DNA of 64,000 bases from the NCBI RefSeq assembly GCF_002197665.1, contig NZ_NBBJ01000001.1:186001-250000 (forward strand), written 5' to 3'. The notes under the pieces are model-generated. The model was not told the origin of the DNA. It was given only the letters and a program-made list of their open reading frames with translations, and did not search any database. Shown here piece by piece: positions 1-64,000 of the stretch (its first letter is position 1; every line of letters starts with the position of its first letter). Source of the stretch: Sphingomonas mucosissima. Its GTDB lineage: Bacteria > Pseudomonadota > Alphaproteobacteria > Sphingomonadales > Sphingomonadaceae. Made by a program: the position numbers and the translations under genes.

Positions 1-73
1 CGCCGTGATCGAGCGTGCGGCCGATCAGCCCGGCCGTGATGATGTCAGCGCTTGCCTCCAGCCCGTCCGCCAT
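1..73 (-). CDS. N-terminal fragment of an unidentified protein (cut by window edge)
   Basis: An ATG on the minus strand at 73-71 opens a frame that stays open to the window edge, giving about 24 residues (M-A-D-G-L-E-A-S-A-D-I-I-T...). A GGGGAGA sequence lies about nine bases upstream and would serve as ribosome binding site. I do not recognise the protein. It would be transcribed away from the rest of the window, so nothing here informs its function. Confidence 0.45.
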   Translation of the reverse strand, partial: MADGLEASADIITAGLIGRTLDHG

Positions 74-167
74 GGCCCCATTCTCCCCACGACGAGCATA
101 GTTGCTGGCTGGTAGGGGAGGCAAGACCGAGCGGGGCGGCCGGTTCGACCGCCCCTCGATGCTGCCG

Positions 168-1412
168 TCAGTATTTGCTGAGTTCGACCGGCAACTTGCG
201 ATAGCCGTGCACGAAGCAAGCGGAGACCCGCTCCGGCGCCCCGACAACGTTCACGCGCATGCGCCGCTTGGCCATTTCCTCCAGCAGGATGCCGATCTGA
301 AGCTCAGCCAGGCGCGCACCAACGCAGCGGTGGATGCCGTGCCCGAAGGCGAGGTGGCGACGCGCATTGGGCCGGTCGACGATCAGCTTGTCCGCATCCT
401 CGCCAAACACGCTCTCGTCGCGGTTCCCCGAAATGTACCACAGCGCCAGCTTGTCGCCCGCCTTGATCTGCTGACCCATCAGCTCGGTGTCCTGCGTCGC
501 GGTACGGCGCATATGGGCGAGCGGGGTCTGCCAGCGGATGATCTCACTCACCGCGTTGGGGATGAGCGCGGGATCAGCCTCCAGCTTGGCGCGCTGATCG
601 GGATATTTGTCGAGGCCATAGGCGAGGCCCGACATCGTGTTGCGCGTGGTATCGTTGCCGCCGACGATCAGAAGGATGAGGTTCCCGAGAAACTCATTGT
701 CGTCCATCTCGCGCATCGCGTCCGAATGAATCATCATGCTGATGAGATCGGGCTGGAGCGGCTTGTCGAGCTTCTCGTTCCACAGGCGGCGGAAGTAGGT
801 GCCGCATTCGTACATGTGCATCAGCCGCTGCTGACGCAGATCCTCGTTCTTGATGATCTCGATATCCCCGGCCCAATCGGACCAGAAGGTGAGCTTGCGG
901 CGATCCTCCCAGGGAAAGTCGAACAGGATCGCCAGCATCTGCGTGGTCAGTTCGATCGCGACGGTGTCCACCCAGTCGAACTGTTCGCCCCAGGGGAGCG
1001 TATCGAGCACCTCTTCGGTCCGGCGGCGAATGTCCGAGGACAGGCGCGTCATCTCTGATGGCGTGAAGGCAGGAGCAACGGTGCGGCGCTGCGCGGTGTG
1101 CACGGGACGGTCTCGCGCGATGAACATCGGCATCCGTACGGCGTTCGGGTCGGTCGGGTCGAAATCGGCGATCGTGATTCCGCCTGCCTCGGACGAATAG
1201 AGATCGGGGAGCGACTCGACCTCGACGATCGGCTTGTACGAGGAAACCGACCAATAAGGCCCGAACTCCGAATTGGTCACATAATGGACCGGCGCCTCGG
1301 CACGCAGGCGGGCGAACGGCTCGCGCCAGGTATCGTCACGATAAAGCTCTGACCTGCTGACATCGAAGGGATCAGCCGATCCCGCTACATCCCTGGCAAG
1401 CGTCGCCATCAT
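168..1412 (-). CDS. Cytochrome P450
   Basis: Bacterial class I cytochrome P450 of 414 aa, usual length for a soluble enzyme. The heme loop FGHGIHRCVGARLAELQ begins near residue 356 and places the thiolate ligand at Cys363. An I-helix with GGNDTTR, near residue 250, carries the acid-alcohol pair used in oxygen activation. It should hydroxylate a hydrophobic substrate with electrons from a ferredoxin and reductase; the ferredoxin-NADP reductase at 8094-8915 is a possible but unproven partner. The start has tandem ATGs (1412 and 1409) after GGGAGAG. It resembles CYP108/CYP153-like sphingomonad enzymes, but the substrate cannot be read from sequence. Confidence 0.93.
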   Translation of the reverse strand: MMATLARDVAGSADPFDVSRSELYRDDTWREPFARLRAEAPVHYVTNSEFGPYWSVSSYKPIVEVESLPDLYSSEAGGITIADFDPTDPNAVRMPMFIARDRPVHTAQRRTVAPAFTPSEMTRLSSDIRRRTEEVLDTLPWGEQFDWVDTVAIELTTQMLAILFDFPWEDRRKLTFWSDWAGDIEIIKNEDLRQQRLMHMYECGTYFRRLWNEKLDKPLQPDLISMMIHSDAMREMDDNEFLGNLILLIVGGNDTTRNTMSGLAYGLDKYPDQRAKLEADPALIPNAVSEIIRWQTPLAHMRRTATQDTELMGQQIKAGDKLALWYISGNRDESVFGEDADKLIVDRPNARRHLAFGHGIHRCVGARLAELQIGILLEEMAKRRMRVNVVGAPERVSACFVHGYRKLPVELSKY

Positions 1413-1461
1413 CTCTCTCCCGCGTTCTATGCGACAAGGAAGAACTCAACTGACAATCTTG

Positions 1462-2721
1462 TCAATAGGGGATGCTTCCGCCCGTCTTGCCTCCTCTTCG
1501 GAACAGCTTTTTCCAGGCACTGGCTGGGCTGCCGGACTGGAGAACGCCGCGGCGGAAGAGGCGCGCGCCGACGCTGATGAAGATGGCCACCCACAGCATC
1601 TGCCAAGCCAGCGCGACGATATGTGCCCACAACTCAGGTGAGTTCGCGGCGCGTCCCGCCATCGCGAAGGGAGAGGAGAGCGGGAAAACTTCCGCAATGG
1701 TTGCCAGCCGGCTGTCCGGATCCGATGCGGCCGCCGAGGCGAGCCCGAACATCGCCACCTGAAGGATGGTGATCGGCAGCGAGAGCATCTGGATCTCGCG
1801 CATGGTCGAGGCTTGCGCGCCCACGCCGAGAAAGACTGAGCCGAGCAGGAGATAAGCGGTGGTGAAATAGCCAGCGAAGAGCAGCACGAAGGTGCCGAAC
1901 CCTACGGCGGGCGCCATGCCGGCAAGGTCGGCGCTGGCGGGCAGCAACATGCCGATCTGGCTGACTACCACTCCCCAGAAACCGACAAACAGCACGGCCA
2001 CCCCGAACATGCCGAGCAGCTTTCCCAGGAAGACACTTTCCAGCGGCACAGCGGCGGCGAGCACTTCGATCACCTTGTTGTTGCGCTCCTCCGCCATGGT
2101 GCCGACCACTTGGCCTGACAGGAACAGCGTGAGGAAGAAGATGCCGAATACCGCGGCGAACGCGGCCGTGTTGCGCCCGCTGAGTGTTGGGGCCTCGCGG
2201 GCGGTCCGGGTGAAGACAGGACGGCTGGGGGGCAGCGGGCCGACGGCGGCGATCCGCATCGCCTGTTCGGAAATGGCGGCAAGATAGCGGGCTGCCCTGC
2301 GGCTTTGGCCGAAGAGGATGCGCGGCGCATCGAGCGGGCCGCTCATCACTGCTACAACGTCCACGCCCGGTGTGTTCAACGCTGCGCGGGCCTGCGGGGC
2401 CGGATCGCCATTCGGTGCACGGACCTCCAGCGCTGGAGGCGCGAGTTCGCCGGGAAACAGCGGGCGCAGTTGTCGGTCAGCTGCGATCAGCGCCTCGGCC
2501 TCGTGCGGCGGTGCAATGGCCACCAGGCGCTCCTTTTCGGCCGATCCTGCCGATACGGAGGCCGCCCCAAGGCCACCAATGGCTCCGAACGAGCCCATGA
2601 TCACCGGCGCGAACAGGAACAGGAGAAAGATCGGGGTGAACACGGTGGCGGTGAAATCCCGCCGCGCGATGGTGAAGGTCTGGCGCAGGCGGCGGCGCAA
2701 CTTGCCCTTGGCATCGCTCAT
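1462..2721 (-). CDS. ABC-2 type transporter permease (NatB-like)
   Basis: Integral membrane subunit of an ABC-2 exporter, 419 aa. A basic N-terminus precedes the first membrane segment (near residue 30). A large extracytoplasmic domain (about residues 60-180) follows, then a C-terminal block of five or so hydrophobic segments, the architecture of NatB/YhaP-type permeases. Its start overlaps the stop of the ATPase gene by 4 bp (2718-2721), so the two are translationally coupled. The substrate is unknown; NatAB homologues export sodium ions or antimicrobials, but this is family knowledge only. Confidence 0.88.
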   Translation of the reverse strand: MSDAKGKLRRRLRQTFTIARRDFTATVFTPIFLLFLFAPVIMGSFGAIGGLGAASVSAGSAEKERLVAIAPPHEAEALIAADRQLRPLFPGELAPPALEVRAPNGDPAPQARAALNTPGVDVVAVMSGPLDAPRILFGQSRRAARYLAAISEQAMRIAAVGPLPPSRPVFTRTAREAPTLSGRNTAAFAAVFGIFFLTLFLSGQVVGTMAEERNNKVIEVLAAAVPLESVFLGKLLGMFGVAVLFVGFWGVVVSQIGMLLPASADLAGMAPAVGFGTFVLLFAGYFTTAYLLLGSVFLGVGAQASTMREIQMLSLPITILQVAMFGLASAAASDPDSRLATIAEVFPLSSPFAMAGRAANSPELWAHIVALAWQMLWVAIFISVGARLFRRGVLQSGSPASAWKKLFRRGGKTGGSIPY

Positions 2722-3641
2722 GCGGCCTGCTCCAGCGCGGCTTGGCCGACGATCCGCACGAACGCCTCGTGCAGCCCGGGTCGTTCGATGGACAGGCCGG
2801 AAATGCCGTAACCGGCCTCAATCAGCCGCTTCAACAATGCCTCGATCCCCTCAGGCGGCAGTTCGAAACGCCAGCCGTCGCCATCGGCGCGTGCATCCGG
2901 CGGCAGTTGGTGCCGCAAGCCGTCGTTCGGAAAATGGGGCACGTAATGAACCTGTTGCGGCAGCGTTCCGCGGGCCTCGGCGACCGTGCCTTCGAAGCGG
3001 CGCTTGCCACCGGCGATGATCGCCAGCCGGTCACACAATCGCTGGGCATGCGCCATGACGTGGGTGGAAAAGAGTACGGTCGCGCCGCGATCCCGCTCCG
3101 CCAGGATCAACGCCTCCAGCCGCTCCTGATTGACCGGATCGAGACCGGAGAATGGTTCGTCCAAGACCAGCAGATCTGGCTGGTGGACCACCGAGCCGAG
3201 CAACTGAACGAGCTGCGCCATGCCCTTCGAAAGCTTGCGGATCTTGTCGTCAGCCGCATGACCGAGGCCGGCATTTTGCAAGAGCGTTTCGGCCCGTGCG
3301 CGCCCCTCTCTCCACGGCAGGCCACGTAGTGCGCCCATGAAGGCAATCGCCTCGCGCGCTTTCATTGCAGGGTAGAGGCCGCGTTCTTCCGGCAGATAGC
3401 CGACCCGATCGCTGGCGTCGCGGGGATGCTGGTGGCCGAGCAGGGTGCGCTGCCCGCCATCAGGCTCGATGATGCCCAGCAGCATGCGCAACGTCGTGGT
3501 CTTGCCGGCGCCGTTCGGGCCGAGCACGCCATAGATCATGCCATGCGGGACGGTGAGATCGATGCCGTCCACCACCAGGCGCCCGCCGAAGCGCTTGACG
3601 AGCCCCTTAGCGACAATGACGGGATCTCCCGTGCTATCCAC
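2718..3641 (-). CDS. ABC transporter ATP-binding protein (NatA-like)
   Basis: Nucleotide-binding subunit of the exporter encoded with the downstream permease, 307 aa. Walker A is GPNGAGKTT (near residue 40), the signature is a variant LSKGMAQ, Walker B is LLVLDEPFSGLD, and the switch histidine sits in FSTHVM. A C-terminal extension of about 80 residues after the ATPase core resembles that of NatA/YhaQ-type proteins. The start is GTG at 3641-3639, with a CAGGA upstream. First gene of a two-gene operon. Confidence 0.92.
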   Translation of the reverse strand: MDSTGDPVIVAKGLVKRFGGRLVVDGIDLTVPHGMIYGVLGPNGAGKTTTLRMLLGIIEPDGGQRTLLGHQHPRDASDRVGYLPEERGLYPAMKAREAIAFMGALRGLPWREGRARAETLLQNAGLGHAADDKIRKLSKGMAQLVQLLGSVVHQPDLLVLDEPFSGLDPVNQERLEALILAERDRGATVLFSTHVMAHAQRLCDRLAIIAGGKRRFEGTVAEARGTLPQQVHYVPHFPNDGLRHQLPPDARADGDGWRFELPPEGIEALLKRLIEAGYGISGLSIERPGLHEAFVRIVGQAALEQAA

Positions 3642-3834
3642 TTGGCTAGTCCTGGAAATGGCCGCGGCGATTGCCGCGGGCGGTGAGAACGGGCGCCATG
3701 TCCGACCAGCAGGCGGGTCCGGTGGGCGGGTGGCCTGAGGGGCTTAACGGCAAATCCGGAAAGATCACGCTAACGATTGTAGTGGCGGGCTCACGGGCCC
3801 CCGGCCGCCGGCGTGGCTTCGCATCTCGGAGCCG
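3642..3834. other. Intergenic stretch, no gene seen
   Basis: 193 bases between the ABC ATPase start and the end of the next minus-strand lipoprotein gene. It should hold the exporter operon promoter. I could not pick out a convincing -35/-10 pair or terminator, and the short open frame crossing it lacks a ribosome binding site. Confidence 0.4.
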
Positions 3835-4200
3835 CTATTTGCCGCCGACCCGGCGGGTAAGCGCGGCGACGCAACTGGCGCGATCGATCGTTCGGCCGTC
3901 GGGCTGACGCGCGTCGACGTAGGTCACGCGCGGCTCCGCGGAACCCTTGGGATACAGATAGGTGTCGAGGACGCAGATGCGGCTTTGGAACTGGAGCTTG
4001 CGGGCGTTGCCCTCACGGACATCGGCGTCGGGCTGGCCGAACAAGCGCACCAGCCCGTTCGCATCCTGCCCGATGACGCGCTCCAACCCGGCGGAACCAT
4101 AAGGGATGGGGACAAGGTCTGCCGCTTCGGGCGCGGTGCTCGCCACCGTGGCGCAGCCAGACAGGAGCAGGACGAGGATCGGGAGCGAAAAGCGCGTCAT
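3835..4200 (-). CDS. Small putative lipoprotein
   Basis: 121-residue protein with an N-terminal lipoprotein signal: hydrophobic core followed by lipobox LLSGC, acylation at Cys16. The mature part has a GQPDADVREGNARKLQF stretch resembling SmpA/BamE-like small envelope lipoproteins (a guess from pattern only), and two further cysteines (in SRICVL and RASCVA) that could pair. It overlaps the end of the EI24-type gene by 4 bp, indicating coupled expression of two envelope proteins. Confidence 0.75.
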   Translation of the reverse strand: MTRFSLPILVLLLSGCATVASTAPEAADLVPIPYGSAGLERVIGQDANGLVRLFGQPDADVREGNARKLQFQSRICVLDTYLYPKGSAEPRVTYVDARQPDGRTIDRASCVAALTRRVGGK

Positions 4201-4868
4201 CGACGGTTCCGGTGATAGAAGTGAGTGGCAAACGCGGCCCCGATCACTGGCGCCAGGAAGTTGAGCAGGGGCACGAGGAACAGCCCCGTGACGATCAGGC
4301 CAAGGATGAAGCGACGTCCTGCGGTTTTACGCCGCCAAGCGCCCATCGTCTCGGGCGAAAGGTGGCGCGCGGCCACCATGTCGCCGAGATCGCGGCCGAG
4401 CAGCCATGCGTTCACGGCGAGAAAAAGCGCCGCCGTTCCGACACCGGTGGCGAGCAGGACGATGTAGAGCGGGAGGAGGATCAGGTTGACGGCGACGAAA
4501 CGGCCGGCGGAGGAAAGCCCCATGCGCAAGGAATGGGCAAATGGCACATCGCGCGCGCTTGCCAGCGCCGAGGGATAGTGACGCCGCTCGACGGCGGCGA
4601 CGATGGTGTCTGCGAACAGACCGACAACGGCAATCGCGACGGCGCGGAACAGCAGCCAGAAGGCGAGCACGGTCACGACAAGGGCGACGGCCGATGCCAG
4701 CGCGCCCCGGAACGCCTGCTGGGCGAGGAGCAGGTCCACACCCCACCAGGTGCCTGCGCCGAGCAGCACAAACAGGGCGAACGTCAGCGCAAGGCTCCTG
4801 GCAAGGACCCGTAGCACCGCTCGATCACCAAGCTGGGAGAGGCTGAGCGCGAATGCCTGCAACATCAT
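4197..4868 (-). CDS. EI24/CysZ-like integral membrane protein
   Basis: About 223 aa from the tandem ATGs at 4868/4865. Several long hydrophobic segments with the N-terminal pattern MMLQAFALSLSQLGDRAVLRV, and a later LILLPLYIVLLATGVGTAALF helix, fit the EI24 domain family (CysZ-like inner-membrane proteins; sulfate uptake is known for CysZ itself). The frame extends 16 codons upstream to 4916, but that extension is not hydrophobic. It is followed with a 4-bp overlap by a small lipoprotein gene. The transported substrate, if any, is unknown. Confidence 0.8.
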   Translation of the reverse strand: MMLQAFALSLSQLGDRAVLRVLARSLALTFALFVLLGAGTWWGVDLLLAQQAFRGALASAVALVVTVLAFWLLFRAVAIAVVGLFADTIVAAVERRHYPSALASARDVPFAHSLRMGLSSAGRFVAVNLILLPLYIVLLATGVGTAALFLAVNAWLLGRDLGDMVAARHLSPETMGAWRRKTAGRRFILGLIVTGLFLVPLLNFLAPVIGAAFATHFYHRNRR

Positions 4869-5033
4869 GGCCGGGAATGCGCGCCCCTGTGCGGTTGCGC
4901 AAGGCGTGCGCGGCAATTACGGCGCCCGCAACACTCATCCCGTTCGAGCCGCACCTGGCTCTGCCGCTGTCTTTCTTCCGGAAAGCATGCAGCACAGCAG
5001 GAATCGGGGCGGACGCGCCTGCAGGATCGTTCC

Positions 5034-6026
5034 TTGACCCAGCCCAGCTACGACGTCGTCGCGATCGGCAATGCCATTGTCGACATTCTTTCCCCCGCCA
5101 CCGACGACTTTGTCGCTGACAATGGGATGACTAAGGGCGCAATGGCGCTGGTGTTCTCGCCCGAGGAAGCGGACGCGCTCTACGCCAAGATGGGGCCAGG
5201 GCAGGAAGTGTCCGGCGGCTCGGCGGCGAACACGATTGCCGGGATGGCGGCGCTCGGCAGCACGTGCGCCTTCATCGGCCAGGTGGCGGATGATCAGCTC
5301 GGCGACGTGTTTGCGCACGACATTCGTGCGGCAGGCATCCGGTTCGACACGGCGGCGCGCGCCGGTAGCCCGACCACCGGCCGCTGCCTGATCTTCGTGA
5401 CGCCTGACGGCCAGCGCACGATGAACACCTTCCTGGGCGCGTCGCATTATCTGCCCGCCGAGGCGCTGGACCGCGACCTGATTGCGGGTGCTAAGTATCT
5501 GTATCTCGAAGGTTATCTCTGGGATCCGGAAGAGCCGCGCGCCGCCATGCGTGAAGCGATCGATGTGGCGCGGGCGGCTGGCCGCAAGGTCGCTTTCACG
5601 CTCTCGGCCGAGTTCGTCATCGACCGCCATCGGGCGGCGTTCCACCAGCTTATCGATGCGGGCCTGATCGACGTGCTGTTCGCCAACGAGGCGGAGATCG
5701 TGTCGTTGACCGAGGCCGCGGATACCGAATCGGCGATTGCGGCGGTGAAGGACAAGGTGCCGCTGCTGGTCGTTACGATGAGCGAGCAGGGGGCCTGCGC
5801 CATCGCCGGTGACGAGCGCGTGACGGTGCCGGCAGCGCCGGTGGAGAAGGTGGTGGATACCACCGGTGCGGGTGATCTGTTCGCGGCTGGCTTCCTGCAC
5901 GGGCAGGCGCAGGGCTGGGGGCTGGAGCGCTCGCTGCGGCTCGGCGCGGTTTGTGCGGCCGAAGTGATCAGCCATTTCGGGGCGCGTCCGCTGGCCGATC
6001 TGAAGACCTTGGCGGCCGATCTCTGA
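5034..6026 (+). CDS. PfkB-family carbohydrate/adenosine kinase
   Basis: 330-residue ribokinase-superfamily enzyme that phosphorylates a sugar or nucleoside with ATP. An early glycine pair (SGGSAANT, near residue 62) and the C-terminal signature DTTGAGDLFAAGF, with the catalytic Asp, are intact. Alphaproteobacterial relatives are usually called adenosine kinase. The start is TTG at 5034 with a purine-rich CAGGA upstream; no ATG is available at the right place, because the next Met is at residue 32, past the first conserved strand. A strong hairpin terminator follows. Confidence 0.9.
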   Translation: MTQPSYDVVAIGNAIVDILSPATDDFVADNGMTKGAMALVFSPEEADALYAKMGPGQEVSGGSAANTIAGMAALGSTCAFIGQVADDQLGDVFAHDIRAAGIRFDTAARAGSPTTGRCLIFVTPDGQRTMNTFLGASHYLPAEALDRDLIAGAKYLYLEGYLWDPEEPRAAMREAIDVARAAGRKVAFTLSAEFVIDRHRAAFHQLIDAGLIDVLFANEAEIVSLTEAADTESAIAAVKDKVPLLVVTMSEQGACAIAGDERVTVPAAPVEKVVDTTGAGDLFAAGFLHGQAQGWGLERSLRLGAVCAAEVISHFGARPLADLKTLAADL

Positions 6027-6053
6027 GCGACGCCGGCCTGCTTGCGGGGCACT

Positions 6054-6093
6054 TCGGGTACTGGCCGGCACATTCCGGCCAGTACCCGATTTT
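6054..6093. terminator. Bidirectional hairpin terminator
   Basis: Perfect 15-bp inverted repeat (arms TCGGGTACTGGCCGG at 6054-6068 and its complement at 6075-6089), 6-nt loop CACATT, followed by TTTT on the plus strand. It lies between the converging kinase gene and the lipoprotein/amidohydrolase pair and can serve both directions. Confidence 0.85.
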
Positions 6094-6097
6094 CGTA

Positions 6098-6421
6098 TCA
6101 CGGTTGGCAGTCTGCCGCCCAGCGCGCATCCATCGCCGCATCGGTCGGCAGTTGTGAGGCAAGCGTCACCTCGCCCTTCTTGACGATGAAGCGCTCATAG
6201 CCCGTGCGTCCCATGCCGACGCTTGCGTTCACTTCGCCGCAGACCGCATCGCCATGAGCCGCCACGCCCTTGAACTGCGCGGTCTCGGGTTGCCGCAGCT
6301 GGCGGCGCACGGCTTCGGTGCCTTCGCGCACGCGATTGACGTCGGCGGGGTCCGGGCCGACGTCACACCCGGCGATGGCGCCGGAGAGCGCCAGGGCGAG
6401 TAGCACGGGGGCGCGGGTCAT
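6098..6421 (-). CDS. Small putative lipoprotein
   Basis: 107 aa with a lipobox AIAGC placing the acylated residue at Cys19. The mature domain begins with a charged helix (VRRQLRQPETAQFKG) and has two cysteines (AVCGEV and AADCQP) that could form a disulfide. The TAQFKG...CGEVN pattern recurs in small sphingomonad envelope proteins of unknown function. Its start overlaps the stop of the upstream amidohydrolase by 4 bp. Confidence 0.7.
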   Translation of the reverse strand: MTRAPVLLALALSGAIAGCDVGPDPADVNRVREGTEAVRRQLRQPETAQFKGVAAHGDAVCGEVNASVGMGRTGYERFIVKKGEVTLASQLPTDAAMDARWAADCQP

Positions 6422-7761
6422 TGTGCGGCCCCCGGCTTCAGCAGGTCGAGCGCGGCGGCAGTCATCGCGGTGGCGCCGGTCACCACCACCGGCTCCGGGG
6501 CGATCTTGAACAGCGGCGAATGGTGCGAGGCGACCGCGGGGCCGCCGTTGCGTGCGGCGTCGAGCGCCGACCTGGGCGTGCCGCCGACGGCGAAGTAATA
6601 GCCCTTCACGCCCGTGTCGGGCTGCACGAAATAGGCGAAGTCCTCGGCGCCCATGCCCATCTGCTCGAAGGGCACCACATTGGCCGCGCCGAGCGTATTC
6701 ACCAGCACCGCGTTCAGCCGCTTGGCAAGCGGCGCGTCGTTGATCGTCGTCGGCGTTCCCTCGATTACCGTGACCACGGGCAGCTTGTCCTTTGGCATCC
6801 CGTTCATCACGCCAACGCCCTCGGCGACCCGCTTGATCCCGGAGACGAGCTGTGCGCGGGTCTTTTCGTCATTGGCGCGCACCGTCACCTGAAGCTTCGC
6901 CTCGTCGGTGATGATGTTGTGCTTCAGACCGGAGTGGAACGAGCCGACGGTGATGACGCCGGGCAGCAGCGGCGCGCGCTCGCGGCTGATCAGGCCCTGA
7001 AGCGCCACCACGATCTGCGAGCCCATATAGACCGGATCCTTGCCGGTGTTCGGGCTCGCGCCGTGTGCGCCGACGCCCGGCACGACGATGTCGATCGAAT
7101 CGGACGAGGAATATTGGATCGATTCGCTGGCAGCGACCTTGCCCGTCTCCATGCTGGCATCGACATGGTAGGCCAGGGCGTAATCGGGCTTGGGGAAGCG
7201 GGTGTAGAGGCCGTCCGCCACCATTGCCTTGGCGCCCGCAATCCGCTCCTCCGCGGGCTGGCCGACGAACACGACCGTCCCCTGCCAGCGGTCCTTCATC
7301 GCGGCGAGCCGCCGCGCCGTGGCGATCAGGCCAACGACGTGGGTGTCATGCCCGCAGGCGTGCATCACGGGCGTTTCCACGCCGTCGACGCCCACCTGCC
7401 GCACCGTGGAGGCGTTTGGCAGGCCGGACTTTTCCTGCACCGGCAAGCCATCCATGTCGGCGCGGATCAGCACGGTCGGGCCGGCGCCATTCTTCAGCAC
7501 GCCAACGACGCCGGTCTGCCCGACCTTTTCGGTGACCTGCATGCCAGGGATCTTGCGGAACTCGGCGGCGACGGCAGCGGCGGTCTTTACCTCGCGGAAC
7601 GACAGCTCGGGATTGCGGTGTAGCTGATCCCACAGCTTGCCGAGATCGCGATCGTAATCGGCCTTGATCTGCGCCTGGTAATCGGGCGCTGCGGCCGCCG
7701 GCGCGGCGATGATGGGCGTCGTGGCGGCGGTGAGTAAAGCGGCGATGATCGTGCGGCGCAT
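6418..7761 (-). CDS. M20-family amidohydrolase, secreted
   Basis: Metal-dependent amidohydrolase/peptidase of the M20D (hippurate hydrolase/IAA-amino acid hydrolase) type, 447 aa from the ATG at 7761, which is preceded by GGGGA. The frame extends nine codons further upstream but without a signal sequence or site. A Sec signal peptide with an AAPAAAAPDYQ end indicates export. Motifs include LHRNPELSF, MHACGHDTHV (metal ligands Cys and His), GQPAEE, and a final MGAEDFAYF and ASHHSP block. It should cleave N-acyl amino acids or amides in the periplasm. Operonic with the lipoprotein gene downstream. Confidence 0.92.
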   Translation of the reverse strand: MRRTIIAALLTAATTPIIAAPAAAAPDYQAQIKADYDRDLGKLWDQLHRNPELSFREVKTAAAVAAEFRKIPGMQVTEKVGQTGVVGVLKNGAGPTVLIRADMDGLPVQEKSGLPNASTVRQVGVDGVETPVMHACGHDTHVVGLIATARRLAAMKDRWQGTVVFVGQPAEERIAGAKAMVADGLYTRFPKPDYALAYHVDASMETGKVAASESIQYSSSDSIDIVVPGVGAHGASPNTGKDPVYMGSQIVVALQGLISRERAPLLPGVITVGSFHSGLKHNIITDEAKLQVTVRANDEKTRAQLVSGIKRVAEGVGVMNGMPKDKLPVVTVIEGTPTTINDAPLAKRLNAVLVNTLGAANVVPFEQMGMGAEDFAYFVQPDTGVKGYYFAVGGTPRSALDAARNGGPAVASHHSPLFKIAPEPVVVTGATAMTAAALDLLKPGAAQ

Positions 7762-7845
7762 GCAATTCCCCTTTGTTGCGCACAGCATAGCCGGCGGAAC
7801 GCTGGGGTGAAGAGGGTGCGCGATTACGCAAGCTCCATCGTGGAG

Positions 7846-7940
7846 GTCAGGCCGGGCTTGTTCCGCATCCAGCGTTGCTCAAGGCCGCGGGCGTGAGAGA
7901 GTGCGGAACCCTGGACCCCGGCACAAGGCCGGGGTGACGG
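7846..7940. repeat. Interspersed palindromic repeat, family A
   Basis: Composite palindromic unit: GCCGGGCTTGTTCCGCATCCA at the left and TGGACCCCGGCACAAGGC-CGGGGTGACGG at the right, with complementary ends and inner GTTGCTC/GAGAGTGCGGAAC. Related units occur at 7989, 41720, 47279 and 56641. No coding potential. Confidence 0.75.
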
Positions 7941-7988
7941 TGGGTATTTGGGCGAAGGGTGCGCGGGAGAACGGACGTAGGGTTGCAC

Positions 7989-8083
7989 GTCATGCCGGGC
8001 TTGTCCCGTCATCCAGCGCTACGTGCATCCGACATTTTTAGCGCGGGCGCAGGGTTGGACCCCGGCATGGGGCCGGGGTGACC
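7989..8083. repeat. Interspersed palindromic repeat, family A
   Basis: Second copy, directly after the first: opens with CGTCATGCCGGGCTTGTCCC and closes with TTGGACCCCGGCATGGGG-CCGGGGTGACC. With the previous copy it fills most of the 332-base gap between the amidohydrolase and ferredoxin-NADP reductase genes; I see no gene in that gap. Confidence 0.75.
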
Positions 8084-8093
8084 GCGGTGGAGA

Positions 8094-8915
8094 TCAGTCG
8101 ACGAAGGCGCGCTCGATCACGAACTGGCCGGGATTGGCGTTTGAACCCTCCGTCATGCCGAGCTGTTCCAGCATCTGTGCGGTTTCGCGGATCATCGCGG
8201 TGGAGCCGCAAAGCATCACACGGTCGGTCTCCGGATCGAACTTCGTCGGGCCGGTGACTGGCGGGGAGAACAGGCGGCCGTCGGCGATCAGGTCGGTGAT
8301 CCGGCCCTTGGTCTCGAATTCCTCGCGCGTGACGGTCGGGATATAGTGGAACTGCTCCTGCGCCTGATCGCCGACGAGCGGATCCTCGGCGAGCCTGGCC
8401 GCGAGCTCCTCACGGAAAGCCAGGTCGCTGACCCGACGCACGCCGTGGACGACGATGATCTGGTTGAAGCGCTCATAGACTTCAGGGTCGCGCGCGAGGC
8501 TGAGGAAAGGCGCAAGACCGGTGCCGGTCGACAGCAGCCACAGCCGCTCGCCGCCGAGCAGCGCATCGCAGACCAGGGTGCCGGTGGGCTTCTTGCCCAT
8601 GTAGAGCTGATCGCCTGGCTGGATCGCCTGCAGGCGGCCGGTCAGCGGGCCGTCCTCTACCTTGATCGACAGGAATTCGAGCTCGTCCGAATAGGATGGG
8701 CTGGCGATCGAATAGGCGCGCATGATCGGCTTTGCCGCGTCTTCCTCGCCTGGGAGGCCGATCATGATGAACTCGCCCGAGCGGAAACGCAGCGAGGACG
8801 GCCGATCGACCGCGAAGCTGAACAGATGCTCGTTCCAGTGGCGCACCCATTTGACGTTGACCGTCAGGAAGGCCTTGTGGTCGGGGATCAACTTCGGTTC
8901 TGCAAGCACGGTCAA
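8094..8915 (-). CDS. fpr: Ferredoxin--NADP reductase
   Basis: 273-residue FAD enzyme that exchanges electrons between NADPH and ferredoxin/flavodoxin. FAD-binding RAYSIASP (near residue 68), the NADP-binding STGTGLAPFLSL, and the C-terminal MLCGSTAMI and final aromatic-poor tail AFVD match bacterial subclass FPRs. The start is TTG at 8915, supported by AAGGAG eight bases upstream; no upstream ATG fits. It may serve oxidative stress defence or feed the P450s of this window. Confidence 0.93.
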   Translation of the reverse strand: MTVLAEPKLIPDHKAFLTVNVKWVRHWNEHLFSFAVDRPSSLRFRSGEFIMIGLPGEEDAAKPIMRAYSIASPSYSDELEFLSIKVEDGPLTGRLQAIQPGDQLYMGKKPTGTLVCDALLGGERLWLLSTGTGLAPFLSLARDPEVYERFNQIIVVHGVRRVSDLAFREELAARLAEDPLVGDQAQEQFHYIPTVTREEFETKGRITDLIADGRLFSPPVTGPTKFDPETDRVMLCGSTAMIRETAQMLEQLGMTEGSNANPGQFVIERAFVD

Positions 8916-9222
8916 CGATCTCGCTCCTTGATGACGGCCTCACGCGAAAGGCGGCGCCACCTCAATCATCGGCAGTCTTCAACACCTGACCGCCAGTTTG
9001 GTACCTATCAACGTCGTCGCCCTGCGTCCCGGTCGCAAGCAAGAAAAGTTCGCAGGCCGAATAGCCGATCGCGCCCGGCCAATTTCCGTAGGGGAAGGGC
9101 AGGGCGTGATCGGCGCGGGGCTTTCGGGCAATTAGGTGCACGGCGGCGCAAGTGCAACGCGCCGCCAGTTGACGCCGCTCGTTGCTCTTCCGTTCCGCGC
9201 CGGTCGCTCCCATATTCGTGCC
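8916..9222. other. Divergent intergenic region of fpr and uvrB
   Basis: 307 bases without a gene. It contains a perfect 8-bp inverted repeat GGCGGCGC/GCGCCGCC with a 9-nt loop (9142-9166) and, nearer uvrB, a LexA-like box (9181-9195). No terminator or open frame with a ribosome binding site is seen. Confidence 0.5.
9181..9195 (+). promoter_or_regulatory. Possible LexA (SOS) box of uvrB
   Basis: GTTG-CTCTTCC-GTTC, one mismatch from the alphaproteobacterial LexA direct repeat GTTC-N7-GTTC, ending 27 bases before the uvrB ATG. uvrB is a classic SOS gene, so position and target agree, but a one-mismatch 8-base motif is weak evidence by itself. Confidence 0.45.
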
Positions 9223-11415
9223 ATGGCGATTCAGATCCGTACCACGCTTGCTGAACCCGAGACGGACGACAATTTCGTCCCGCATCGTCCGCAGCGCCCC
9301 GCGAAGGTGGAGGGGGGCAGGCCGTTCAAGCTGGTGTCCGACTATCAGCCCGCAGGTGACCAGCCGACGGCGATCGCCGAGCTTGTCGCGGCGGCAAAGG
9401 CGGGCGAAAAAGACCAGGTGCTGCTGGGCGTCACCGGCTCGGGCAAGACTTTCACCATGGCCAAGGTGATCGAGGAGATGCAGCGCCCGGCGCTGATCCT
9501 CGCGCCGAACAAGATCCTGGCGGCGCAGCTTTACGGGGAGTTCAAGAGCTTCTTCCCCGAGAATGCGGTCGAGTATTTCGTCAGTTACTACGATTATTAT
9601 CAGCCGGAGGCGTACGTCCCCCGGTCCGACACGTACATCGAGAAGGAAAGCTCGGTGAACGAGGCGATCGACCGGATGCGTCACTCCGCCACCCGCTCGC
9701 TGCTGGAGCGGGACGACGTGTTGATCGTCGCCTCCGTCTCGTGCCTCTACGGCATCGGGTCGGTCGAGACGTATTCGGCGATGATCTTCGACCTGAAGAA
9801 GGGGCAGAGCGTCGATCAGCGCGAGATCGTGAGGAAGCTCGTCGCGCTTCAGTACAAGCGCAACGACGCGGCTTTCCAGCGCGGCAACTTTCGCGTGAAG
9901 GGCGACAATCTGGAGATCTTTCCGTCGCACCTTGAGGATGCGGCATGGCGGATCAGCTTCTTCGGTGATGAGATCGAGGAGATCGTCGAGTTCGACCCGC
10001 TGACCGGCAAGAAGGCGGCGAGCATGAACTCGGTGCGGGTTTATGCGAACTCGCACTATGTGACGCCGGGGCCGACGATGAAGCAGGCGACCGAGGCGAT
10101 CCGCCATGAGCTGACCGAGCGGCTGAAGGAGCTGGAGGCGGAGGGCAAGCTGCTCGAGCATCAGCGGCTGGAGCAGCGCACAAATTTCGATCTCGAGATG
10201 ATTGCGGCCACCGGCAGCTGCAATGGGATCGAGAACTACAGCCGCTTCCTGACCGGCCGTCTGCCGGGCGAGCCGCCGCCGACGCTGTTCGAATATCTGC
10301 CCGAGAACGCGTTGCTGTTCGTAGACGAAAGCCACCAGACGGTGCCGCAGATCGGCGCGATGGCGCGCGGTGACCATCGGCGGAAGATCACGCTCGCTGA
10401 GTACGGGTTCCGTCTGCCGAGCTGCATCGACAACCGCCCGCTGCGCTTCAACGAATGGGACGCGATGCGCCCGCAGACCGTCAGCGTCTCGGCGACGCCC
10501 GGCGGCTGGGAGATGGAGCAGACCGGCGGCGTCTTCGCCGAACAGGTGATCCGCCCGACGGGCCTGATCGATCCGCCGGTCGAGATCCGTCCCGTCGAGG
10601 AGCAGGTGCAGGATTGCATCGTCGAATGTCGCAAGACCGCGGAGCTTGGTTATCGCACGCTTGTCACCACCCTGACCAAGCGGATGGCGGAGGATCTGAC
10701 CGAGTATATGCACGAGGCGGGCGTCAAGGTCCGCTACATGCACTCCGACGTCGAGACGCTGGAGCGTATCGAGCTGATCCGCGACCTTAGGCTGGGCGTC
10801 TATGACGTGCTGATCGGCATCAACCTGCTGCGCGAGGGGCTCGACATTCCCGAATGCGGGCTGGTGTGCATCATGGACGCGGACAAGGAGGGCTTCCTGC
10901 GCTCCGAAACATCGCTGATCCAGACGATCGGCCGCGCGGCGCGCAACGTCGATGGGCGCGTGATTCTCTACGCCGATCGCATCACCGGCTCGATGGAGCG
11001 GGCGATGAACGAGACGGCGCGCCGCCGCGAGAAGCAGGAGGCGTACAACCTCGAACACGGGATCACGCCGACCACGATCAAGCGCAACATCGGCGACATC
11101 ATCGCGCACGTATCGAACAAGGACGGCGTGCTGATCGACACCGGCGACGAGGAACGGCCGCACATGGTGGGCCACAATCTGCGCGCGTACATCGAGGAGC
11201 TCGAGAAAAAGATGCGCAAGGCCGCCGCCGACCTGGAATTCGAGGAGGCCGGCCGCCTGCGCGACGAGATCCGCAACCTGGAGCAGGAGGAGCTTGGCCT
11301 GCCGGTGCACGAGCACAAGGCGCCGCTGATGGGACGCAGCAACGAAGGCAAGCCGGGCACGCGCAAGACGCGCTTTGGCAAGCAGCAGCAGATGCGGATG
11401 GCGAAGCGGCGGTGA
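9223..11415 (+). CDS. uvrB: Excinuclease ABC subunit B
   Basis: DNA damage recognition helicase of nucleotide excision repair, 730 aa from ATG 9223; the frame opens earlier (9136), but the upstream 29 residues are not UvrB-like. Walker [11 protein letters not shown], the damage-clamping beta-hairpin [12 protein letters not shown], the helicase DESH box, the IGRAARN motif, and a C-terminal UVR helix pair ([18 protein letters not shown]) that binds UvrC are all present. The stop overlaps the GTG of the next gene by 4 bp. Confidence 0.97.
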
Positions 11416-11798
11416 AGAAGACCCGGCGGTTCGTCGCGCGGGCGGTAGCCTATGCGCTGGCGACCGCCGCCGCCGTGATCGTCATCGCCGGTTATTACGA
11501 AAGCGCTGGGCTGCTGGTGACGCAGATCGCGCTGATCGCCGGGCCGACGCTGGTGCCGTTCCTGATCCTGCGCGGTCGATCGACCCGAGCGAGCTGGGTC
11601 GTTATCGCGCTAATGACCGCAGCCGGCTGGGCGTGCACCGTTTATACCGATACACGCCCGTATGAAGGTGGCGGCGCCTCGTTCGCGGTGTTCTTCGGCT
11701 GGTTCGGATGCCTTGTCGCCAGCGTGGTCGCGGTTGTCGCTCGGCTCGCCGCGGGCTTTGGCGATAGGCGCAAGGGACCGGGCGTCAGGCGAGGCTAA
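11412..11798 (+). CDS. Small membrane protein coupled to uvrB
   Basis: 128 aa from a GTG that overlaps the uvrB stop (GTGA). Four hydrophobic segments (roughly residues 8-28, 30-52, 60-80, 94-118) with basic ends, including KKTRR at the start and RRKGPGVRR at the end. I do not recognise the family. The tight coupling to uvrB suggests co-expression, not a DNA repair function. Confidence 0.6.
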
Positions 11799-11804
11799 CG
11801 CGCC

Positions 11805-12179
11805 TTACCGCAGCGTCACGTCCTCGCCGCTGACGCCGTAATAGCCGGCGACGCGATCGGCATAGGCTTGATCGAAATGCGGCGCGTTGTTGGCCCAGCT
11901 CGGGCCGCCTTCCAGCATGCGGCGATCGATCGTCACGACGTACAGGTCGCGCACCGAATCGAACTGCAGCAGCGAGAATGGCAGCGGGTAGAAGCTCTTG
12001 CCCATTCCGAGGAACCCGCCGAGGCTCAGGACCGCGTGGGTAACGCGCCCGCTTACCTTGTGCGCAAGAAAGGAATGAACGACACCGATCTTGTCGCCGT
12101 CGCGGCTTTCGACCTTCACGGTCGAGACAAGCGTCGCTTCGATCAGGGCAAGGGTGGTCGGGGTGTCGGTGGTGCTCAT
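11805..12179 (-). CDS. PRC-barrel domain protein
   Basis: 124 residues. The first 80 (LVSTVKVESRDGDKIGVVHSF..., then VLSLGGFLGMGKSFYPLPFSLLQF) match the PRC-barrel fold found in photosynthetic reaction centre H and in RimM-like proteins; free-standing versions are common in alphaproteobacteria and tied to stress responses. A C-terminal WANNAPHFDQAYADRVAGYYG tail is shared by sphingomonad members. AGGGAAAC precedes the ATG. Convergent with the membrane gene upstream. Confidence 0.8.
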   Translation of the reverse strand: MSTTDTPTTLALIEATLVSTVKVESRDGDKIGVVHSFLAHKVSGRVTHAVLSLGGFLGMGKSFYPLPFSLLQFDSVRDLYVVTIDRRMLEGGPSWANNAPHFDQAYADRVAGYYGVSGEDVTLR

Positions 12180-12277
12180 GGTTGTTTCCCTGTGGCGCTG
12201 ATCTTCTTTCGCTGAACCGATCTTCCCGCGCGCCGGTTCCGGTTGAGCCGATGCGCCGGAGCGGGTTAGGGTGCGCC

Positions 12278-12805
12278 ATGCGTCTTTTGCTTGCCGCCGC
12301 CCTTTTGATCCCGCTCAGCATCGCGGGGTGCGTCGCGCCGCCGGCGGATGCGCCGCCACCCCCGCCACCAGTCGCGCCGCCGCCGCCCCCTGCGCCCAAG
12401 CCTGCGCCGCTCGCCGGCGACTGGCAGGATTGGCCGTTCACGCCCGGGACGTGGCGCTATGCGCGCGAGGCGGGCGGCACCCGTGCGACGTTCGGGCAGG
12501 GCGGCGGGGCGCCGCAGCTGTCGCTGCGCTGTGACCTTGCCAATCGTCAGGTGATCCTGTCACGGCCCGGCACCGCGAGCGGCGCCATGACGATCCGTAC
12601 CACCAGCAGCACGCGCGCGGTGCCGGTGCAGATCGCGGCAGGCGCGGCACCGTCTGCGCAGGTCGTTTTCGCCGCACGCGAACCGTTGCTGGATGCCATG
12701 GCCTTCAGCCGCGGGCGGGTGGCGATCCAGCAGCAGGGCGCGCCGACGCTGGTTCTGCCCTCATATGCAGAGATCGGCCGGGTGATCGAGGATTGCCGCG
12801 GCTGA
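12278..12805 (+). CDS. Proline-rich putative lipoprotein
   Basis: 175 aa from the ATG at 12278 (the frame is open from 12182 but without a signal). Lipobox SIAGC puts the lipid on Cys18. It is followed by a proline-rich linker (about residues 21-45, runs of PPPPPP) suited to reach from the membrane, and a compact domain with WPFTPGTWRYAREAGGTRATF and two cysteines (SLRCDL, IEDCRG) likely to be bridged. Function unknown. Confidence 0.75.
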   Translation: MRLLLAAALLIPLSIAGCVAPPADAPPPPPPVAPPPPPAPKPAPLAGDWQDWPFTPGTWRYAREAGGTRATFGQGGGAPQLSLRCDLANRQVILSRPGTASGAMTIRTTSSTRAVPVQIAAGAAPSAQVVFAAREPLLDAMAFSRGRVAIQQQGAPTLVLPSYAEIGRVIEDCRG

Positions 12806-12930
12806 TAGGATGCTCGCGGGGCGCAGAGGATCGTTCAAAGCGCCGCGCAAAACAAGACTTGTTTCCGATCGCCAAAGGAATCAGATTGCGGATGTGGCCG
12901 ATGAGGTCACGCTCGTTATCAACCAGCGAA

Positions 12931-13000
12931 AGGAGGTGATCCGATGTCTCATGGTTCAGCAATGGGGTCGGTTCAGTTCGTTCGGGGGACGCGCTTCTGA
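12931..13000 (+). CDS. 18-codon ORF behind an extreme Shine-Dalgarno
   Basis: ATG 12944 to TGA 13000, encoding MSHGSAMGSVQFVRGTRF. The region 12929-12942 reads AAAGGAGGTGATCC, the full complement of the expected 3' tail of alphaproteobacterial 16S rRNA (GGATCACCTCCTTT), with only one base between it and the ATG. Such a long perfect pairing is far beyond a normal site and could hold the 30S subunit rather than speed initiation. It may be a leader peptide for the structured region downstream or for the cyclophilin gene. Translation is not shown; low certainty on function. Coordinates include part of the site. Confidence 0.5.
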
Positions 13001-13160
13001 GGCTGTAGCGGTTCGGCGGGAGGTATTCCCCTCCAGTCAACGCCGGAACCTGTAGCGTTCAGAGGCCTGCATGGTCTCCCGGGCTGGAGCTCTCCGGCCG
13101 CTGACCATGTTTAGGGGTTGTCGGGTTGCCCGGGAGGGCTGCTCGGCAACCTCTTCTCAT
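13001..13160 (+). ncRNA. Candidate structured RNA (three hairpins)
   Basis: Three successive stem-loops follow the 18-codon ORF. The first pairs GGTTCGGCG (13010-13018) with CGCCGGAACC (13041-13050) around an inner GGAGG/CCTCC stem. The second pairs CATGGTC (13070-13076) with GACCATG (13103-13109). The third pairs GGTTGCC (13124-13130) with GGCAACC (13145-13151), then runs into TCTTCTC, terminator-like. TGTAGCG occurs on both flanks of hairpin one. No known Rfam class is recognised by eye. Confidence 0.4.
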
Positions 13161-13267
13161 ATGTGGCATATCCGTACCGAGCGTTTGTCGCGACGGCGGT
13201 TCGCGTGGTCTTCTTTGCCCGCTGGCGGCAGTAGAGCTTGGCGTCGTTCACCGTTAGACGTCCAGCG

Positions 13268-13912
13268 ATGCGCTTTCTTCTTTTGCTTCTTGCCGTCGTC
13301 GTGTCGCTGCCAGCCGCCGCTCAGCGCGCCGACCGGGCGACGCCGGGCTTCGTTCGCGTCCGGCTGGAAACAGCGCTCGGCGTGATCACGCTGGCGCTGG
13401 ATGCCAAGCGTGCTCCGGCCACCACTGCCAATTTCATGAAATATGTCGACGACGGCCGCTTCGACGGGGTCAGCTTCTACCGGGTGGCGCGGCAAAAGAA
13501 CGCGCCGAAGCTTGGCTTTATCCAGTCGGGCATCCGCACCGATGCGCGCCGATTCCTGGACATGATCCCGCACGAATCGACCAAGCAGACCGGCATCAAG
13601 CATCTGGACATGACGATCTCCATGGCGCGGCGTGGCGAGCCCGGCTCCGCCAATGGCAATTGGTTCATTGCCGTCGGGCCGATGCCGTGGATGGATTGGA
13701 AGCCAAACAATCCCGGCTATGCCGCTTTTGGTCGTGTGGTTGCAGGGCAAGCGGTGGTGAAGCGTATTCTGGCGGAGCCAACCAGCGGGGCGATGAACGG
13801 CACGCTGCTGATGAAGCCGGTCTTTGTGAAGCGTGCGGTCCGAGTGGATGGAAAGCCGAAGCCGACCGGACGACCGCGCCCGTGGATTTTCGAAGGGCGA
13901 AAAGACGGCTGA
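13268..13912 (+). CDS. Cyclophilin-type peptidyl-prolyl isomerase, exported
   Basis: 214 aa from ATG 13268. A Sec signal peptide (MRFLLLLLAVVVSLPAAAQ) exports it to the periplasm, where it would catalyse proline isomerisation during folding. The cyclophilin core has RLETALGVITLALDAKRAPATTANFMKYVDDG, GVSFYRVAR (the catalytic FxR region), and a late FGRVVAGQAVVKRIL. The usual FGKVIEGMDVV-like end is conserved, but the core has an insertion (PKLGFIQSGIRTD) relative to PpiA, as in many sphingomonad copies. Confidence 0.88.
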   Translation: MRFLLLLLAVVVSLPAAAQRADRATPGFVRVRLETALGVITLALDAKRAPATTANFMKYVDDGRFDGVSFYRVARQKNAPKLGFIQSGIRTDARRFLDMIPHESTKQTGIKHLDMTISMARRGEPGSANGNWFIAVGPMPWMDWKPNNPGYAAFGRVVAGQAVVKRILAEPTSGAMNGTLLMKPVFVKRAVRVDGKPKPTGRPRPWIFEGRKDG

Positions 13913-14151
13913 GGCAAATGCGGTGCCGCCGCCGCGCGCCGCTGCCGGACATTAGGAATGAGCGGTTGGGCGGGGTGGGCGAGGGATAAGGTAATCAGCG
14001 CTGTCTTGCCGATTGTCGGGGTAGGACCCGAACATCTCAGGCGGGCGGCAAGATGTCTGAAGAGACGTGAGGCAAGGAGCTAAGCAGGCGGACGGTATGC
14101 GGAGCGCATGATGTCCGCCGCAATGGGATCAGCGAAGCAGGACGGTCGCAA
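13913..14151. other. Intergenic region with a nested hairpin
   Basis: 239 bases without a convincing gene. A perfect 8-bp inverted repeat TCTTGCCG (14004-14011)/CGGCAAGA (14046-14053) encloses a second stem TCGGG/CCCGA with loop GTAGGA. An alternative ACATCT/AGATGT pairing competes with the outer stem. It could be a terminator or a small RNA; no T tract follows. Confidence 0.35.
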
Positions 14152-14328
14152 TCACGTTATCGACGGAGCGTTCGCGTTCGCTTCCTCATTATACACCTTG
14201 TCGAGATAATAGCCGGCCAACGTGTAGTGCGCCTTCACAGCTTCCGGAACTTCAGTGCGTTGCGCCATTTCAAGCTCTGACTCGGCGCGCCTGTAATAAT
14301 ATTCCTTATCGTCGTTCACCGAATTCAC
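14152..14328 (-). CDS. Small conserved-looking protein of unknown function
   Basis: 58 residues from a GTG at 14328, chosen because GGGAGA lies just upstream; a further GTG at 14319 is possible. The core YYYRRAESELEMAQRTEVPEAVKAHY is amphipathic helix and is followed by LAGYYLDKVY, a pattern I associate with short sphingomonad proteins of unknown role. No membrane segment or signal. Confidence 0.6.
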   Translation of the reverse strand: MNSVNDDKEYYYRRAESELEMAQRTEVPEAVKAHYTLAGYYLDKVYNEEANANAPSIT

Positions 14329-14634
14329 TCCATCTCCCGAATCGCCGCATATGCCCGCGCGAGAAGTCACGAAATCACCTGGATCAAATCTGTAAGATCC
14401 GGCGCTGGCAGGCAGCCTGGAACTGCCCCTATAACTCTCATTCTTTCGGTTCGTGCTGCCCTACCCCCTCCAAAGGCAAGTTGGCCCCGGCGCGCAGATG
14501 CGACGAGGCTCGGTTGACGCTTGCGCCAATGACGGCTTTGCAAGACGTTTATGATGCTCGGTTTCATGCGAGCCTGATCACAACCCGCGGCATGTCGGTA
14601 AGTTCCTCGACACGCTGCGCCTCTTGGAGCTGCC
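14329..14634. other. Divergent intergenic region, nothing firm seen
   Basis: 306 bases between the small minus-strand gene and the dipeptidase. A short GGATC-N10-GATCC inverted repeat is present near 14371, and GGAG precedes the dipeptidase ATG. No open frame with a ribosome binding site or clear promoter was identified. Confidence 0.35.
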
Positions 14635-15870
14635 ATGACCTTGATCGCCCTCCTGCTTGCTGCTCAGGCTGCCACTGCGCCAGCACCCGCCGTTCCCGCG
14701 CGGATCACCCGTCTCCTGGAGCGGACGCCCATCATCGACGGCCACAATGACCTCGCCTGGGAGATCCGCGAACGGCATGAAGCCAAGGTGGAGGACGTGG
14801 ACCTCACGAAGAACACCGCGGCGCTGCCCTATCCGTTGCAGACGGATATTCCGCGCCTGCGGCAGGGCGGCGTCGGTGGGCAATTCTGGTCGGTATGGAT
14901 CCCCGCCAGCGTCCTGGGGCCACGGGCGGTGGAGATGACCCTGGAGCAGATCGACGTGGTGCGGCGCGTGGTGGCGGCGAACCCCGGAACACTCGCCCTC
15001 GTAACGAGCGCAGCCGACGTGCGCCGCGCACAAAAGACCGGGAAGATCGCTTCGCTGATCGGGATTGAGGGCGGGCATCAGATTGATGGTCGGCTTTCCG
15101 TGCTGCGTCAGATGAAGGAGCTTGGCGTCGGTTATATGACGCTGACGCATGGCAAGAGCCTCGACTGGGCTGACTCGTCGACCGATGCGCCGCGTGCAAA
15201 CGGGCTTAGCGCTTTTGGCCGCGATGTGGTGGCCGAGATGAACCGAATTGGCATGATTATCGATGTGAGCCATGTGGCTGACACGACGATGGCGGCGGTG
15301 CTCGATCTATCAAAGGCGCCGGTGATTGCCTCGCATTCCTCGGCCCGGGCGATCGCCGACGTGCCGCGCAACATTCCCGACGACCTGCTTCGCCGCATCG
15401 GCACGGCGGGCGGCGTGGTGATGGTCAACCTCTACCCGGCGTTCCTGTCGGCCGAGTGGCGCGCGTGGGATCAGCAGCGCACGGCATTTGGCAAGGCGCA
15501 GGGGCTGGTGACGGATGTTTACGGGCCCAAGGCGCCGGCGCCGCTGATCGCCTGGGATGCGGCGCACCCGATGCCGCGCGTCACGGCGGCCACGGTGGCG
15601 GATCATGTCGACCATATCGCCCGCATCGCCGGCAAGGGCGCCGTGGGCATCGGCGGAGACTATGACGGCATCGGCGGAACCGCGCCCGAGGACATGGGGG
15701 GCGTCGATGGTTATCCCCGCTTGTTCGCGGAGCTCGCGCGGCGGGGGTGGAACGATGCCGATCTTGCCAATCTGTCGCAGGGCAACGTCCTGCGGGTCAT
15801 GGAGCGCGTGGAGGCGGTGGCGGCCGGCCAGCGCAACATGCGGCCGGTGGATGCGATCGAGCCCGAGTAA
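14635..15870 (+). CDS. Membrane dipeptidase (M19 family), exported
   Basis: 411 aa zinc dipeptidase that hydrolyses short peptides and some D-amino-acid dipeptides. A signal peptide (MTLIALLLAAQAATAPAPA) sends it to the periplasm. The binuclear zinc site is visible: IDGHNDLAW (His-x-Asp), GIEGGHQI (bridging Glu), VSHVAD and ASHSSARAI (His ligands), and GGDYDGIGG near residue 340. The ATG follows TTGGAGC. Monocistronic in appearance. Confidence 0.94.
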   Translation: MTLIALLLAAQAATAPAPAVPARITRLLERTPIIDGHNDLAWEIRERHEAKVEDVDLTKNTAALPYPLQTDIPRLRQGGVGGQFWSVWIPASVLGPRAVEMTLEQIDVVRRVVAANPGTLALVTSAADVRRAQKTGKIASLIGIEGGHQIDGRLSVLRQMKELGVGYMTLTHGKSLDWADSSTDAPRANGLSAFGRDVVAEMNRIGMIIDVSHVADTTMAAVLDLSKAPVIASHSSARAIADVPRNIPDDLLRRIGTAGGVVMVNLYPAFLSAEWRAWDQQRTAFGKAQGLVTDVYGPKAPAPLIAWDAAHPMPRVTAATVADHVDHIARIAGKGAVGIGGDYDGIGGTAPEDMGGVDGYPRLFAELARRGWNDADLANLSQGNVLRVMERVEAVAAGQRNMRPVDAIEPE

Positions 15871-15938
15871 TCGCGGCGGGTCGGGCGCGGGCAAGTGCCA
15901 ACGCCCGGCCCGGCCACCGGAGGCGCTACCGCGCCGGC

Positions 15939-16943
15939 TCAGAAACCGCTGAGCAAGCTTGCCACATTGGCGCCCAAGGCGTGGATCGCATAACCGCCTT
16001 CCATGACGATCGCGGTCGGAAGGCCGAGCGCGGCGATGTCTTTGGCGAGGATCGCATAATCCGGCGTGGTCAGCGCGAAGCGGCTGATCGGGTCGCCTTC
16101 CCATGTGTCGGCGCCGAAGCTCATGACCAGGAAGGTCGCGCCGAAGCGGGCGATCGCCTCAAGCGCGGTCGCTTGCGCGGCGCGGAAGGCATCGGCGGTG
16201 GTGCCATGTGGGAGCGGGAGGTTGAGCGTGGTGCCTTCGCCCGCGCCTTCGCCTACCTCGTCGGCATGGCCCCAATAGAAGGGATAATCGGTCGCGGGAT
16301 CGGCGTGAACGCTGGCGTAAAAGACATCGCCGCGCTGCCAGAAAATGTCCTGCGTGCCGTTGCCGTGGTGATAATCGATATCGAGAACGGCGACCCGCTC
16401 ATGACCCGCATCGCACGCGGCCTGGGCGGCGATGGCGGCGACGTTGAGGTGGCAATAGCCGCCGAAATAGTCCGCGCCGGCATGGTGGCCCGGTGGGCGG
16501 CAGAGGGCGAAGGCCGTGCGGTCGCCCGCCAGCACGGCATGGGTGGCGGCGAGCGCAGATTGCGCGCTGCCATAGGCGCTGGTCCAGGTCTGCGGCGTGA
16601 TCGGCGTGGTCGCGTCGAAGGCGTAGCGGCCCATCAGCGCATCGATGCGATCGAGGCGGAGCGGGCGACGGCCGACGATCGGGAAGGCGTAAGGAATCGC
16701 ATCGCCCGGGCGGCCGGCGGCGGCCCAAGCGGCGGGTGCGTCCTTCAGGAACTGAAGGTAGCCAGCGTCATGCACCGCGCGGATCGGCGCTTCGCCGCGA
16801 TCCTCGGGCTGCTCGGCGCCGCCGATGGCGCTCAGGATCATCTGCGCGCGCGAGGGCTTTTCGGCGTAATCGGTGAACTGCCCGTTGTGCAGTTCCTGCG
16901 CCGGGGCGTGGCGCAGCTGATCGGGGGAGAAGAAGCGCCGCAT
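15939..16943 (-). CDS. Histone deacetylase-family amidohydrolase
   Basis: 334 aa from ATG 16943. It has the arginase-fold deacetylase motifs: CRPPGHHAG, DIDYHHGNGTQ (zinc Asp/His and tandem catalytic histidines), and SFGADTWEGDP (second Asp ligand). The DTWEGDP form and the N-terminal MRRFFSPDQLRHAPAQEL point to the acetylpolyamine amidohydrolase (AphA/AphB) branch rather than AcuC, so the likely substrates are acetylated polyamines or related amides. It lies 35 bp behind the YedK-like gene, probably the same transcript. Confidence 0.9.
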   Translation of the reverse strand: MRRFFSPDQLRHAPAQELHNGQFTDYAEKPSRAQMILSAIGGAEQPEDRGEAPIRAVHDAGYLQFLKDAPAAWAAAGRPGDAIPYAFPIVGRRPLRLDRIDALMGRYAFDATTPITPQTWTSAYGSAQSALAATHAVLAGDRTAFALCRPPGHHAGADYFGGYCHLNVAAIAAQAACDAGHERVAVLDIDYHHGNGTQDIFWQRGDVFYASVHADPATDYPFYWGHADEVGEGAGEGTTLNLPLPHGTTADAFRAAQATALEAIARFGATFLVMSFGADTWEGDPISRFALTTPDYAILAKDIAALGLPTAIVMEGGYAIHALGANVASLLSGF

Positions 16944-16978
16944 CGGGCTGTACCTTGTCTGGAGTTTGAGAGGGTTGC

Positions 16979-17569
16979 TCAGCGCACTTGAGCGACCGTG
17001 AGGCTGCCGGCGGGAAGCGGCTGGCATAAATCGGCGGATGGCACGGAGGGATCGAGCCAGTCGGCCCAGGCATCGCGGCCGAGCACGACGACCTGCCGCG
17101 AATGGTAGGGCGCGATGTCCGGGCCCGGCTCGCACGTCAGCATGGTAAAGGCTTCGCCAACGCTCGCGTCCTTGCGCCACAGGCCGGCGATGCAGAACCA
17201 GTCGTGGCCGGCGAGGCGGAAGGCCCATTTGTCCTTGCGCTTCGCCTTCGGATCGGCGGACTTGGTGAATTCGAAGAAGCTGTCGACCGGGATCAGGCAG
17301 CGACCAGCGCGCACGTCGCGCCCGTCGGAGCGGAAATTGTAGACCGGACGGCCGCCCGCGCCGGGCCAGCTCCAGCGCCGGGTGAGGCATTCGGCCTCGT
17401 CCCTGCCGCCGTCGACACCGCGGATGATGATCGTCGGATCGGTGATGCGGAAGCTTTCGAGCGGCGCCATGTTGGGCACGCCTTCGGGGAAGACGAGCGG
17501 GATGCGCGTCTCGCCCCAGTCGTTACGCAATTCGTCGATGGCGATGCGGCGGGCGGCCTCGTTGCACAT
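16979..17569 (-). CDS. SOS response-associated peptidase-like protein (YedK/HMCES)
   Basis: 196 aa. The family forms a covalent thiazolidine crosslink to abasic sites in single-stranded DNA through Cys2, which is present (MC...). Other conserved parts are NMAPLESFRI (usually NVAPT), YNFRSDGRD (usually NARSE), RCLIPVDSFFEF with the active Glu, and PYHSRQVVVL in place of the usual IHxRMP. The start lacks the common MCGRF; it reads MCNEAARR, a divergent subgroup. No LexA box is apparent upstream. Confidence 0.85.
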   Translation of the reverse strand: MCNEAARRIAIDELRNDWGETRIPLVFPEGVPNMAPLESFRITDPTIIIRGVDGGRDEAECLTRRWSWPGAGGRPVYNFRSDGRDVRAGRCLIPVDSFFEFTKSADPKAKRKDKWAFRLAGHDWFCIAGLWRKDASVGEAFTMLTCEPGPDIAPYHSRQVVVLGRDAWADWLDPSVPSADLCQPLPAGSLTVAQVR

Positions 17570-17644
17570 GGCTTGCGGGTTAGCGGATCGTGGCGGCCGG
17601 CGCCAACTCCCCGAGAAGCGGAAAGCTGGCGCCGGGACGCGGCC

Positions 17645-19255
17645 TTATTGCGCCGCCAGCGCTTCGGCGATCAGGCGGCGGGTGTTGGCGACGCCATAGA
17701 GCTTGATGAAGCTGCCCATGCGCGGGCCCTGGCTCGAGCCGAGCAGCGTTTCGTAGAGCGCCTTGAACCAGTCGCGGAGCTCGGCGAAGTCGCCCGTCTT
17801 GCCGATCTCATAGATCGCGTTCTGGATATCCTCGGCCGAGGCATCCTCGCCCAGCGTGGCGAGATCGGCGTCGAGCCGTTCGAGCGCCGCGACTTCGACG
17901 CCTTCTGGCGCGCGCCGCTTCAGCGTGGGCGCGATGAAATCGCGGTGATAGGCGAGCGCATAGCCGATCATCCGGTCGAGCTCCGGATGCGCGGCAGCGT
18001 TCGCGTCAGGCAGGTAATTGCCGAGATAGCCCCAGACCTGCTCGTCCGTGGCGCCTTCACCCATCACGCCGACGAGGTTCAGCAGAAGCCCGAACGTGAC
18101 TGGCAACGTCTCGGCGGGCACATCGCCCGTGTGGATGTGGTGGACGGGGTTGCCGAGCTTTTCCTTCCAGCCCTGCGCCGGATAGTTCGCGCGGAACTGC
18201 CAATAATCGTCCACCGCGCGCGGGATGAGGCCGAGGTGAAGCGACTTCGCCTTCTTCGGCTCGCGATAGATGTAGAAGGCCAGGCTCTCGTCGGGGCCGT
18301 AGGTCAGCCACTCCTCGATCGAGAGGCCGTTGCCCTTTGACTTGGAAATCTTCTCCCCCTTCGCGTCGAGGAACAACTCGTAGATCAGCCCTTCGGGCTT
18401 CCGCCCGCCGAGCACCTGCGCGATCTTACCGCCGAGCACGCCTGAATCGATCAGGTCCTTGCCATACATCTCATAATCGACGCCGAGCGCAGCCCAGCGC
18501 ATGCCCCAGTCGGGCTTCCACTGCAGCTTCGCCCTGCCGCCGAGAATCGACTGTTCTACCGTCTCGTCCCCGGGAACAGAGGTGTCGACGAAGCGGATGA
18601 TACCGGCCTCCGCATCGACCACCTCGACCGGAACTTGGAGCACGACGCCGGACTTGGGGCTGATCGGCAGGACAGGCGAATAGGTCGCCTGTCGCTCGGC
18701 GCGCAGCGTCGGCAGCATGACGGCCATGATCTTGTTGTAGTTGCGCAGCACGTCCCGCAGCTTCTCGTCGAAGCGGCCCGAGGTGTAGTGATCGGTCGAC
18801 GAGACGAACTCATATTCGAAGCCGAAGCGATCGAGGAAATCGCGCAGCATCGCATTGTTGTGCGCGGCGAAGCTGCCGAACTTGCCAAAGGGATCGGGGA
18901 CGCGCGACAGCGGCTTGCCGAGGTTCGCTGCGAGCAACTCCTTGTTCGGCACATTGTCCGGCACCTTGCGCAGGCCGTCCATGTCGTCGCTGAACGCCAC
19001 CAGCCGGGTCGGCCGGCCGGTCATTTCCTCATAAGCGCGGCGGACAATGGTGGTGCGCAGCACTTCCTGGAAAGTGCCGATGTGCGGCAGCCCGGAGGGG
19101 CCATAGCCGGTTTCGAACAGCATCGGTTCCGGAGTCCCGTCCTTGGCGAACTTGCCCTCGGGCCAGCGCTTCAGGAGCTTTCGCGCTTCCTCATAGGGCC
19201 AGGCCTTGGACTCGAGCGCAGCGGCGCGCCGTTCGGGATCGAATGCGTCTGTCAT
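17645..19255 (-). CDS. lysS: Class I lysyl-tRNA synthetase
   Basis: 536-residue class I LysRS (LysK type), an archaeal-like enzyme that replaces the class II LysRS in many alphaproteobacteria. HIGH-type motif GLPHIGTF (near residue 55) and KMSKS-type KISKSKGN (near residue 305) frame the Rossmann catalytic domain; the alpha-helical cage follows. It charges tRNA-Lys in the cytosol. No class II motifs are present. Transcribed divergently from crtZ with only 51 bp between the starts. Confidence 0.96.
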   Translation of the reverse strand: MTDAFDPERRAAALESKAWPYEEARKLLKRWPEGKFAKDGTPEPMLFETGYGPSGLPHIGTFQEVLRTTIVRRAYEEMTGRPTRLVAFSDDMDGLRKVPDNVPNKELLAANLGKPLSRVPDPFGKFGSFAAHNNAMLRDFLDRFGFEYEFVSSTDHYTSGRFDEKLRDVLRNYNKIMAVMLPTLRAERQATYSPVLPISPKSGVVLQVPVEVVDAEAGIIRFVDTSVPGDETVEQSILGGRAKLQWKPDWGMRWAALGVDYEMYGKDLIDSGVLGGKIAQVLGGRKPEGLIYELFLDAKGEKISKSKGNGLSIEEWLTYGPDESLAFYIYREPKKAKSLHLGLIPRAVDDYWQFRANYPAQGWKEKLGNPVHHIHTGDVPAETLPVTFGLLLNLVGVMGEGATDEQVWGYLGNYLPDANAAAHPELDRMIGYALAYHRDFIAPTLKRRAPEGVEVAALERLDADLATLGEDASAEDIQNAIYEIGKTGDFAELRDWFKALYETLLGSSQGPRMGSFIKLYGVANTRRLIAEALAAQ

Positions 19256-19306
19256 AACGCGGTGCGACGTAGCGAGGCGCGCGCGCGATGGCTATATGGC
19301 CGTCGC

Positions 19307-19828
19307 ATGTCGACCTGGACCGGCCTTCTCTTCTTCCTCCTCACCGTCGCTGGGATGGAGGGCTTTGCCTATGTGATGCACCGCTGGGTGATGCATGGGC
19401 CGGGCTGGTTCCTGCACGAAAGCCATCATCGGCCGCGTACCGGCCGGTTCGAGCTGAACGACCTGTACGGCTTGATCTTCGCCGTGCCCTCCATCGCGCT
19501 GATCTATGGCGGCCTGCAGGGCGGCGGGTGGGAAGGATTCGCGTGGATCGGCGCTGGCATCGCGGCCTATGGCGCGATTTATTTCGGCTTCCACGACGTG
19601 ATCGTGCATGAGCGGGTGCGCACGCGCTACCTGCCGAAATCGAGCTATATGCGCCGCATCGTCCAGGCACACCGGCTACATCACGTGGTGAACACCAAGG
19701 AGGGCACGGTCAGCTTCGGCTTTCTCGTCGCGCCCAAGCCGGAAGCGCTGAAGGCGGAGCTGAAGCGGCGTGGGCGTGCGGGCGTGCGTGCTCCGACCGG
19801 TTCGGTTCGGACGTTTGCGGAAAAGTAA
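19307..19828 (+). CDS. crtZ: Beta-carotene hydroxylase
   Basis: 173 aa from ATG 19307; the longer open frame upstream is antisense to lysS. Membrane di-iron hydroxylase with the eight-histidine set HRWVMHG, HESHH, HDVIVHER and HRLHHV. It adds hydroxyls to the beta-ionone rings, turning beta-carotene into zeaxanthin on the way to nostoxanthin-type pigments of sphingomonads. Four hydrophobic segments surround the histidines. No other carotenoid gene is in the window, so it stands apart from a crt cluster. Confidence 0.94.
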   Translation: MSTWTGLLFFLLTVAGMEGFAYVMHRWVMHGPGWFLHESHHRPRTGRFELNDLYGLIFAVPSIALIYGGLQGGGWEGFAWIGAGIAAYGAIYFGFHDVIVHERVRTRYLPKSSYMRRIVQAHRLHHVVNTKEGTVSFGFLVAPKPEALKAELKRRGRAGVRAPTGSVRTFAEK

Positions 19829-19852
19829 CTTTCACGGCGGATAGTGGCGGTC

Positions 19853-20179
19853 ATGGATCACGCCATTCCGCTCCCAAGCTCGACCGACGGCGACGAAAAC
19901 CGCCGGGCATTGCGCAAGGCAGTGAAGATGCGGGCGCATCTGCGCGACCGCGGCACCACCCGGTTCGAGATCGAAGTAGTCGATCTGTCGACCACCGGAT
20001 TTCGCGCGCAGACAAGCTTCACTTTGTGGCCCGGCACCACGGTGTGGCTGACGCTTCCGGGATTGGCGGGGCTGGAGGCGGTGGTCGCCTGGCGCGACAA
20101 ATACCGGTACGGCTGCGCATTCACGAAGCCGCTTCATCCGGCGGTGTTCGACCATATCGTGGCGCTGGGCGACAGCTGA
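19853..20179 (+). CDS. PilZ domain protein
   Basis: 108 aa from ATG 19853 (GTG 19844 is an alternative). RRALRKAVKMRAHLRDRG supplies the basic N-terminal element (RxxxR-like), and VVDLSTTGFR corresponds to the D/NxSxxG motif with a Thr for the last Ser/Gly step, then WRDKYRYGCAF. It may bind cyclic di-GMP and work with cyclases such as the GGDEF protein at 36202, although the binding motif is degenerate. Confidence 0.82.
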   Translation: MDHAIPLPSSTDGDENRRALRKAVKMRAHLRDRGTTRFEIEVVDLSTTGFRAQTSFTLWPGTTVWLTLPGLAGLEAVVAWRDKYRYGCAFTKPLHPAVFDHIVALGDS

Positions 20180-20294
20180 CCGGTTGCGCAAACCAGCGTA
20201 ACCATTTCAACTGATTAGGCCGTTGACGCGGCGTCTTGCGGCTGTGCTGCGCGCCGGCTGTCCGACCGCTTGGTCTGCGAGGCTGAACCGATAA

Positions 20295-20325
20295 GGGCGC
20301 CGCTCTCCTGAGCGGACGCCCTCAA
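20295..20325 (-). terminator. Probable terminator of prs
   Basis: Stem GGGCG-CCGCTC paired with GAGCGG-A-CGCCC (one bulged base) around loop TCCT, just beyond the prs stop on the minus strand. Only a short run of T follows in that direction. Confidence 0.5.
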
Positions 20326-20330
20326 TATCG

Positions 20331-21266
20331 TCAGTCGAACAGCGAAGAAACGCTCGTCTCGTCGGCGATCCGGCGCATCGCCTCCGCGAGCAGCGGCGCG
20401 ATCGTGAGGTGGCGGATGCGGCCGGTGCTGCTGATCGCTTCCTGGTTGCCGATCGAATCGGTGATGACGAGCTCGCGCAGCGCGGACCCTTCGACACGGG
20501 CGACCGCACCGCCCGACAGCACGCCATGGCTGACATAGGCCACGACGTCCTCGGCCCCGGACTCCCGCAGGGCGGCGGCCGCGTTGCACAAGGTGCCGGC
20601 CGAATCGACGATATCGTCGATCAAGATGCAGAAGCGGCCCTCGACGTCGCCGATGATGTTCATCACTTCCGATTCGCCGGCGCGTTCGCGGCGCTTGTCG
20701 ACGATGGCGAGAGGCGCGTTGTGCAAGCGCTTGGCGAGCGCGCGGGCGCGCACCACGCCGCCTACGTCAGGCGAGACGACCATCAGGTTCTTGGAACCGA
20801 AGCGCGCCAGGATGTCGGCCGACATCACCGGCGCGGCAAAGAGATTGTCGGTCGGGATGTCGAAAAAGCCCTGGATCTGGCCGGCGTGCAGATCGACCGA
20901 CAGGACACGATCGGCGCCTGCGGTGGTGATCAGATTGGCCACGAGCTTCGCAGAGATCGGCGTGCGTGGGCCGGGCTTCCGGTCCTGCCGCGCATAGCCG
21001 AAATAAGGCACCACGGCGGTGATCCGCTTCGCCGACGCGCGCTTCAGCGCGTCGATGCAGATCAGCAGTTCCATGAGATTGTCGTTCACCGGATAGCTGG
21101 TCGACTGGATCAGGAACACGTCCTCGCCGCGGACATTCTCCATGATCTCGACGAAAATCTCCTCATCGGCGAAGCGCCGAACGAGCGCCTCCGTCAACGG
21201 GATCTCGAGATAGGAGGCAATGTCGCGCGCCAGCGGCAGGTTCGAGTTGCCGGTCATCAATTTCAT
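20331..21266 (-). CDS. prs: Ribose-phosphate pyrophosphokinase
   Basis: 311 aa from ATG 21266, preceded by AAAGGG. It makes PRPP from ribose-5-phosphate and ATP for nucleotide, histidine and NAD synthesis. Motifs: the N-terminal [13 protein letters not shown] with [12 protein letters not shown], the flexible loop [10 protein letters not shown], metal-binding [13 protein letters not shown], and the PRPP-binding [14 protein letters not shown]. Length is typical for bacterial Prs. A hairpin terminator closes the gene. Confidence 0.96.
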
Positions 21267-21383
21267 GGTTGTCGCGCCCTTTCTGCGCCGCCCCCTTAGC
21301 GCGAAAGCCCCGTGTTGCAATCGCGCGACATGGATCGGTGAGACAGTTTGCGGATCGGCCGCGGGGCGCCTAACCGGCGCTGC

Positions 21384-22712
21384 ATGACCGTGGTTACCCG
21401 CTTCGCCCCTTCACCGACCGGCCGCCTGCACGTGGGCAATATCCGTGCCGCGCTACACAATTGGATGTTCGCGCGGTCACAAGGCGGACGCTTCGTGCTG
21501 CGCATCGACGATACCGATGCGCAGCGAAGCGAGGAGCGATTCGTGGCCGCAATCCACGACGATCTGGCTTGGCTTGGCCTGCTGCCGGATGCGGAAGTGC
21601 GCCAGTCGGAACGTTTCGGCCTGTACGAGGCGCGGTTCAATGAACTGCGCGCTGCCGGGCGAATCTATCCCGCTTATGAGACCAGCCAGGAGCTGGACCT
21701 GAAGCGCAAGATCCAGCTCGGTCGCGGGTTGCCGCCGGTTTACGACCGCGCCGCGCTTCAGCTGACCGACGCCGATCGCGCGCGATTGGAGGATGAGGGG
21801 GTGCGGCCGCATTGGCGCTTCCGCCTCGATCACGAAGCGGTGGTGGAATGGGACGATCTGGTGCGCGGGCACCAGCGCTTCGACCCCAAGACGATGAGCG
21901 ACCCCGTCGTGCGGCGTGCCGATGGCACGTGGCTGTACATGCTGCCGTCGGCGATCGACGACATTGACCTCGGCATCAGCCATGTCGTGCGCGGCGAGGA
22001 CCATGTCGCGAACACGGCGTTGCAGGTCCAGATGTTCGTCGCGCTCGGCAGCACGCTGCCCACGTTCGCGCACACTGCCTTGCTGACGGGGAGCGAGGGC
22101 AAGCTTTCCAAGCGGCTGGGCAGCCTGGGCGTGGATCAGCTGCGCGAATCGGGAGTCGAGCCGCAGGCAATCCGGGCGCTGCTCGCGCGGTTGGGGACGA
22201 GCGATCCGGTGGAGCCGGTCTCGGGCATGGAGCCGTTGCTTCAAACCTTTGACTTTGGCCGGTTTGGCCGGGCGCCGGCGCGGTTCGACGAGGGCGAACT
22301 GGCGCAGCTGAGCGCGCGCATCGTCCACCAGCTCTCGTTCGAAGAGGTGGCGCAGCGACTGCCCGCGGGCATGACGGCAGCGGCGTGGGATGCGGTGCGC
22401 CCCAACCTGGCGACGGTCGCGGAGGCGGCGGACTGGTGGCAGGTGATCGAGGGGCCGGTCGACCTGGCGGACACCTCTGACGACGGCGAATATCTGGCGG
22501 CGGCTGCCGATGCGGCCGAGGCGATCGATTGGAGCGCTGACCCATGGCAGCAGCTTACCAGCCGATTGAAGGAAGCCACCGGGCGCAAGGGCAAGGCGCT
22601 GTTCCTGCCGTTGCGCCGCGCACTGACCGGCCGCGATCACGGGCCTGATATGGCGGCGATGCTGCCGCTGATCGGCCGCGATCGGGCGCTTGCTCGACTG
22701 CGCGGCGGCTGA
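21384..22712 (+). CDS. gltX: Glutamyl-tRNA synthetase
   Basis: 442 aa from ATG 21384. Class I catalytic core with [14 protein letters not shown] (HIGH) and GKLSKRLG (KMSKS), then an alpha-helical anticodon-binding part. Alphaproteobacteria often carry two GluRS copies, one charging tRNA-Glu and one with relaxed or Gln-tRNA preference; this shorter enzyme resembles the GltX2 group, but which role it has cannot be settled from one copy. Confidence 0.92.
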
Positions 22713-22818
22713 CGAAAGCTACAATCATCGACGCTTGCGCGTGATATGAGACGTGGTAACATCACAACCTGAGCTGAAGCTCGGAAGGAGAAGAATAACA
22801 ACATCATAGGAGAGGATC

Positions 22819-23481
22819 ATGTACGCGAACCTTTATGCCCGGCCTGCCGGGGTGAATGTCGGAAGCCTTGCCGTTGCCGTGGCCATCAATGCGGGGGTGA
22901 TCGGCGCCCTGATGTTCTCCGCCCCGGTGATCGAAGCGATCAAGCAGCGCACCTCGTTGCGGATCGAAAACATCCCGCTCGATCCTCCGCCGCCAGAGCC
23001 GATGCCGCCGCAGCCGCCACGTGTGACAAAGGATAGTCTTGCCGTGCCGCGGGAGCGCCCGATGACGTCAACCTCGCTCACGCCCGACACCTCAGGCGAA
23101 TATGTGATCCCCTCGCTTCGCTTGCCGCCGCTGCCACCATTGCCGCCGCTCCCCACCGGCGAAATGACGCGGGCTGATCCCCCTGCGCCCCCAGTCATCG
23201 TCGATGCGCGCGTGGATCCGCGCTACGCCCGTCAGCTTCAGCCGGAATATCCCGCGGGAGAGCGCCGTGCCGAGCGCGAGGGCAATGTCACCGTGCGCGT
23301 GACCATCGGCCGCGACGGACGGGTGGTTGGCGCGGAATGCGTAACGGCAACGAGCGAGGACTTCTGCCGCGCTACCCGTCAGCACGCCATGGCCAAATGG
23401 CGCTTCCAGCCAGCGACGCGCGACGGCGTGGCGACCGAAACGGTCAAGGAGATGACCGTGCGGTTCCAGCTGATGTCATAG
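22819..23481 (+). CDS. TonB-family energy transducer
   Basis: 220 aa. A single N-terminal transmembrane helix (about residues 15-37) anchors it in the inner membrane. A proline-rich span (DPPPPEPMPPQPP and LPPLPPLPPLPTG) crosses the periplasm, and a C-terminal TonB fold (QPEYPAGERRAEREGNVTV, then AMAKWRFQPATRDG) would contact TonB boxes of outer-membrane receptors. AGGAGAGGATC precedes the ATG. No exbB/exbD adjoin. Sphingomonads usually carry many TonB-dependent receptors served by several such proteins. Confidence 0.9.
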   Translation: MYANLYARPAGVNVGSLAVAVAINAGVIGALMFSAPVIEAIKQRTSLRIENIPLDPPPPEPMPPQPPRVTKDSLAVPRERPMTSTSLTPDTSGEYVIPSLRLPPLPPLPPLPTGEMTRADPPAPPVIVDARVDPRYARQLQPEYPAGERRAEREGNVTVRVTIGRDGRVVGAECVTATSEDFCRATRQHAMAKWRFQPATRDGVATETVKEMTVRFQLMS

Positions 23482-23599
23482 GCCAAGCGGATGGTCGGGG
23501 AGGCGGCGGGCGATGATCTCGCCGTTTTTCCGGCCATGGTAGCGGGGCCGCAATGGTGAAGGGCTGGCCTCGGCGGGGTCGCGCCACTATGTTGGATCC

Positions 23600-23947
23600 A
23601 TGCAATTCTTTGCCCGGATGAGCCCGCTGCGGGCAGTGCGCGACCTTCGCCTGTTTCTGCACCAGCGCCAGAAGCACGAGCTGATCTTCCTGTTTCTTTC
23701 GGTGGTGCTGACCGGCCTTTTGCTCATTGGCTTTGCCAAGGATTCAAAGGTTGAGAAGGCGTACAGGCCCGAGATCATCTATGTGCAGCAATGGCGGCTC
23801 GATCGCACCGATGCCGAGATCATCGCGCAGCAGGCGATCGATGGGCCGATCAAGCAAAAGCAAATCGACGAGGAAAATCGGCGCCGCGCGGAACTTCGCG
23901 CGTCGTTTCAGCGTGCCGATGACAAGCTGAAGAAATGGGGCCTGTAA
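23600..23947 (+). CDS. Small single-span membrane protein ahead of ribD
   Basis: 115 aa. Basic N-terminus, one transmembrane helix (about residues 28-46, FLFLSVVLTGLLLIGFA), then a charged helical cytoplasmic or periplasmic tail rich in Glu/Arg/Lys (residues 75-115). It overlaps the start of ribD by 13 bp and so belongs to the riboflavin transcript. I do not recognise it. ATG 23618 is a second possible start. No FMN riboswitch is visible upstream. Confidence 0.65.
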   Translation: MQFFARMSPLRAVRDLRLFLHQRQKHELIFLFLSVVLTGLLLIGFAKDSKVEKAYRPEIIYVQQWRLDRTDAEIIAQQAIDGPIKQKQIDEENRRRAELRASFQRADDKLKKWGL

Positions 23948-24927
23948 GCGCCGACGACGCGCGTTGGATGGGAGCGGCGCTGACGCTGGCGTCGCGCGGC
24001 CGGGGGCAGACGAGCCCCAATCCTTCGGTCGGATGCGTGATTGTACGCGATGGCATGGTCGTCGGGCGTGGCTGGACCCAGCCGGGCGGCCGCCCGCATG
24101 CCGAAGCGATGGCGCTGGCGGATGCAGGCGCGGCGGCGGTCGGCGCCACGGTGTACGTTACGCTGGAGCCGTGCGCGCATGTGTCCGCGCGTGGGCCGGC
24201 CTGCGCCGATCTGCTGCTTGCGGCCAAGGTGGCGCGCGTCGTTGTTGCGCTGGGCGACCCCGATCCCCGTACCAATGGCAAGGGGCTGGCGCGGCTCGCG
24301 GCTGCCGGGATCGAGACGATCGCTGGCGTGCGGGCCGATGAAGCGCGTGCGACGATGGCGGGGTTTCTCAGCCGGATCGAGAATGGCCGTCCGCATGTGA
24401 CGCTGAAGCTCGCCACATCGCTCGATGGCTGCATCGCCATGGCCGATGGCGAAAGCCGCTGGATCACTGGGCCGGAGGCCCGCGCGCATGCGCACCTTGA
24501 ACGTAGCCGGCATGAGGCGGTCCTCGTCGGCCGGGGCACGTGGGACGTGGACCAGCCGAAGCTGGACGTTCGCTTGCCGGGGCTCGAGTCGCGTTCGCCA
24601 TCTCGGGTGGTTTTGTCGAGCGCGCGCGGCGAGGGAGACACCGCCTGGATCGATTCGCCCGCAGCCATTGCCGACCTGCCAGGTGATCATCTGTTCATCG
24701 AAGGCGGAGCGGGGGCTGCGGCTGCGTTTCTGGCGCAGGATCTAGTCGATCGGCTGGTTCTCTATCGCGCGCCGATCCTGATCGGACGGGGGCGTGCGGC
24801 GCTCGGCGACATTGGTCTCGGGGCACTTGGCGACGCGCACGATCGCTGGACATGTACGGATACGCGCCAGCTTGGCAGGGACCGGCTCGAGGTCTACGAG
24901 CGTGTCCGATGTTTACCGGGATCATAA
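23935..24927 (+). CDS. ribD: Bifunctional pyrimidine deaminase/reductase
   Basis: 330 aa, second and third steps of riboflavin synthesis: deamination and then NADPH reduction of the pyrimidine from GTP. The deaminase half has HAEAMAL and the zinc-binding PCAHVSARGPAC; the reductase half starts near residue 140 (VTLKLATSLDGCIA) and includes FIEGGAG. It overlaps the gene before by 13 bp and ribE after by 19 bp, so the operon is tightly coupled. Confidence 0.95.
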   Translation: MGPVSADDARWMGAALTLASRGRGQTSPNPSVGCVIVRDGMVVGRGWTQPGGRPHAEAMALADAGAAAVGATVYVTLEPCAHVSARGPACADLLLAAKVARVVVALGDPDPRTNGKGLARLAAAGIETIAGVRADEARATMAGFLSRIENGRPHVTLKLATSLDGCIAMADGESRWITGPEARAHAHLERSRHEAVLVGRGTWDVDQPKLDVRLPGLESRSPSRVVLSSARGEGDTAWIDSPAAIADLPGDHLFIEGGAGAAAAFLAQDLVDRLVLYRAPILIGRGRAALGDIGLGALGDAHDRWTCTDTRQLGRDRLEVYERVRCLPGS

Positions 24928-25523
24928 CCGACGTTGGCCACATCACCCGCGTGGAAACGCGCGGGGACACGCGCGTGGTGGTTGGCACCAATTACGAAAC
25001 CCCCGATATCGATCTGGGCGCTTCGGTCGCGTGTTCGGGCGTATGCCTGACTGTGGTGGACAAGGGACCGAACTGGCTTGCCTTTGACGTGTCGGGCGAA
25101 ACCATCGGCCGGACCGCGCAGGGCCAGTGGATCGAGGGCCGCCGGCTGAACCTGGAACGCGCGATGAAGCTCGGCGACGAGCTGGGCGGCCATATCGTCA
25201 CGGGCCATGTCGACGGCATCGCCGAAGTGATCGACATTCGCGCCGACGGCGATTCGAAGCGGGTTAGTTTTCGTGTCACCAGCGATCTAGCACCGTTCCT
25301 TGCGCCCAAGGGATCAGTGACGATCGACGGCGTCTCGCTCACCGTCAACGAAGTGACCGATGCCGCAGACGGATCGACCCATTTCGCGATCAACATCATT
25401 CCGCACACTCAGGCCGTGACGACGCTTTCGGATCTGGCGCCGGGCAGCGCCGTCAACATCGAGATCGATGTGCTCGCCCGCTATCTCCAACGGATGGAAC
25501 ATTATCGTGCAAAAGCCCGCTGA
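24909..25523 (+). CDS. ribE: Riboflavin synthase, alpha chain
   Basis: 204 aa from ATG 24909. Two tandem lumazine-binding barrels: the first opens [12 protein letters not shown], has CSGVCLTV and FDVSGET; the second begins near residue 98 ([14 protein letters not shown]) with [10 protein letters not shown]. It dismutates two 6,7-dimethyl-8-ribityllumazine molecules to give riboflavin. Starts inside ribD and ends inside ribB. Confidence 0.96.
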
Positions 25524-26658
25524 ACTCGCGCGTTTGCGCCACGCCTTCCTCTCGAGCCCCGAAGAGATCATCGACGAGGCGAAGAACGGCCGCATGTTCA
25601 TCCTCGTCGATGACGAGGATCGCGAGAACGAGGGCGATCTGGTGATCCCGGCGCAGATGGCGACGCCGGAAAAGATCAACTTCATGGCGCGGCACGGGCG
25701 TGGGCTGATCTGCCTGGCGCTGTCGAAGTCGCGGGTCGATGCGCTTGGGCTCGACCTGATGAGCCGCAACAACGGTACCCGGCACGAGACCGCGTTTACC
25801 GTATCGATCGAGGCGCGCGACGGCGTTACCACCGGAATCTCGGCCGCCGACCGCGCACGCACCATTGCGGTGGCGATCGATTCGTCAAAGAGCCGTGAGG
25901 AGATCGTCACCCCGGGCCACGTCTTCCCGCTGGTCGCGCGTGACGGCGGAGTGCTGGTCCGTGCGGGTCACACCGAAGCCGCGGTCGACGTGTCGCGGCT
26001 CGCCGGCCTCAATCCCTCGGGCGTGATCTGCGAGATCATGAACGAGGATGGCACCATGTCGCGGATGGACGACTTGGTCGCCTTCGCGCAGCTTCACAAC
26101 CTCAAGATCGGTACGATCCGGGACCTGATCGCCTATCGCCGGCGCTACGATCACTTGGTCGAGAAGAAGGCGGAGATGACCTTTGACTCGCGCTGGGGCG
26201 GGCAGTGGAAGGCGTTGACCTTCCACAACAAGGCCACCGGCGACGAGACCATCGCGCTGGTGAAGGGCAAGATCGATCCTGAAAAGCCGACGCTGGTGCG
26301 CATGCACACCGCGAGCTTCTTCGTTGACATGTTTGGCGAGAATTCGGAGCGGTCTGGACTGCTTTCCACGTCGATGGAGATGATCGCGGAAGAGGGCGCG
26401 GGCGTCATCGTGGTGATCAACCGCGCGATGAAGGGCGTCGTGTCGCGCTTCATGCAGCTGCGCGCCGAGGGCAAGGGCGCGGGCGCACCGGAAGTCGAGG
26501 AGCTGCGCGACTATGGCGTCGGTGCGCAGATCCTGGCCGATTTGGGCGTGGAGGAAATGATCCTTCTCACCAACACGCACCACACGTTGGTTGGCCTTGA
26601 AGGGTACGGCCTGTCGATCGTCGGCGAGCGGCCGATCACGGGCACCGCTGGGGAATGA
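25507..26658 (+). CDS. ribB: 3,4-dihydroxy-2-butanone-4-phosphate synthase with degenerate GTP cyclohydrolase II domain
   Basis: 383 aa from GTG 25507, which overlaps the ribE stop. The N-terminal DHBP synthase is complete: [12 protein letters not shown] (acidic loop), [11 protein letters not shown], and [11 protein letters not shown]. The C-terminal third aligns in outline with GTP cyclohydrolase II but has [16 protein letters not shown] where the zinc-binding cysteines (CxxGDxxxxxxCxC) should be, so that activity must be absent. This matches the RibBX-type proteins known from proteobacteria. A separate RibA must be elsewhere. Confidence 0.93.
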
Positions 26659-27179
26659 TGCGGACGGGGGCGGACGAAGCGCGTTCGCCCAAATACTCCC
26701 ATATCGAGCGTGAGCGCCGCTGGCTGATCGATCCGGCGCGCTTGCCCGCCCTGCCGTCGGCGCACCTGCTGATCGAAGACCATTACATCAGCGGCACGCG
26801 AATGCGGCTGCGGCGGATGACGGACAGCGCGAGCGGCCAGGTGGCGCTGAAGCTGACCTAGAAATATGAGGCGGCCGATCCGCTCGCGCGGGCAATCGTC
26901 ACGACCTATCTCGATGAGGCGGAGTTCGCGCTTCTCGCGGGCCTGCCCGGTGTGATGGTCGTCAAGCGACGGTTCGATCTGGTTGGCAACGGCATCACCT
27001 ACAGCCTCGATCGGTTCGAGGGCGATCTGGCGGGGCTTGAGCTCGCCGGGGTCGAATGGCCTGACGATGCAGGCCTTCGAGGCTTGCCCGCGCCGCCGGG
27101 CGCGATACGGGAGGTCAGCGACGACCCGCGCTACCAAGGGGGCAGCCTGGTCGCATCCGGCATACCGAAGGAAGACTGA
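26655..27179 (+). pseudogene. CYTH/triphosphate tunnel protein interrupted by one in-frame TAG
   Basis: The frame starts at ATG 26655 (overlapping the ribB stop), stops at TAG 26859-26861, and then continues in the same frame without another stop to TGA 27177-27179, which overlaps the ribH ATG. The two halves make one CYTH domain of about 173 aa: IERERRWLI at the front, RMRLRRM, ALKLT-stop-KYEA in the middle, and FDLVGNG, YSLDRFEG behind. One base change (for example CAG to TAG) explains it. As read, it yields a 68-residue truncated product unless the stop is read through. Family members hydrolyse triphosphates such as inorganic triphosphate. Confidence 0.85.
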
Positions 27180-27598
27180 TGGCGCATATTCTCATCGTTG
27201 AGGCACGTTTCTACGATCACCTGAACGACATGCTGGTTGCCGGGGCGCGTGCGGCGATCGAGGGAGCGGGGCACAGCGCCGAGGTGCTGACCGTTCCGGG
27301 TGCGCTGGAAGTGCCGGGCGCCATCTCGATGGCAGCCGAGAGCGGGCGCTATGACGCTTATGTCGCGCTAGGCGTGGTGATCCGCGGCGAGACCTATCAC
27401 TTCGAGATCGTCTCCAACGAAAGCGCGCGCGGGATCATGGCGCTGACCATGGATGGCATCGCGATCGGCAATGGTATCCTGACCACCGAAAACGAAGAGC
27501 AAGCGATCCGGCGGGCGGACCCGGCGCAGCTCGACAAGGGCGGCGGCGCTGCGCAGGCCGCGCTCGCGATGCTGGACTTGCGCGAACGGCTGGGCTGA
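27179..27598 (+). CDS. ribH: 6,7-dimethyl-8-ribityllumazine synthase
   Basis: 139 aa. It joins the pyrimidine from RibD with dihydroxybutanone phosphate from RibB. The signature [16 protein letters not shown] contains the active-site His, and ALEVPGA and LTTENEEQA are typical. The ATG overlaps the TGA of the interrupted CYTH gene (TGATG), so its translation normally depends on coupling to a gene now broken upstream. Last gene of the rib operon. Confidence 0.95.
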
Positions 27599-27745
27599 GG
27601 CGCTATCGGCGCGAACACGCGGCGTGCGTGGAGCCAGGCGGCAAGTCTACGTTCGCGTGATGTAGCTGCGACCATCGAGGCTCGAGTGATATGTCGAGCG
27701 GCGTAGCCAGCGCCGCGCCGACTTAGCGCTCGGTCGAGTCAGCGC

Positions 27746-27790
27746 TTGGCAAGGTGGGCCGATCTTACTTATACTGATGTAAGTAAGATC
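27746..27790 (+). promoter_or_regulatory. P450 promoter overlapped by a palindromic operator
   Basis: TTGGCA (27746-27751), 18 bp, then TATACT (27770-27775) make a good housekeeping promoter. A perfect 11-bp inverted repeat, GATCTTACTTA (27761-27771) and TAAGTAAGATC (27780-27790), spans the -10 element. A dimeric repressor, most likely TetR-type, binding there would block RNA polymerase. No TetR gene lies nearby, so the repressor must be encoded elsewhere. GGAGAG just downstream is the ribosome binding site. Confidence 0.75.
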
Positions 27791-27804
27791 GGAGAGAATC
27801 GTCG

Positions 27805-29172
27805 ATGGCTCACGCGCATACGTTGGCTGCAAACCCGCACTGGCTGCCTGCCAATCCGCCGTCGGTGTTGAACGACATTCCCGGCAGCCGCGGCTTGCCC
27901 TTTGTGGGTAATACCTTTGCGGTGCTCAAGGACCCGATCGGCTTCACCAATCGCATGGTGGCGAAGCATGGGCCGGTCTATCGCAACCGCACGTTCGGCG
28001 GCGACAGTGTGGTGCTCTTGGGCCCGGATGCGAATGAGCTCGTCCTGTTCGATAAGGAGAAGAATTTCTCGTCCGAACAGGGATGGGGACCGATCCTCAA
28101 TCTCGTCTTCCCGCGCGGCCTGATGCTGATGGATTTCGACAAGCATCGCGCCGACCGCAAGACGCTGTCGGTGGCATTCAAGCCCGAGCCGATGCGTCAT
28201 TATGCGGCGGAGCTGAACAGCGGGATCGCCGAACAGGTCGCCGGCTGGGCCAACCGTACCATGCCGTTTTACAGCGCGATCAAGGCGCTGAGCCTTGATC
28301 TGGCGGCGACCAGCTTTCTCGGCGTTCCGCTCGGGCCGGAGGCGTCGTGGATCAATCAAGCGTTCGTGGATGAAGTGCAGGCGTCGGTATCGCCCGTCCG
28401 CACGCCGCTGCCCGGCACGCCGATGCGCCGGGGCGTAAAGGCGCGGGAGTATCTGGTCGACTATTTCACCCGTGAGATCCCGAGCCGGCGCAACGGGAGC
28501 GGGCAGGATTTCTTCTCGCAGTTCTGCCGCGCCACGGACGATGCGGGCCAGCCGCTCGCCGACGACGCCATCGTTGATCACATGAACTTTCTAATGATGG
28601 CGGCGCACGATACGATCACGTCGTCGGCCACCAGCCTGATCATGCTGCTGGGGCGGCATGTCGAGTGGCAGGAGAAGCTGCGCCAAGAGGTGATGGAGCT
28701 AGGCAGCAACGACGGCAGCGTGCCCTATGAGCAGCTCGACCGGCTGGTGCTGACGGAATGGGCGTTCAAGGAGTCGCTGCGGCTGATGCCGCCGGTGCCC
28801 TCGATCCCGCGCCGCGCGCTGCGTGATTTCACCTTCGGCGGGTATCGCATCCCGGCGGGGACGTTTGTTGGCGTCAACACGGCGTACACCCATCACATGG
28901 CCGAGCATTGGCCGGACCCGGAGCGGTTCGATCCAACGCGCTTCTCGCCCGAATCATCCAAGGGGCGGCATCGCTTCGCCTGGGTGCCCTTTGGCGGCGG
29001 CGCGCATATGTGCATCGGGCTGCATTTCGCCACCATGCAGATCCGTATCCTGGTTGCCCATCTGCTCAGCCGCTATCGAATCGAGTTGGCGCCGGGAGTT
29101 GGCGCGGACTGGCAGATCTTCCCGATCCCGCGGCCCAAGGATGACCTGCCGGTCACGTTCAAGCCGCTGTAG
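27805..29172 (+). CDS. Cytochrome P450, second family
   Basis: 455 aa. FGGGAHMCIGLHFA begins at residue 396 and makes Cys403 the heme ligand; ExxR is in FKESLRL. The I-helix reads MMAAHDTITS instead of AGxxT, keeping the Thr. Unlike the first P450, the longer N-terminus with LNDIPGSRGLPFVGNT and the PERFDPTRFSPE region point to the CYP26/CYP120-like group, which includes enzymes acting on retinoids or other isoprenoids. Substrate unknown. A repressor-type palindrome sits in its promoter, so expression is probably induced. Confidence 0.92.
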   Translation: MAHAHTLAANPHWLPANPPSVLNDIPGSRGLPFVGNTFAVLKDPIGFTNRMVAKHGPVYRNRTFGGDSVVLLGPDANELVLFDKEKNFSSEQGWGPILNLVFPRGLMLMDFDKHRADRKTLSVAFKPEPMRHYAAELNSGIAEQVAGWANRTMPFYSAIKALSLDLAATSFLGVPLGPEASWINQAFVDEVQASVSPVRTPLPGTPMRRGVKAREYLVDYFTREIPSRRNGSGQDFFSQFCRATDDAGQPLADDAIVDHMNFLMMAAHDTITSSATSLIMLLGRHVEWQEKLRQEVMELGSNDGSVPYEQLDRLVLTEWAFKESLRLMPPVPSIPRRALRDFTFGGYRIPAGTFVGVNTAYTHHMAEHWPDPERFDPTRFSPESSKGRHRFAWVPFGGGAHMCIGLHFATMQIRILVAHLLSRYRIELAPGVGADWQIFPIPRPKDDLPVTFKPL

Positions 29173-29294
29173 GATCAGGCAGGCGGCAGGTGATTTCCCG
29201 CTTTTGAGCAGAGCGGGAGAGATCCCACCTGTGAAAATCTCGCCGACTTGGTTTATTCACAAGGTGTTCAAACCTTTATCGCTAATTGGCGGGA

Positions 29295-29591
29295 ATGCGG
29301 ATGTGCCTTGCCTTGATTCTGCTGAGCCTGTCTGCGCCCGCTGTAGCGCAGCCTGGCGAGCAGCAGCGTGACGGCGTCGCCGCCTGGCGCGCGCTGCAAG
29401 AAGGTCGAATCCTGTCGATCAAGGAAATCGAGCGGCGGGTGATCCCGACAATGCGGGATGCTCAATATATCGGTTTCGATTTCGAGATGCCGAGCGCCGT
29501 CTACACGCTGAAGTTTCTTCGCGAGGGCACGGTGATCTGGGTCGATGTGGACGGGCGCTCCGGTCAGGTGATCGGTCGCACCGGCAAATGA
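29295..29591 (+). CDS. Exported PepSY-domain-like protein
   Basis: 98 aa from ATG 29295 (ATG 29301 and TTG 29286 are alternatives). Signal peptide MCLALILLSLSAPAVAQ, then a PepSY-like fold: LQEGRILSIKEIERRVIP, YIGFDFEM, and WVDVDGRSGQVIG. Such proteins often sit next to a two-component system and sense or inhibit peptidases in the periplasm. It lies 61 bp before the response regulator gene and is probably in the same operon. Confidence 0.75.
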   Translation: MRMCLALILLSLSAPAVAQPGEQQRDGVAAWRALQEGRILSIKEIERRVIPTMRDAQYIGFDFEMPSAVYTLKFLREGTVIWVDVDGRSGQVIGRTGK

Positions 29592-29652
29592 CCGCACCTT
29601 TTGCGGACGGCTCACCGATGCTACTCAGCGCTGTTTCTGTCTAGGAGTGACC

Positions 29653-30318
29653 ATGCGCGTCCTGATCGTCGAGGATGAACCCAATCTGGGCCAGCAGCTG
29701 AAGAATACGCTGGAGGGCGCCGGCTATGCGATCGATCTCGCCACCGATGGCGAGGAGGGGCATTTCCTCGGCTCGACCGAGAATTACGACGCCGTCGTGT
29801 TGGATCTCGGCCTGCCGGAGATTGACGGGCTGACCGTGCTCGACCGCTGGCGCAAGGAGGGCAAGGTGATGCCCGTGCTGGTCCTCACCGCGCGTGACAG
29901 CTGGTCGGACAAGGTGGCGGGCCTGGATGCTGGCGCGGATGACTATGTCGCCAAGCCGTTCCAGACCGAGGAACTGATCGCGCGGCTGCGCGCGCTGATC
30001 CGCCGCGCCTCCGGCAATGCTTCATCCGAGCTCAACGCTGGCGATGTCCGGCTCGACACGCGTTCGGGCAAGGTGACCCGAGCGGGCGAGCCGGTGAAGC
30101 TGACCGCCCAGGAATATAAACTGCTGTCGTACCTCTTGCATCACAAGGGCAAGGTGGTCAGCCGGACCGAACTGATCGAGCACATCTATGATCAGGATTT
30201 CGATCGCGATTCCAACACGATCGAAGTGTTCGTAACGCGCATCCGCAAGAAGCTGGGGCAGGATGTGATCACCACGATCCGTGGCCTGGGCTACAGCCTT
30301 GAGGATCCGGCGGCCTAA
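29653..30318 (+). CDS. OmpR/PhoP-family response regulator
   Basis: 221 aa from ATG 29653, six bases after AGGAG. Receiver domain (1-115) with the acidic pair EDE, phosphoacceptor Asp51 (VVLDLGLPEIDG), Thr in VLTARD and Lys in DDYVAKPF; C-terminal winged helix with NTIEVFVTRIRKKLG and the final ITTIRGLGYSLE. It should be phosphorylated by the histidine kinase at 30585. The relation to PhoP or a PepSY-linked regulator is by context; targets are unknown. Confidence 0.93.
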   Translation: MRVLIVEDEPNLGQQLKNTLEGAGYAIDLATDGEEGHFLGSTENYDAVVLDLGLPEIDGLTVLDRWRKEGKVMPVLVLTARDSWSDKVAGLDAGADDYVAKPFQTEELIARLRALIRRASGNASSELNAGDVRLDTRSGKVTRAGEPVKLTAQEYKLLSYLLHHKGKVVSRTELIEHIYDQDFDRDSNTIEVFVTRIRKKLGQDVITTIRGLGYSLEDPAA

Positions 30319-30542
30319 AGCTCCTCGGCGCGCGGCTGCTCCCACAAACCAATGCGTTCATACCCCGCCTCGCGCCATCTGTCGGTCGCCGTCTGCGGCT
30401 CGGATGCAGCAAACGCCGGCGGGGCGGCATGGGCCGGAATAATGCCCGCTATGGTCCACGACGCGAGCAAGAAGCCTGTTACCAGGCTGACGAGCAGGCC
30501 AGCCAGGCCCGCCAAAGCCATCACCGGAAAGGTACGCAACAC
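30315..30542 (-). CDS. Small membrane protein, antisense between regulator and kinase
   Basis: 75 aa from GTG 30542, with a strong AAAGGAG eight bases upstream. A single long hydrophobic helix (about residues 8-32, VMALAGLAGLLVSLVTGFLL then ASWTIAGII) is followed by PAHAAPPAFA, which could be a signal peptidase site, and a tail of about 35 residues ending DRWREAGYERIGLWEQPRAEEL. It ends 4 bp into the response regulator gene. Position and site quality argue for a real gene. No known family. Confidence 0.6.
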   Translation of the reverse strand: MLRTFPVMALAGLAGLLVSLVTGFLLASWTIAGIIPAHAAPPAFAASEPQTATDRWREAGYERIGLWEQPRAEEL

Positions 30543-30584
30543 GACGGCTCTCCTTTCGATGGTGGTGAACAGAAGAGCGCCAGC

Positions 30585-31967
30585 ATGGTTCCGATGCGCG
30601 ACGAAGTGAGTAGCAGCGGCGAAAGCCGCATGGCCAACACCGGGTCGCTGACCCGTCGCATGATCGTGATCGCGGCGGTTTGGATCTCCCTCCTGCTGGC
30701 CGGCGGTGGCTTTGCGCTGGATCGCGTGCTGACGACGGCTGTCACCCAGAATTTCGACGACCAGCTGGAATATGTGCTTCGCTCCTTGTTGGTGTCGGCT
30801 GAAATCGGTCCCGAGGGCGAGGTCATCTTCAATCGCGAACCGGCCGATCAGCGCTTTCTCGAGCCTTACTCCGGCCTTTACTGGCAGGTCTCGGCGCAAG
30901 GACGAGAGGCGTTTCCGTCGCGATCGCTGTGGGATCGCCAGCTCGCACACAGCAAATCGCACCGCGACCGCGGCGTCCACATCTACAACAGCGAGCAGTT
31001 CGGAACGGAGAAGCTGCGCGTCGTCGAGCGCGACGTGAAGCTGCCGGGATCGGATGTCCGTTGGCGCTTCCAAGTGGCGCAAAGCCGCGAAGGGCTCGAC
31101 GCACAAATCGGGGCATTGCGCCGGACGTTGGTGCGCAGCTTCCTGCTGCTGGGCCTTGGACTGGTGGTGCTGGCGGCGCTGCAGACCTTCTACGGCCTGC
31201 TGCCGCTGCGCAAGCTCAGGCTGGAGATCGCGCGGATGCGTGGCGGCCGCACCAACCGGATCGCGGGGCCGCTGCCGGTCGAGGTGGCGCCACTGGTCGA
31301 GGAACTGAACGCGCTGGTCGCGCACAACGAGACGCAGGCGGAGGAAGCACGGCGCCATGCCGGCAACCTCGCCCATGCGCTGAAGACGCCGCTGACCGTG
31401 ATCATGAACGCTGCCACCGCTCAGGCCGACGATCTGGCCGAAACCGTCGTGCGCGAGGCGCGCACCATGCGCCGACAGGTGGATCACCATCTGGCGCGCG
31501 CACGGGCGGTCGGCCGGCGCGGCTCGGCCCACAGCCGGGCAGAGGTGTGGCCAAGCGTCGAGTCGGTCGAGCGCGCGGTGCAACGACTTTACCAGCATGT
31601 TCGCATCGACATGGATGGGCCCAAGGATCTCGTTGCTCATATCGAGCGACAGGATTTGGACGAGATCATGGGCAATCTGGTGGAGAATGCCGCCAAATAC
31701 GGCGGCGGCAGCGTGTTCGTGACCGTGGGCGCACAGGCCGGGTTCGTCGAGATCATGGTCGAGGATGACGGGATGGGCATCCCAGAGGCGGATCGCATCC
31801 GGATCTTCGATCGCGGGGTGCGGCTGGATACGGGCAAGCCGGGCACCGGGCTAGGGCTGGCGATCGTGCGCGACGTGGCGGAGATCTACGAGGGCACGGT
31901 CAGCCTGGAGGAGAGCGAGGATTTGGGCGGGCTGCTGGTGCGGCTTCGCCTGCCGATGGCGACGTGA
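30585..31967 (+). CDS. Sensor histidine kinase (PhoQ-like)
   Basis: 461 aa from ATG 30585 (ATG 30594 is possible). Two membrane helices (near residues 22-45 and 175-200) enclose a periplasmic sensor domain of about 130 residues; then HAMP-like linker, a phosphorylation helix with HALKTPLTVIM, and an ATPase domain with NLVENAAKYGG (N-box), EDDGMGIPEADRIRIFDRG and GTGLGLAIVRD. The likely partner is the response regulator upstream, but 266 bp with an antisense gene separates them. Confidence 0.92.
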   Translation: MVPMRDEVSSSGESRMANTGSLTRRMIVIAAVWISLLLAGGGFALDRVLTTAVTQNFDDQLEYVLRSLLVSAEIGPEGEVIFNREPADQRFLEPYSGLYWQVSAQGREAFPSRSLWDRQLAHSKSHRDRGVHIYNSEQFGTEKLRVVERDVKLPGSDVRWRFQVAQSREGLDAQIGALRRTLVRSFLLLGLGLVVLAALQTFYGLLPLRKLRLEIARMRGGRTNRIAGPLPVEVAPLVEELNALVAHNETQAEEARRHAGNLAHALKTPLTVIMNAATAQADDLAETVVREARTMRRQVDHHLARARAVGRRGSAHSRAEVWPSVESVERAVQRLYQHVRIDMDGPKDLVAHIERQDLDEIMGNLVENAAKYGGGSVFVTVGAQAGFVEIMVEDDGMGIPEADRIRIFDRGVRLDTGKPGTGLGLAIVRDVAEIYEGTVSLEESEDLGGLLVRLRLPMAT

Positions 31968-32012
31968 AGGTGTTTACGCGCCTCCAATTGGTTCGAACGA
32001 CTAAATCCGTCC

Positions 32013-32092
32013 GTGCCGAGCTTGTCGAAGCACGTACCCTTAGTGGTGGCGCAGGAGGCGCATCCTTCGGCAAGCTCACGGCGAATGGATCA
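32013..32092. repeat. Interspersed repeat, family D
   Basis: CCGTGCCGAGCTTGTCGAAGC on the left and CCTTCGGCAAGCTCACGG on the right are imperfect inverted complements separated by about 40 bases. The GAGCTTGTCGAAG/CTTCGGCAAGCTC core is typical of intergenic sphingomonad repeats. It fills much of the 227-base gap before the next gene; nothing else is seen there. Confidence 0.6.
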
Positions 32093-32194
32093 CGGTGATT
32101 GGAAACCTGCGCTGCCATTGTCGCCTGGGAGTTCGCGGGGACAAGAGAATAGCCGACGGCATCGCGGCGCGCCGCCGCTATTCTCGCGCGCCGT

Positions 32195-33505
32195 TCAGCG
32201 CTTGCGCGGCTCGGCAGCGAGGCGCGAGATCAGGGCGGCGCTGCGCAGCGCCTGTCGCGGGATGCTCTTTAGATCGACCCATTCGCCGACTGCATGGGCG
32301 CCGCCACCGGACACCCCCATGCCGCCGAGCGTGACGGCATCGGCGGCGACGAAGCTGGAATCCGCTGCGCCGCGCTTTGCCGGATCCATTTCCTCCATCT
32401 CCGGCAGGCCCAGATCGCGGTTCACGACGTTGAGCTGGTCCATCAGGGCACGATTGCCGGGCGTGGGCGGCATGGACGGATAGCCTTCGAAGAAGCGGAT
32501 TGAGGCGTCCGTGCCTGGCAGGTGCTTGGCGACAATCGCTTCCATTGCGGCCTTGATCCGAGCGTCCTGCTCGGGCGAGAGGCTGCGCAGATCGCCGCGC
32601 GCGACGGCGCGGGCGGGGATGACGTTGGTCTTGCCCTCCGCGGTGCCCTTAACGCCTGGTTCGTCGAGCGCGGCAGGCGTGCCGCCAACCACCACGCTGG
32701 CGTTGAAGGTGAGGTTTGGTTCGGGCAGCGTGCGGCGAAACTCGTCCAGGATGCGGGCCAGCTCGTAGACGGCGCCATAGCCCATCGAGGCGTTGAAGAT
32801 GCCGCTGGAATGGCCGGTGCGCCCGCTCGTCACGATTTCCCAGTTGGTCGAGCTACGCCGCGCGGTGGTGGCATAGTCACGCGTGCCGTCGCTGGCGAGA
32901 TTTTCATATTCCAGCGCGACGTCCGCCCATTTGCCGGCGGCGATCAGATCCTTTCGCGCAAGATCGAGCGGCGCGCCCGTCTTCTCCTCGTCGCCGGTCA
33001 GCACCACCTTGATGTCAGCATTCTTGAGCGTGCCGGCGGCCTGCATTGCGCGCAGCGTTGCGACAATCACGACCAGCCCGCCCTTGTCATCGCCGACGCC
33101 CGGCCCCGTCACCCGGTCGCCCTCGCGCGACCAGCCGGTGAACGGGCTGTCGGGCTCGAACACGGTGTCGAGATGGCCGATCAGCAGGACGCGCTTGCCG
33201 CGCCCGTTGCCCGTGTGGGTGGCAACGAGGTGGCCGGCGCGCCCGGTGGCGGCCATGTCGATCCATTCGACGCTGAAGCCCAGCGGCTCCAGTTCGGCCC
33301 GCATCATGTCACCAACGGCCTTCACGCCCGGCAGGTTGAGGCTTCCGGAATTCTGCCGGACGAGCTTTTCGAGTAGGGCCTCGTGACGCGGCACTTCACC
33401 TGCAATGAGGTCGCGCATCCGCGTCTCAGGTGCGCTGGCGGCTGCGCTCAGGGAAAGCGCGATAGCGGGGAGGAGCAGGGCGGCAGGAAAGCGTCGGGCG
33501 ATCAT
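32195..33505 (-). CDS. M20-family zinc peptidase, exported (carboxypeptidase G2-like)
   Basis: 436 aa. Signal peptide MIARRFPAALLLPAIALS, then the M20A signatures LLIGHLDTVFE (metal His/Asp), GPGVGDDKGG (bridging Asp), TGDEEKTG (catalytic and metal Glu) and a dimerisation domain (about 215-330) before the last metal ligand, GGGAHAVGEW. Glutamate carboxypeptidases of this group cleave C-terminal glutamate from folates and peptides. It acts in the periplasm. The substrate is inferred only from family resemblance. Confidence 0.92.
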   Translation of the reverse strand: MIARRFPAALLLPAIALSLSAAASAPETRMRDLIAGEVPRHEALLEKLVRQNSGSLNLPGVKAVGDMMRAELEPLGFSVEWIDMAATGRAGHLVATHTGNGRGKRVLLIGHLDTVFEPDSPFTGWSREGDRVTGPGVGDDKGGLVVIVATLRAMQAAGTLKNADIKVVLTGDEEKTGAPLDLARKDLIAAGKWADVALEYENLASDGTRDYATTARRSSTNWEIVTSGRTGHSSGIFNASMGYGAVYELARILDEFRRTLPEPNLTFNASVVVGGTPAALDEPGVKGTAEGKTNVIPARAVARGDLRSLSPEQDARIKAAMEAIVAKHLPGTDASIRFFEGYPSMPPTPGNRALMDQLNVVNRDLGLPEMEEMDPAKRGAADSSFVAADAVTLGGMGVSGGGAHAVGEWVDLKSIPRQALRSAALISRLAAEPRKR

Positions 33506-33640
33506 CCAACAAGGATAGGCGAGCGATTTCTCGATGCATAGGGGATCATGTCAAATCATTGCGGCAACGCAGGATGATTGAACAGATACGCCGCTTCGCC
33601 CATTTCCTTTAGTGCCGCGCAGGTCGGCGCGGTCACGCGA

Positions 33641-33658
33641 GCGGGCAAAAAAGCCCGC
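33641..33658. other. Stable hairpin in the leader of a secreted protein gene
   Basis: GCGGGC and GCCCGC pair around an AAAAAA loop, ending 10 bases before the ribosome binding site GGCAGGAGA of the gene at 33680. It could insulate or modulate initiation; no T tract follows, so it is not a standard terminator in this direction. Confidence 0.4.
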
Positions 33659-33679
33659 CGCATAGGCAGGAGACCGAAC

Positions 33680-34111
33680 ATGAGCCTTATTATCGCGGCC
33701 GGGCTGTTGCTCGGCGCACCAGCCGTCGACGCGCATCGTGTCGAGCTCGATCATCGCGGGCAGCGGGTGGACGTTACCTATCGCAGCAACCTCGACGTGA
33801 CGCACAAACAGGTCGGCACCGTCGGCGTTGGCGGCCGGGCGAACACGCTGCGTTGCGCTTGGAAAGCGAACGTCAGCGTGGACCGAGAAGCCCGCAGCGC
33901 TGCCGGGCATGTGCTTGTCCGAACAATCGCCAGCGATGCGCCGATCGAAGGCAGCCGCCCCGGCTGGTGCAAGGGCCAGCAGAACGCAATCGCGCAGGAA
34001 GTAGCCGGCCGCACCAGCAGCGTGCGCGAGCATCTGCTCGCCGTTGCGGAGCGCGATCGGGAAGCACTGGCGCTGGAGCTGGACGCCGCTCACTCTCCGG
34101 TGCGCAGCTGA
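33680..34111 (+). CDS. Exported protein of unknown function
   Basis: 143 aa from ATG 33680, preceded by GGCAGGAGACC. Signal peptide MSLIIAAGLLLGAPAVDA. The mature protein has VELDHRGQRVDVTYRSNLDV, two cysteines (TLRCAW, GWCKGQ) likely bridged, and an alpha-helical end (NAIAQEVAGRTSSVREHLLA). Family unknown to me. It ends one base before the GTG of the outer-membrane protein gene, so the pair is probably one operon. Confidence 0.7.
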   Translation: MSLIIAAGLLLGAPAVDAHRVELDHRGQRVDVTYRSNLDVTHKQVGTVGVGGRANTLRCAWKANVSVDREARSAAGHVLVRTIASDAPIEGSRPGWCKGQQNAIAQEVAGRTSSVREHLLAVAERDREALALELDAAHSPVRS

Positions 34112-34112
34112 C

Positions 34113-34850
34113 GTGAAGCCAGCTGCAATCGTGGTGGCCGCAGCATCCTGTGCTGCGGCCCTGCCAGCGTTGGCTCAGTCGGGCCTTGGTGCCAGTGTGG
34201 AGGTCGCGACAGACGAGCGGCGGCGGGGGATCAGCTGGAGCGACGGCCAGTTTTCGCCGGCGGCGAGCGTGAGCGTCGGCGTGCCATTCGGGCTCGACCT
34301 GGACGCACGCGTCACCGGCACCCGCGGCGATCCGCGTCATGGCGGGGCGGACGCAGTGGCGGACCTGACCGGCGGCTTTTCCCGCGAAATCGGCGGCGGG
34401 TTGCGGCTGAACGGTTTGGCCACCGGCCATTTCTTTGCCGGGGCGGCTGAACGGCTCGATTATGCCGAGGTGGGGGTTGGCGCAAGCTTTGCCCTGGGCC
34501 CCGCCGAGGTTGGGGTCGACGCGCGTTACGCGCCGGATCAGCGCGCGATCGGCGGGGACAATCTGTGGGTTGGTGCCCGCGCGCGGCTGGGCGTGCCGAT
34601 GACGCCGTTCACCTTTAATGCCTCGGTTGGCCGTTCAACCGGCAGCGTCGATGATGAGCGGCGCGCGGCGCGGCTGCGCCCCGGCGGAGATTATACCGAC
34701 TGGTCGCTCGGCGTTGACCATATCCTCGGCCCGCTGAGCCTTGGCCTGGTCTACACCGGTACGGACATCAGCGACGTGGTGGATCCGCCCTTCGCCAATG
34801 CGCGTCACACGGGTGACAAGGTGACAGCGCGGGTGGCGATCAGTTTCTAG
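34113..34850 (+). CDS. TorF-family putative outer-membrane protein
   Basis: 245 aa from GTG 34113. Signal peptide (VKPAAIVVAAASCAAALPALAQ), then alternating beta strands of a small barrel with VEVATDERRRGISWSDGQFSPAA, the hallmark N-terminal strand of the TIGR02001 family (one variant is called TorF), and a terminal VTARVAISF with a C-terminal Phe as insertion signal. Function of the family is not established. Stop codon is TAG. Confidence 0.85.
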   Translation: MKPAAIVVAAASCAAALPALAQSGLGASVEVATDERRRGISWSDGQFSPAASVSVGVPFGLDLDARVTGTRGDPRHGGADAVADLTGGFSREIGGGLRLNGLATGHFFAGAAERLDYAEVGVGASFALGPAEVGVDARYAPDQRAIGGDNLWVGARARLGVPMTPFTFNASVGRSTGSVDDERRAARLRPGGDYTDWSLGVDHILGPLSLGLVYTGTDISDVVDPPFANARHTGDKVTARVAISF

Positions 34851-34943
34851 TCGCCAACCGACGTCAAGCGGACGCGGTTTCCGCCCTCTTCCTTTTCGTT
34901 TGCGTAGCCGCCAGAAGGCCGAAAACGATCAGGGAGAGGGACG

Positions 34944-36077
34944 ATGAAGTCACCGATTTGCGACATGCTGGGCGTCGATTTCCCGCTGCTCGCCTTTAGC
35001 CATTGCCGCGACGTGGTGGCGGCGGTGAGCCGCGCCGGCGGCGTCGGCGTACTCGGTGCGACCGGGCACACGCTGGAGAGCCTGGAGACGGAGCTCGCCT
35101 GGATAGACGCGCATGTCGACGGCAAGCCTTATGGCCTCGACGTGCTGATCCCCGAGAATCTGGCGACGGGGGGCGCCAAGGGGCTGACCCGCGCCTCGAT
35201 CATGGACAAGGTGCCTGCGGCGCACCGCGCCTTTGTCGGGCAGCTGGCCGAGAAGCATCACTTCACCATGCCGGAGGAACGCGCCAATTCCGACGCGCCG
35301 GCGCCGTTCGATCCGAACCTGGCGCTGGAGATGCTGGAGGTGGCGTTCCGCCACCCGATCAAGCTGATCGCCAATGCGCTTGGCGTGCCGCCCCAGGCAA
35401 TGATTGACATGGGCCGCGCGCGCGGGGTTCCCGTTGCGGCGCTGGTGGGCGCGAAGGAGCATGCGATCCGCCAGGTCGAGGCCGGCGTCGATATTCTCGT
35501 GGTGCAGGGCGGCGAGGCTGGCGGCCATTGCGGCGAGGTTTCGACCATGGTGCTGATCCCTGAGGTGATCCGTGCCCTGGAGGCGCGAGGGCAGCGCGTG
35601 CCGGTACTGGCGGCAGGCGGGATCATGACCGGGGGGCAGATGGCGGCGTCCATGGCGATGGGTGCCGACGGTGCCTGGACCGGATCGGTGTGGCTTGCGA
35701 CGCCGGAAAGCGAATGTTCGGACGTGTTCCGCGAGAAGATGGTCGCGGCCAGTTCGCGCGATACGGTTCGCTCCAAGAGCCGTACGGGCAAGCCCTCCCG
35801 GCAGCTTCGTTCGGCTTGGACCGATGCCTGGGAAGGCCCGGAATCGCCGGGGCCCCTGCCGATGCCGTATCAGAGTCTGATCAGCGAGCCCGCGATCCGC
35901 GCCTGTGATCTTGCCGCACAGAAGGGCGATCCGGCCGCGCGCGAGATGGTGACCTATTTCGTTGGCCAGGGGGTCGGCCTGGTCGATCAGGTCCGGCCCG
36001 CCGGTCAGGTGGTGCAGGATTTCAAGCTGGAGTTCGCCGAAGCCGTGGAGCGCATGACCAATTTGGTGGGCGATTGA
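34944..36077 (+). CDS. Nitronate monooxygenase-like FMN oxidoreductase
   Basis: 377 aa TIM-barrel enzyme of the 2-nitropropane dioxygenase/NMO group. The phosphate-binding GGEAGGHCGE and VLAAGGIMTGGQMAASMAMGADGAW segments mark the FMN site, and the N-terminal MLGVDFPLLAF is typical. It would oxidise alkyl nitronates or related acids using O2, a detoxification function, though related enzymes act on other acyl substrates. GGAGAGGGACG precedes the ATG. Confidence 0.92.
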   Translation: MKSPICDMLGVDFPLLAFSHCRDVVAAVSRAGGVGVLGATGHTLESLETELAWIDAHVDGKPYGLDVLIPENLATGGAKGLTRASIMDKVPAAHRAFVGQLAEKHHFTMPEERANSDAPAPFDPNLALEMLEVAFRHPIKLIANALGVPPQAMIDMGRARGVPVAALVGAKEHAIRQVEAGVDILVVQGGEAGGHCGEVSTMVLIPEVIRALEARGQRVPVLAAGGIMTGGQMAASMAMGADGAWTGSVWLATPESECSDVFREKMVAASSRDTVRSKSRTGKPSRQLRSAWTDAWEGPESPGPLPMPYQSLISEPAIRACDLAAQKGDPAAREMVTYFVGQGVGLVDQVRPAGQVVQDFKLEFAEAVERMTNLVGD

Positions 36078-36201
36078 CTCGACTCATCCGATCGAGACCC
36101 ATCTTTGTCGCGGTGCTAACGCTTAGGTAACGTCCTTCTCCCAGGGATTCAGATGCGCCACGGTGCGGCGTACCTGAAATTTCTAGGGGGAAAGGCGAGC
36201 C

Positions 36202-37056
36202 ATGCGCTTGTATCTTGCAAGCTCGTTTATTTTTCCGCGCAGCCTCCAGTTGCGGCTGTTTGCGGTCTGTTTTATCGGCACGCACCTGCCGCTCGTTGCG
36301 TTTCTCGGCTGGGCGGCGGCGACCGGCCGGCTGGATGTGCTCGGCACGATCCTCGTGGTGGGGGCAACCCTCGTCGGTACGATCATCGCGGTGGGCGGTA
36401 TCTATGCGCTGCTTGCGCCGATCGACGTCGCCGCCAAGGCCTTGAACGACGCCGGAGACGGCGAGATCGGGAACGTGCCACACGTCTCCGGCAACGATCT
36501 AGCCGCTCGCCTTCTCTCCGGTGTGAACCGCGCCGCGGGCGCCACCGCCGAGCGGGTGCGCAAGCTCAGCCGGGAAGCGAGCGTCGATCCGCTCACCGGC
36601 GTGCTGAACCGCCGCGGGCTGATGCAGCAGCTGGACATGCTTCCAGAGCAGCAAACGACCGGCGCGCTCGCGCTAGTGGACATGGACCATTTCAAGCTGG
36701 TCAACGATCAGCTGGGGCATGAGACAGGAGATCGGGTGCTGCAGAACTTTGCCAAGGTGCTGGCGGGCACCGTCCGGCACACCGATCTGGTGGCGCGCTG
36801 GGGCGGGGAGGAGTTCCTCGTCTATTTCCGCGGCGCTACCGAAGCGCAGGCCCAGTCGGTGCTGATGCGCATTGCCGAGCGGATCCGGAATGAGCCGCTG
36901 GCGCATCTTGGCGAACGGCCGGTCTCGTTTTCCGCCGGCACGACGGCCGCTTCGCGGCGCACGCTCGACGAGTCGCTGCGCCGCGCCGATGCCGCGCTTT
37001 ACCAGGCCAAGCATCGTGGGCGCGCCCGCATCCTCAGCAATGCGGAGCTCGGCTAA
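36202..37056 (+). CDS. Diguanylate cyclase (GGDEF), membrane-bound
   Basis: 284 aa. Two hydrophobic segments (about residues 17-37 and 47-70) anchor it, a short HAMP-like linker follows, then a GGDEF domain from about 125. The active-site loop is RWGGEEF, a catalytically competent GGEEF. An inhibitory site RHTD lies exactly five residues before it. It makes cyclic di-GMP from two GTP, probably with product feedback. No EAL domain. The PilZ protein at 19853 is a candidate receptor. Confidence 0.94.
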   Translation: MRLYLASSFIFPRSLQLRLFAVCFIGTHLPLVAFLGWAAATGRLDVLGTILVVGATLVGTIIAVGGIYALLAPIDVAAKALNDAGDGEIGNVPHVSGNDLAARLLSGVNRAAGATAERVRKLSREASVDPLTGVLNRRGLMQQLDMLPEQQTTGALALVDMDHFKLVNDQLGHETGDRVLQNFAKVLAGTVRHTDLVARWGGEEFLVYFRGATEAQAQSVLMRIAERIRNEPLAHLGERPVSFSAGTTAASRRTLDESLRRADAALYQAKHRGRARILSNAELG

Positions 37057-37140
37057 ATTCGGATCATGGCAACGCAGCCGGGCTGAAGCGGCTGTTCAAG
37101 GGCAATGCGGCAGCCTCTGAACTGCGCCGTGGCGTACGCC

Positions 37141-37899
37141 TTAGATACCTGCCGCGAACACCTTGTGACCCGCTTCCTCCAGCGCAGTGGTTAGGTCAGC
37201 GATGCAAGCGTCCACAGCAGCCTCGTCGGGCGAGCGGATGACGAAATTCGCGCCCGTGCGCCCTTCGCGGAAGAACGGGTAACTGCCGATCGCAACACCC
37301 GGGTGGGAGCGTTCGGCGTCGCGTAGCAGATCGGCGATCTCGCTTTCAGCAACCCAGCAGCCGATCTGGCGACTGACCACCGGGCGGCCGCCTTGAAGCG
37401 TGCCGGTCAGCGAATCCAGCATGCCGGCGGTGATGTGCGGCACGCCGGCCATAATGAAGACGTTGCCGATGCGGATACCGGGCGCGCCCGACATGCGGTT
37501 CTCGATCAGCTCGGCTCCTTCCGGCACGCGCGCCATACGGAGCCGCGCCTCGCTTGCACCCCCGCGGGTCGCATAATAGCGTTCCAGCACGGCCACGGCT
37601 TGTGGATGATGGACCACGCCCAGGCCGAGCGCCGCCGCTATCGCATCCACGGTGATGTCGTCGTGCGTCGGGCCGATGCCGCCCGTGGTGAAGAGATAGT
37701 CGTTGCGGGCGCGCAGCGTGTTCACCGCCTCCACGATCGCCTCCTCGCGATCCGCCACCACGCGCACTTCGACCAGCCGGATGCCCTGTACATTCAGCCA
37801 CTGTGCGATCTGCGCGACATTCTTGTCCTGCGTTCGGCCGGAGAGAATCTCGTCACCGATCACGACGAGGGCGGCGGTCCAGATGCGTTCGGTTTCCAT
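37141..37899 (-). CDS. CinA-like molybdopterin-binding domain protein
   Basis: 252 aa from ATG 37899; the frame is open further up but antisense to map. MoaB/Mog-fold domain as in the N-terminal half of CinA: VVIGDEILSGRTQDKN, LFTTGGIGPTHDD, and NVFIMAGVPHI. It lacks the C-terminal nicotinamide-nucleotide amidase of full CinA. The role is probably hydrolysis of ADP-ribose or FAD-type pyrophosphates, inferred from COG1058 relatives. Starts divergently 54 bp from map. Confidence 0.88.
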   Translation of the reverse strand: METERIWTAALVVIGDEILSGRTQDKNVAQIAQWLNVQGIRLVEVRVVADREEAIVEAVNTLRARNDYLFTTGGIGPTHDDITVDAIAAALGLGVVHHPQAVAVLERYYATRGGASEARLRMARVPEGAELIENRMSGAPGIRIGNVFIMAGVPHITAGMLDSLTGTLQGGRPVVSRQIGCWVAESEIADLLRDAERSHPGVAIGSYPFFREGRTGANFVIRSPDEAAVDACIADLTTALEEAGHKVFAAGI

Positions 37900-37953
37900 G
37901 CGAGCCCCGGCATAGCCTCGCAAAAGCGCCCGCGTCACGCTATATCCGCGGCC

Positions 37954-38781
37954 ATGACCGAATATGTTACCGTCACCAGCGACGCGCCGCTGGGCCGAAA
38001 CGGTGCCATCAAGCTGTATGGCCCGGAAGCTTTCGTCGGCATGCACGCCGCTGGCAAACTCGCTGCCGAGACGCTCGATATGATCGTGCCGCACATGGTG
38101 CCCGGCGTGACCACGGCCGAGATCGACGCGCTGGTGTATGCTTTCATCAAGAGCCACGGCGGCGTGCCCGCGACGCTTGGTTATCGGGGCTACACGCACA
38201 GCTGCTGCATCTCGATCAATCACGTCGTCTGCCACGGCATCCCCAGCGAGAAGACGCTGAAGTCGGGCGACATCGTCAACGTCGACGTAACGCCGATCCT
38301 CGACGGCTGGCACGGCGACTCCTCGCGCATGTACCTGATCGGCGACGTGCCGCTGAAGGCGCGGCGGCTGGTGGATGTGACCTATGAATGCCTGATGCTA
38401 GGCATCGAGCAGGCGAAGCCCGGGAACACGATGGGCGATGTGGCGCACGTCATCCAGCGGTATGCGGAATCGCATCGCTACGGCGTGGTGCGCGATTTTT
38501 GTGGGCACGGGCTCGGCCGCTTGTTCCACGATGCGCCCGAGGTGGTGCATGTCGGGCGTCCAGGCACCGGGCCGGAGCTTAAGCCCGGCATGATCTTCAC
38601 CATCGAGCCGATGATCAACATCGGTAAGCCGGACGTGAAGCTGCTGGAAGACGGCTGGACGGCCGTGACTCGCGACCGCTCGCTATCCGCCCAGTTCGAG
38701 CATTCGATCGGCATCACCGAGGATGGGTGCGAGATCTTCACCGTATCGCCCGCCGGACTGCACAAGCCACCCTATGCCTGA
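37954..38781 (+). CDS. map: Methionine aminopeptidase, type I
   Basis: 275 aa from ATG 37954. It removes the initiator methionine from nascent proteins. The five metal ligands can be placed: Asp in NVDVTPILDGWHGDSSRM (two), His in GHGLGRLFH, Glu in FTIEPM and Glu in QFEHSI. A His pocket residue is in INHVVCHG. Length and order match type Ia enzymes. Its N-terminus lacks a zinc-finger extension. Confidence 0.95.
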   Translation: MTEYVTVTSDAPLGRNGAIKLYGPEAFVGMHAAGKLAAETLDMIVPHMVPGVTTAEIDALVYAFIKSHGGVPATLGYRGYTHSCCISINHVVCHGIPSEKTLKSGDIVNVDVTPILDGWHGDSSRMYLIGDVPLKARRLVDVTYECLMLGIEQAKPGNTMGDVAHVIQRYAESHRYGVVRDFCGHGLGRLFHDAPEVVHVGRPGTGPELKPGMIFTIEPMINIGKPDVKLLEDGWTAVTRDRSLSAQFEHSIGITEDGCEIFTVSPAGLHKPPYA

Positions 38782-38826
38782 CAAAAAGAGGGAGGGCGGG
38801 GCGCCGCCTCGTCGCCTCCCTACACC

Positions 38827-38844
38827 CCTGTCAATAGTGACAGG
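38827..38844. promoter_or_regulatory. Inverted repeat upstream of the PQQ dehydrogenase gene
   Basis: Perfect 7-bp inverted repeat CCTGTCA/TGACAGG with spacer ATAG, 89 bp before the dehydrogenase ATG. It could be an operator or the tail of the map transcript. A GC-rich hairpin (GGGAGG/CCTCCC) lies just before it at 38790-38820. Confidence 0.35.
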
Positions 38845-38932
38845 CTAATCCGAGCGACTTAGCCCCTTCCTTTTCCCCGGCGGCTGCGCCAGTCTTCCGC
38901 GCCAAAGCTCGGATCGGGCGGGGGAGAGGAAG

Positions 38933-41709
<2,777 letters not shown>

Positions 41710-41719
41710 ACCCTGACCA

Positions 41720-41785
41720 CGTCATCCCGGCAACGCCCGGGATCGCTCCGCAACAAAAGAGACCTCGGCGCATGCCGGGGTGACG
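41720..41785. repeat. Interspersed palindromic repeat, family A (in glnB-glnA gap)
   Basis: CGTCATCCCGGCAACGCCCG at the left and CATGCCGGGGTGACG at the right are complementary ends of a shortened family A unit. It lies between glnB and glnA inside what should be one transcript, so it would form a hairpin in the messenger. Confidence 0.65.
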
Positions 41786-41804
41786 CAGAGGAAAAGAGAG
41801 AACA

Positions 41805-43217
41805 ATGGCTACGACCGCCGCAGACGTCATCAAGCGCATCAAGGACGAAGAGATCGAGTGGATCGACCTTCGCTTCACCGATCCCAAGGGCAAGTGGCAG
41901 CACCTGACCATGGTTGCCAGCGTGATGGGCGAGGATGAGTGGACCGACGGCCTGATGTTCGACGGCTCGTCGATCGAAGGTTGGAAGGCGATCAACGAGT
42001 CCGACATGATCCTGAAGCCGGATCTGGAGGCGGTGTACACCGATCCGTTTTCCGCGACGCCGATGCTGATCGTGTTCTGCGACATTCTCGAGCCGTCGAC
42101 GGGCGAGGGCTATTCGCGCGATCCGCGCACCACGGCAAAGCGCGCCGAGGCCTATGTCGCCTCCACGGGCATCGGCGACACCGTCTATGTTGGCCCGGAA
42201 GCCGAATTCTTCATGTTCGACAACGTGCAGTTCGATACGAACTATGCCGCGTCCTACTTCAAGATCGACGATATCGAGCTGCCGACGAACACCGGCCGTG
42301 AGTACGAAGGTGGCAACCTCGCCCACCGTCCGCGTGCCAAGGGCGGCTACTTCCCCGTCGCGCCGGTCGACAGCGCCGTGGACATCCGCGGCGAGATGGT
42401 CTCGACCATGCTTGAAATGGGCCTGCCCTGCGACAAGCACCACCATGAGGTAGCCGCCGCGCAGCATGAGCTTGGCCTTACCTTCGGCACGCTGACCACC
42501 ACCGCCGATCGCATGCAGATCTACAAGTATGTCGTGCATCAGGTGGCGCATGCCTATGGCAAGACCGCAACCTTCATGCCCAAGCCGATCAAGGAAGATA
42601 ACGGCTCGGGCATGCACACCCACTTCTCGATTTGGGAGAAGGGCAATCCGCTGTTCGCCGGCAACGGCTATGCTGGCCTCAGTGAAACCTGCCTGTACTT
42701 CATTGGCGGCATCATCAAGCATGCCAAGGCGATCAACGCCTTCACCAACCCGACCACCAACAGCTACAAGCGGCTGGTGCCGGGTTACGAAGCGCCGGTG
42801 CTCCTCGCCTATTCTAGCCGCAATCGTTCGGCCTCCTGCCGCATTCCTTATGGCACGGGCGCAAAGTCGAAGCGCGTCGAAGTGCGCTTCCCCGACGCGA
42901 TGGCGAACCCATACCTCGCTTATGCCGCGCTGCTGATGGCTGGCCTCGATGGCATCCAGAACAAGATCCATCCGGGCGACGCGATGGACAAGAACCTGTA
43001 CGATCTGCCACCGGCCGAGCTCGCCGAAGTGCCGACCGTCGCCGCTTCGCTGCGCGAGGCACTCAATTGCCTGCTGGCCGATCACGACTTCCTGCTGAAG
43101 GGCGACGTGTTCACCAAGGATCAGATCGAGGCCTATGTCGAACTGAAGTGGAGCGAAGTGACGCGTTGGGAATTGACGCCGAGCCCGGTTGAATTCGACA
43201 TGTACTACAGCGCCTGA
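41805..43217 (+). CDS. glnA: Glutamine synthetase, type I
   Basis: 470 aa. It makes glutamine from glutamate, ammonia and ATP. The catalytic DGSSIEGW, metal-binding and ATP-binding [14 protein letters not shown], and NRSASCRIP segments are present. Tyr399 in NLYDLPP is the adenylylation site, showing the GSI-beta regulated form controlled by P-II. AGAGGAAAAGAGAG precedes the ATG. Follows glnB. Confidence 0.97.
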
Positions 43218-43366
43218 GCGTGCCGTGCCGGCACGCGGTGTGGCGGCCAACGGCCCGCCGCACAGGCGCTGTCGGGCGGCCTCGCTTAAGCGAGGACCGA
43301 CGACGCGGCTTTGCCGCGGCGGGCCTTCAAGGGGGCGTCCGATACAAATCGGGCGCTCCTTTCCGT
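43218..43366 (+). other. Row of hairpins after glnA
   Basis: Four hairpins in succession start at the base after the stop codon. GCGTGCCG/CGGCACGC with a 3-nt loop (43218-43236); palindrome CCTCGCTTAAGCGAGG (43280-43295); CGCGGC-TTT-GCCGCG (43304-43318); and a GGGCGTCCGAT/ATCGGGCGCTC stem with G-T pairs and loop ACAA (about 43335-43360), followed by CCTTTCC. The last could terminate; the others may protect the 3' end. Confidence 0.6.
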
Positions 43367-43429
43367 TCAGCAACGCTGCATTGCCGGCAACGCCCTCGAC
43401 CCGTCACGCACGACGGCTAAAGTGCCGCC

Positions 43430-44008
43430 ATGTTCAACGACACCAGCACCCCGCTCTCGCTTCTCGCCACCCGCCGCTCGGGCAAGCCGCGCGACCTCGC
43501 CGCTCCCGGCCCCTCCGCTGCCCAGCTCACCGAGATGTGCGCCATCGCTTGTCGCACCCCCGATCATGGCAAGCTTGCCCCCTGGCGCTTCGTGATCGTC
43601 GAACCCGAGCAGCGCGCCGCTTTTGCCACTTTGTTGCTGGATGCCTATCGCGCTGATCGGCCGGAGGCGAAGCGGCTGGAGTTGGAGTCAATCGAGCAAT
43701 TCGCCCATCAGGCGCCAGCCCTCGTTGTGGCGCTGTCCTCACCCCGCACGGACAGTCAGATCCCGTTGTGGGAACAAGAACTGGCGACGGGGGCCGCTTG
43801 TATGAACCTGCTCCACGCAGCCCATGCGATGGGGTTTGCCGGCGGATGGCTCACCACTTGGGCGGCGTTCAACGACCGGGTGCGGGATGCATTTGGCGCG
43901 GCGCCGGAGCGGATCGCAGGCTTCATGTTCATCGGTACGCCCTCACGGCCGCTGGAGGAGCGCCCGCGGCCTGATCTGACGGTAACGGTTCAGACCTGGA
44001 AGCCCTAA
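43430..44008 (+). CDS. Nitroreductase-family protein (YdjA-like)
   Basis: 192 aa, short for the family. N-terminal RRSGKPRDL (FMN phosphate contacts), CRTPDHGKLAPWRFVIVE, and a later MNLLHAAHAMGFAGGWLT and IGTPSRPLEERPRPDL match the compact YdjA type of FMN-dependent NAD(P)H nitroreductase. It acts as a homodimer in the cytosol on nitro or quinone substrates, not specified here. Confidence 0.9.
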   Translation: MFNDTSTPLSLLATRRSGKPRDLAAPGPSAAQLTEMCAIACRTPDHGKLAPWRFVIVEPEQRAAFATLLLDAYRADRPEAKRLELESIEQFAHQAPALVVALSSPRTDSQIPLWEQELATGAACMNLLHAAHAMGFAGGWLTTWAAFNDRVRDAFGAAPERIAGFMFIGTPSRPLEERPRPDLTVTVQTWKP

Positions 44009-44012
44009 CCGT

Positions 44013-44351
44013 TCAGCTGCGGCCGGCGAACATAAAGGCGGCCGCCCCAACCAGACAGGCGAAGGCGCCGGCGTGGCGCCAGCTCAGCTGTTCGCCAAGG
44101 ACGAGCACGGCAAACGCGCCGAACACGAGGAGCGTGATCACCTCCTGCGCCACCTTCAGCTGCCCGCCTGACCAGCCACTCGCAAAGCCGATCCGATTGG
44201 CGGGAACCGCAAAGCAATATTCGACCAGGGCGAGGGCCCAGCTCAGCAGGATCACGGTGGGCAGCGGCTTCGCCATCCCGCCTTTCAGGTGCCAGTACCA
44301 GGCGATCGTCATGAAGATGTTGGAGACAAGGAGCAGCGCGACGGTAGGCAT
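44013..44351 (-). CDS. DUF486 family small membrane protein (DMT-like)
   Basis: 112 aa with four hydrophobic helices; NIFMTIAWYWHLKG, AVPANRIGF and LKVAQEVITLLVFG are characteristic of the DUF486 family, related to small multidrug/DMT transporters. Function unknown. It ends 4 bp from the convergently transcribed nitroreductase gene. Confidence 0.85.
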   Translation of the reverse strand: MPTVALLLVSNIFMTIAWYWHLKGGMAKPLPTVILLSWALALVEYCFAVPANRIGFASGWSGGQLKVAQEVITLLVFGAFAVLVLGEQLSWRHAGAFACLVGAAAFMFAGRS

Positions 44352-44512
44352 GTCGGCGGTGTAAGCGCGGTCTTGCTGCGATTGAAAGCTGAGTCGCTCG
44401 TTTTGCCCTCAGGCTTTCACGGTGCAACATTGTAGGCGTATCGAACGAAGCACTCGGGCAGCTTCGTAGCGGTGGCTTTGCAGCGCCCGAAAGCGCCGGT
44501 AGAGCCGCACTC

Positions 44513-47188
44513 ATGAGCGAGCTGCCGAAAACCTTTGACCCCGCCACGATCGAATCCCGATGGTACAGCTACTGGGAGGAGAACGGCTTGTTCCGTCCCG
44601 ATCGTCCAGGCGCGGAGCCGTGGACGATCGTCAACCCGCCGCCCAACGTCACCGGCTCGCTCCACATCGGCCATGCGCTCGACAACACGCTGCAGGACAT
44701 TCTGACGCGCCACGCGCGGCTGAAGGGCAAGGATGCTTTGTGGGTCGTCGGCACCGATCACGCCGGCATCGCCACGCAGATGGTGGTCGAGCGGCAGATG
44801 GCGCTCAAGCAGCAGAAGCGCGCCGATTTCACCCGCGACGAATTCGTCGCCAAGGTGTGGGAATGGAAGGCGGAGAGCGGCAGCCAGATCACCGGCCAGT
44901 TGCGCCGCCTCGGCTGCTCGATGGACTGGGCCAACGAGCGCTTCACGATGGACGAGGGCTTCTCGAAGGCCGTGCTCAAGGTCTTCGTCGAGCTTCACCG
45001 CCAGGGCCTGCTCTATCGCGACAAGCGGCTGGTGAACTGGGATCCGGGCCTCGGCACCGCGATCAGCGATCTCGAGGTCGAGACGCGCGAGGTGAAGGGC
45101 AGCTTCTGGCAGATCCGCTACCCGCTCGCCGACGGATCGGGCACGATCACCGTCGCCACGACGCGCCCCGAGACGATGCTCGCCGACATGGCGGTTGCCG
45201 TTCATCCGGAGGACGCGCGTTACAAGGACATGATCGGCAAGCAGATCAAGCTGCCGATCACCGGCCGCCTGATCCCCGTCATTGCCGACGAACATGCCGA
45301 TCCGTCGCTCGGCACCGGCGCGGTGAAGATCACGCCGGGGCATGACTTCAACGATTTCGAGGTGGGCAAGCGCGCTGGCATGAAGGCGGGCGAGATGCTC
45401 AACATGCTCGATGCCAAGGCCAACGTCACGCAGACCGCGGACGGCCTGATTCCGGCCGAGTTCCTGGGCCTGTCCACGGCGGACGCGCGCAAGGCCGTTG
45501 TCGCCCGGCTCAAGACCGATGGCGTGCTCGTGCCGCACATCGACAAGGAAGGCGTCGAGCATGATGCCGAGCCGCGCACGATCCAGACGCCGTTCGGCGA
45601 TCGCTCGGGCGCGGTCATCGAACCGTGGCTGACGGACCAATGGTATGTCGACGCCAAGACGCTGGCGCAGCCCGCGATCGAGGCGGTGAAGTCCGGCGCG
45701 ATCCGCCTCGTCCCCAAGACGTGGGAGAAGACCTACTTCAACTGGATGGAGAACATCCAGCCGTGGTGCGTGTCGCGCCAGCTGTGGTGGGGGCACCAGA
45801 TCCCGGCGTGGTTCGATGCGGAGGGCACGGCCTATGTCGCCGAAACCGAGGCTGAGGCACAGGCGCAGGCGGGCGAGGGCGTCGCCCTGACGCGCGATCC
45901 CGACGTGCTCGACACCTGGTTCTCCTCCGCGCTCTGGCCATTCGCTACGATGGGCTGGCCGGAGAACACCGATCCGACGCTCGGCGGCCGCTATCCTAAT
46001 GACGTGCTGATCTCCGGCTTCGACATCCTGTTCTTCTGGGATGCCCGCATGATGATGCAGGGCATCCACTTCATGGGAGCCAACGGCCAAAGGCCGCTCG
46101 CTGAAAGCGTGCCGTTCCGCACGCTTTACCTGCACGGGCTCGTCCGCGCGGCGGACGGCGCGAAGATGTCCAAGTCCAAGGGCAACACCGTCGATCCGCT
46201 CGGTCTGATCGAAAAGTACGGCGCCGACGCGCTGCGCTTCTTCATGGCGGCCATGGAAAGCCAGGGCCGCGACATCAAGATGGATGAGAAGCGGGTCGAG
46301 GGGTATCGCAACTTCGCGACCAAGCTGTGGAACGCCAGCCGTTTCTGCCAGTCGAACGGCATCGGCGGATCGACCACGCTGGAGCCGCCGGTAGCGACTC
46401 ACCCGGTCAACAAGTGGATCATCGGCGAGGCGATCAAGGCGATCCAGTCGGTCGACCTCGCACTCGGCGAATATCGCTTCGATGCCGCGGCGAACGCGAT
46501 CTATCAGTTCGTCTGGAGCCAGTTCTGCGACTGGTATCTCGAGCTCATCAAGGGCTCGATTGATGACGAGACGAAGGTGGTCGCCGGCTGGGTGCTCGAC
46601 CAGATCCTGGTCGTCCTCCACCCGTTCATGCCGTTCATCACCGAGGAACTGTGGCACGCGCTCGCACCCCGCGAGCATGACCTGATCGTCGCGCACTGGC
46701 CGATGGCCGATGCACGTGCGATCGATCCGGCCGCCGCGCAGGAGATCGACTGGCTGATCCGCCTCGTCAGCGAGGTGCGGTCCAGCCGTACCGAGCTGAA
46801 CGTGCCGCCGGGTGCACGACTGCCCTACGCGGTGGCGGATGCGAACGCCGAGACGCAGGCGCGCCTGACGCGCAACGCGCCAACGATCGCCCGCCTTGCA
46901 CGGATCGATCCGGGCGAGGTTTCGGGCGGCACCGCGCAGGTGGTGGTGGACGAAGCCACCTTCCGCCTCGCGCTGGGCGACGTGATCGATCTCGCCGCCG
47001 AGCGCACCCGACTCGCCAGGGCGATTGCGGCGGCGGAGAAGGAGCGCGACGGGCTCGCTGGGCGCCTCAACAACCCGAGCTTCGTCGAGCGTGCGAAGCC
47101 CGAGGCGGTCGATAAGGCGCGAGCCGACCATGCGGATAAGGCGGCTGAGGCGGAGCGGTTGACGGCGGCGCTGTCGCGGCTGGGGTAG
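44513..47188 (+). CDS. valS: Valyl-tRNA synthetase
   Basis: 891 aa. HIGH motif [15 protein letters not shown] (near residue 45) and KMSKS motif AKMSKSKGN (near residue 550), with the inserted editing domain ([17 protein letters not shown]) that hydrolyses mischarged threonine, and a C-terminal coiled coil arm ([26 protein letters not shown]). Cytosolic charging of tRNA-Val. Stop codon TAG. The conserved NTLQD and [14 protein letters not shown] blocks are intact. Confidence 0.97.
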
Positions 47189-47278
47189 GGTTTTCTCCGA
47201 GCCGCGTTGGCCAGAGGCGCCCTTCGCCATCTGACGGGCTAGGGCGAACGGATCGAGGGTTCGGACCGGCGACGGATC

Positions 47279-47372
47279 CGTCATGCCGGGCTTGTCCCGG
47301 CATCCACTAAGCCGCAAACCCCAGACGTTGAGGTTTGCGGAACCCTGACCCCGGCACAGGGCCGGGGTGACG
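47279..47372. repeat. Interspersed palindromic repeat, family A
   Basis: Starts CGTCATGCCGGGCTTGTCCC and ends TGACCCCGGCACAGGG-CCGGGGTGACG; an inner CCGCAAACCC/GGTTTGCGG pair makes a second stem. It sits between the converging valS and biotin carboxylase genes and may double as a terminator. Confidence 0.75.
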
Positions 47373-47427
47373 AAGCGGGTGTGGCGTTGGCGCGACTTCC
47401 GCCGCCTTTGCAGTAGGCCCGCCGACG

Positions 47428-49275
<1,848 letters not shown>

Positions 49276-49287
49276 GCTGCGACACCG

Positions 49288-49345
49288 CGAATGTTGAGGA
49301 AGTTGAGGCTCTGGCGCGCTTTTTTCCAACAGGCCTCAACATTCG
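49288..49345. other. Long inverted repeat in the leader of the biotin carboxylase gene
   Basis: Perfect 12-bp arms CGAATGTTGAGG (49288-49299) and CCTCAACATTCG (49334-49345), 34-base spacer, with a third GTTGAGG at 49302-49308 and a run of six T (49320-49325). It lies 13 bases upstream of the ATG. It may be an operator or a leader hairpin that affects expression. Confidence 0.6.
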
Positions 49346-49405
49346 GGGCGGGGGCAGTGATCATGGGACGGAGAATACCTGCGGGGGTGGGACGTAGGAC
49401 AGCGG

Positions 49406-49882
49406 TCATTGCGCGCAGCCGGTGGTGCGCTGTGTCCAGGTGATGTTGTTGATCCGCCAGCGGCCGCCGTCGCGCACCAGATCGACATGGTTGGTGCCGC
49501 AATGGCTGGGCTTCCCGTCGACGGTGAAGGTGTAACTGCCCCAGACCATCGCGATATTCCCGTCGATCTCGATCGCGGGCATGCCGGTGAAGGTTTCGGC
49601 GAGCTTCGGGCCGGGCTTGCCGAGCTTGGCGGCGAAGGCGGGCCAGTCACTGGTGGTGACGGCGGTGGTGCCGTCCGCCTTTTCCACGACGGCGGTGGCG
49701 CGGCCGTCGGTGCGGACCTCGGCAAGGATCGCGGCGGGATCGTTGGCGGCGAGCGCGTCGAACAGGCGCTGCACGGGGGCGATGACCTGGCCTTCCTCCG
49801 AGGCGGACGGGGGAAGGGCGGTGCCCTTGGGCAGAGGCGCGACCGGCGTGACTTGCAGGGCGAGGAGGAGGGGGAGGATCAT
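49406..49882 (-). CDS. Exported SnoaL/NTF2-like protein
   Basis: 158 aa. Short signal peptide (MILPLLLALQVTPVAP). The rest fits the NTF2-like alpha+beta cone: an N-terminal helix VQRLFDALAANDPAAILAEV, then strands with NIAMVWGSYTFTVDGKPSHCG and NHVDLVRDGGRWRINNITW. The AxxMVWG..Y and final W motifs are typical of SnoaL-like proteins. Two cysteines may bridge. Catalytic role unknown; located between leucine-degradation genes but probably not part of the pathway. Confidence 0.78.
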   Translation of the reverse strand: MILPLLLALQVTPVAPLPKGTALPPSASEEGQVIAPVQRLFDALAANDPAAILAEVRTDGRATAVVEKADGTTAVTTSDWPAFAAKLGKPGPKLAETFTGMPAIEIDGNIAMVWGSYTFTVDGKPSHCGTNHVDLVRDGGRWRINNITWTQRTTGCAQ

Positions 49883-49927
49883 GGGCGGTGTTCCTGAAGC
49901 CGGAGAGCGGGCGTTGCCCCCGAGACG

Positions 49928-49955
49928 CCGTCATGCTGGACTTGTTTCAGCATCC
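49928..49955. repeat. Interspersed repeat, family B (left of the GIY-YIG gene)
   Basis: CGTCATGCTGGACTTGTTTC-AGCATCC. The inverted complement lies at 50302-50329 on the other side of the GIY-YIG gene, and further copies at 50367 and 50493. Confidence 0.8.
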
Positions 49956-49980
49956 ATGGGGTCGCGTGTCGGAGGGGGAG

Positions 49981-50310
49981 GTGGCCAAGCAACCTTGCGT
50001 GTACCTGCTCGCCGGCCAGCGGCTGGGGACGCTGTACATCGGCGTGACGAGCAACCTTGTCGCGCGATTGTGGCAGCATCGCAGCGGTACAACGGCTGGG
50101 TTCACGTCCCGCTACGGTGTGTTCCTGCTCGTGCGATACGAGTTCTTCGCGGATATGCCGAGCGCCATTGCGCGTGAGAAGCAACTCAAGCGCTGGCACC
50201 GGCAGTGGAAGATCAATCTGATCGAGAGCGACAACCCGGACTGGGTGGATCTGGCGCCGGCGCTTGGACTGGAGCCGGTGGTGGCCCGTGTGCGGCGGGA
50301 TGGATGCTGA
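49981..50310 (+). CDS. GIY-YIG nuclease-family protein
   Basis: 109 aa from GTG 49981, chosen because GGAGGGGGAG is directly before it. Single GIY-YIG domain: CVYLLAGQRLGTLYIGVTS holds both tyrosines of the motif, with a variant LYIG, then WQHRSG, FTSRYGVFLLVRYE and a basic KQLKRWHRQWKINLIE helix. Such stand-alone domains (UPF0213/Slx1-type) are short and likely cut DNA. The last nine bases lie inside the right-hand family B repeat, so the gene ends within it. The nuclease may be linked to the spread of these repeats. Confidence 0.8.
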   Translation: MAKQPCVYLLAGQRLGTLYIGVTSNLVARLWQHRSGTTAGFTSRYGVFLLVRYEFFADMPSAIAREKQLKRWHRQWKINLIESDNPDWVDLAPALGLEPVVARVRRDGC

Positions 50311-50329
50311 AACGAGTTCAGCATGACGG
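50302..50329. repeat. Interspersed repeat, family B (right of the GIY-YIG gene)
   Basis: GGATGCTGAAACGAGTTCAG-CATGACG, the reverse complement (four changes) of the copy at 49928-49955. It overlaps the stop codon of the GIY-YIG gene. Confidence 0.8.
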
Positions 50330-50366
50330 ACTGATGGGCGGGTGACCGACCCGTCCCCAAGCGCAG

Positions 50367-50458
50367 CGTCATGCTGAACTGGTTTCAGCATCCATTGTGC
50401 CACAAGCGGCGTCGCCGCCTGCGGAGAGATGGACCCTGAAACGAGTTCAGGGTGACGG
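50367..50458. repeat. Composite family B unit, first tandem copy
   Basis: CGTCATGCTGAACTGGTTTC-AGCATCCA (50367-50394) and TGGACCCTGAAACGAGTTCA-GGGTGACGG (50430-50458) flank GCGGCGTCGCCGCC. A near copy follows 126 bases later. Confidence 0.8.
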
Positions 50459-50492
50459 CGCTCTTTGCGGCCGGCCGGTTTGCTTAATCCAG

Positions 50493-50584
50493 CGTCATGC
50501 TGAACTGGTTTCAGCATCCATTGTGCCACAGGCGAGGTCGTCGCCTGCGGAGAGATGGACCCTGAAACAAGTTCAGGGTGACGG
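50493..50584. repeat. Composite family B unit, second tandem copy
   Basis: Same order as the unit at 50367 with a period of 126 bases and only a few changes, mainly in the GC-rich middle (GCGAGGTCGTCGCC). Shows a recent local duplication. Confidence 0.8.
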
Positions 50585-50618
50585 AGAGTGTTTGGAGCGC
50601 TGCCGCGTGCGTTGCGCG

Positions 50619-50684
50619 TCTGCCCCTCCACCACCCCGCTGCGCGGGGCGGTCCCCCTCCCCGAGCGAAGCTCGGGGAGGATTG
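50619..50684. repeat. Interspersed repeat, family C
   Basis: CCCCTCCACCACCCCGCTGC, GCGGTCCCCCTCCCCGAGCG and AAGCTCGGGGAGG blocks form a hairpin (CCTCCCCGAGC/GCTCGGGGAGG). Located just after the carboxyltransferase stop; copies of the same family lie on the other side of that gene. Confidence 0.75.
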
Positions 50685-50708
50685 AGAACTTGGCGCTCGC
50701 GCTCCCCA

Positions 50709-52310
50709 TCACATCCGGAACACGCCGAACGACGGACGCTCGGGGATGGGGGCGTTGAGGCAGGCTTGGAGCGCGAGGCCGAGCACGTCGCGGGTCTGGG
50801 CGGGGTCGATCACGCCGTCATCCCACAGGCGGGCGGTGGCGTAATAGGGGTTGCCCTCGTCCTCGTATTTCTGGCGGATCGGGGCCTTGAAGGCGTCCGC
50901 TTCTTCCGGCGTCCAGGTGGCGGCGTCGCGGTGCACGGTGGCGAGGACGCTGGCGGCCTGTTCGCCGCCCATCACGCTGATCCGGCTGTTGGGCCAGGTG
51001 AACAGGAAGCGCGGGGAATAGGCGCGGCCGCACATGCCGTAATTGCCGGCGCCGAAGCTGCCGCCGATCAGCACGGTGATCTTGGGCACGCTGGCGGTGG
51101 CGACGGCCGTGACGAGCTTTGCGCCGTGTTTGGCGATCCCCTCCGCCTCGTATCTCCCGCCGACCATGAAGCCGGAAATGTTCTGGAGGAACAGGAGCGG
51201 GATACGCCGCTGGCAGGCGAGTTCGATGAAATGCGCGCCCTTGACCGCGCTTTCGCTGAACAGGACTCCGTTGTTGGCGAGGATCGCGACCGGCGCGCCG
51301 TGGATATGCGCGAAGCCGCAGACGAGGCTGGAGCCGTAGAGCGCCTTGAACTCGTGAAACTCGCTGCCGTCGACGAGGCGGGCGATCACTTCGTGCACAT
51401 CATAGGGCGCACGCACGTCCTGCGGGACGATGCCGTAGAGATCCTCCGCGCCATATTTCGGCGCCTTCGAGGCGCGCAGGTTTACGTCCGCCTCCCGCTC
51501 CGGCGGCAGCGTCGCGATGATGTCGCGCACGATGGTGAGCGCGTGCTCGTCATTCTCGGCGAGGTGATCGACGACGCCGGACTTGCGCGCGTGAAGGTCG
51601 CCTCCGCCGAGATCCTCGGCGCTGATGACTTCGCCCGTCGCGGCTTGCACCAGCGGCGGGCCGGCGAGGAAGATCGTGCCCTGTTCACGCACGATCACCG
51701 TTTCGTCCGACATGGCAGGAACATAGGCGCCGCCTGCGGTGCAGCTGCCCATCACGCAGGCGATCTGGGGCACCCCCTTGGCCGACATGTTCGCCTGGTT
51801 GAAGAAGATGCGGCCGAAGTGATCGCGGTCCGGGAACACCTCCGCCTGGTGCGGCAAGTTCGCGCCGCCGGAATCGACGAGGTAGATGCAGGGCAGGCGG
51901 TTCGCCTCGGCGATCTCCTGCGCGCGCAGATGCTTCTTCACGGTGAGGGGGTAGTACGTCCCGCCCTTCACCGTCGCGTCGTTGCACACGATCATGCATT
52001 GGCGCCCGGAGACGCGGCCGATCGCGGTGATGAGGCCGGCGCCGGGGATGTCCTCGCCATAGACGTCATGCGCGGCGAGCTGGCCGATCTCCAGCAGCGG
52101 CGAGCCGGGATCGAGCAGGCGTTCGACGCGCTCGCGGGGGAGGAGCTTGCCGCGTGCGGTGTGGCGCTCGCGGGACTTTTCGTTGCCGCCGAGCGCGGCG
52201 CGGGCGACGTCGGCGCGGAGTTGCTCCGCCAGCGCGCGGTTGTGCGCGGCGTTGGCCTGGAAAGTCGTGTCCGTGGGAGAGACCTTGGTGTCGAGGACGG
52301 GGGCGGTCAT
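50709..52310 (-). CDS. liuB: Methylcrotonyl-CoA carboxylase, carboxyltransferase beta subunit
   Basis: 533 aa from ATG 52310 with GGGAGGA just upstream. Tandem crotonase-fold domains: oxyanion loops [11 protein letters not shown] and [16 protein letters not shown], and the [15 protein letters not shown] type AMP-independent half. It transfers CO2 from carboxybiotin to 3-methylcrotonyl-CoA to give 3-methylglutaconyl-CoA. The partner subunit is at 47428. Flanked on both sides by family C repeats. Confidence 0.92.
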
Positions 52311-52312
52311 GC

Positions 52313-52455
52313 GTCCTCCCCCAGCTTGCTGGGGGAGGAGGACCATCCGCGAAGCGGATGGTGGAGGGGCAGAAGCGGAGCGGCCGTGACTGCCCCTCCA
52401 CCACTCGCCTGCGGCGAGCGGTCCCCCTCCCCGCGCGAGCTCGGGGAGGAATGAG
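52313..52455. repeat. Interspersed repeats, family C, two inverted copies
   Basis: CCTCCCCCAGCTTGCTGGGGGAGG opens an inverted copy; CCATCCGC/GCGGATGG is an inner hairpin; then CTGCCCCTCCACCACTCGCC and GCGAGCGGTCCCCCTCCCCG form a direct copy ending CGAGCTCGGGGAGG. They occupy almost the whole gap between the carboxyltransferase and isovaleryl-CoA dehydrogenase genes. Confidence 0.75.
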
Positions 52456-52464
52456 CCAGTGCCA

Positions 52465-53622
52465 TCACGCCGCCGCTCCGATCAGTTCGCGGCCGATCAG
52501 CATGCGGCGGATTTCGTTGGTGCCGGCGCCGATGTCGAGGAGCTTGGCATCACGCAGGAAGCGTTCGACCGGCCAGTCCTTGGTGTAGCCCGCGCCGCCC
52601 AGCGCCTGGACGGCCTCGCCGGCGACCTTGAAGGCGTTTTCGCTGGCGAGGAGGATCGCGCCGGCGGCGTCGAAGCGGGTCGTCTGGCCGGTGTCGCAGG
52701 CGCGTGCGACGGCATAGACGTACGCCCGCGCCGAATTGAGCGCGACGTACATGTCGGCGACCTTCGCCTGCATCAGCTGGAAGGCGCCGATCGGCTGGCC
52801 GAACTGCTTGCGCTCGCGAAGGTAGGGCAGGACGACGTCGAGGCAGGCCTGCATCACGCCGAGCTGGATGCCGGCGAGCACGGTGCGCTCATAATCGAGG
52901 CCGCTCATCAGCACGCCGACGCCGCCGTTGACGGGGCCCATGACATTCTCGTCCGGCACTTCGCAATTGTCGAAGACGAGTTCCGCGGTGGGGGAGCCGC
53001 GCATGCCCATCTTGTCGATCTTCTGGCCGATCGAGAAGCCGGGCATGTCCCGCTCGATGAGGAAGGTGGTGATGCCGCGGCTGCCCTCGCCGGTCTTGGC
53101 GTAGACCACGAGCGTATCCGCATAAGCGGCGTTGGTGATCCAGAATTTGGTGCCGTTCAGGACATAGCCCGCGTCGGTCTTTTCCGCCTTCAGCTTCATC
53201 GAGACGACATCGCTGCCCGCGCCCGTCTCCGACATGGCGAGGCTGCCGACATGTTCGCCGCTGATCAGCTTGGGGAGGTATTTCGCCTTCTGCTCGGCGG
53301 AGGCCCAACGGCGGATCTGGTTGACGCACAGGTTGGAATGCGCGCCGTAGCTGAGGCCGATCGACGCCGACGCGCGGCTCACTTCCTCGCAGGCGATGAC
53401 ATGTTCGAGATAGCCCAGGCCAAGGCCGCCGTACTCTTCCTCGACGGTGATGCCGTGGAGGCCGAGTTCGCCCATCGCGGGCCATAGTTCGTCGCGCGGG
53501 AACCAGTCGTCCGCGTCGATCTTCGCGGCGAGCGGCATGATCTTTTCGTCGGCGAAGCGGCGCGTCGTGTCGCGGATCATGTCCGCGGTTTCACCGAGCG
53601 CGAAATCGAGTGTGGCCTGCAT
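52465..53622 (-). CDS. liuA: Isovaleryl-CoA dehydrogenase
   Basis: 385 aa from ATG 53622 with AGAGGAG upstream. FAD acyl-CoA dehydrogenase: [31 protein letters not shown], and the C-terminal [21 protein letters not shown]. The catalytic Glu is in [11 protein letters not shown], the internal position characteristic of isovaleryl-CoA dehydrogenases rather than the usual C-terminal Glu. It oxidises isovaleryl-CoA to 3-methylcrotonyl-CoA, feeding the carboxylase subunits nearby. Confidence 0.92.
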
Positions 53623-53724
53623 CGAAACTCCTCTTGCCCCCGACATAAGCGGGGGCAAGAGGTAACGAAAGTAACAATTCCTGTCTGCCGCCCCTTGATA
53701 CAGGGCGGCGGACGGCTGGGCGGA

Positions 53725-56409
<2,685 letters not shown>

Positions 56410-56762
56410 GCGGGTCCTTTCCCCATAGGTTCGGCCGGCTCGGGCGCGACGGGGAAGCGGGGGTGACAAGACCCACGCGCGGGCGCGCCCGGACGGGCGA
56501 TGTAAAGCGTCGGGGGCGGCGATAGCAGCGGCAGGCGGGTGGGGGAAGGTGCCAAGCGGCGCTGTTCATGAAAAGACTTGACGAATCTGCTTTTCGCGAT
56601 TCGTTCGCAAGAAGGCTGGGTTGCGGTTCACCAGCCATGGCCGTGATCCCGGCCTTGTGCCGGGATCCAACTGTCGGCGAGCGCTGAAGCAAGAGGCTCC
56701 AGCACCAGCCCTCGCGGCACCATGGATCCCGGATCAAGTCCGGGATGACGGATCGGGTGGGC
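56410..56762. other. Intergenic region with one family A repeat
   Basis: 353 bases between aconitase and the ligase gene. A family A palindromic repeat sits at 56641-56751; the part next to aconitase should contain its promoter. No gene seen. Confidence 0.45.
56641..56751. repeat. Interspersed palindromic repeat, family A
   Basis: Opens CCGTGATCCCGGCCTTGTGC-CGGGATCC and ends GGATCCCGGATCAAGTCCGG-GATGACGG; the two ends are complementary over about 10 bases. Inner AGCGCTGAAG/... arm is imperfect. It is just past the stop of the ligase gene. Confidence 0.7.
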
Positions 56763-58112
56763 TTAGCTTTCGGCCAAAGCCGAGCGTTCACGCCGCATCG
56801 GGCGCCACGCAGTCTCCGCCTGCCGGCGGGACAAATAGGTGTCGAGCCCGATCTGCGCGCCGATGAGCATGTAGAGGAACGACTGGAACGCAATGCCGAC
56901 AAAGGCGCCGCCCAGCAGATAGATCAGGTGCGCATGCTGGAGTGCGCCGGCGAGACTGCCGCCCCAGGCGAACTCCCCCTCGCGATAGCGGCGGCGGAGC
57001 ACTTCCATGCGCACCAGCCCGATCACGTTGATGAGCAGCCACAGCGCGAGCCCCGGATAACCCTGCTCACCCAACACCTCGAAATAGCTGGAATGATAGG
57101 CGCGGCTCTTGTCGACCGTCAGGTTGCGCTGCACCGTCCGGTTCGGTCCTTCGCCGACGACCTGCACCGTATCGTACCGGATTCGGTTCTGCAGATAGGC
57201 ATCGAACCCGCCGCCGAACGGATGGTCCTTCACATAGTCCCACGTCCACTTCCAAACGGCGATGCGGGTGGAGGCGGATTCGTCGGCCTGATAGGTCTTG
57301 ATCGTGCCCATCCGCTCGCTGAAGGCGCTGGGGAGGAACGGCACCGCCATGAGGCCGACCACGCCAAGCGCGGCGATGTACAGGACCTTGCGCTTCACCT
57401 CGCGCAGCATCAGCACGGCGAGCAGGGCAATGCACAGCAGGCCGGTACGCGCGGAGGTGCCGACGGGGATCAGCAGGCAGGCGAAGGTGAGCGCCGCGCA
57501 GAACAGCCAGACGAGGCGCCCGGGCGGATAGATCGTGCCATGGCGCCCGAACCAGAGAATGATCGGGATCAGCGAGATCGATACGGCCGAGATGATCGAG
57601 CCTTCGTAAAGGCCCGAATTGTTCGCCACCATGAGGTTTAGCTCGCCATAGCCGCCGCCCGAAGCCAGCGTCTTAATGCCGCCCACGATGATGATCGAAC
57701 TGGCCGACAGCACCACGAAGAGGAGCAGCGCCTCGATCCGCAGCTTCGTGCGCAAGGTCAGCGGGAGGAAGGCGGCAAAGGCGAGGTTCTTCCACACCCA
57801 TTCCCATTTGCCCGCCGCCTCGATCGGGAAATCGGCCGTGCGCGTGGTGATGCCGCAATAGACCAGGAACAGCAGGATCAGCGCCTGACGCGGCGCGAAG
57901 CGGGTGTCCTTCTTGTCATCAACCACCAGCCAGGCGAGCACCGCGAGCCCGGCCGCGATGGCTGAGATCGGCACGCTGTTCAGCAGATAATAAGTGATCC
58001 GCTGCGGCGAGACGATGTCGATATAGACATAGGCGAGGATGAAGATGAACGGCCGGCGAAAGCCGAGGCCGAACAGCGCCACCAGGAAGCCGATAAAGGC
58101 CAGATCACGCAC
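56763..58112 (-). CDS. Putative O-glycosylation ligase, exosortase A-associated
   Basis: 449 aa from GTG 58112; the ATG at 58214 would add 34 unrelated cysteine-rich residues. Polytopic membrane protein with about ten helices and the O-antigen ligase region (residues ~300-410, KSRAYHSSYFEVLGEQGYPGL). The N-terminal part VRDLAFIGFLVALFGLGFRR, IDIVSPQRITYYLLN, is the mark of the TIGR03097 family, found beside exosortase A and PEP-CTERM genes. It likely attaches or polymerises glycans in the periplasm. Stop lies beside a family A repeat. Confidence 0.85.
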   Translation of the reverse strand: MRDLAFIGFLVALFGLGFRRPFIFILAYVYIDIVSPQRITYYLLNSVPISAIAAGLAVLAWLVVDDKKDTRFAPRQALILLFLVYCGITTRTADFPIEAAGKWEWVWKNLAFAAFLPLTLRTKLRIEALLLFVVLSASSIIIVGGIKTLASGGGYGELNLMVANNSGLYEGSIISAVSISLIPIILWFGRHGTIYPPGRLVWLFCAALTFACLLIPVGTSARTGLLCIALLAVLMLREVKRKVLYIAALGVVGLMAVPFLPSAFSERMGTIKTYQADESASTRIAVWKWTWDYVKDHPFGGGFDAYLQNRIRYDTVQVVGEGPNRTVQRNLTVDKSRAYHSSYFEVLGEQGYPGLALWLLINVIGLVRMEVLRRRYREGEFAWGGSLAGALQHAHLIYLLGGAFVGIAFQSFLYMLIGAQIGLDTYLSRRQAETAWRPMRRERSALAES

Positions 58113-58345
58113 GCGGGGGGCGCCCCGGCCGGCCAGGTTTCTCTGCAGGCGCGGCTTCGGAATCGAGATCGTCGCGGCGCAGCAGCAGCCATGCCGCGAG
58201 CAGCAGCAGCCCATGGCTGATCCCGAGTGCCAGATTATCGATCATAAACTTGGCATAAACCTGGGTTCGAGCCTCCCGAAAGCGTCACCCGCCTAAACGC
58301 GGGCAGTTGACGTGCCGTTAAGCGGCGTGGTGGCAGCAGGCCGTC

Positions 58346-59551
58346 ATGCGCATTCTCCACGTACTCGATCACGGCCTGCCTTTGCAGAGCGGCTACACGT
58401 TTCGCACGCGGGCGATCGTGAAGGCGCAGATGGCGCGGGGCTGGGATGTGGCGGCGGTGACTGGCCCGCGGCATCATCACGACGCGCCGCCGGTGGAGGT
58501 GGTGGACGGGATCACCTTTCATCGCACGCCAGCGTCGCCGCGCTTGCCCGCTCCGTTGGGCGAACTGGCGGAGGTGGCGGCGTTTGGACGGCGCATCACT
58601 GCGGTGGCGAAGAAATTTCGGCCGGACATCATTCATGCCCATTCGCCCGTGCTGGATGCGCTGGCGGCGATGCGTGCGACGCGGCGGCTGGGCGTGCCGC
58701 TTGTTTATGAAATCCGCGCCTTTTGGGAGGATGCCTCGGTCGGGAACGGCACTGGCACCGAAGGATCGCTGCGCTTTCGCGCGACTCGCGCGCTGGAAAG
58801 CTGGGCGGTGAAGCGCGCCGATGCGGTGGCGGTGATTTGCGAGGGGCTGAAGCGCGATCTGCTGGCGCGCGGCGTAGCGGAGGACCGCATTACCGTGTCG
58901 CCCAACGGCGTCGACATGACGTTGTTCGGTGATCCGCAGCTGCGCGACGAAGCGCTCGCGCAATCGCTCGGGCTGAAGGGCGATGTGATCGGCTTTATCG
59001 GCAGCTTCTACGATTATGAGGGCCTCGATGATCTGATCGCGGCGATGCCGGCGCTGGTGGCGCGGCGGCCGGATGCGCAATTGCTGCTCGTCGGCGGCGG
59101 CCCGATGGAGAAGGCGCTGCGCCAGCAGGCGGCGGCGTCGCCCGCGGCCGAGCGAATCCGCTTCGTCGGCCGCGTCCCGCATCAGGAGGTGGAGCGATAC
59201 TATAGCCTCGTTGATGTGCTGGCCTACCCGCGCAAGAAGATGCGGCTGACCGATCTGGTCACGCCGCTGAAGCCACTGGAGGCAATGGCGCAGGGGCGGC
59301 TGGTCGCGGCCTCCGATGTGGGCGGGCATCGCGAGCTGATTCGGGACGGCGAGACGGGCACGCTGTTCGCCGCCGACGATCCCGCCGCCATTGCCGCGGC
59401 TCTGGCTGATCTGCTTGGTGAGCGGCACGGATGGGATGAGCGCCGCGCCCGTGCCCGCGCCTTTGTTGAGCAGGAACGTAACTGGTCCTCAAATATTTCG
59501 CGATACGAGCCTGTGTACCGGCGGCTGATGGCGGCCGGCGAAAAAGGGTGA
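58346..59551 (+). CDS. Glycosyltransferase, exosortase A-associated
   Basis: 401 aa GT-B, GT4-like. N-terminal MRILHVLDHGLPLQSGYTFR and HSPVLDALAAMRATRRLGVPLVYE; C-terminal IGFIGSFYDYEGLDDLI and MAQGRLVAASDVGGHRELI with the E(x7)E-like donor site. This pattern is the TIGR04063 family linked to exosortase A polysaccharide loci. It adds sugars to the same exopolysaccharide as the ligase-encoding divergent neighbour. A hydrophobic segment is absent, so it is cytosolic or peripheral. Confidence 0.87.
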   Translation: MRILHVLDHGLPLQSGYTFRTRAIVKAQMARGWDVAAVTGPRHHHDAPPVEVVDGITFHRTPASPRLPAPLGELAEVAAFGRRITAVAKKFRPDIIHAHSPVLDALAAMRATRRLGVPLVYEIRAFWEDASVGNGTGTEGSLRFRATRALESWAVKRADAVAVICEGLKRDLLARGVAEDRITVSPNGVDMTLFGDPQLRDEALAQSLGLKGDVIGFIGSFYDYEGLDDLIAAMPALVARRPDAQLLLVGGGPMEKALRQQAAASPAAERIRFVGRVPHQEVERYYSLVDVLAYPRKKMRLTDLVTPLKPLEAMAQGRLVAASDVGGHRELIRDGETGTLFAADDPAAIAAALADLLGERHGWDERRARARAFVEQERNWSSNISRYEPVYRRLMAAGEKG

Positions 59552-59554
59552 GGC

Positions 59555-60526
59555 ATGGGCGCAGAACAACGCGAAATGGAATGGAAGCGGCTGATCTGGC
59601 CGGCCCTCATGCTGACCATCGGCGTGGTGGCGGCGGCCTTGGTCGCGGCCATGCCGCAGGCCATGCTTGATGTGCTGATGTGGCGGCTGGGCCTGCCGTA
59701 TCTGCTTTCGGCGGCGACCCCGCCGATCGGCGCCTTTGGCCGGACGATGCTGGCGCTGTTCGTGCTGATCCCGTTTGTCGCGATCGCCGCGGTGGCGCTG
59801 CGTCGACGCGGTTATCTGATCGGGGTGCAGCACAAGCCGGCGCTGGCCAGCCCGGATGCGGCGCTGCGGGTCCCTACCATCCGGCGGGCGGATGCACACC
59901 CCGATGCCGCACCGCGCCGCCCGATTCGCGCGGACGAGGATCTTGGCCCGCCGCTGCCGATCGCGTCGGTCGCGCCGGCGGTGCGTGTGCGCCCGCGCGC
60001 CGGCGAACAGACGGTGCCACGCGATCTCGACCAGCCACTTGCCGCGTTCGACCCGGTTGCCATTCCCGACGTGCCGCGCGATCCGGTGCGCGCGGTGCCG
60101 CCGCTCGCGCCCGCGCCGGCTTGCGCACCTCTAAAGGCAGAGAAAGGGGCACCGATTGCCGCGCCGGTCACCGTCAGCGTAGCTGATGCTGCGGCGCCTC
60201 CGGAAATCGGGCTTGATGAAGGCGGCAAGGATCACGACCTTTCGATCATGGAAAAGCAGCGCTCGGATCAGCCAGGCCTGCCCGCGGAGGAGGCGCCCGC
60301 AACGGCGCGCCCGGTGATGAGCCAGGATGCCGAGGCCGCCGCATCAGGGAGCGGAGACTCGCTCGCCAGCCTGCTCGATCGGCTGGAGCGGGGCGCCCGC
60401 CAGCGCAAGGTGCCCGACCGGACACCAGCGCCGACACCAGCGCCGCCCGCCCCGTCTGCCGCGCCGAGCCAGCCCGAGACGCTGACGGACACGTTGTTGA
60501 TGCTGCGCCAGATGGCACGGCGCTGA
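59555..60526 (+). CDS. Membrane protein with long Pro/Ala-rich tail
   Basis: 323 aa, three bases after the glycosyltransferase, so co-transcribed. Two transmembrane helices (about residues 15-35 and 62-82) and a cytoplasmic tail of 240 low-complexity residues rich in Pro, Ala, Arg and Asp, ending in LTDTLLMLRQMARR, an amphipathic helix. ATG 59573 is an alternative start. No known domain. It may be a scaffold or regulator for polysaccharide assembly, inferred from position only. Confidence 0.6.
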   Translation: MGAEQREMEWKRLIWPALMLTIGVVAAALVAAMPQAMLDVLMWRLGLPYLLSAATPPIGAFGRTMLALFVLIPFVAIAAVALRRRGYLIGVQHKPALASPDAALRVPTIRRADAHPDAAPRRPIRADEDLGPPLPIASVAPAVRVRPRAGEQTVPRDLDQPLAAFDPVAIPDVPRDPVRAVPPLAPAPACAPLKAEKGAPIAAPVTVSVADAAAPPEIGLDEGGKDHDLSIMEKQRSDQPGLPAEEAPATARPVMSQDAEAAASGSGDSLASLLDRLERGARQRKVPDRTPAPTPAPPAPSAAPSQPETLTDTLLMLRQMARR

Positions 60527-60541
60527 TTGTCGACGCCGCGA

Positions 60542-60859
60542 TCAGGCGCACTCTACCGTAAGCGCCTCGATCCGCGCCTGGCAGTGTCCGTCGCCGGGAA
60601 CCTGCTGCGCGACCTTGAGATCGGCGAGCAATTCCCCCGGCAGGGGCACGTCAAGGCTGCTGATCGCTGCCAGCCAGGCGCTCGCAGCCGCGCCGCCCGG
60701 AGACGCCGTGATCGTCATGGCATGGCGATGGCCGCTGAAGGTCGCGCTGTGCCACGGCGTTGACTGGTGCTGTTCCAAGGCAATCTCCAAGCCCAGGTGC
60801 GCCGCCGATCGGCTAAGGGCGCGGCCCAGCAGGACCGCGGCGTCCGGCCCGCGCATCAT
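60542..60859 (-). CDS. Small protein of unknown function in the SOS-box module
   Basis: 105 aa from ATG 60859 (overlapping the preceding stop as ATGATG; 60856 is the alternative). Sequence features are ALSRSAAHLGLEIALEQHQ, WHSATFSGHRHAM and a C-terminal GDGHCQARIEALTVECA with two cysteines. No membrane segment. I do not recognise the family. Translationally coupled to the 57-residue DNA-binding-like gene and so presumably controlled by the LexA box at 61051. Confidence 0.55.
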   Translation of the reverse strand: MMRGPDAAVLLGRALSRSAAHLGLEIALEQHQSTPWHSATFSGHRHAMTITASPGGAAASAWLAAISSLDVPLPGELLADLKVAQQVPGDGHCQARIEALTVECA

Positions 60860-61029
60860 TCGCCATCCTGAAGAATAGCATCCACCCGCGCGCAAATGCG
60901 GGGCCCCGGTGTCCGTCCTCCGCGCAGGTCATGCACCAAGCGTGGGTCGTTCACAGCCTGGCGGCCGAAGGTGGAGGGCGAAATGCCGGTACGGCGAAGG
61001 TAGCGGTCGATCCTGATCAGCAGCGACAT
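60856..61029 (-). CDS. Small helix-turn-helix-like protein
   Basis: 57 aa from ATG 61029, preceded by GGGAG. RIDRYLRRTGISPSTFGRQA then VNDPRLVHDLRGGRTPGPRI has the helix pattern of a Cro/XRE-like domain without the long turn, a pattern that recurs in short alphaproteobacterial proteins. It begins 21 bases downstream of a perfect LexA-type box and faces an S24 regulator gene. Likely DNA-binding, not proven. Confidence 0.6.
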   Translation of the reverse strand: MSLLIRIDRYLRRTGISPSTFGRQAVNDPRLVHDLRGGRTPGPRICARVDAILQDGE

Positions 61030-61050
61030 GGCAAACTCCCGAGTCACGTT

Positions 61051-61065
61051 GTTCGCTGTTTGTTC
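61051..61065. promoter_or_regulatory. LexA (SOS) box between divergent genes
   Basis: GTTC-GCTGTTT-GTTC, a perfect match to the alphaproteobacterial LexA direct repeat GTTC-N7-GTTC. It ends 21 bases before the ATG of the 57-residue gene (minus strand), where a promoter would be, and is about 50 bases before the start of the S24 regulator gene. Confidence 0.75.
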
Positions 61066-61081
61066 TCGCACCTTTTCCAAC

Positions 61082-61109
61082 TTGTCTAGGAAAAATCCTA
61101 GGCTATAGT
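61082..61109 (+). promoter_or_regulatory. Promoter and operator of the S24 regulator gene
   Basis: TTGTCT (61082-61087), 16 bp and TATAGT (61104-61109) make a promoter. A palindrome CTAGGA-AAAA-TCCTAG (61086-61101) sits across its spacer. The TATAGT is 6 bases before the ATG at 61116, so the transcript should begin at or next to the start codon (leaderless). The palindrome is a natural site for autorepression. Confidence 0.6.
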
Positions 61110-61115
61110 CGCGCG

Positions 61116-61730
61116 ATGGCGGAAACGGTTGGCGAGACGCTGGAGCGATTGGCGGCGGCGCAGGGCGTCAGCCTATCCGAGCTGTCACGCGTGATCGGCC
61201 GCAATCTGGCGTATCTTCAGCAATTCGTGCGCCGCGGCACGCCGCGCCGCCTGGCGGAACGCGATCGTCAGGTGCTCGCGCGCTTTCTCGGCGTGGATGA
61301 GGAGATGCTCGGCGGGGAGCCGCGCGATGCGACCATTGCCGTGCCCTATCTGTCAGTGGCGGCCTCGGCCGGGCGCGGCGCGACGGTGGGCGAGGAGCGT
61401 GCCATTCGGCAGGAGGAGTTTGCCGCGCGGATGCTGCGCGACTGCGGCGTATCGCCGGCGCACGCTTCGGTGATCGATGTGGCGGGCGATTCGATGCAGC
61501 CGACCATCCTTGCAGGGGACCGGCTGCTGGTGGATCGCGCGGATACCCGGCTGGCGAGTACCGGGATCTTCGTGGTTCGCCGCGCGGACGAACTTCTGGT
61601 CAAGCGGATCAGGCGGGAGGGCACGGCGCTGCTGTTGGTCAGCGACAATGCCGATTATGCTCCGATCCGTTGCACCGCCGGGGAAGCTGCAGTGATCGGG
61701 CGCGTCAAGCTGCTGCTGCGGCAGCCCTGA
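61116..61730 (+). CDS. S24-family LexA/CI-like transcription regulator
   Basis: 204 aa from ATG 61116. N-terminal XRE helix-turn-helix (about 7-60, LSELSRVIGRNLAYLQQFVRRG) and C-terminal S24 peptidase domain. The dyad is present: Ser126 in VAGDSMQPT and Lys163 in LLVKRI. An Ala85-Gly86 pair in VAASAGRGA is a possible self-cleavage site, as in LexA and phage CI. A RecA-triggered cleavage would link it to DNA damage, supported by the LexA-type box in front. Real cleavage is untested; many S24 regulators do not cleave. Confidence 0.82.
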   Translation: MAETVGETLERLAAAQGVSLSELSRVIGRNLAYLQQFVRRGTPRRLAERDRQVLARFLGVDEEMLGGEPRDATIAVPYLSVAASAGRGATVGEERAIRQEEFAARMLRDCGVSPAHASVIDVAGDSMQPTILAGDRLLVDRADTRLASTGIFVVRRADELLVKRIRREGTALLLVSDNADYAPIRCTAGEAAVIGRVKLLLRQP

Positions 61731-61780
61731 GCGGCGGCCTCTGCCCCCCGTGCCTCCAGCGTGCCTGTCGCGCCGTGCGT

Positions 61781-61954
61781 TTAGCCCCGCGCCTTCAGCC
61801 AGAGAGCGATGGCGACGACCGCGCCGAGGCCAAGCCCCGTCACGAAGCCAAGGGAAGGCTGCCCGAGCAAGAGCCCGATGATGGTGCCCACCATCAACGA
61901 CGCGGCGACGATGAAACCGCCCGCGGAAGTCGAGCGCTGATTGGAAGGTGCCAT
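61781..61954 (-). CDS. Small two-helix membrane protein
   Basis: 57 aa from ATG 61954. Two hydrophobic glycine-rich helices (GGFIVAASLMVGTIIGLLLG and LGFVTGLGLGAVVAIALWL) separated by QPS, with an N-terminal SNQRST. Function unknown. The ATG choice excludes eight residues of the longer frame. Such hydrophobic pairs are frequent in stress loci. Confidence 0.5.
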   Translation of the reverse strand: MAPSNQRSTSAGGFIVAASLMVGTIIGLLLGQPSLGFVTGLGLGAVVAIALWLKARG

Positions 61955-62105
61955 GCTACGGCCTTTGGCACGGCCCACCTCGCAATGCCACTGTTGCCGC
62001 GTTAACCCTCGCCGTTCACCGGGCGGTTGAGGTTCGTCGCTATGGCTGGCCGGACAATCACATCGCAGGTTGCTCTTGCCGCATCTTTATCTTGCCGACC
62101 GTCAC

Positions 62106-62285
62106 ATGGTGACGGACGCGTCGTCCCTGATCCGTGCCTTTGGTGCCTTTGCCGCCGATGAAGCGGCGATCCGTGCAGATCGCAGCCGGTCGGTCGGCAA
62201 TGTTGTCCATTTCTGCCGCTAGCGACAGGTGGAGCGCCTGGTGCGACTGCTGGAGACGGATTTGGCCGCGGGCACTGTGCATTGA
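62106..62285 (+). pseudogene. Small protein gene interrupted by one in-frame TAG
   Basis: ATG 62106 opens a frame with MVTDASSLIRAFGAFAADEA and later VGNVVHFCR, then TAG at 62220-62222, then RQVERLVRLLETDLAAGTVH to TGA 62285. The stop lies exactly where a Trp codon would give HFCRWRQVERL. The whole frame of 59 codons has no other stop. Similar short sphingomonad proteins read CRWRQVERLV in my recollection, so a TGG to TAG change is likely. Function unknown. Confidence 0.65.
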
Positions 62286-62332
62286 GGCCCAGCGGCATTG
62301 CCGCTGGCTGAGCAAGGCCTTAGGGCAGCGGG

Positions 62333-64000
62333 ATGTACGGGCGGAGCGGGCCGATCGGCGCGGCAGGTCTGATCGCGTTGCTCGCTGCGCAGCCCGTCGC
62401 GGCGCAGCAGGCCGCTGTGCCTGATGCCGAGCCGGCGCTGGACACGGGCGCGCCGCTGGCCGACATGCCCGACATCGGTGTCGAGTGGCCGGAACTCGCG
62501 GCTGATCCGCAATCGGGCGCGCAGGCGTGGGCCACCCCGTTGACCGAGGTGCGCTATGGCTGGCGCATCGACGGGCTGGAAGGGATCGGTTCCCCCCTGC
62601 TTCGCAGCCGCTTTGCCGCTCTGTCCGTCCTGGACCAGAACGACGAGGAGCCCGCCAATGCCGCGCAGATCGACCGCCGCGCGCGGGAGGATGCCGCGGC
62701 GCTGGTGACCCTGCTGCGCGCGGAAGGCTATTATGACGCAGAGGTCGAGCCGCGCATCGAAACCGTGGAGGGGCGGCCGACGGTGGTGCTCAGCGCGAGC
62801 CCAGGGCCAATTTATCGCCTCAAGGACGTGACGATCGCCGGGGTGGAAGCGGCGGGCGACAAGGCGGCGGCACTGCGCGAGGCGTTCGGCGTCAACGCGC
62901 AGGATCCGGCAAACGCTGACGCGATCGCCGCTGCGGAAACTAAGCTGCGCCTGGAGGTGGGTGAGCAAGGCTTTCCGTTCGCGACGATCGGCGATCCGGT
63001 GGTCACGATCGACCGCGAGGCGCGGTCCGCGACGCTAGATGTGACGGTCGATCCCGGCACGGCGCGGGTGTTCGGCCAGATCCGCACCAATGCTGGCAAT
63101 CGCGTGTTCGGGGCCGATCATGTGCAGGAGATCGCCCGATTTACCCCGGGCCAACCTTATTATGAGCCGGCACTGGCCGATTTGCGACGGGCGCTGGTCC
63201 AGACCGGCCTCGTCTCCCTCGCGGAGGTGAAGCCAATACCCGGCGCCACGCCGGAAACGGTGGATATCGACGTTCGGCTGGAGCCTGCGCCGCCCCGCAC
63301 CATCGCTGGCGAAATCGGCTATGGCACGGGCGAGGGCGCGCGAGTCGAGGCGAGCTGGACGCACCGCAATCTGTTTCCGCCGGAAGGGGCGCTGACGCTC
63401 CGTTCGGTGCTCGGCACGCAGGAGCAGCTGGGCGCGGTCACCTTTCGCCGTAATAACTTCAAGGGCCGCGACAGGGTGCTCACCGGGCAGATCGCGGTGG
63501 CCCATACCAATCGCGATGCCTATGAAGCGAACACGTTTTCGCTGTCCGGCAGCCTGGAACGCCAGACCAACATCTTCTTCCAGAAGACCTGGACCTGGTC
63601 GCTCGGCGCGGAGCTTCTCGCCTCGGACGAGCGCGACGTGATTGTCTCCACGGGCGAGCCGCGACGGCGCACCTTTTTCATCGCGGCCGTGCCCACCAGC
63701 CTGAGCTATGACGGATCGGACGACCTGCTGAACCCTTCGCGCGGCTTTCGCCTGGGCGGACGGTTCAGCCCGGAGCTTTCGCTGCAAGGAACGGCGTTTG
63801 GCTATGCCCGCACGCAGCTGGATGCGAGCGCTTATGCCCCGATCAATGACGGAGTGGTGCTTGCCGGCCGAATTCGCCTAGGCACGATCCTTGGGGCGCC
63901 GCGCGACGCCATTGCTCCGTCACGACGCTTCTATGCCGGTGGCGGCGCATCGGTTCGCGGCTATGGCTATCAGTCGATCGGGCCGCGTGACCCCAACAAT
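62333..64000 (+). CDS. BamA/TamA-family outer-membrane protein (N-terminal part)
   Basis: 556 codons seen from ATG 62333; continues beyond the window. Signal peptide ending PVAAQQ, about 30 residues of linker, then POTRA-like repeats (RYGWRIDGLEGIGSPL, YRLKDVTIAGVEA, VFGQIRTNAGNRVF) and a 16-strand barrel beginning near residue 320 (EIGYGTGEGARVEASW). The late FYAGGGASVRGYGYQ is the BamA/TamA substrate motif VRGY. It assembles or exports proteins through the outer membrane; the POTRA number favours TamA. An in-frame TGA at 62309 sets the upstream limit. Confidence 0.88.
   Translation, partial: MYGRSGPIGAAGLIALLAAQPVAAQQAAVPDAEPALDTGAPLADMPDIGVEWPELAADPQSGAQAWATPLTEVRYGWRIDGLEGIGSPLLRSRFAALSVLDQNDEEPANAAQIDRRAREDAAALVTLLRAEGYYDAEVEPRIETVEGRPTVVLSASPGPIYRLKDVTIAGVEAAGDKAAALREAFGVNAQDPANADAIAAAETKLRLEVGEQGFPFATIGDPVVTIDREARSATLDVTVDPGTARVFGQIRTNAGNRVFGADHVQEIARFTPGQPYYEPALADLRRALVQTGLVSLAEVKPIPGATPETVDIDVRLEPAPPRTIAGEIGYGTGEGARVEASWTHRNLFPPEGALTLRSVLGTQEQLGAVTFRRNNFKGRDRVLTGQIAVAHTNRDAYEANTFSLSGSLERQTNIFFQKTWTWSLGAELLASDERDVIVSTGEPRRRTFFIAAVPTSLSYDGSDDLLNPSRGFRLGGRFSPELSLQGTAFGYARTQLDASAYAPINDGVVLAGRIRLGTILGAPRDAIAPSRRFYAGGGASVRGYGYQSIGPRDPNN

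Follow-up and report, generated by a model that had tools for sequence, protein, structure and literature searches.

What is a phage-type repressor gene doing on the chromosome of Sphingomonas mucosissima, back to back with two small genes, and does DNA damage turn the locus on? The locus lies within a 64-kb stretch of the genome (the window), and a preliminary description, made from the sequence, read it as a two-step damage switch in which relief of LexA repression turns on the two small genes and a self-cleaving S24-domain repressor controls itself. We found no published description of this locus in the open-access literature searched. All the features named in the preliminary description were found in the sequence and its ORFs, at the following positions:

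60542-60859, minus strand: gene for a 105-aa protein, an ORF read from the sequence; product probably related, distantly, to the PF11367 tail completion / tail terminator family
60856-61029, minus strand: gene for a 57-aa Cro-like helix-turn-helix (HTH) protein, an ORF read from the sequence
61051-61065, plus strand: LexA-type box GTTC-N7-GTTC, GTTCGCTGTTTGTTC, before the small operon
61082-61109, plus strand: putative S24 promoter TTGTCT-16-TATAGT, predicted from the sequence
61086-61101, no strand assigned: palindrome CTAGGAAAAATCCTAG, putative operator CTAGGA-N4-TCCTAG, between the S24 -35 and -10
61116-61730, plus strand: gene for a CI-like S24 repressor of 204 aa with Ser126/Lys163 and Ala85-Gly86

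The locus resembles a phage immunity region set among chromosomal genes

The 57-aa and 105-aa genes both read leftward and overlap by 4 nt, the S24 gene reads rightward, and both the box and the palindrome lie between them. As had been described, the GTTC-N7-GTTC box is perfect and is placed to control the small pair, and the palindrome is a separate, operator-like element inside the S24 promoter. All three genes are under purifying selection (dN/dS 0.15-0.53 against three relatives), with 0.16-0.20 for the 57-aa gene and 0.42-0.53 for the 105-aa gene, the fastest evolving of the three.

The cI/cro immunity regions of temperate phages likewise have a repressor with HTH and S24 domains, a divergent protein of Cro fold and a shared operator region. 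In contrast to these, the window locus is chromosomally fixed, carries one recognised operator plus a LexA-type box, and has a single downstream gene and no lytic programme. It does not lie within a phage or prophage; its neighbours are chromosomal, tamA adjoining it in 17/30 genus loci despite short flanks. Hence, it is not a phage immunity region proper, although it probably works like one and descends from one. Our main reading, to which we assign a probability of roughly two in three (0.68), is that the locus is a chromosomally fixed switch of cI/cro type and temperate-phage descent, under the control of LexA and the S24 protein. The placement of the box, the cleavage residues and the promoter palindrome bear out part of the damage switch first suggested, which we recast as a probable phage-type decision switch.

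The S24 repressor retains its cleavage residues and faces a conserved putative operator

The S24 protein matches PF00717 (E 7e-20), combines an HTH with an S24 domain as CI-like repressors do, and belongs with the phage repressor families phrog_4 and phrog_6201, which match 8/8 of the members scanned (set A1, window protein included). It is not a LexA, scoring 30.4 bits against the TIGR00498 cut-off of 110.95; the LexA of the same genome passes this model with 175.6 bits. The residues of a self-cleaving S24 protein are all present: the Ser126/Lys163 dyad and the Ala-Gly pair of the preliminary description, which is Ala85-Gly86. The dyad is kept in 75/78 S24 relatives and dyad plus Ala-Gly in 72/78 (30/30 within the genus), counted with L137 and L139 left out. 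A match of S24 in 61/61 relatives was set aside, since LexA proteins, through their own S24 domain, add to that figure. Among class-level proteins with the same HTH (six stretches), both dyad residues are altered in L352 and several proteins have other C-terminal parts. On plasmid pC33 of S. changnyeongensis, an S24 relative of 39 per cent identity lies beside genes for a WYL-domain protein and a RecB-like nuclease.

In the putative S24 promoter, TTGTCT (61082-61087) overlaps the palindrome by two bases and TATAGT lies at 61104-61109, so placed that the S24 transcript would perhaps start at or near the ATG and may be leaderless. TTGTCT is retained in most genus loci, and the operator and promoter elements are conserved across the genus loci. 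At up to three mismatches the palindrome is the sole site in the genome (0.10 expected in the window); a genome-wide count of sites with two mismatches gave six, against 13 for a control pattern, and no second site with 0 or 1 mismatch was found in the genome. Hence, the operator is without support from a regulon.

The 57-aa protein is predicted to be Cro-like and has phage relatives

Direct family searches with the 57-aa protein gave nothing usable. Its predicted model (pLDDT 91.6) retrieved the 434 repressor, SinR, C proteins, P22 c2 and 434 Cro as the top Foldseek rows, with E-values all above 0.2 for this very short protein; the model, with these weak E-values, points to a Cro/C1-type HTH fold.

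Synechococcus phage MinM1 encodes a 74-aa relative (L239, 2483-2707; tblastn E 3e-4) in an ORF that is unannotated in its record; the ORF diverges from an S24 gene, and GGGA-type palindromes lie between the two. We found 16 viral loci with a relative of the 57-aa protein. The divergent S24/small pair is seen in three (L259-L261); each has about three look-alike operators by eye, and in none do the 260 bp upstream of the small gene contain GTTC-N7-GTTC. In most of the others the S24 side is cut off or unrecognised. In class-level bacterial loci outside the family the small gene lies beside S24 in 6/26, and some of these six sit, by eye, among phage-like or conjugation-like genes. At order level a recognisable small HTH gene lies beside S24 in only 1/20 loci (L122).

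In three of the 16 viral loci (L250 from G348, L252 and L257; IMG/VR contigs), a prophage end is fused to the first ~5-8 codons of a copy of the small gene. In G348 the prophage ends are Mu-like: they read TG...CA and come with a 5-bp repeat. The S24 gene of the trio lies at the opposite end of this contig. Judging by these junctions, insertion seems to have occurred repeatedly at the start of the small gene.

The LexA-type box is conserved within the genus

GTTC-N7-GTTC is the LexA motif published for Alphaproteobacteria (PMC3323433). Chance alone would give 1.45 copies in the window, which has one; the whole genome has 109, compared with 63 copies of a reversed control pattern. A single box is therefore uninformative by itself; it gains significance from its conservation across same-genus loci. 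The exact box is present in 27/30 S24 loci and 29/30 small-gene loci of the genus and, with both sets combined, in 33/36 same-genus genomes that have the locus, our own included. The three genomes that lack it (G002, G004 and G023) form a single clade and have GATC at the first repeat; L060 is an S24 locus truly without the exact box. Control spacings N5, N6, N8 and N9 gave 0, 2, 0 and 0 of 30 genus loci. A pattern search found box and operator together in 28/30 small-gene loci, where the start of the box precedes the operator by 31-36 bp.

The same box stands 30-49 bp upstream of lexA in 20/20 readable lexA genes of the genus (21 regions were fetched, one of which, L154, has no readable start). 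The locus thus has a conserved GTTC-N7-GTTC in its promoter region, as members of an SOS regulon do. SOS genes have been reported from Sphingopyxis granuli, and the text searched for that report mentions neither S24 nor phage (PMC6472365).

A 37th same-genus genome, G030, has no S24 or small gene at such a locus. It lacks the trio and carries a 105-aa homologue in a prophage, adjoining a Mu Gam-like gene (L248).

Across the family, the box is placed much like the outer operator of boxless loci

The S24 gene is present in 143/159 Sphingomonadaceae genomes drawn, representing 90/96 genera (E <= 1e-40). We examined 70 family loci, comprising the 30 best-scoring ones and 40 chosen by hand among the matches listed, one per genome, so the shares that follow hold for this sample. 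The small gene is present in 68/70 and the 105-aa gene in 61/70. The possibility raised in the preliminary description that the gene order might be peculiar to this strain thus falls, since the order is conserved far more widely. Sphingomonas dokdonensis DSM 21029 (L233), for one, also has the trio.

We found the box in 19/68 loci of the sample and 17/56 genera, our own included. In the same 68 intergenic stretches the opposite strand gave 4, the reversed pattern 0 and shuffles 0.17, and the spacings N5, N6, N8 and N9 gave 1, 2, 0 and 0. With S24-type operators called at <=2 mismatches, the 49 boxless loci have at least two operators in 24, one in 16 and none in 9; in comparison, the 19 boxed loci have one operator in 11, at least two operator-like sites in 6 and none in 2. 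With no more than one operator recognised in 25/49 boxless loci, operator and box do not trade places one for one throughout the sample.

Operators in boxless loci are mostly spaced 39, 20 or 19 bp apart, and a distance of 31-39 bp separates the start of the box from the operator in 40/46 boxed loci (family and genus pooled). Hence, the box sits about where the outer operator lies elsewhere, and we infer that it replaced that operator. On a tree of 74 S24 proteins (L137-L141 and L307 left out), the state of the box needs at least 6 changes, of which well-supported branches force at least 3. The LexA-type box, present in 17 of the 56 sampled genera, does not belong to the original set of parts.

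The 105-aa protein is probably a distant tail-terminator relative

The 105-aa product was at first unrecognised, and this stands for direct comparison: the window protein has no family match in the libraries searched and does not reach the PF11367 gathering score, which 3/17 members of its relative set (A2) pass. Through its homologues it acquires a relation. A homologue lies near the same S24 gene in 10/20 order-level loci, and three that were scanned match PF11367 (E 4.5e-25, 3.8e-18 and 6.5e-9). In profile comparisons, the genus proteins match the order-level ones with probability 98 and the order-level ones match the tail terminators of gene transfer agents (GTAs) with 99.5; direct comparison of genus proteins and GTA tail terminators gives only 67.

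The predicted model (pLDDT 94.9) matches a GTA virion chain, a monocin cap and a phage neck protein with Z 9.4-9.7. The pilus protein PilO ranks above these (Z 10.2) and collagenase domains come close below, so the fold by itself does not settle the family. The profile similarity of the relatives and the matching predicted fold together make a fair case for a distant relationship between the 105-aa protein and phage and GTA tail terminators (PF11367). In contrast to PF11367 proteins, it is shorter, has no direct match and lies outside a tail gene cluster. In four prophage or viral loci its relatives likewise lie outside the tail module: adjoining a Mu Gam-like gene (L248 and L266), before HNH and terminase genes (L267), or after a methyltransferase-like gene (L268). 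A RecT-like reading of another L268 gene was not confirmed by Pfam.

The genome of the window has a GTA-type cluster at a contig end (G000:C4:1-9000), with terminase, portal, protease, PF11367, tail tube and GTA-gp10-like genes. We rejected the 105-aa protein as this genome's own GTA tail terminator, since the cluster has its own PF11367 gene and the two proteins do not align. In a quick tree, the S24-linked proteins are likewise apart from the GTA ones.

Other cargo lies near the same kind of putative switch

The small gene is present without a 105-aa gene within the stretch examined in 7/70 loci, and six of these seven have the box. At L355 (genome G425, another genus), the S24/small/box cassette stands directly before a same-strand run of DpdF (E 5e-245), DpdG (9e-9) and DpdH (8e-179), so that this Dpd defence system is possibly under SOS control. 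Other neighbours are a cytosine methyltransferase and a NERD-type gene (L354), TraH and TraG genes (L356, and by eye similarly L358), a D12 methyltransferase (L357) and a VanY-type peptidase gene (L359). These few cases suggest that S24, small gene and box form a portable control cassette.

A wider proposal builds on this, and we hold it to be doubtful. A phage-derived S24/Cro-like cassette would circulate among phages, conjugative elements, defence islands and Sphingomonadaceae chromosomes; host LexA would repeatedly and independently have taken the place at the outer operator, making any cargo downstream of the Cro-like gene an SOS output. The Sphingomonas cargo would then be a single stripped-down tail-terminator homologue; produced in the SOS response, it would cap or poison tails, either those of prophages induced at the same time or those of the resident GTA.

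A model for the switch and its alternatives

In the reading we prefer, a fixed switch of cI/cro type, the CI-like S24 protein would limit itself by binding the palindrome that lies in its promoter between -35 and -10, and it would probably also shut the divergent small operon. LexA on the GTTC-N7-GTTC box would be a second lock on that operon, and the 57-aa protein would be the Cro-like partner of S24. Upon DNA damage, RecA filaments would cause LexA to be cleaved and, very likely, S24 to cleave itself. With the small operon on, the Cro-like protein would occupy the S24 operator and keep the repressor off, and the 105-aa protein would be made. Binding by LexA and S24, cleavage and Cro antagonism are what we infer; as to the 105-aa protein, our guess is that its target is a phage or GTA particle, or else the switch.

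The nearest known arrangements of LexA with a phage repressor are the LexA-controlled antirepressors, Tum of 186, AntC of N15 and GfoA/GftA of the Gifsy phages, where a LexA box likewise brings a small gene of phage type, next to a repressor that is also of phage type, under SOS control (PMC3121763). By their example, the 105-aa protein could itself be the trigger, an antirepressor under LexA that binds S24 as Tum, AntC and GftA do in phages, and its relatives in prophages do lie near early-type genes such as the Mu Gam-like one. We think this rather unlikely. In contrast to these antirepressor modules, the box here precedes a Cro-like gene, and S24 still has the residues for its own cleavage; with these residues retained in so many relatives, S24 would need no antirepressor. 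The box also occurs in the six loci without a 105-aa gene, and the protein is related to tail terminators, not to known antirepressors.

The nearest alphaproteobacterial relative in layout that we met is RogA of Caulobacter crescentus (CCNA_00080), compared by its published description: it too is an HTH and S24 repressor with an inverted-repeat site (PMC9632790; see also PMC11150451, PMC13236601 and PMC10688885). If S24 were a repressor of this type, its real task would be to silence a gene transfer agent, and the genome has both a GTA-type cluster and, next to S24, a gene for a tail-terminator relative. However, RogA is reported to have no catalytic residues, to recognise GGAA-N4-TTCC and to target gafYZ (PMC9632790), unlike the window S24 protein, whose dyad is kept nearly throughout its relatives. 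An operator at the GTA cluster was rejected as well, as the genome contains no further copy of the palindrome at 0 or 1 mismatch, and no link to RogA was made among the six class-level stretches with the same HTH. A GTA silencer is thus improbable.

We consider it more improbable still that the small HTH protein or S24, and not LexA, is what binds the GTTC-N7-GTTC box. The box does lie in the control region that both sides share, close to the position of S24-type operators in other genera, but it is the same box that precedes every readable lexA gene. Furthermore, the invariant positions in the recognition-helix stretch of the small protein are the same in 40 boxed and 47 boxless sequences (variable positions differ in frequency), so the box is unlikely to be the small protein's own site.

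We find it very hard to credit that an old prophage left the locus behind as an idle remnant: all its parts have phage relatives and the 105-aa protein is short and the fastest evolving, but dN/dS stays at 0.15-0.53, S24 persists in 143 of 159 family genomes, and the operator and promoter elements are conserved.

In a fixed cI/cro-type switch of this kind, a phage decision switch seems to have been turned into a near-universal chromosomal regulator of a bacterial family. Since the SOS box is present in some genera and absent in others, the regulatory rewiring can be traced across relatives, and a 105-aa protein that the libraries used do not recognise gains a family relation. At a fixed site of the Sphingomonas chromosome, DNA damage would be expected to activate a Cro-like gene together with one for a small tail-protein relative, and the loci with other cargo suggest that the same kind of cassette may put defence (Dpd) and conjugation genes under DNA-damage control.
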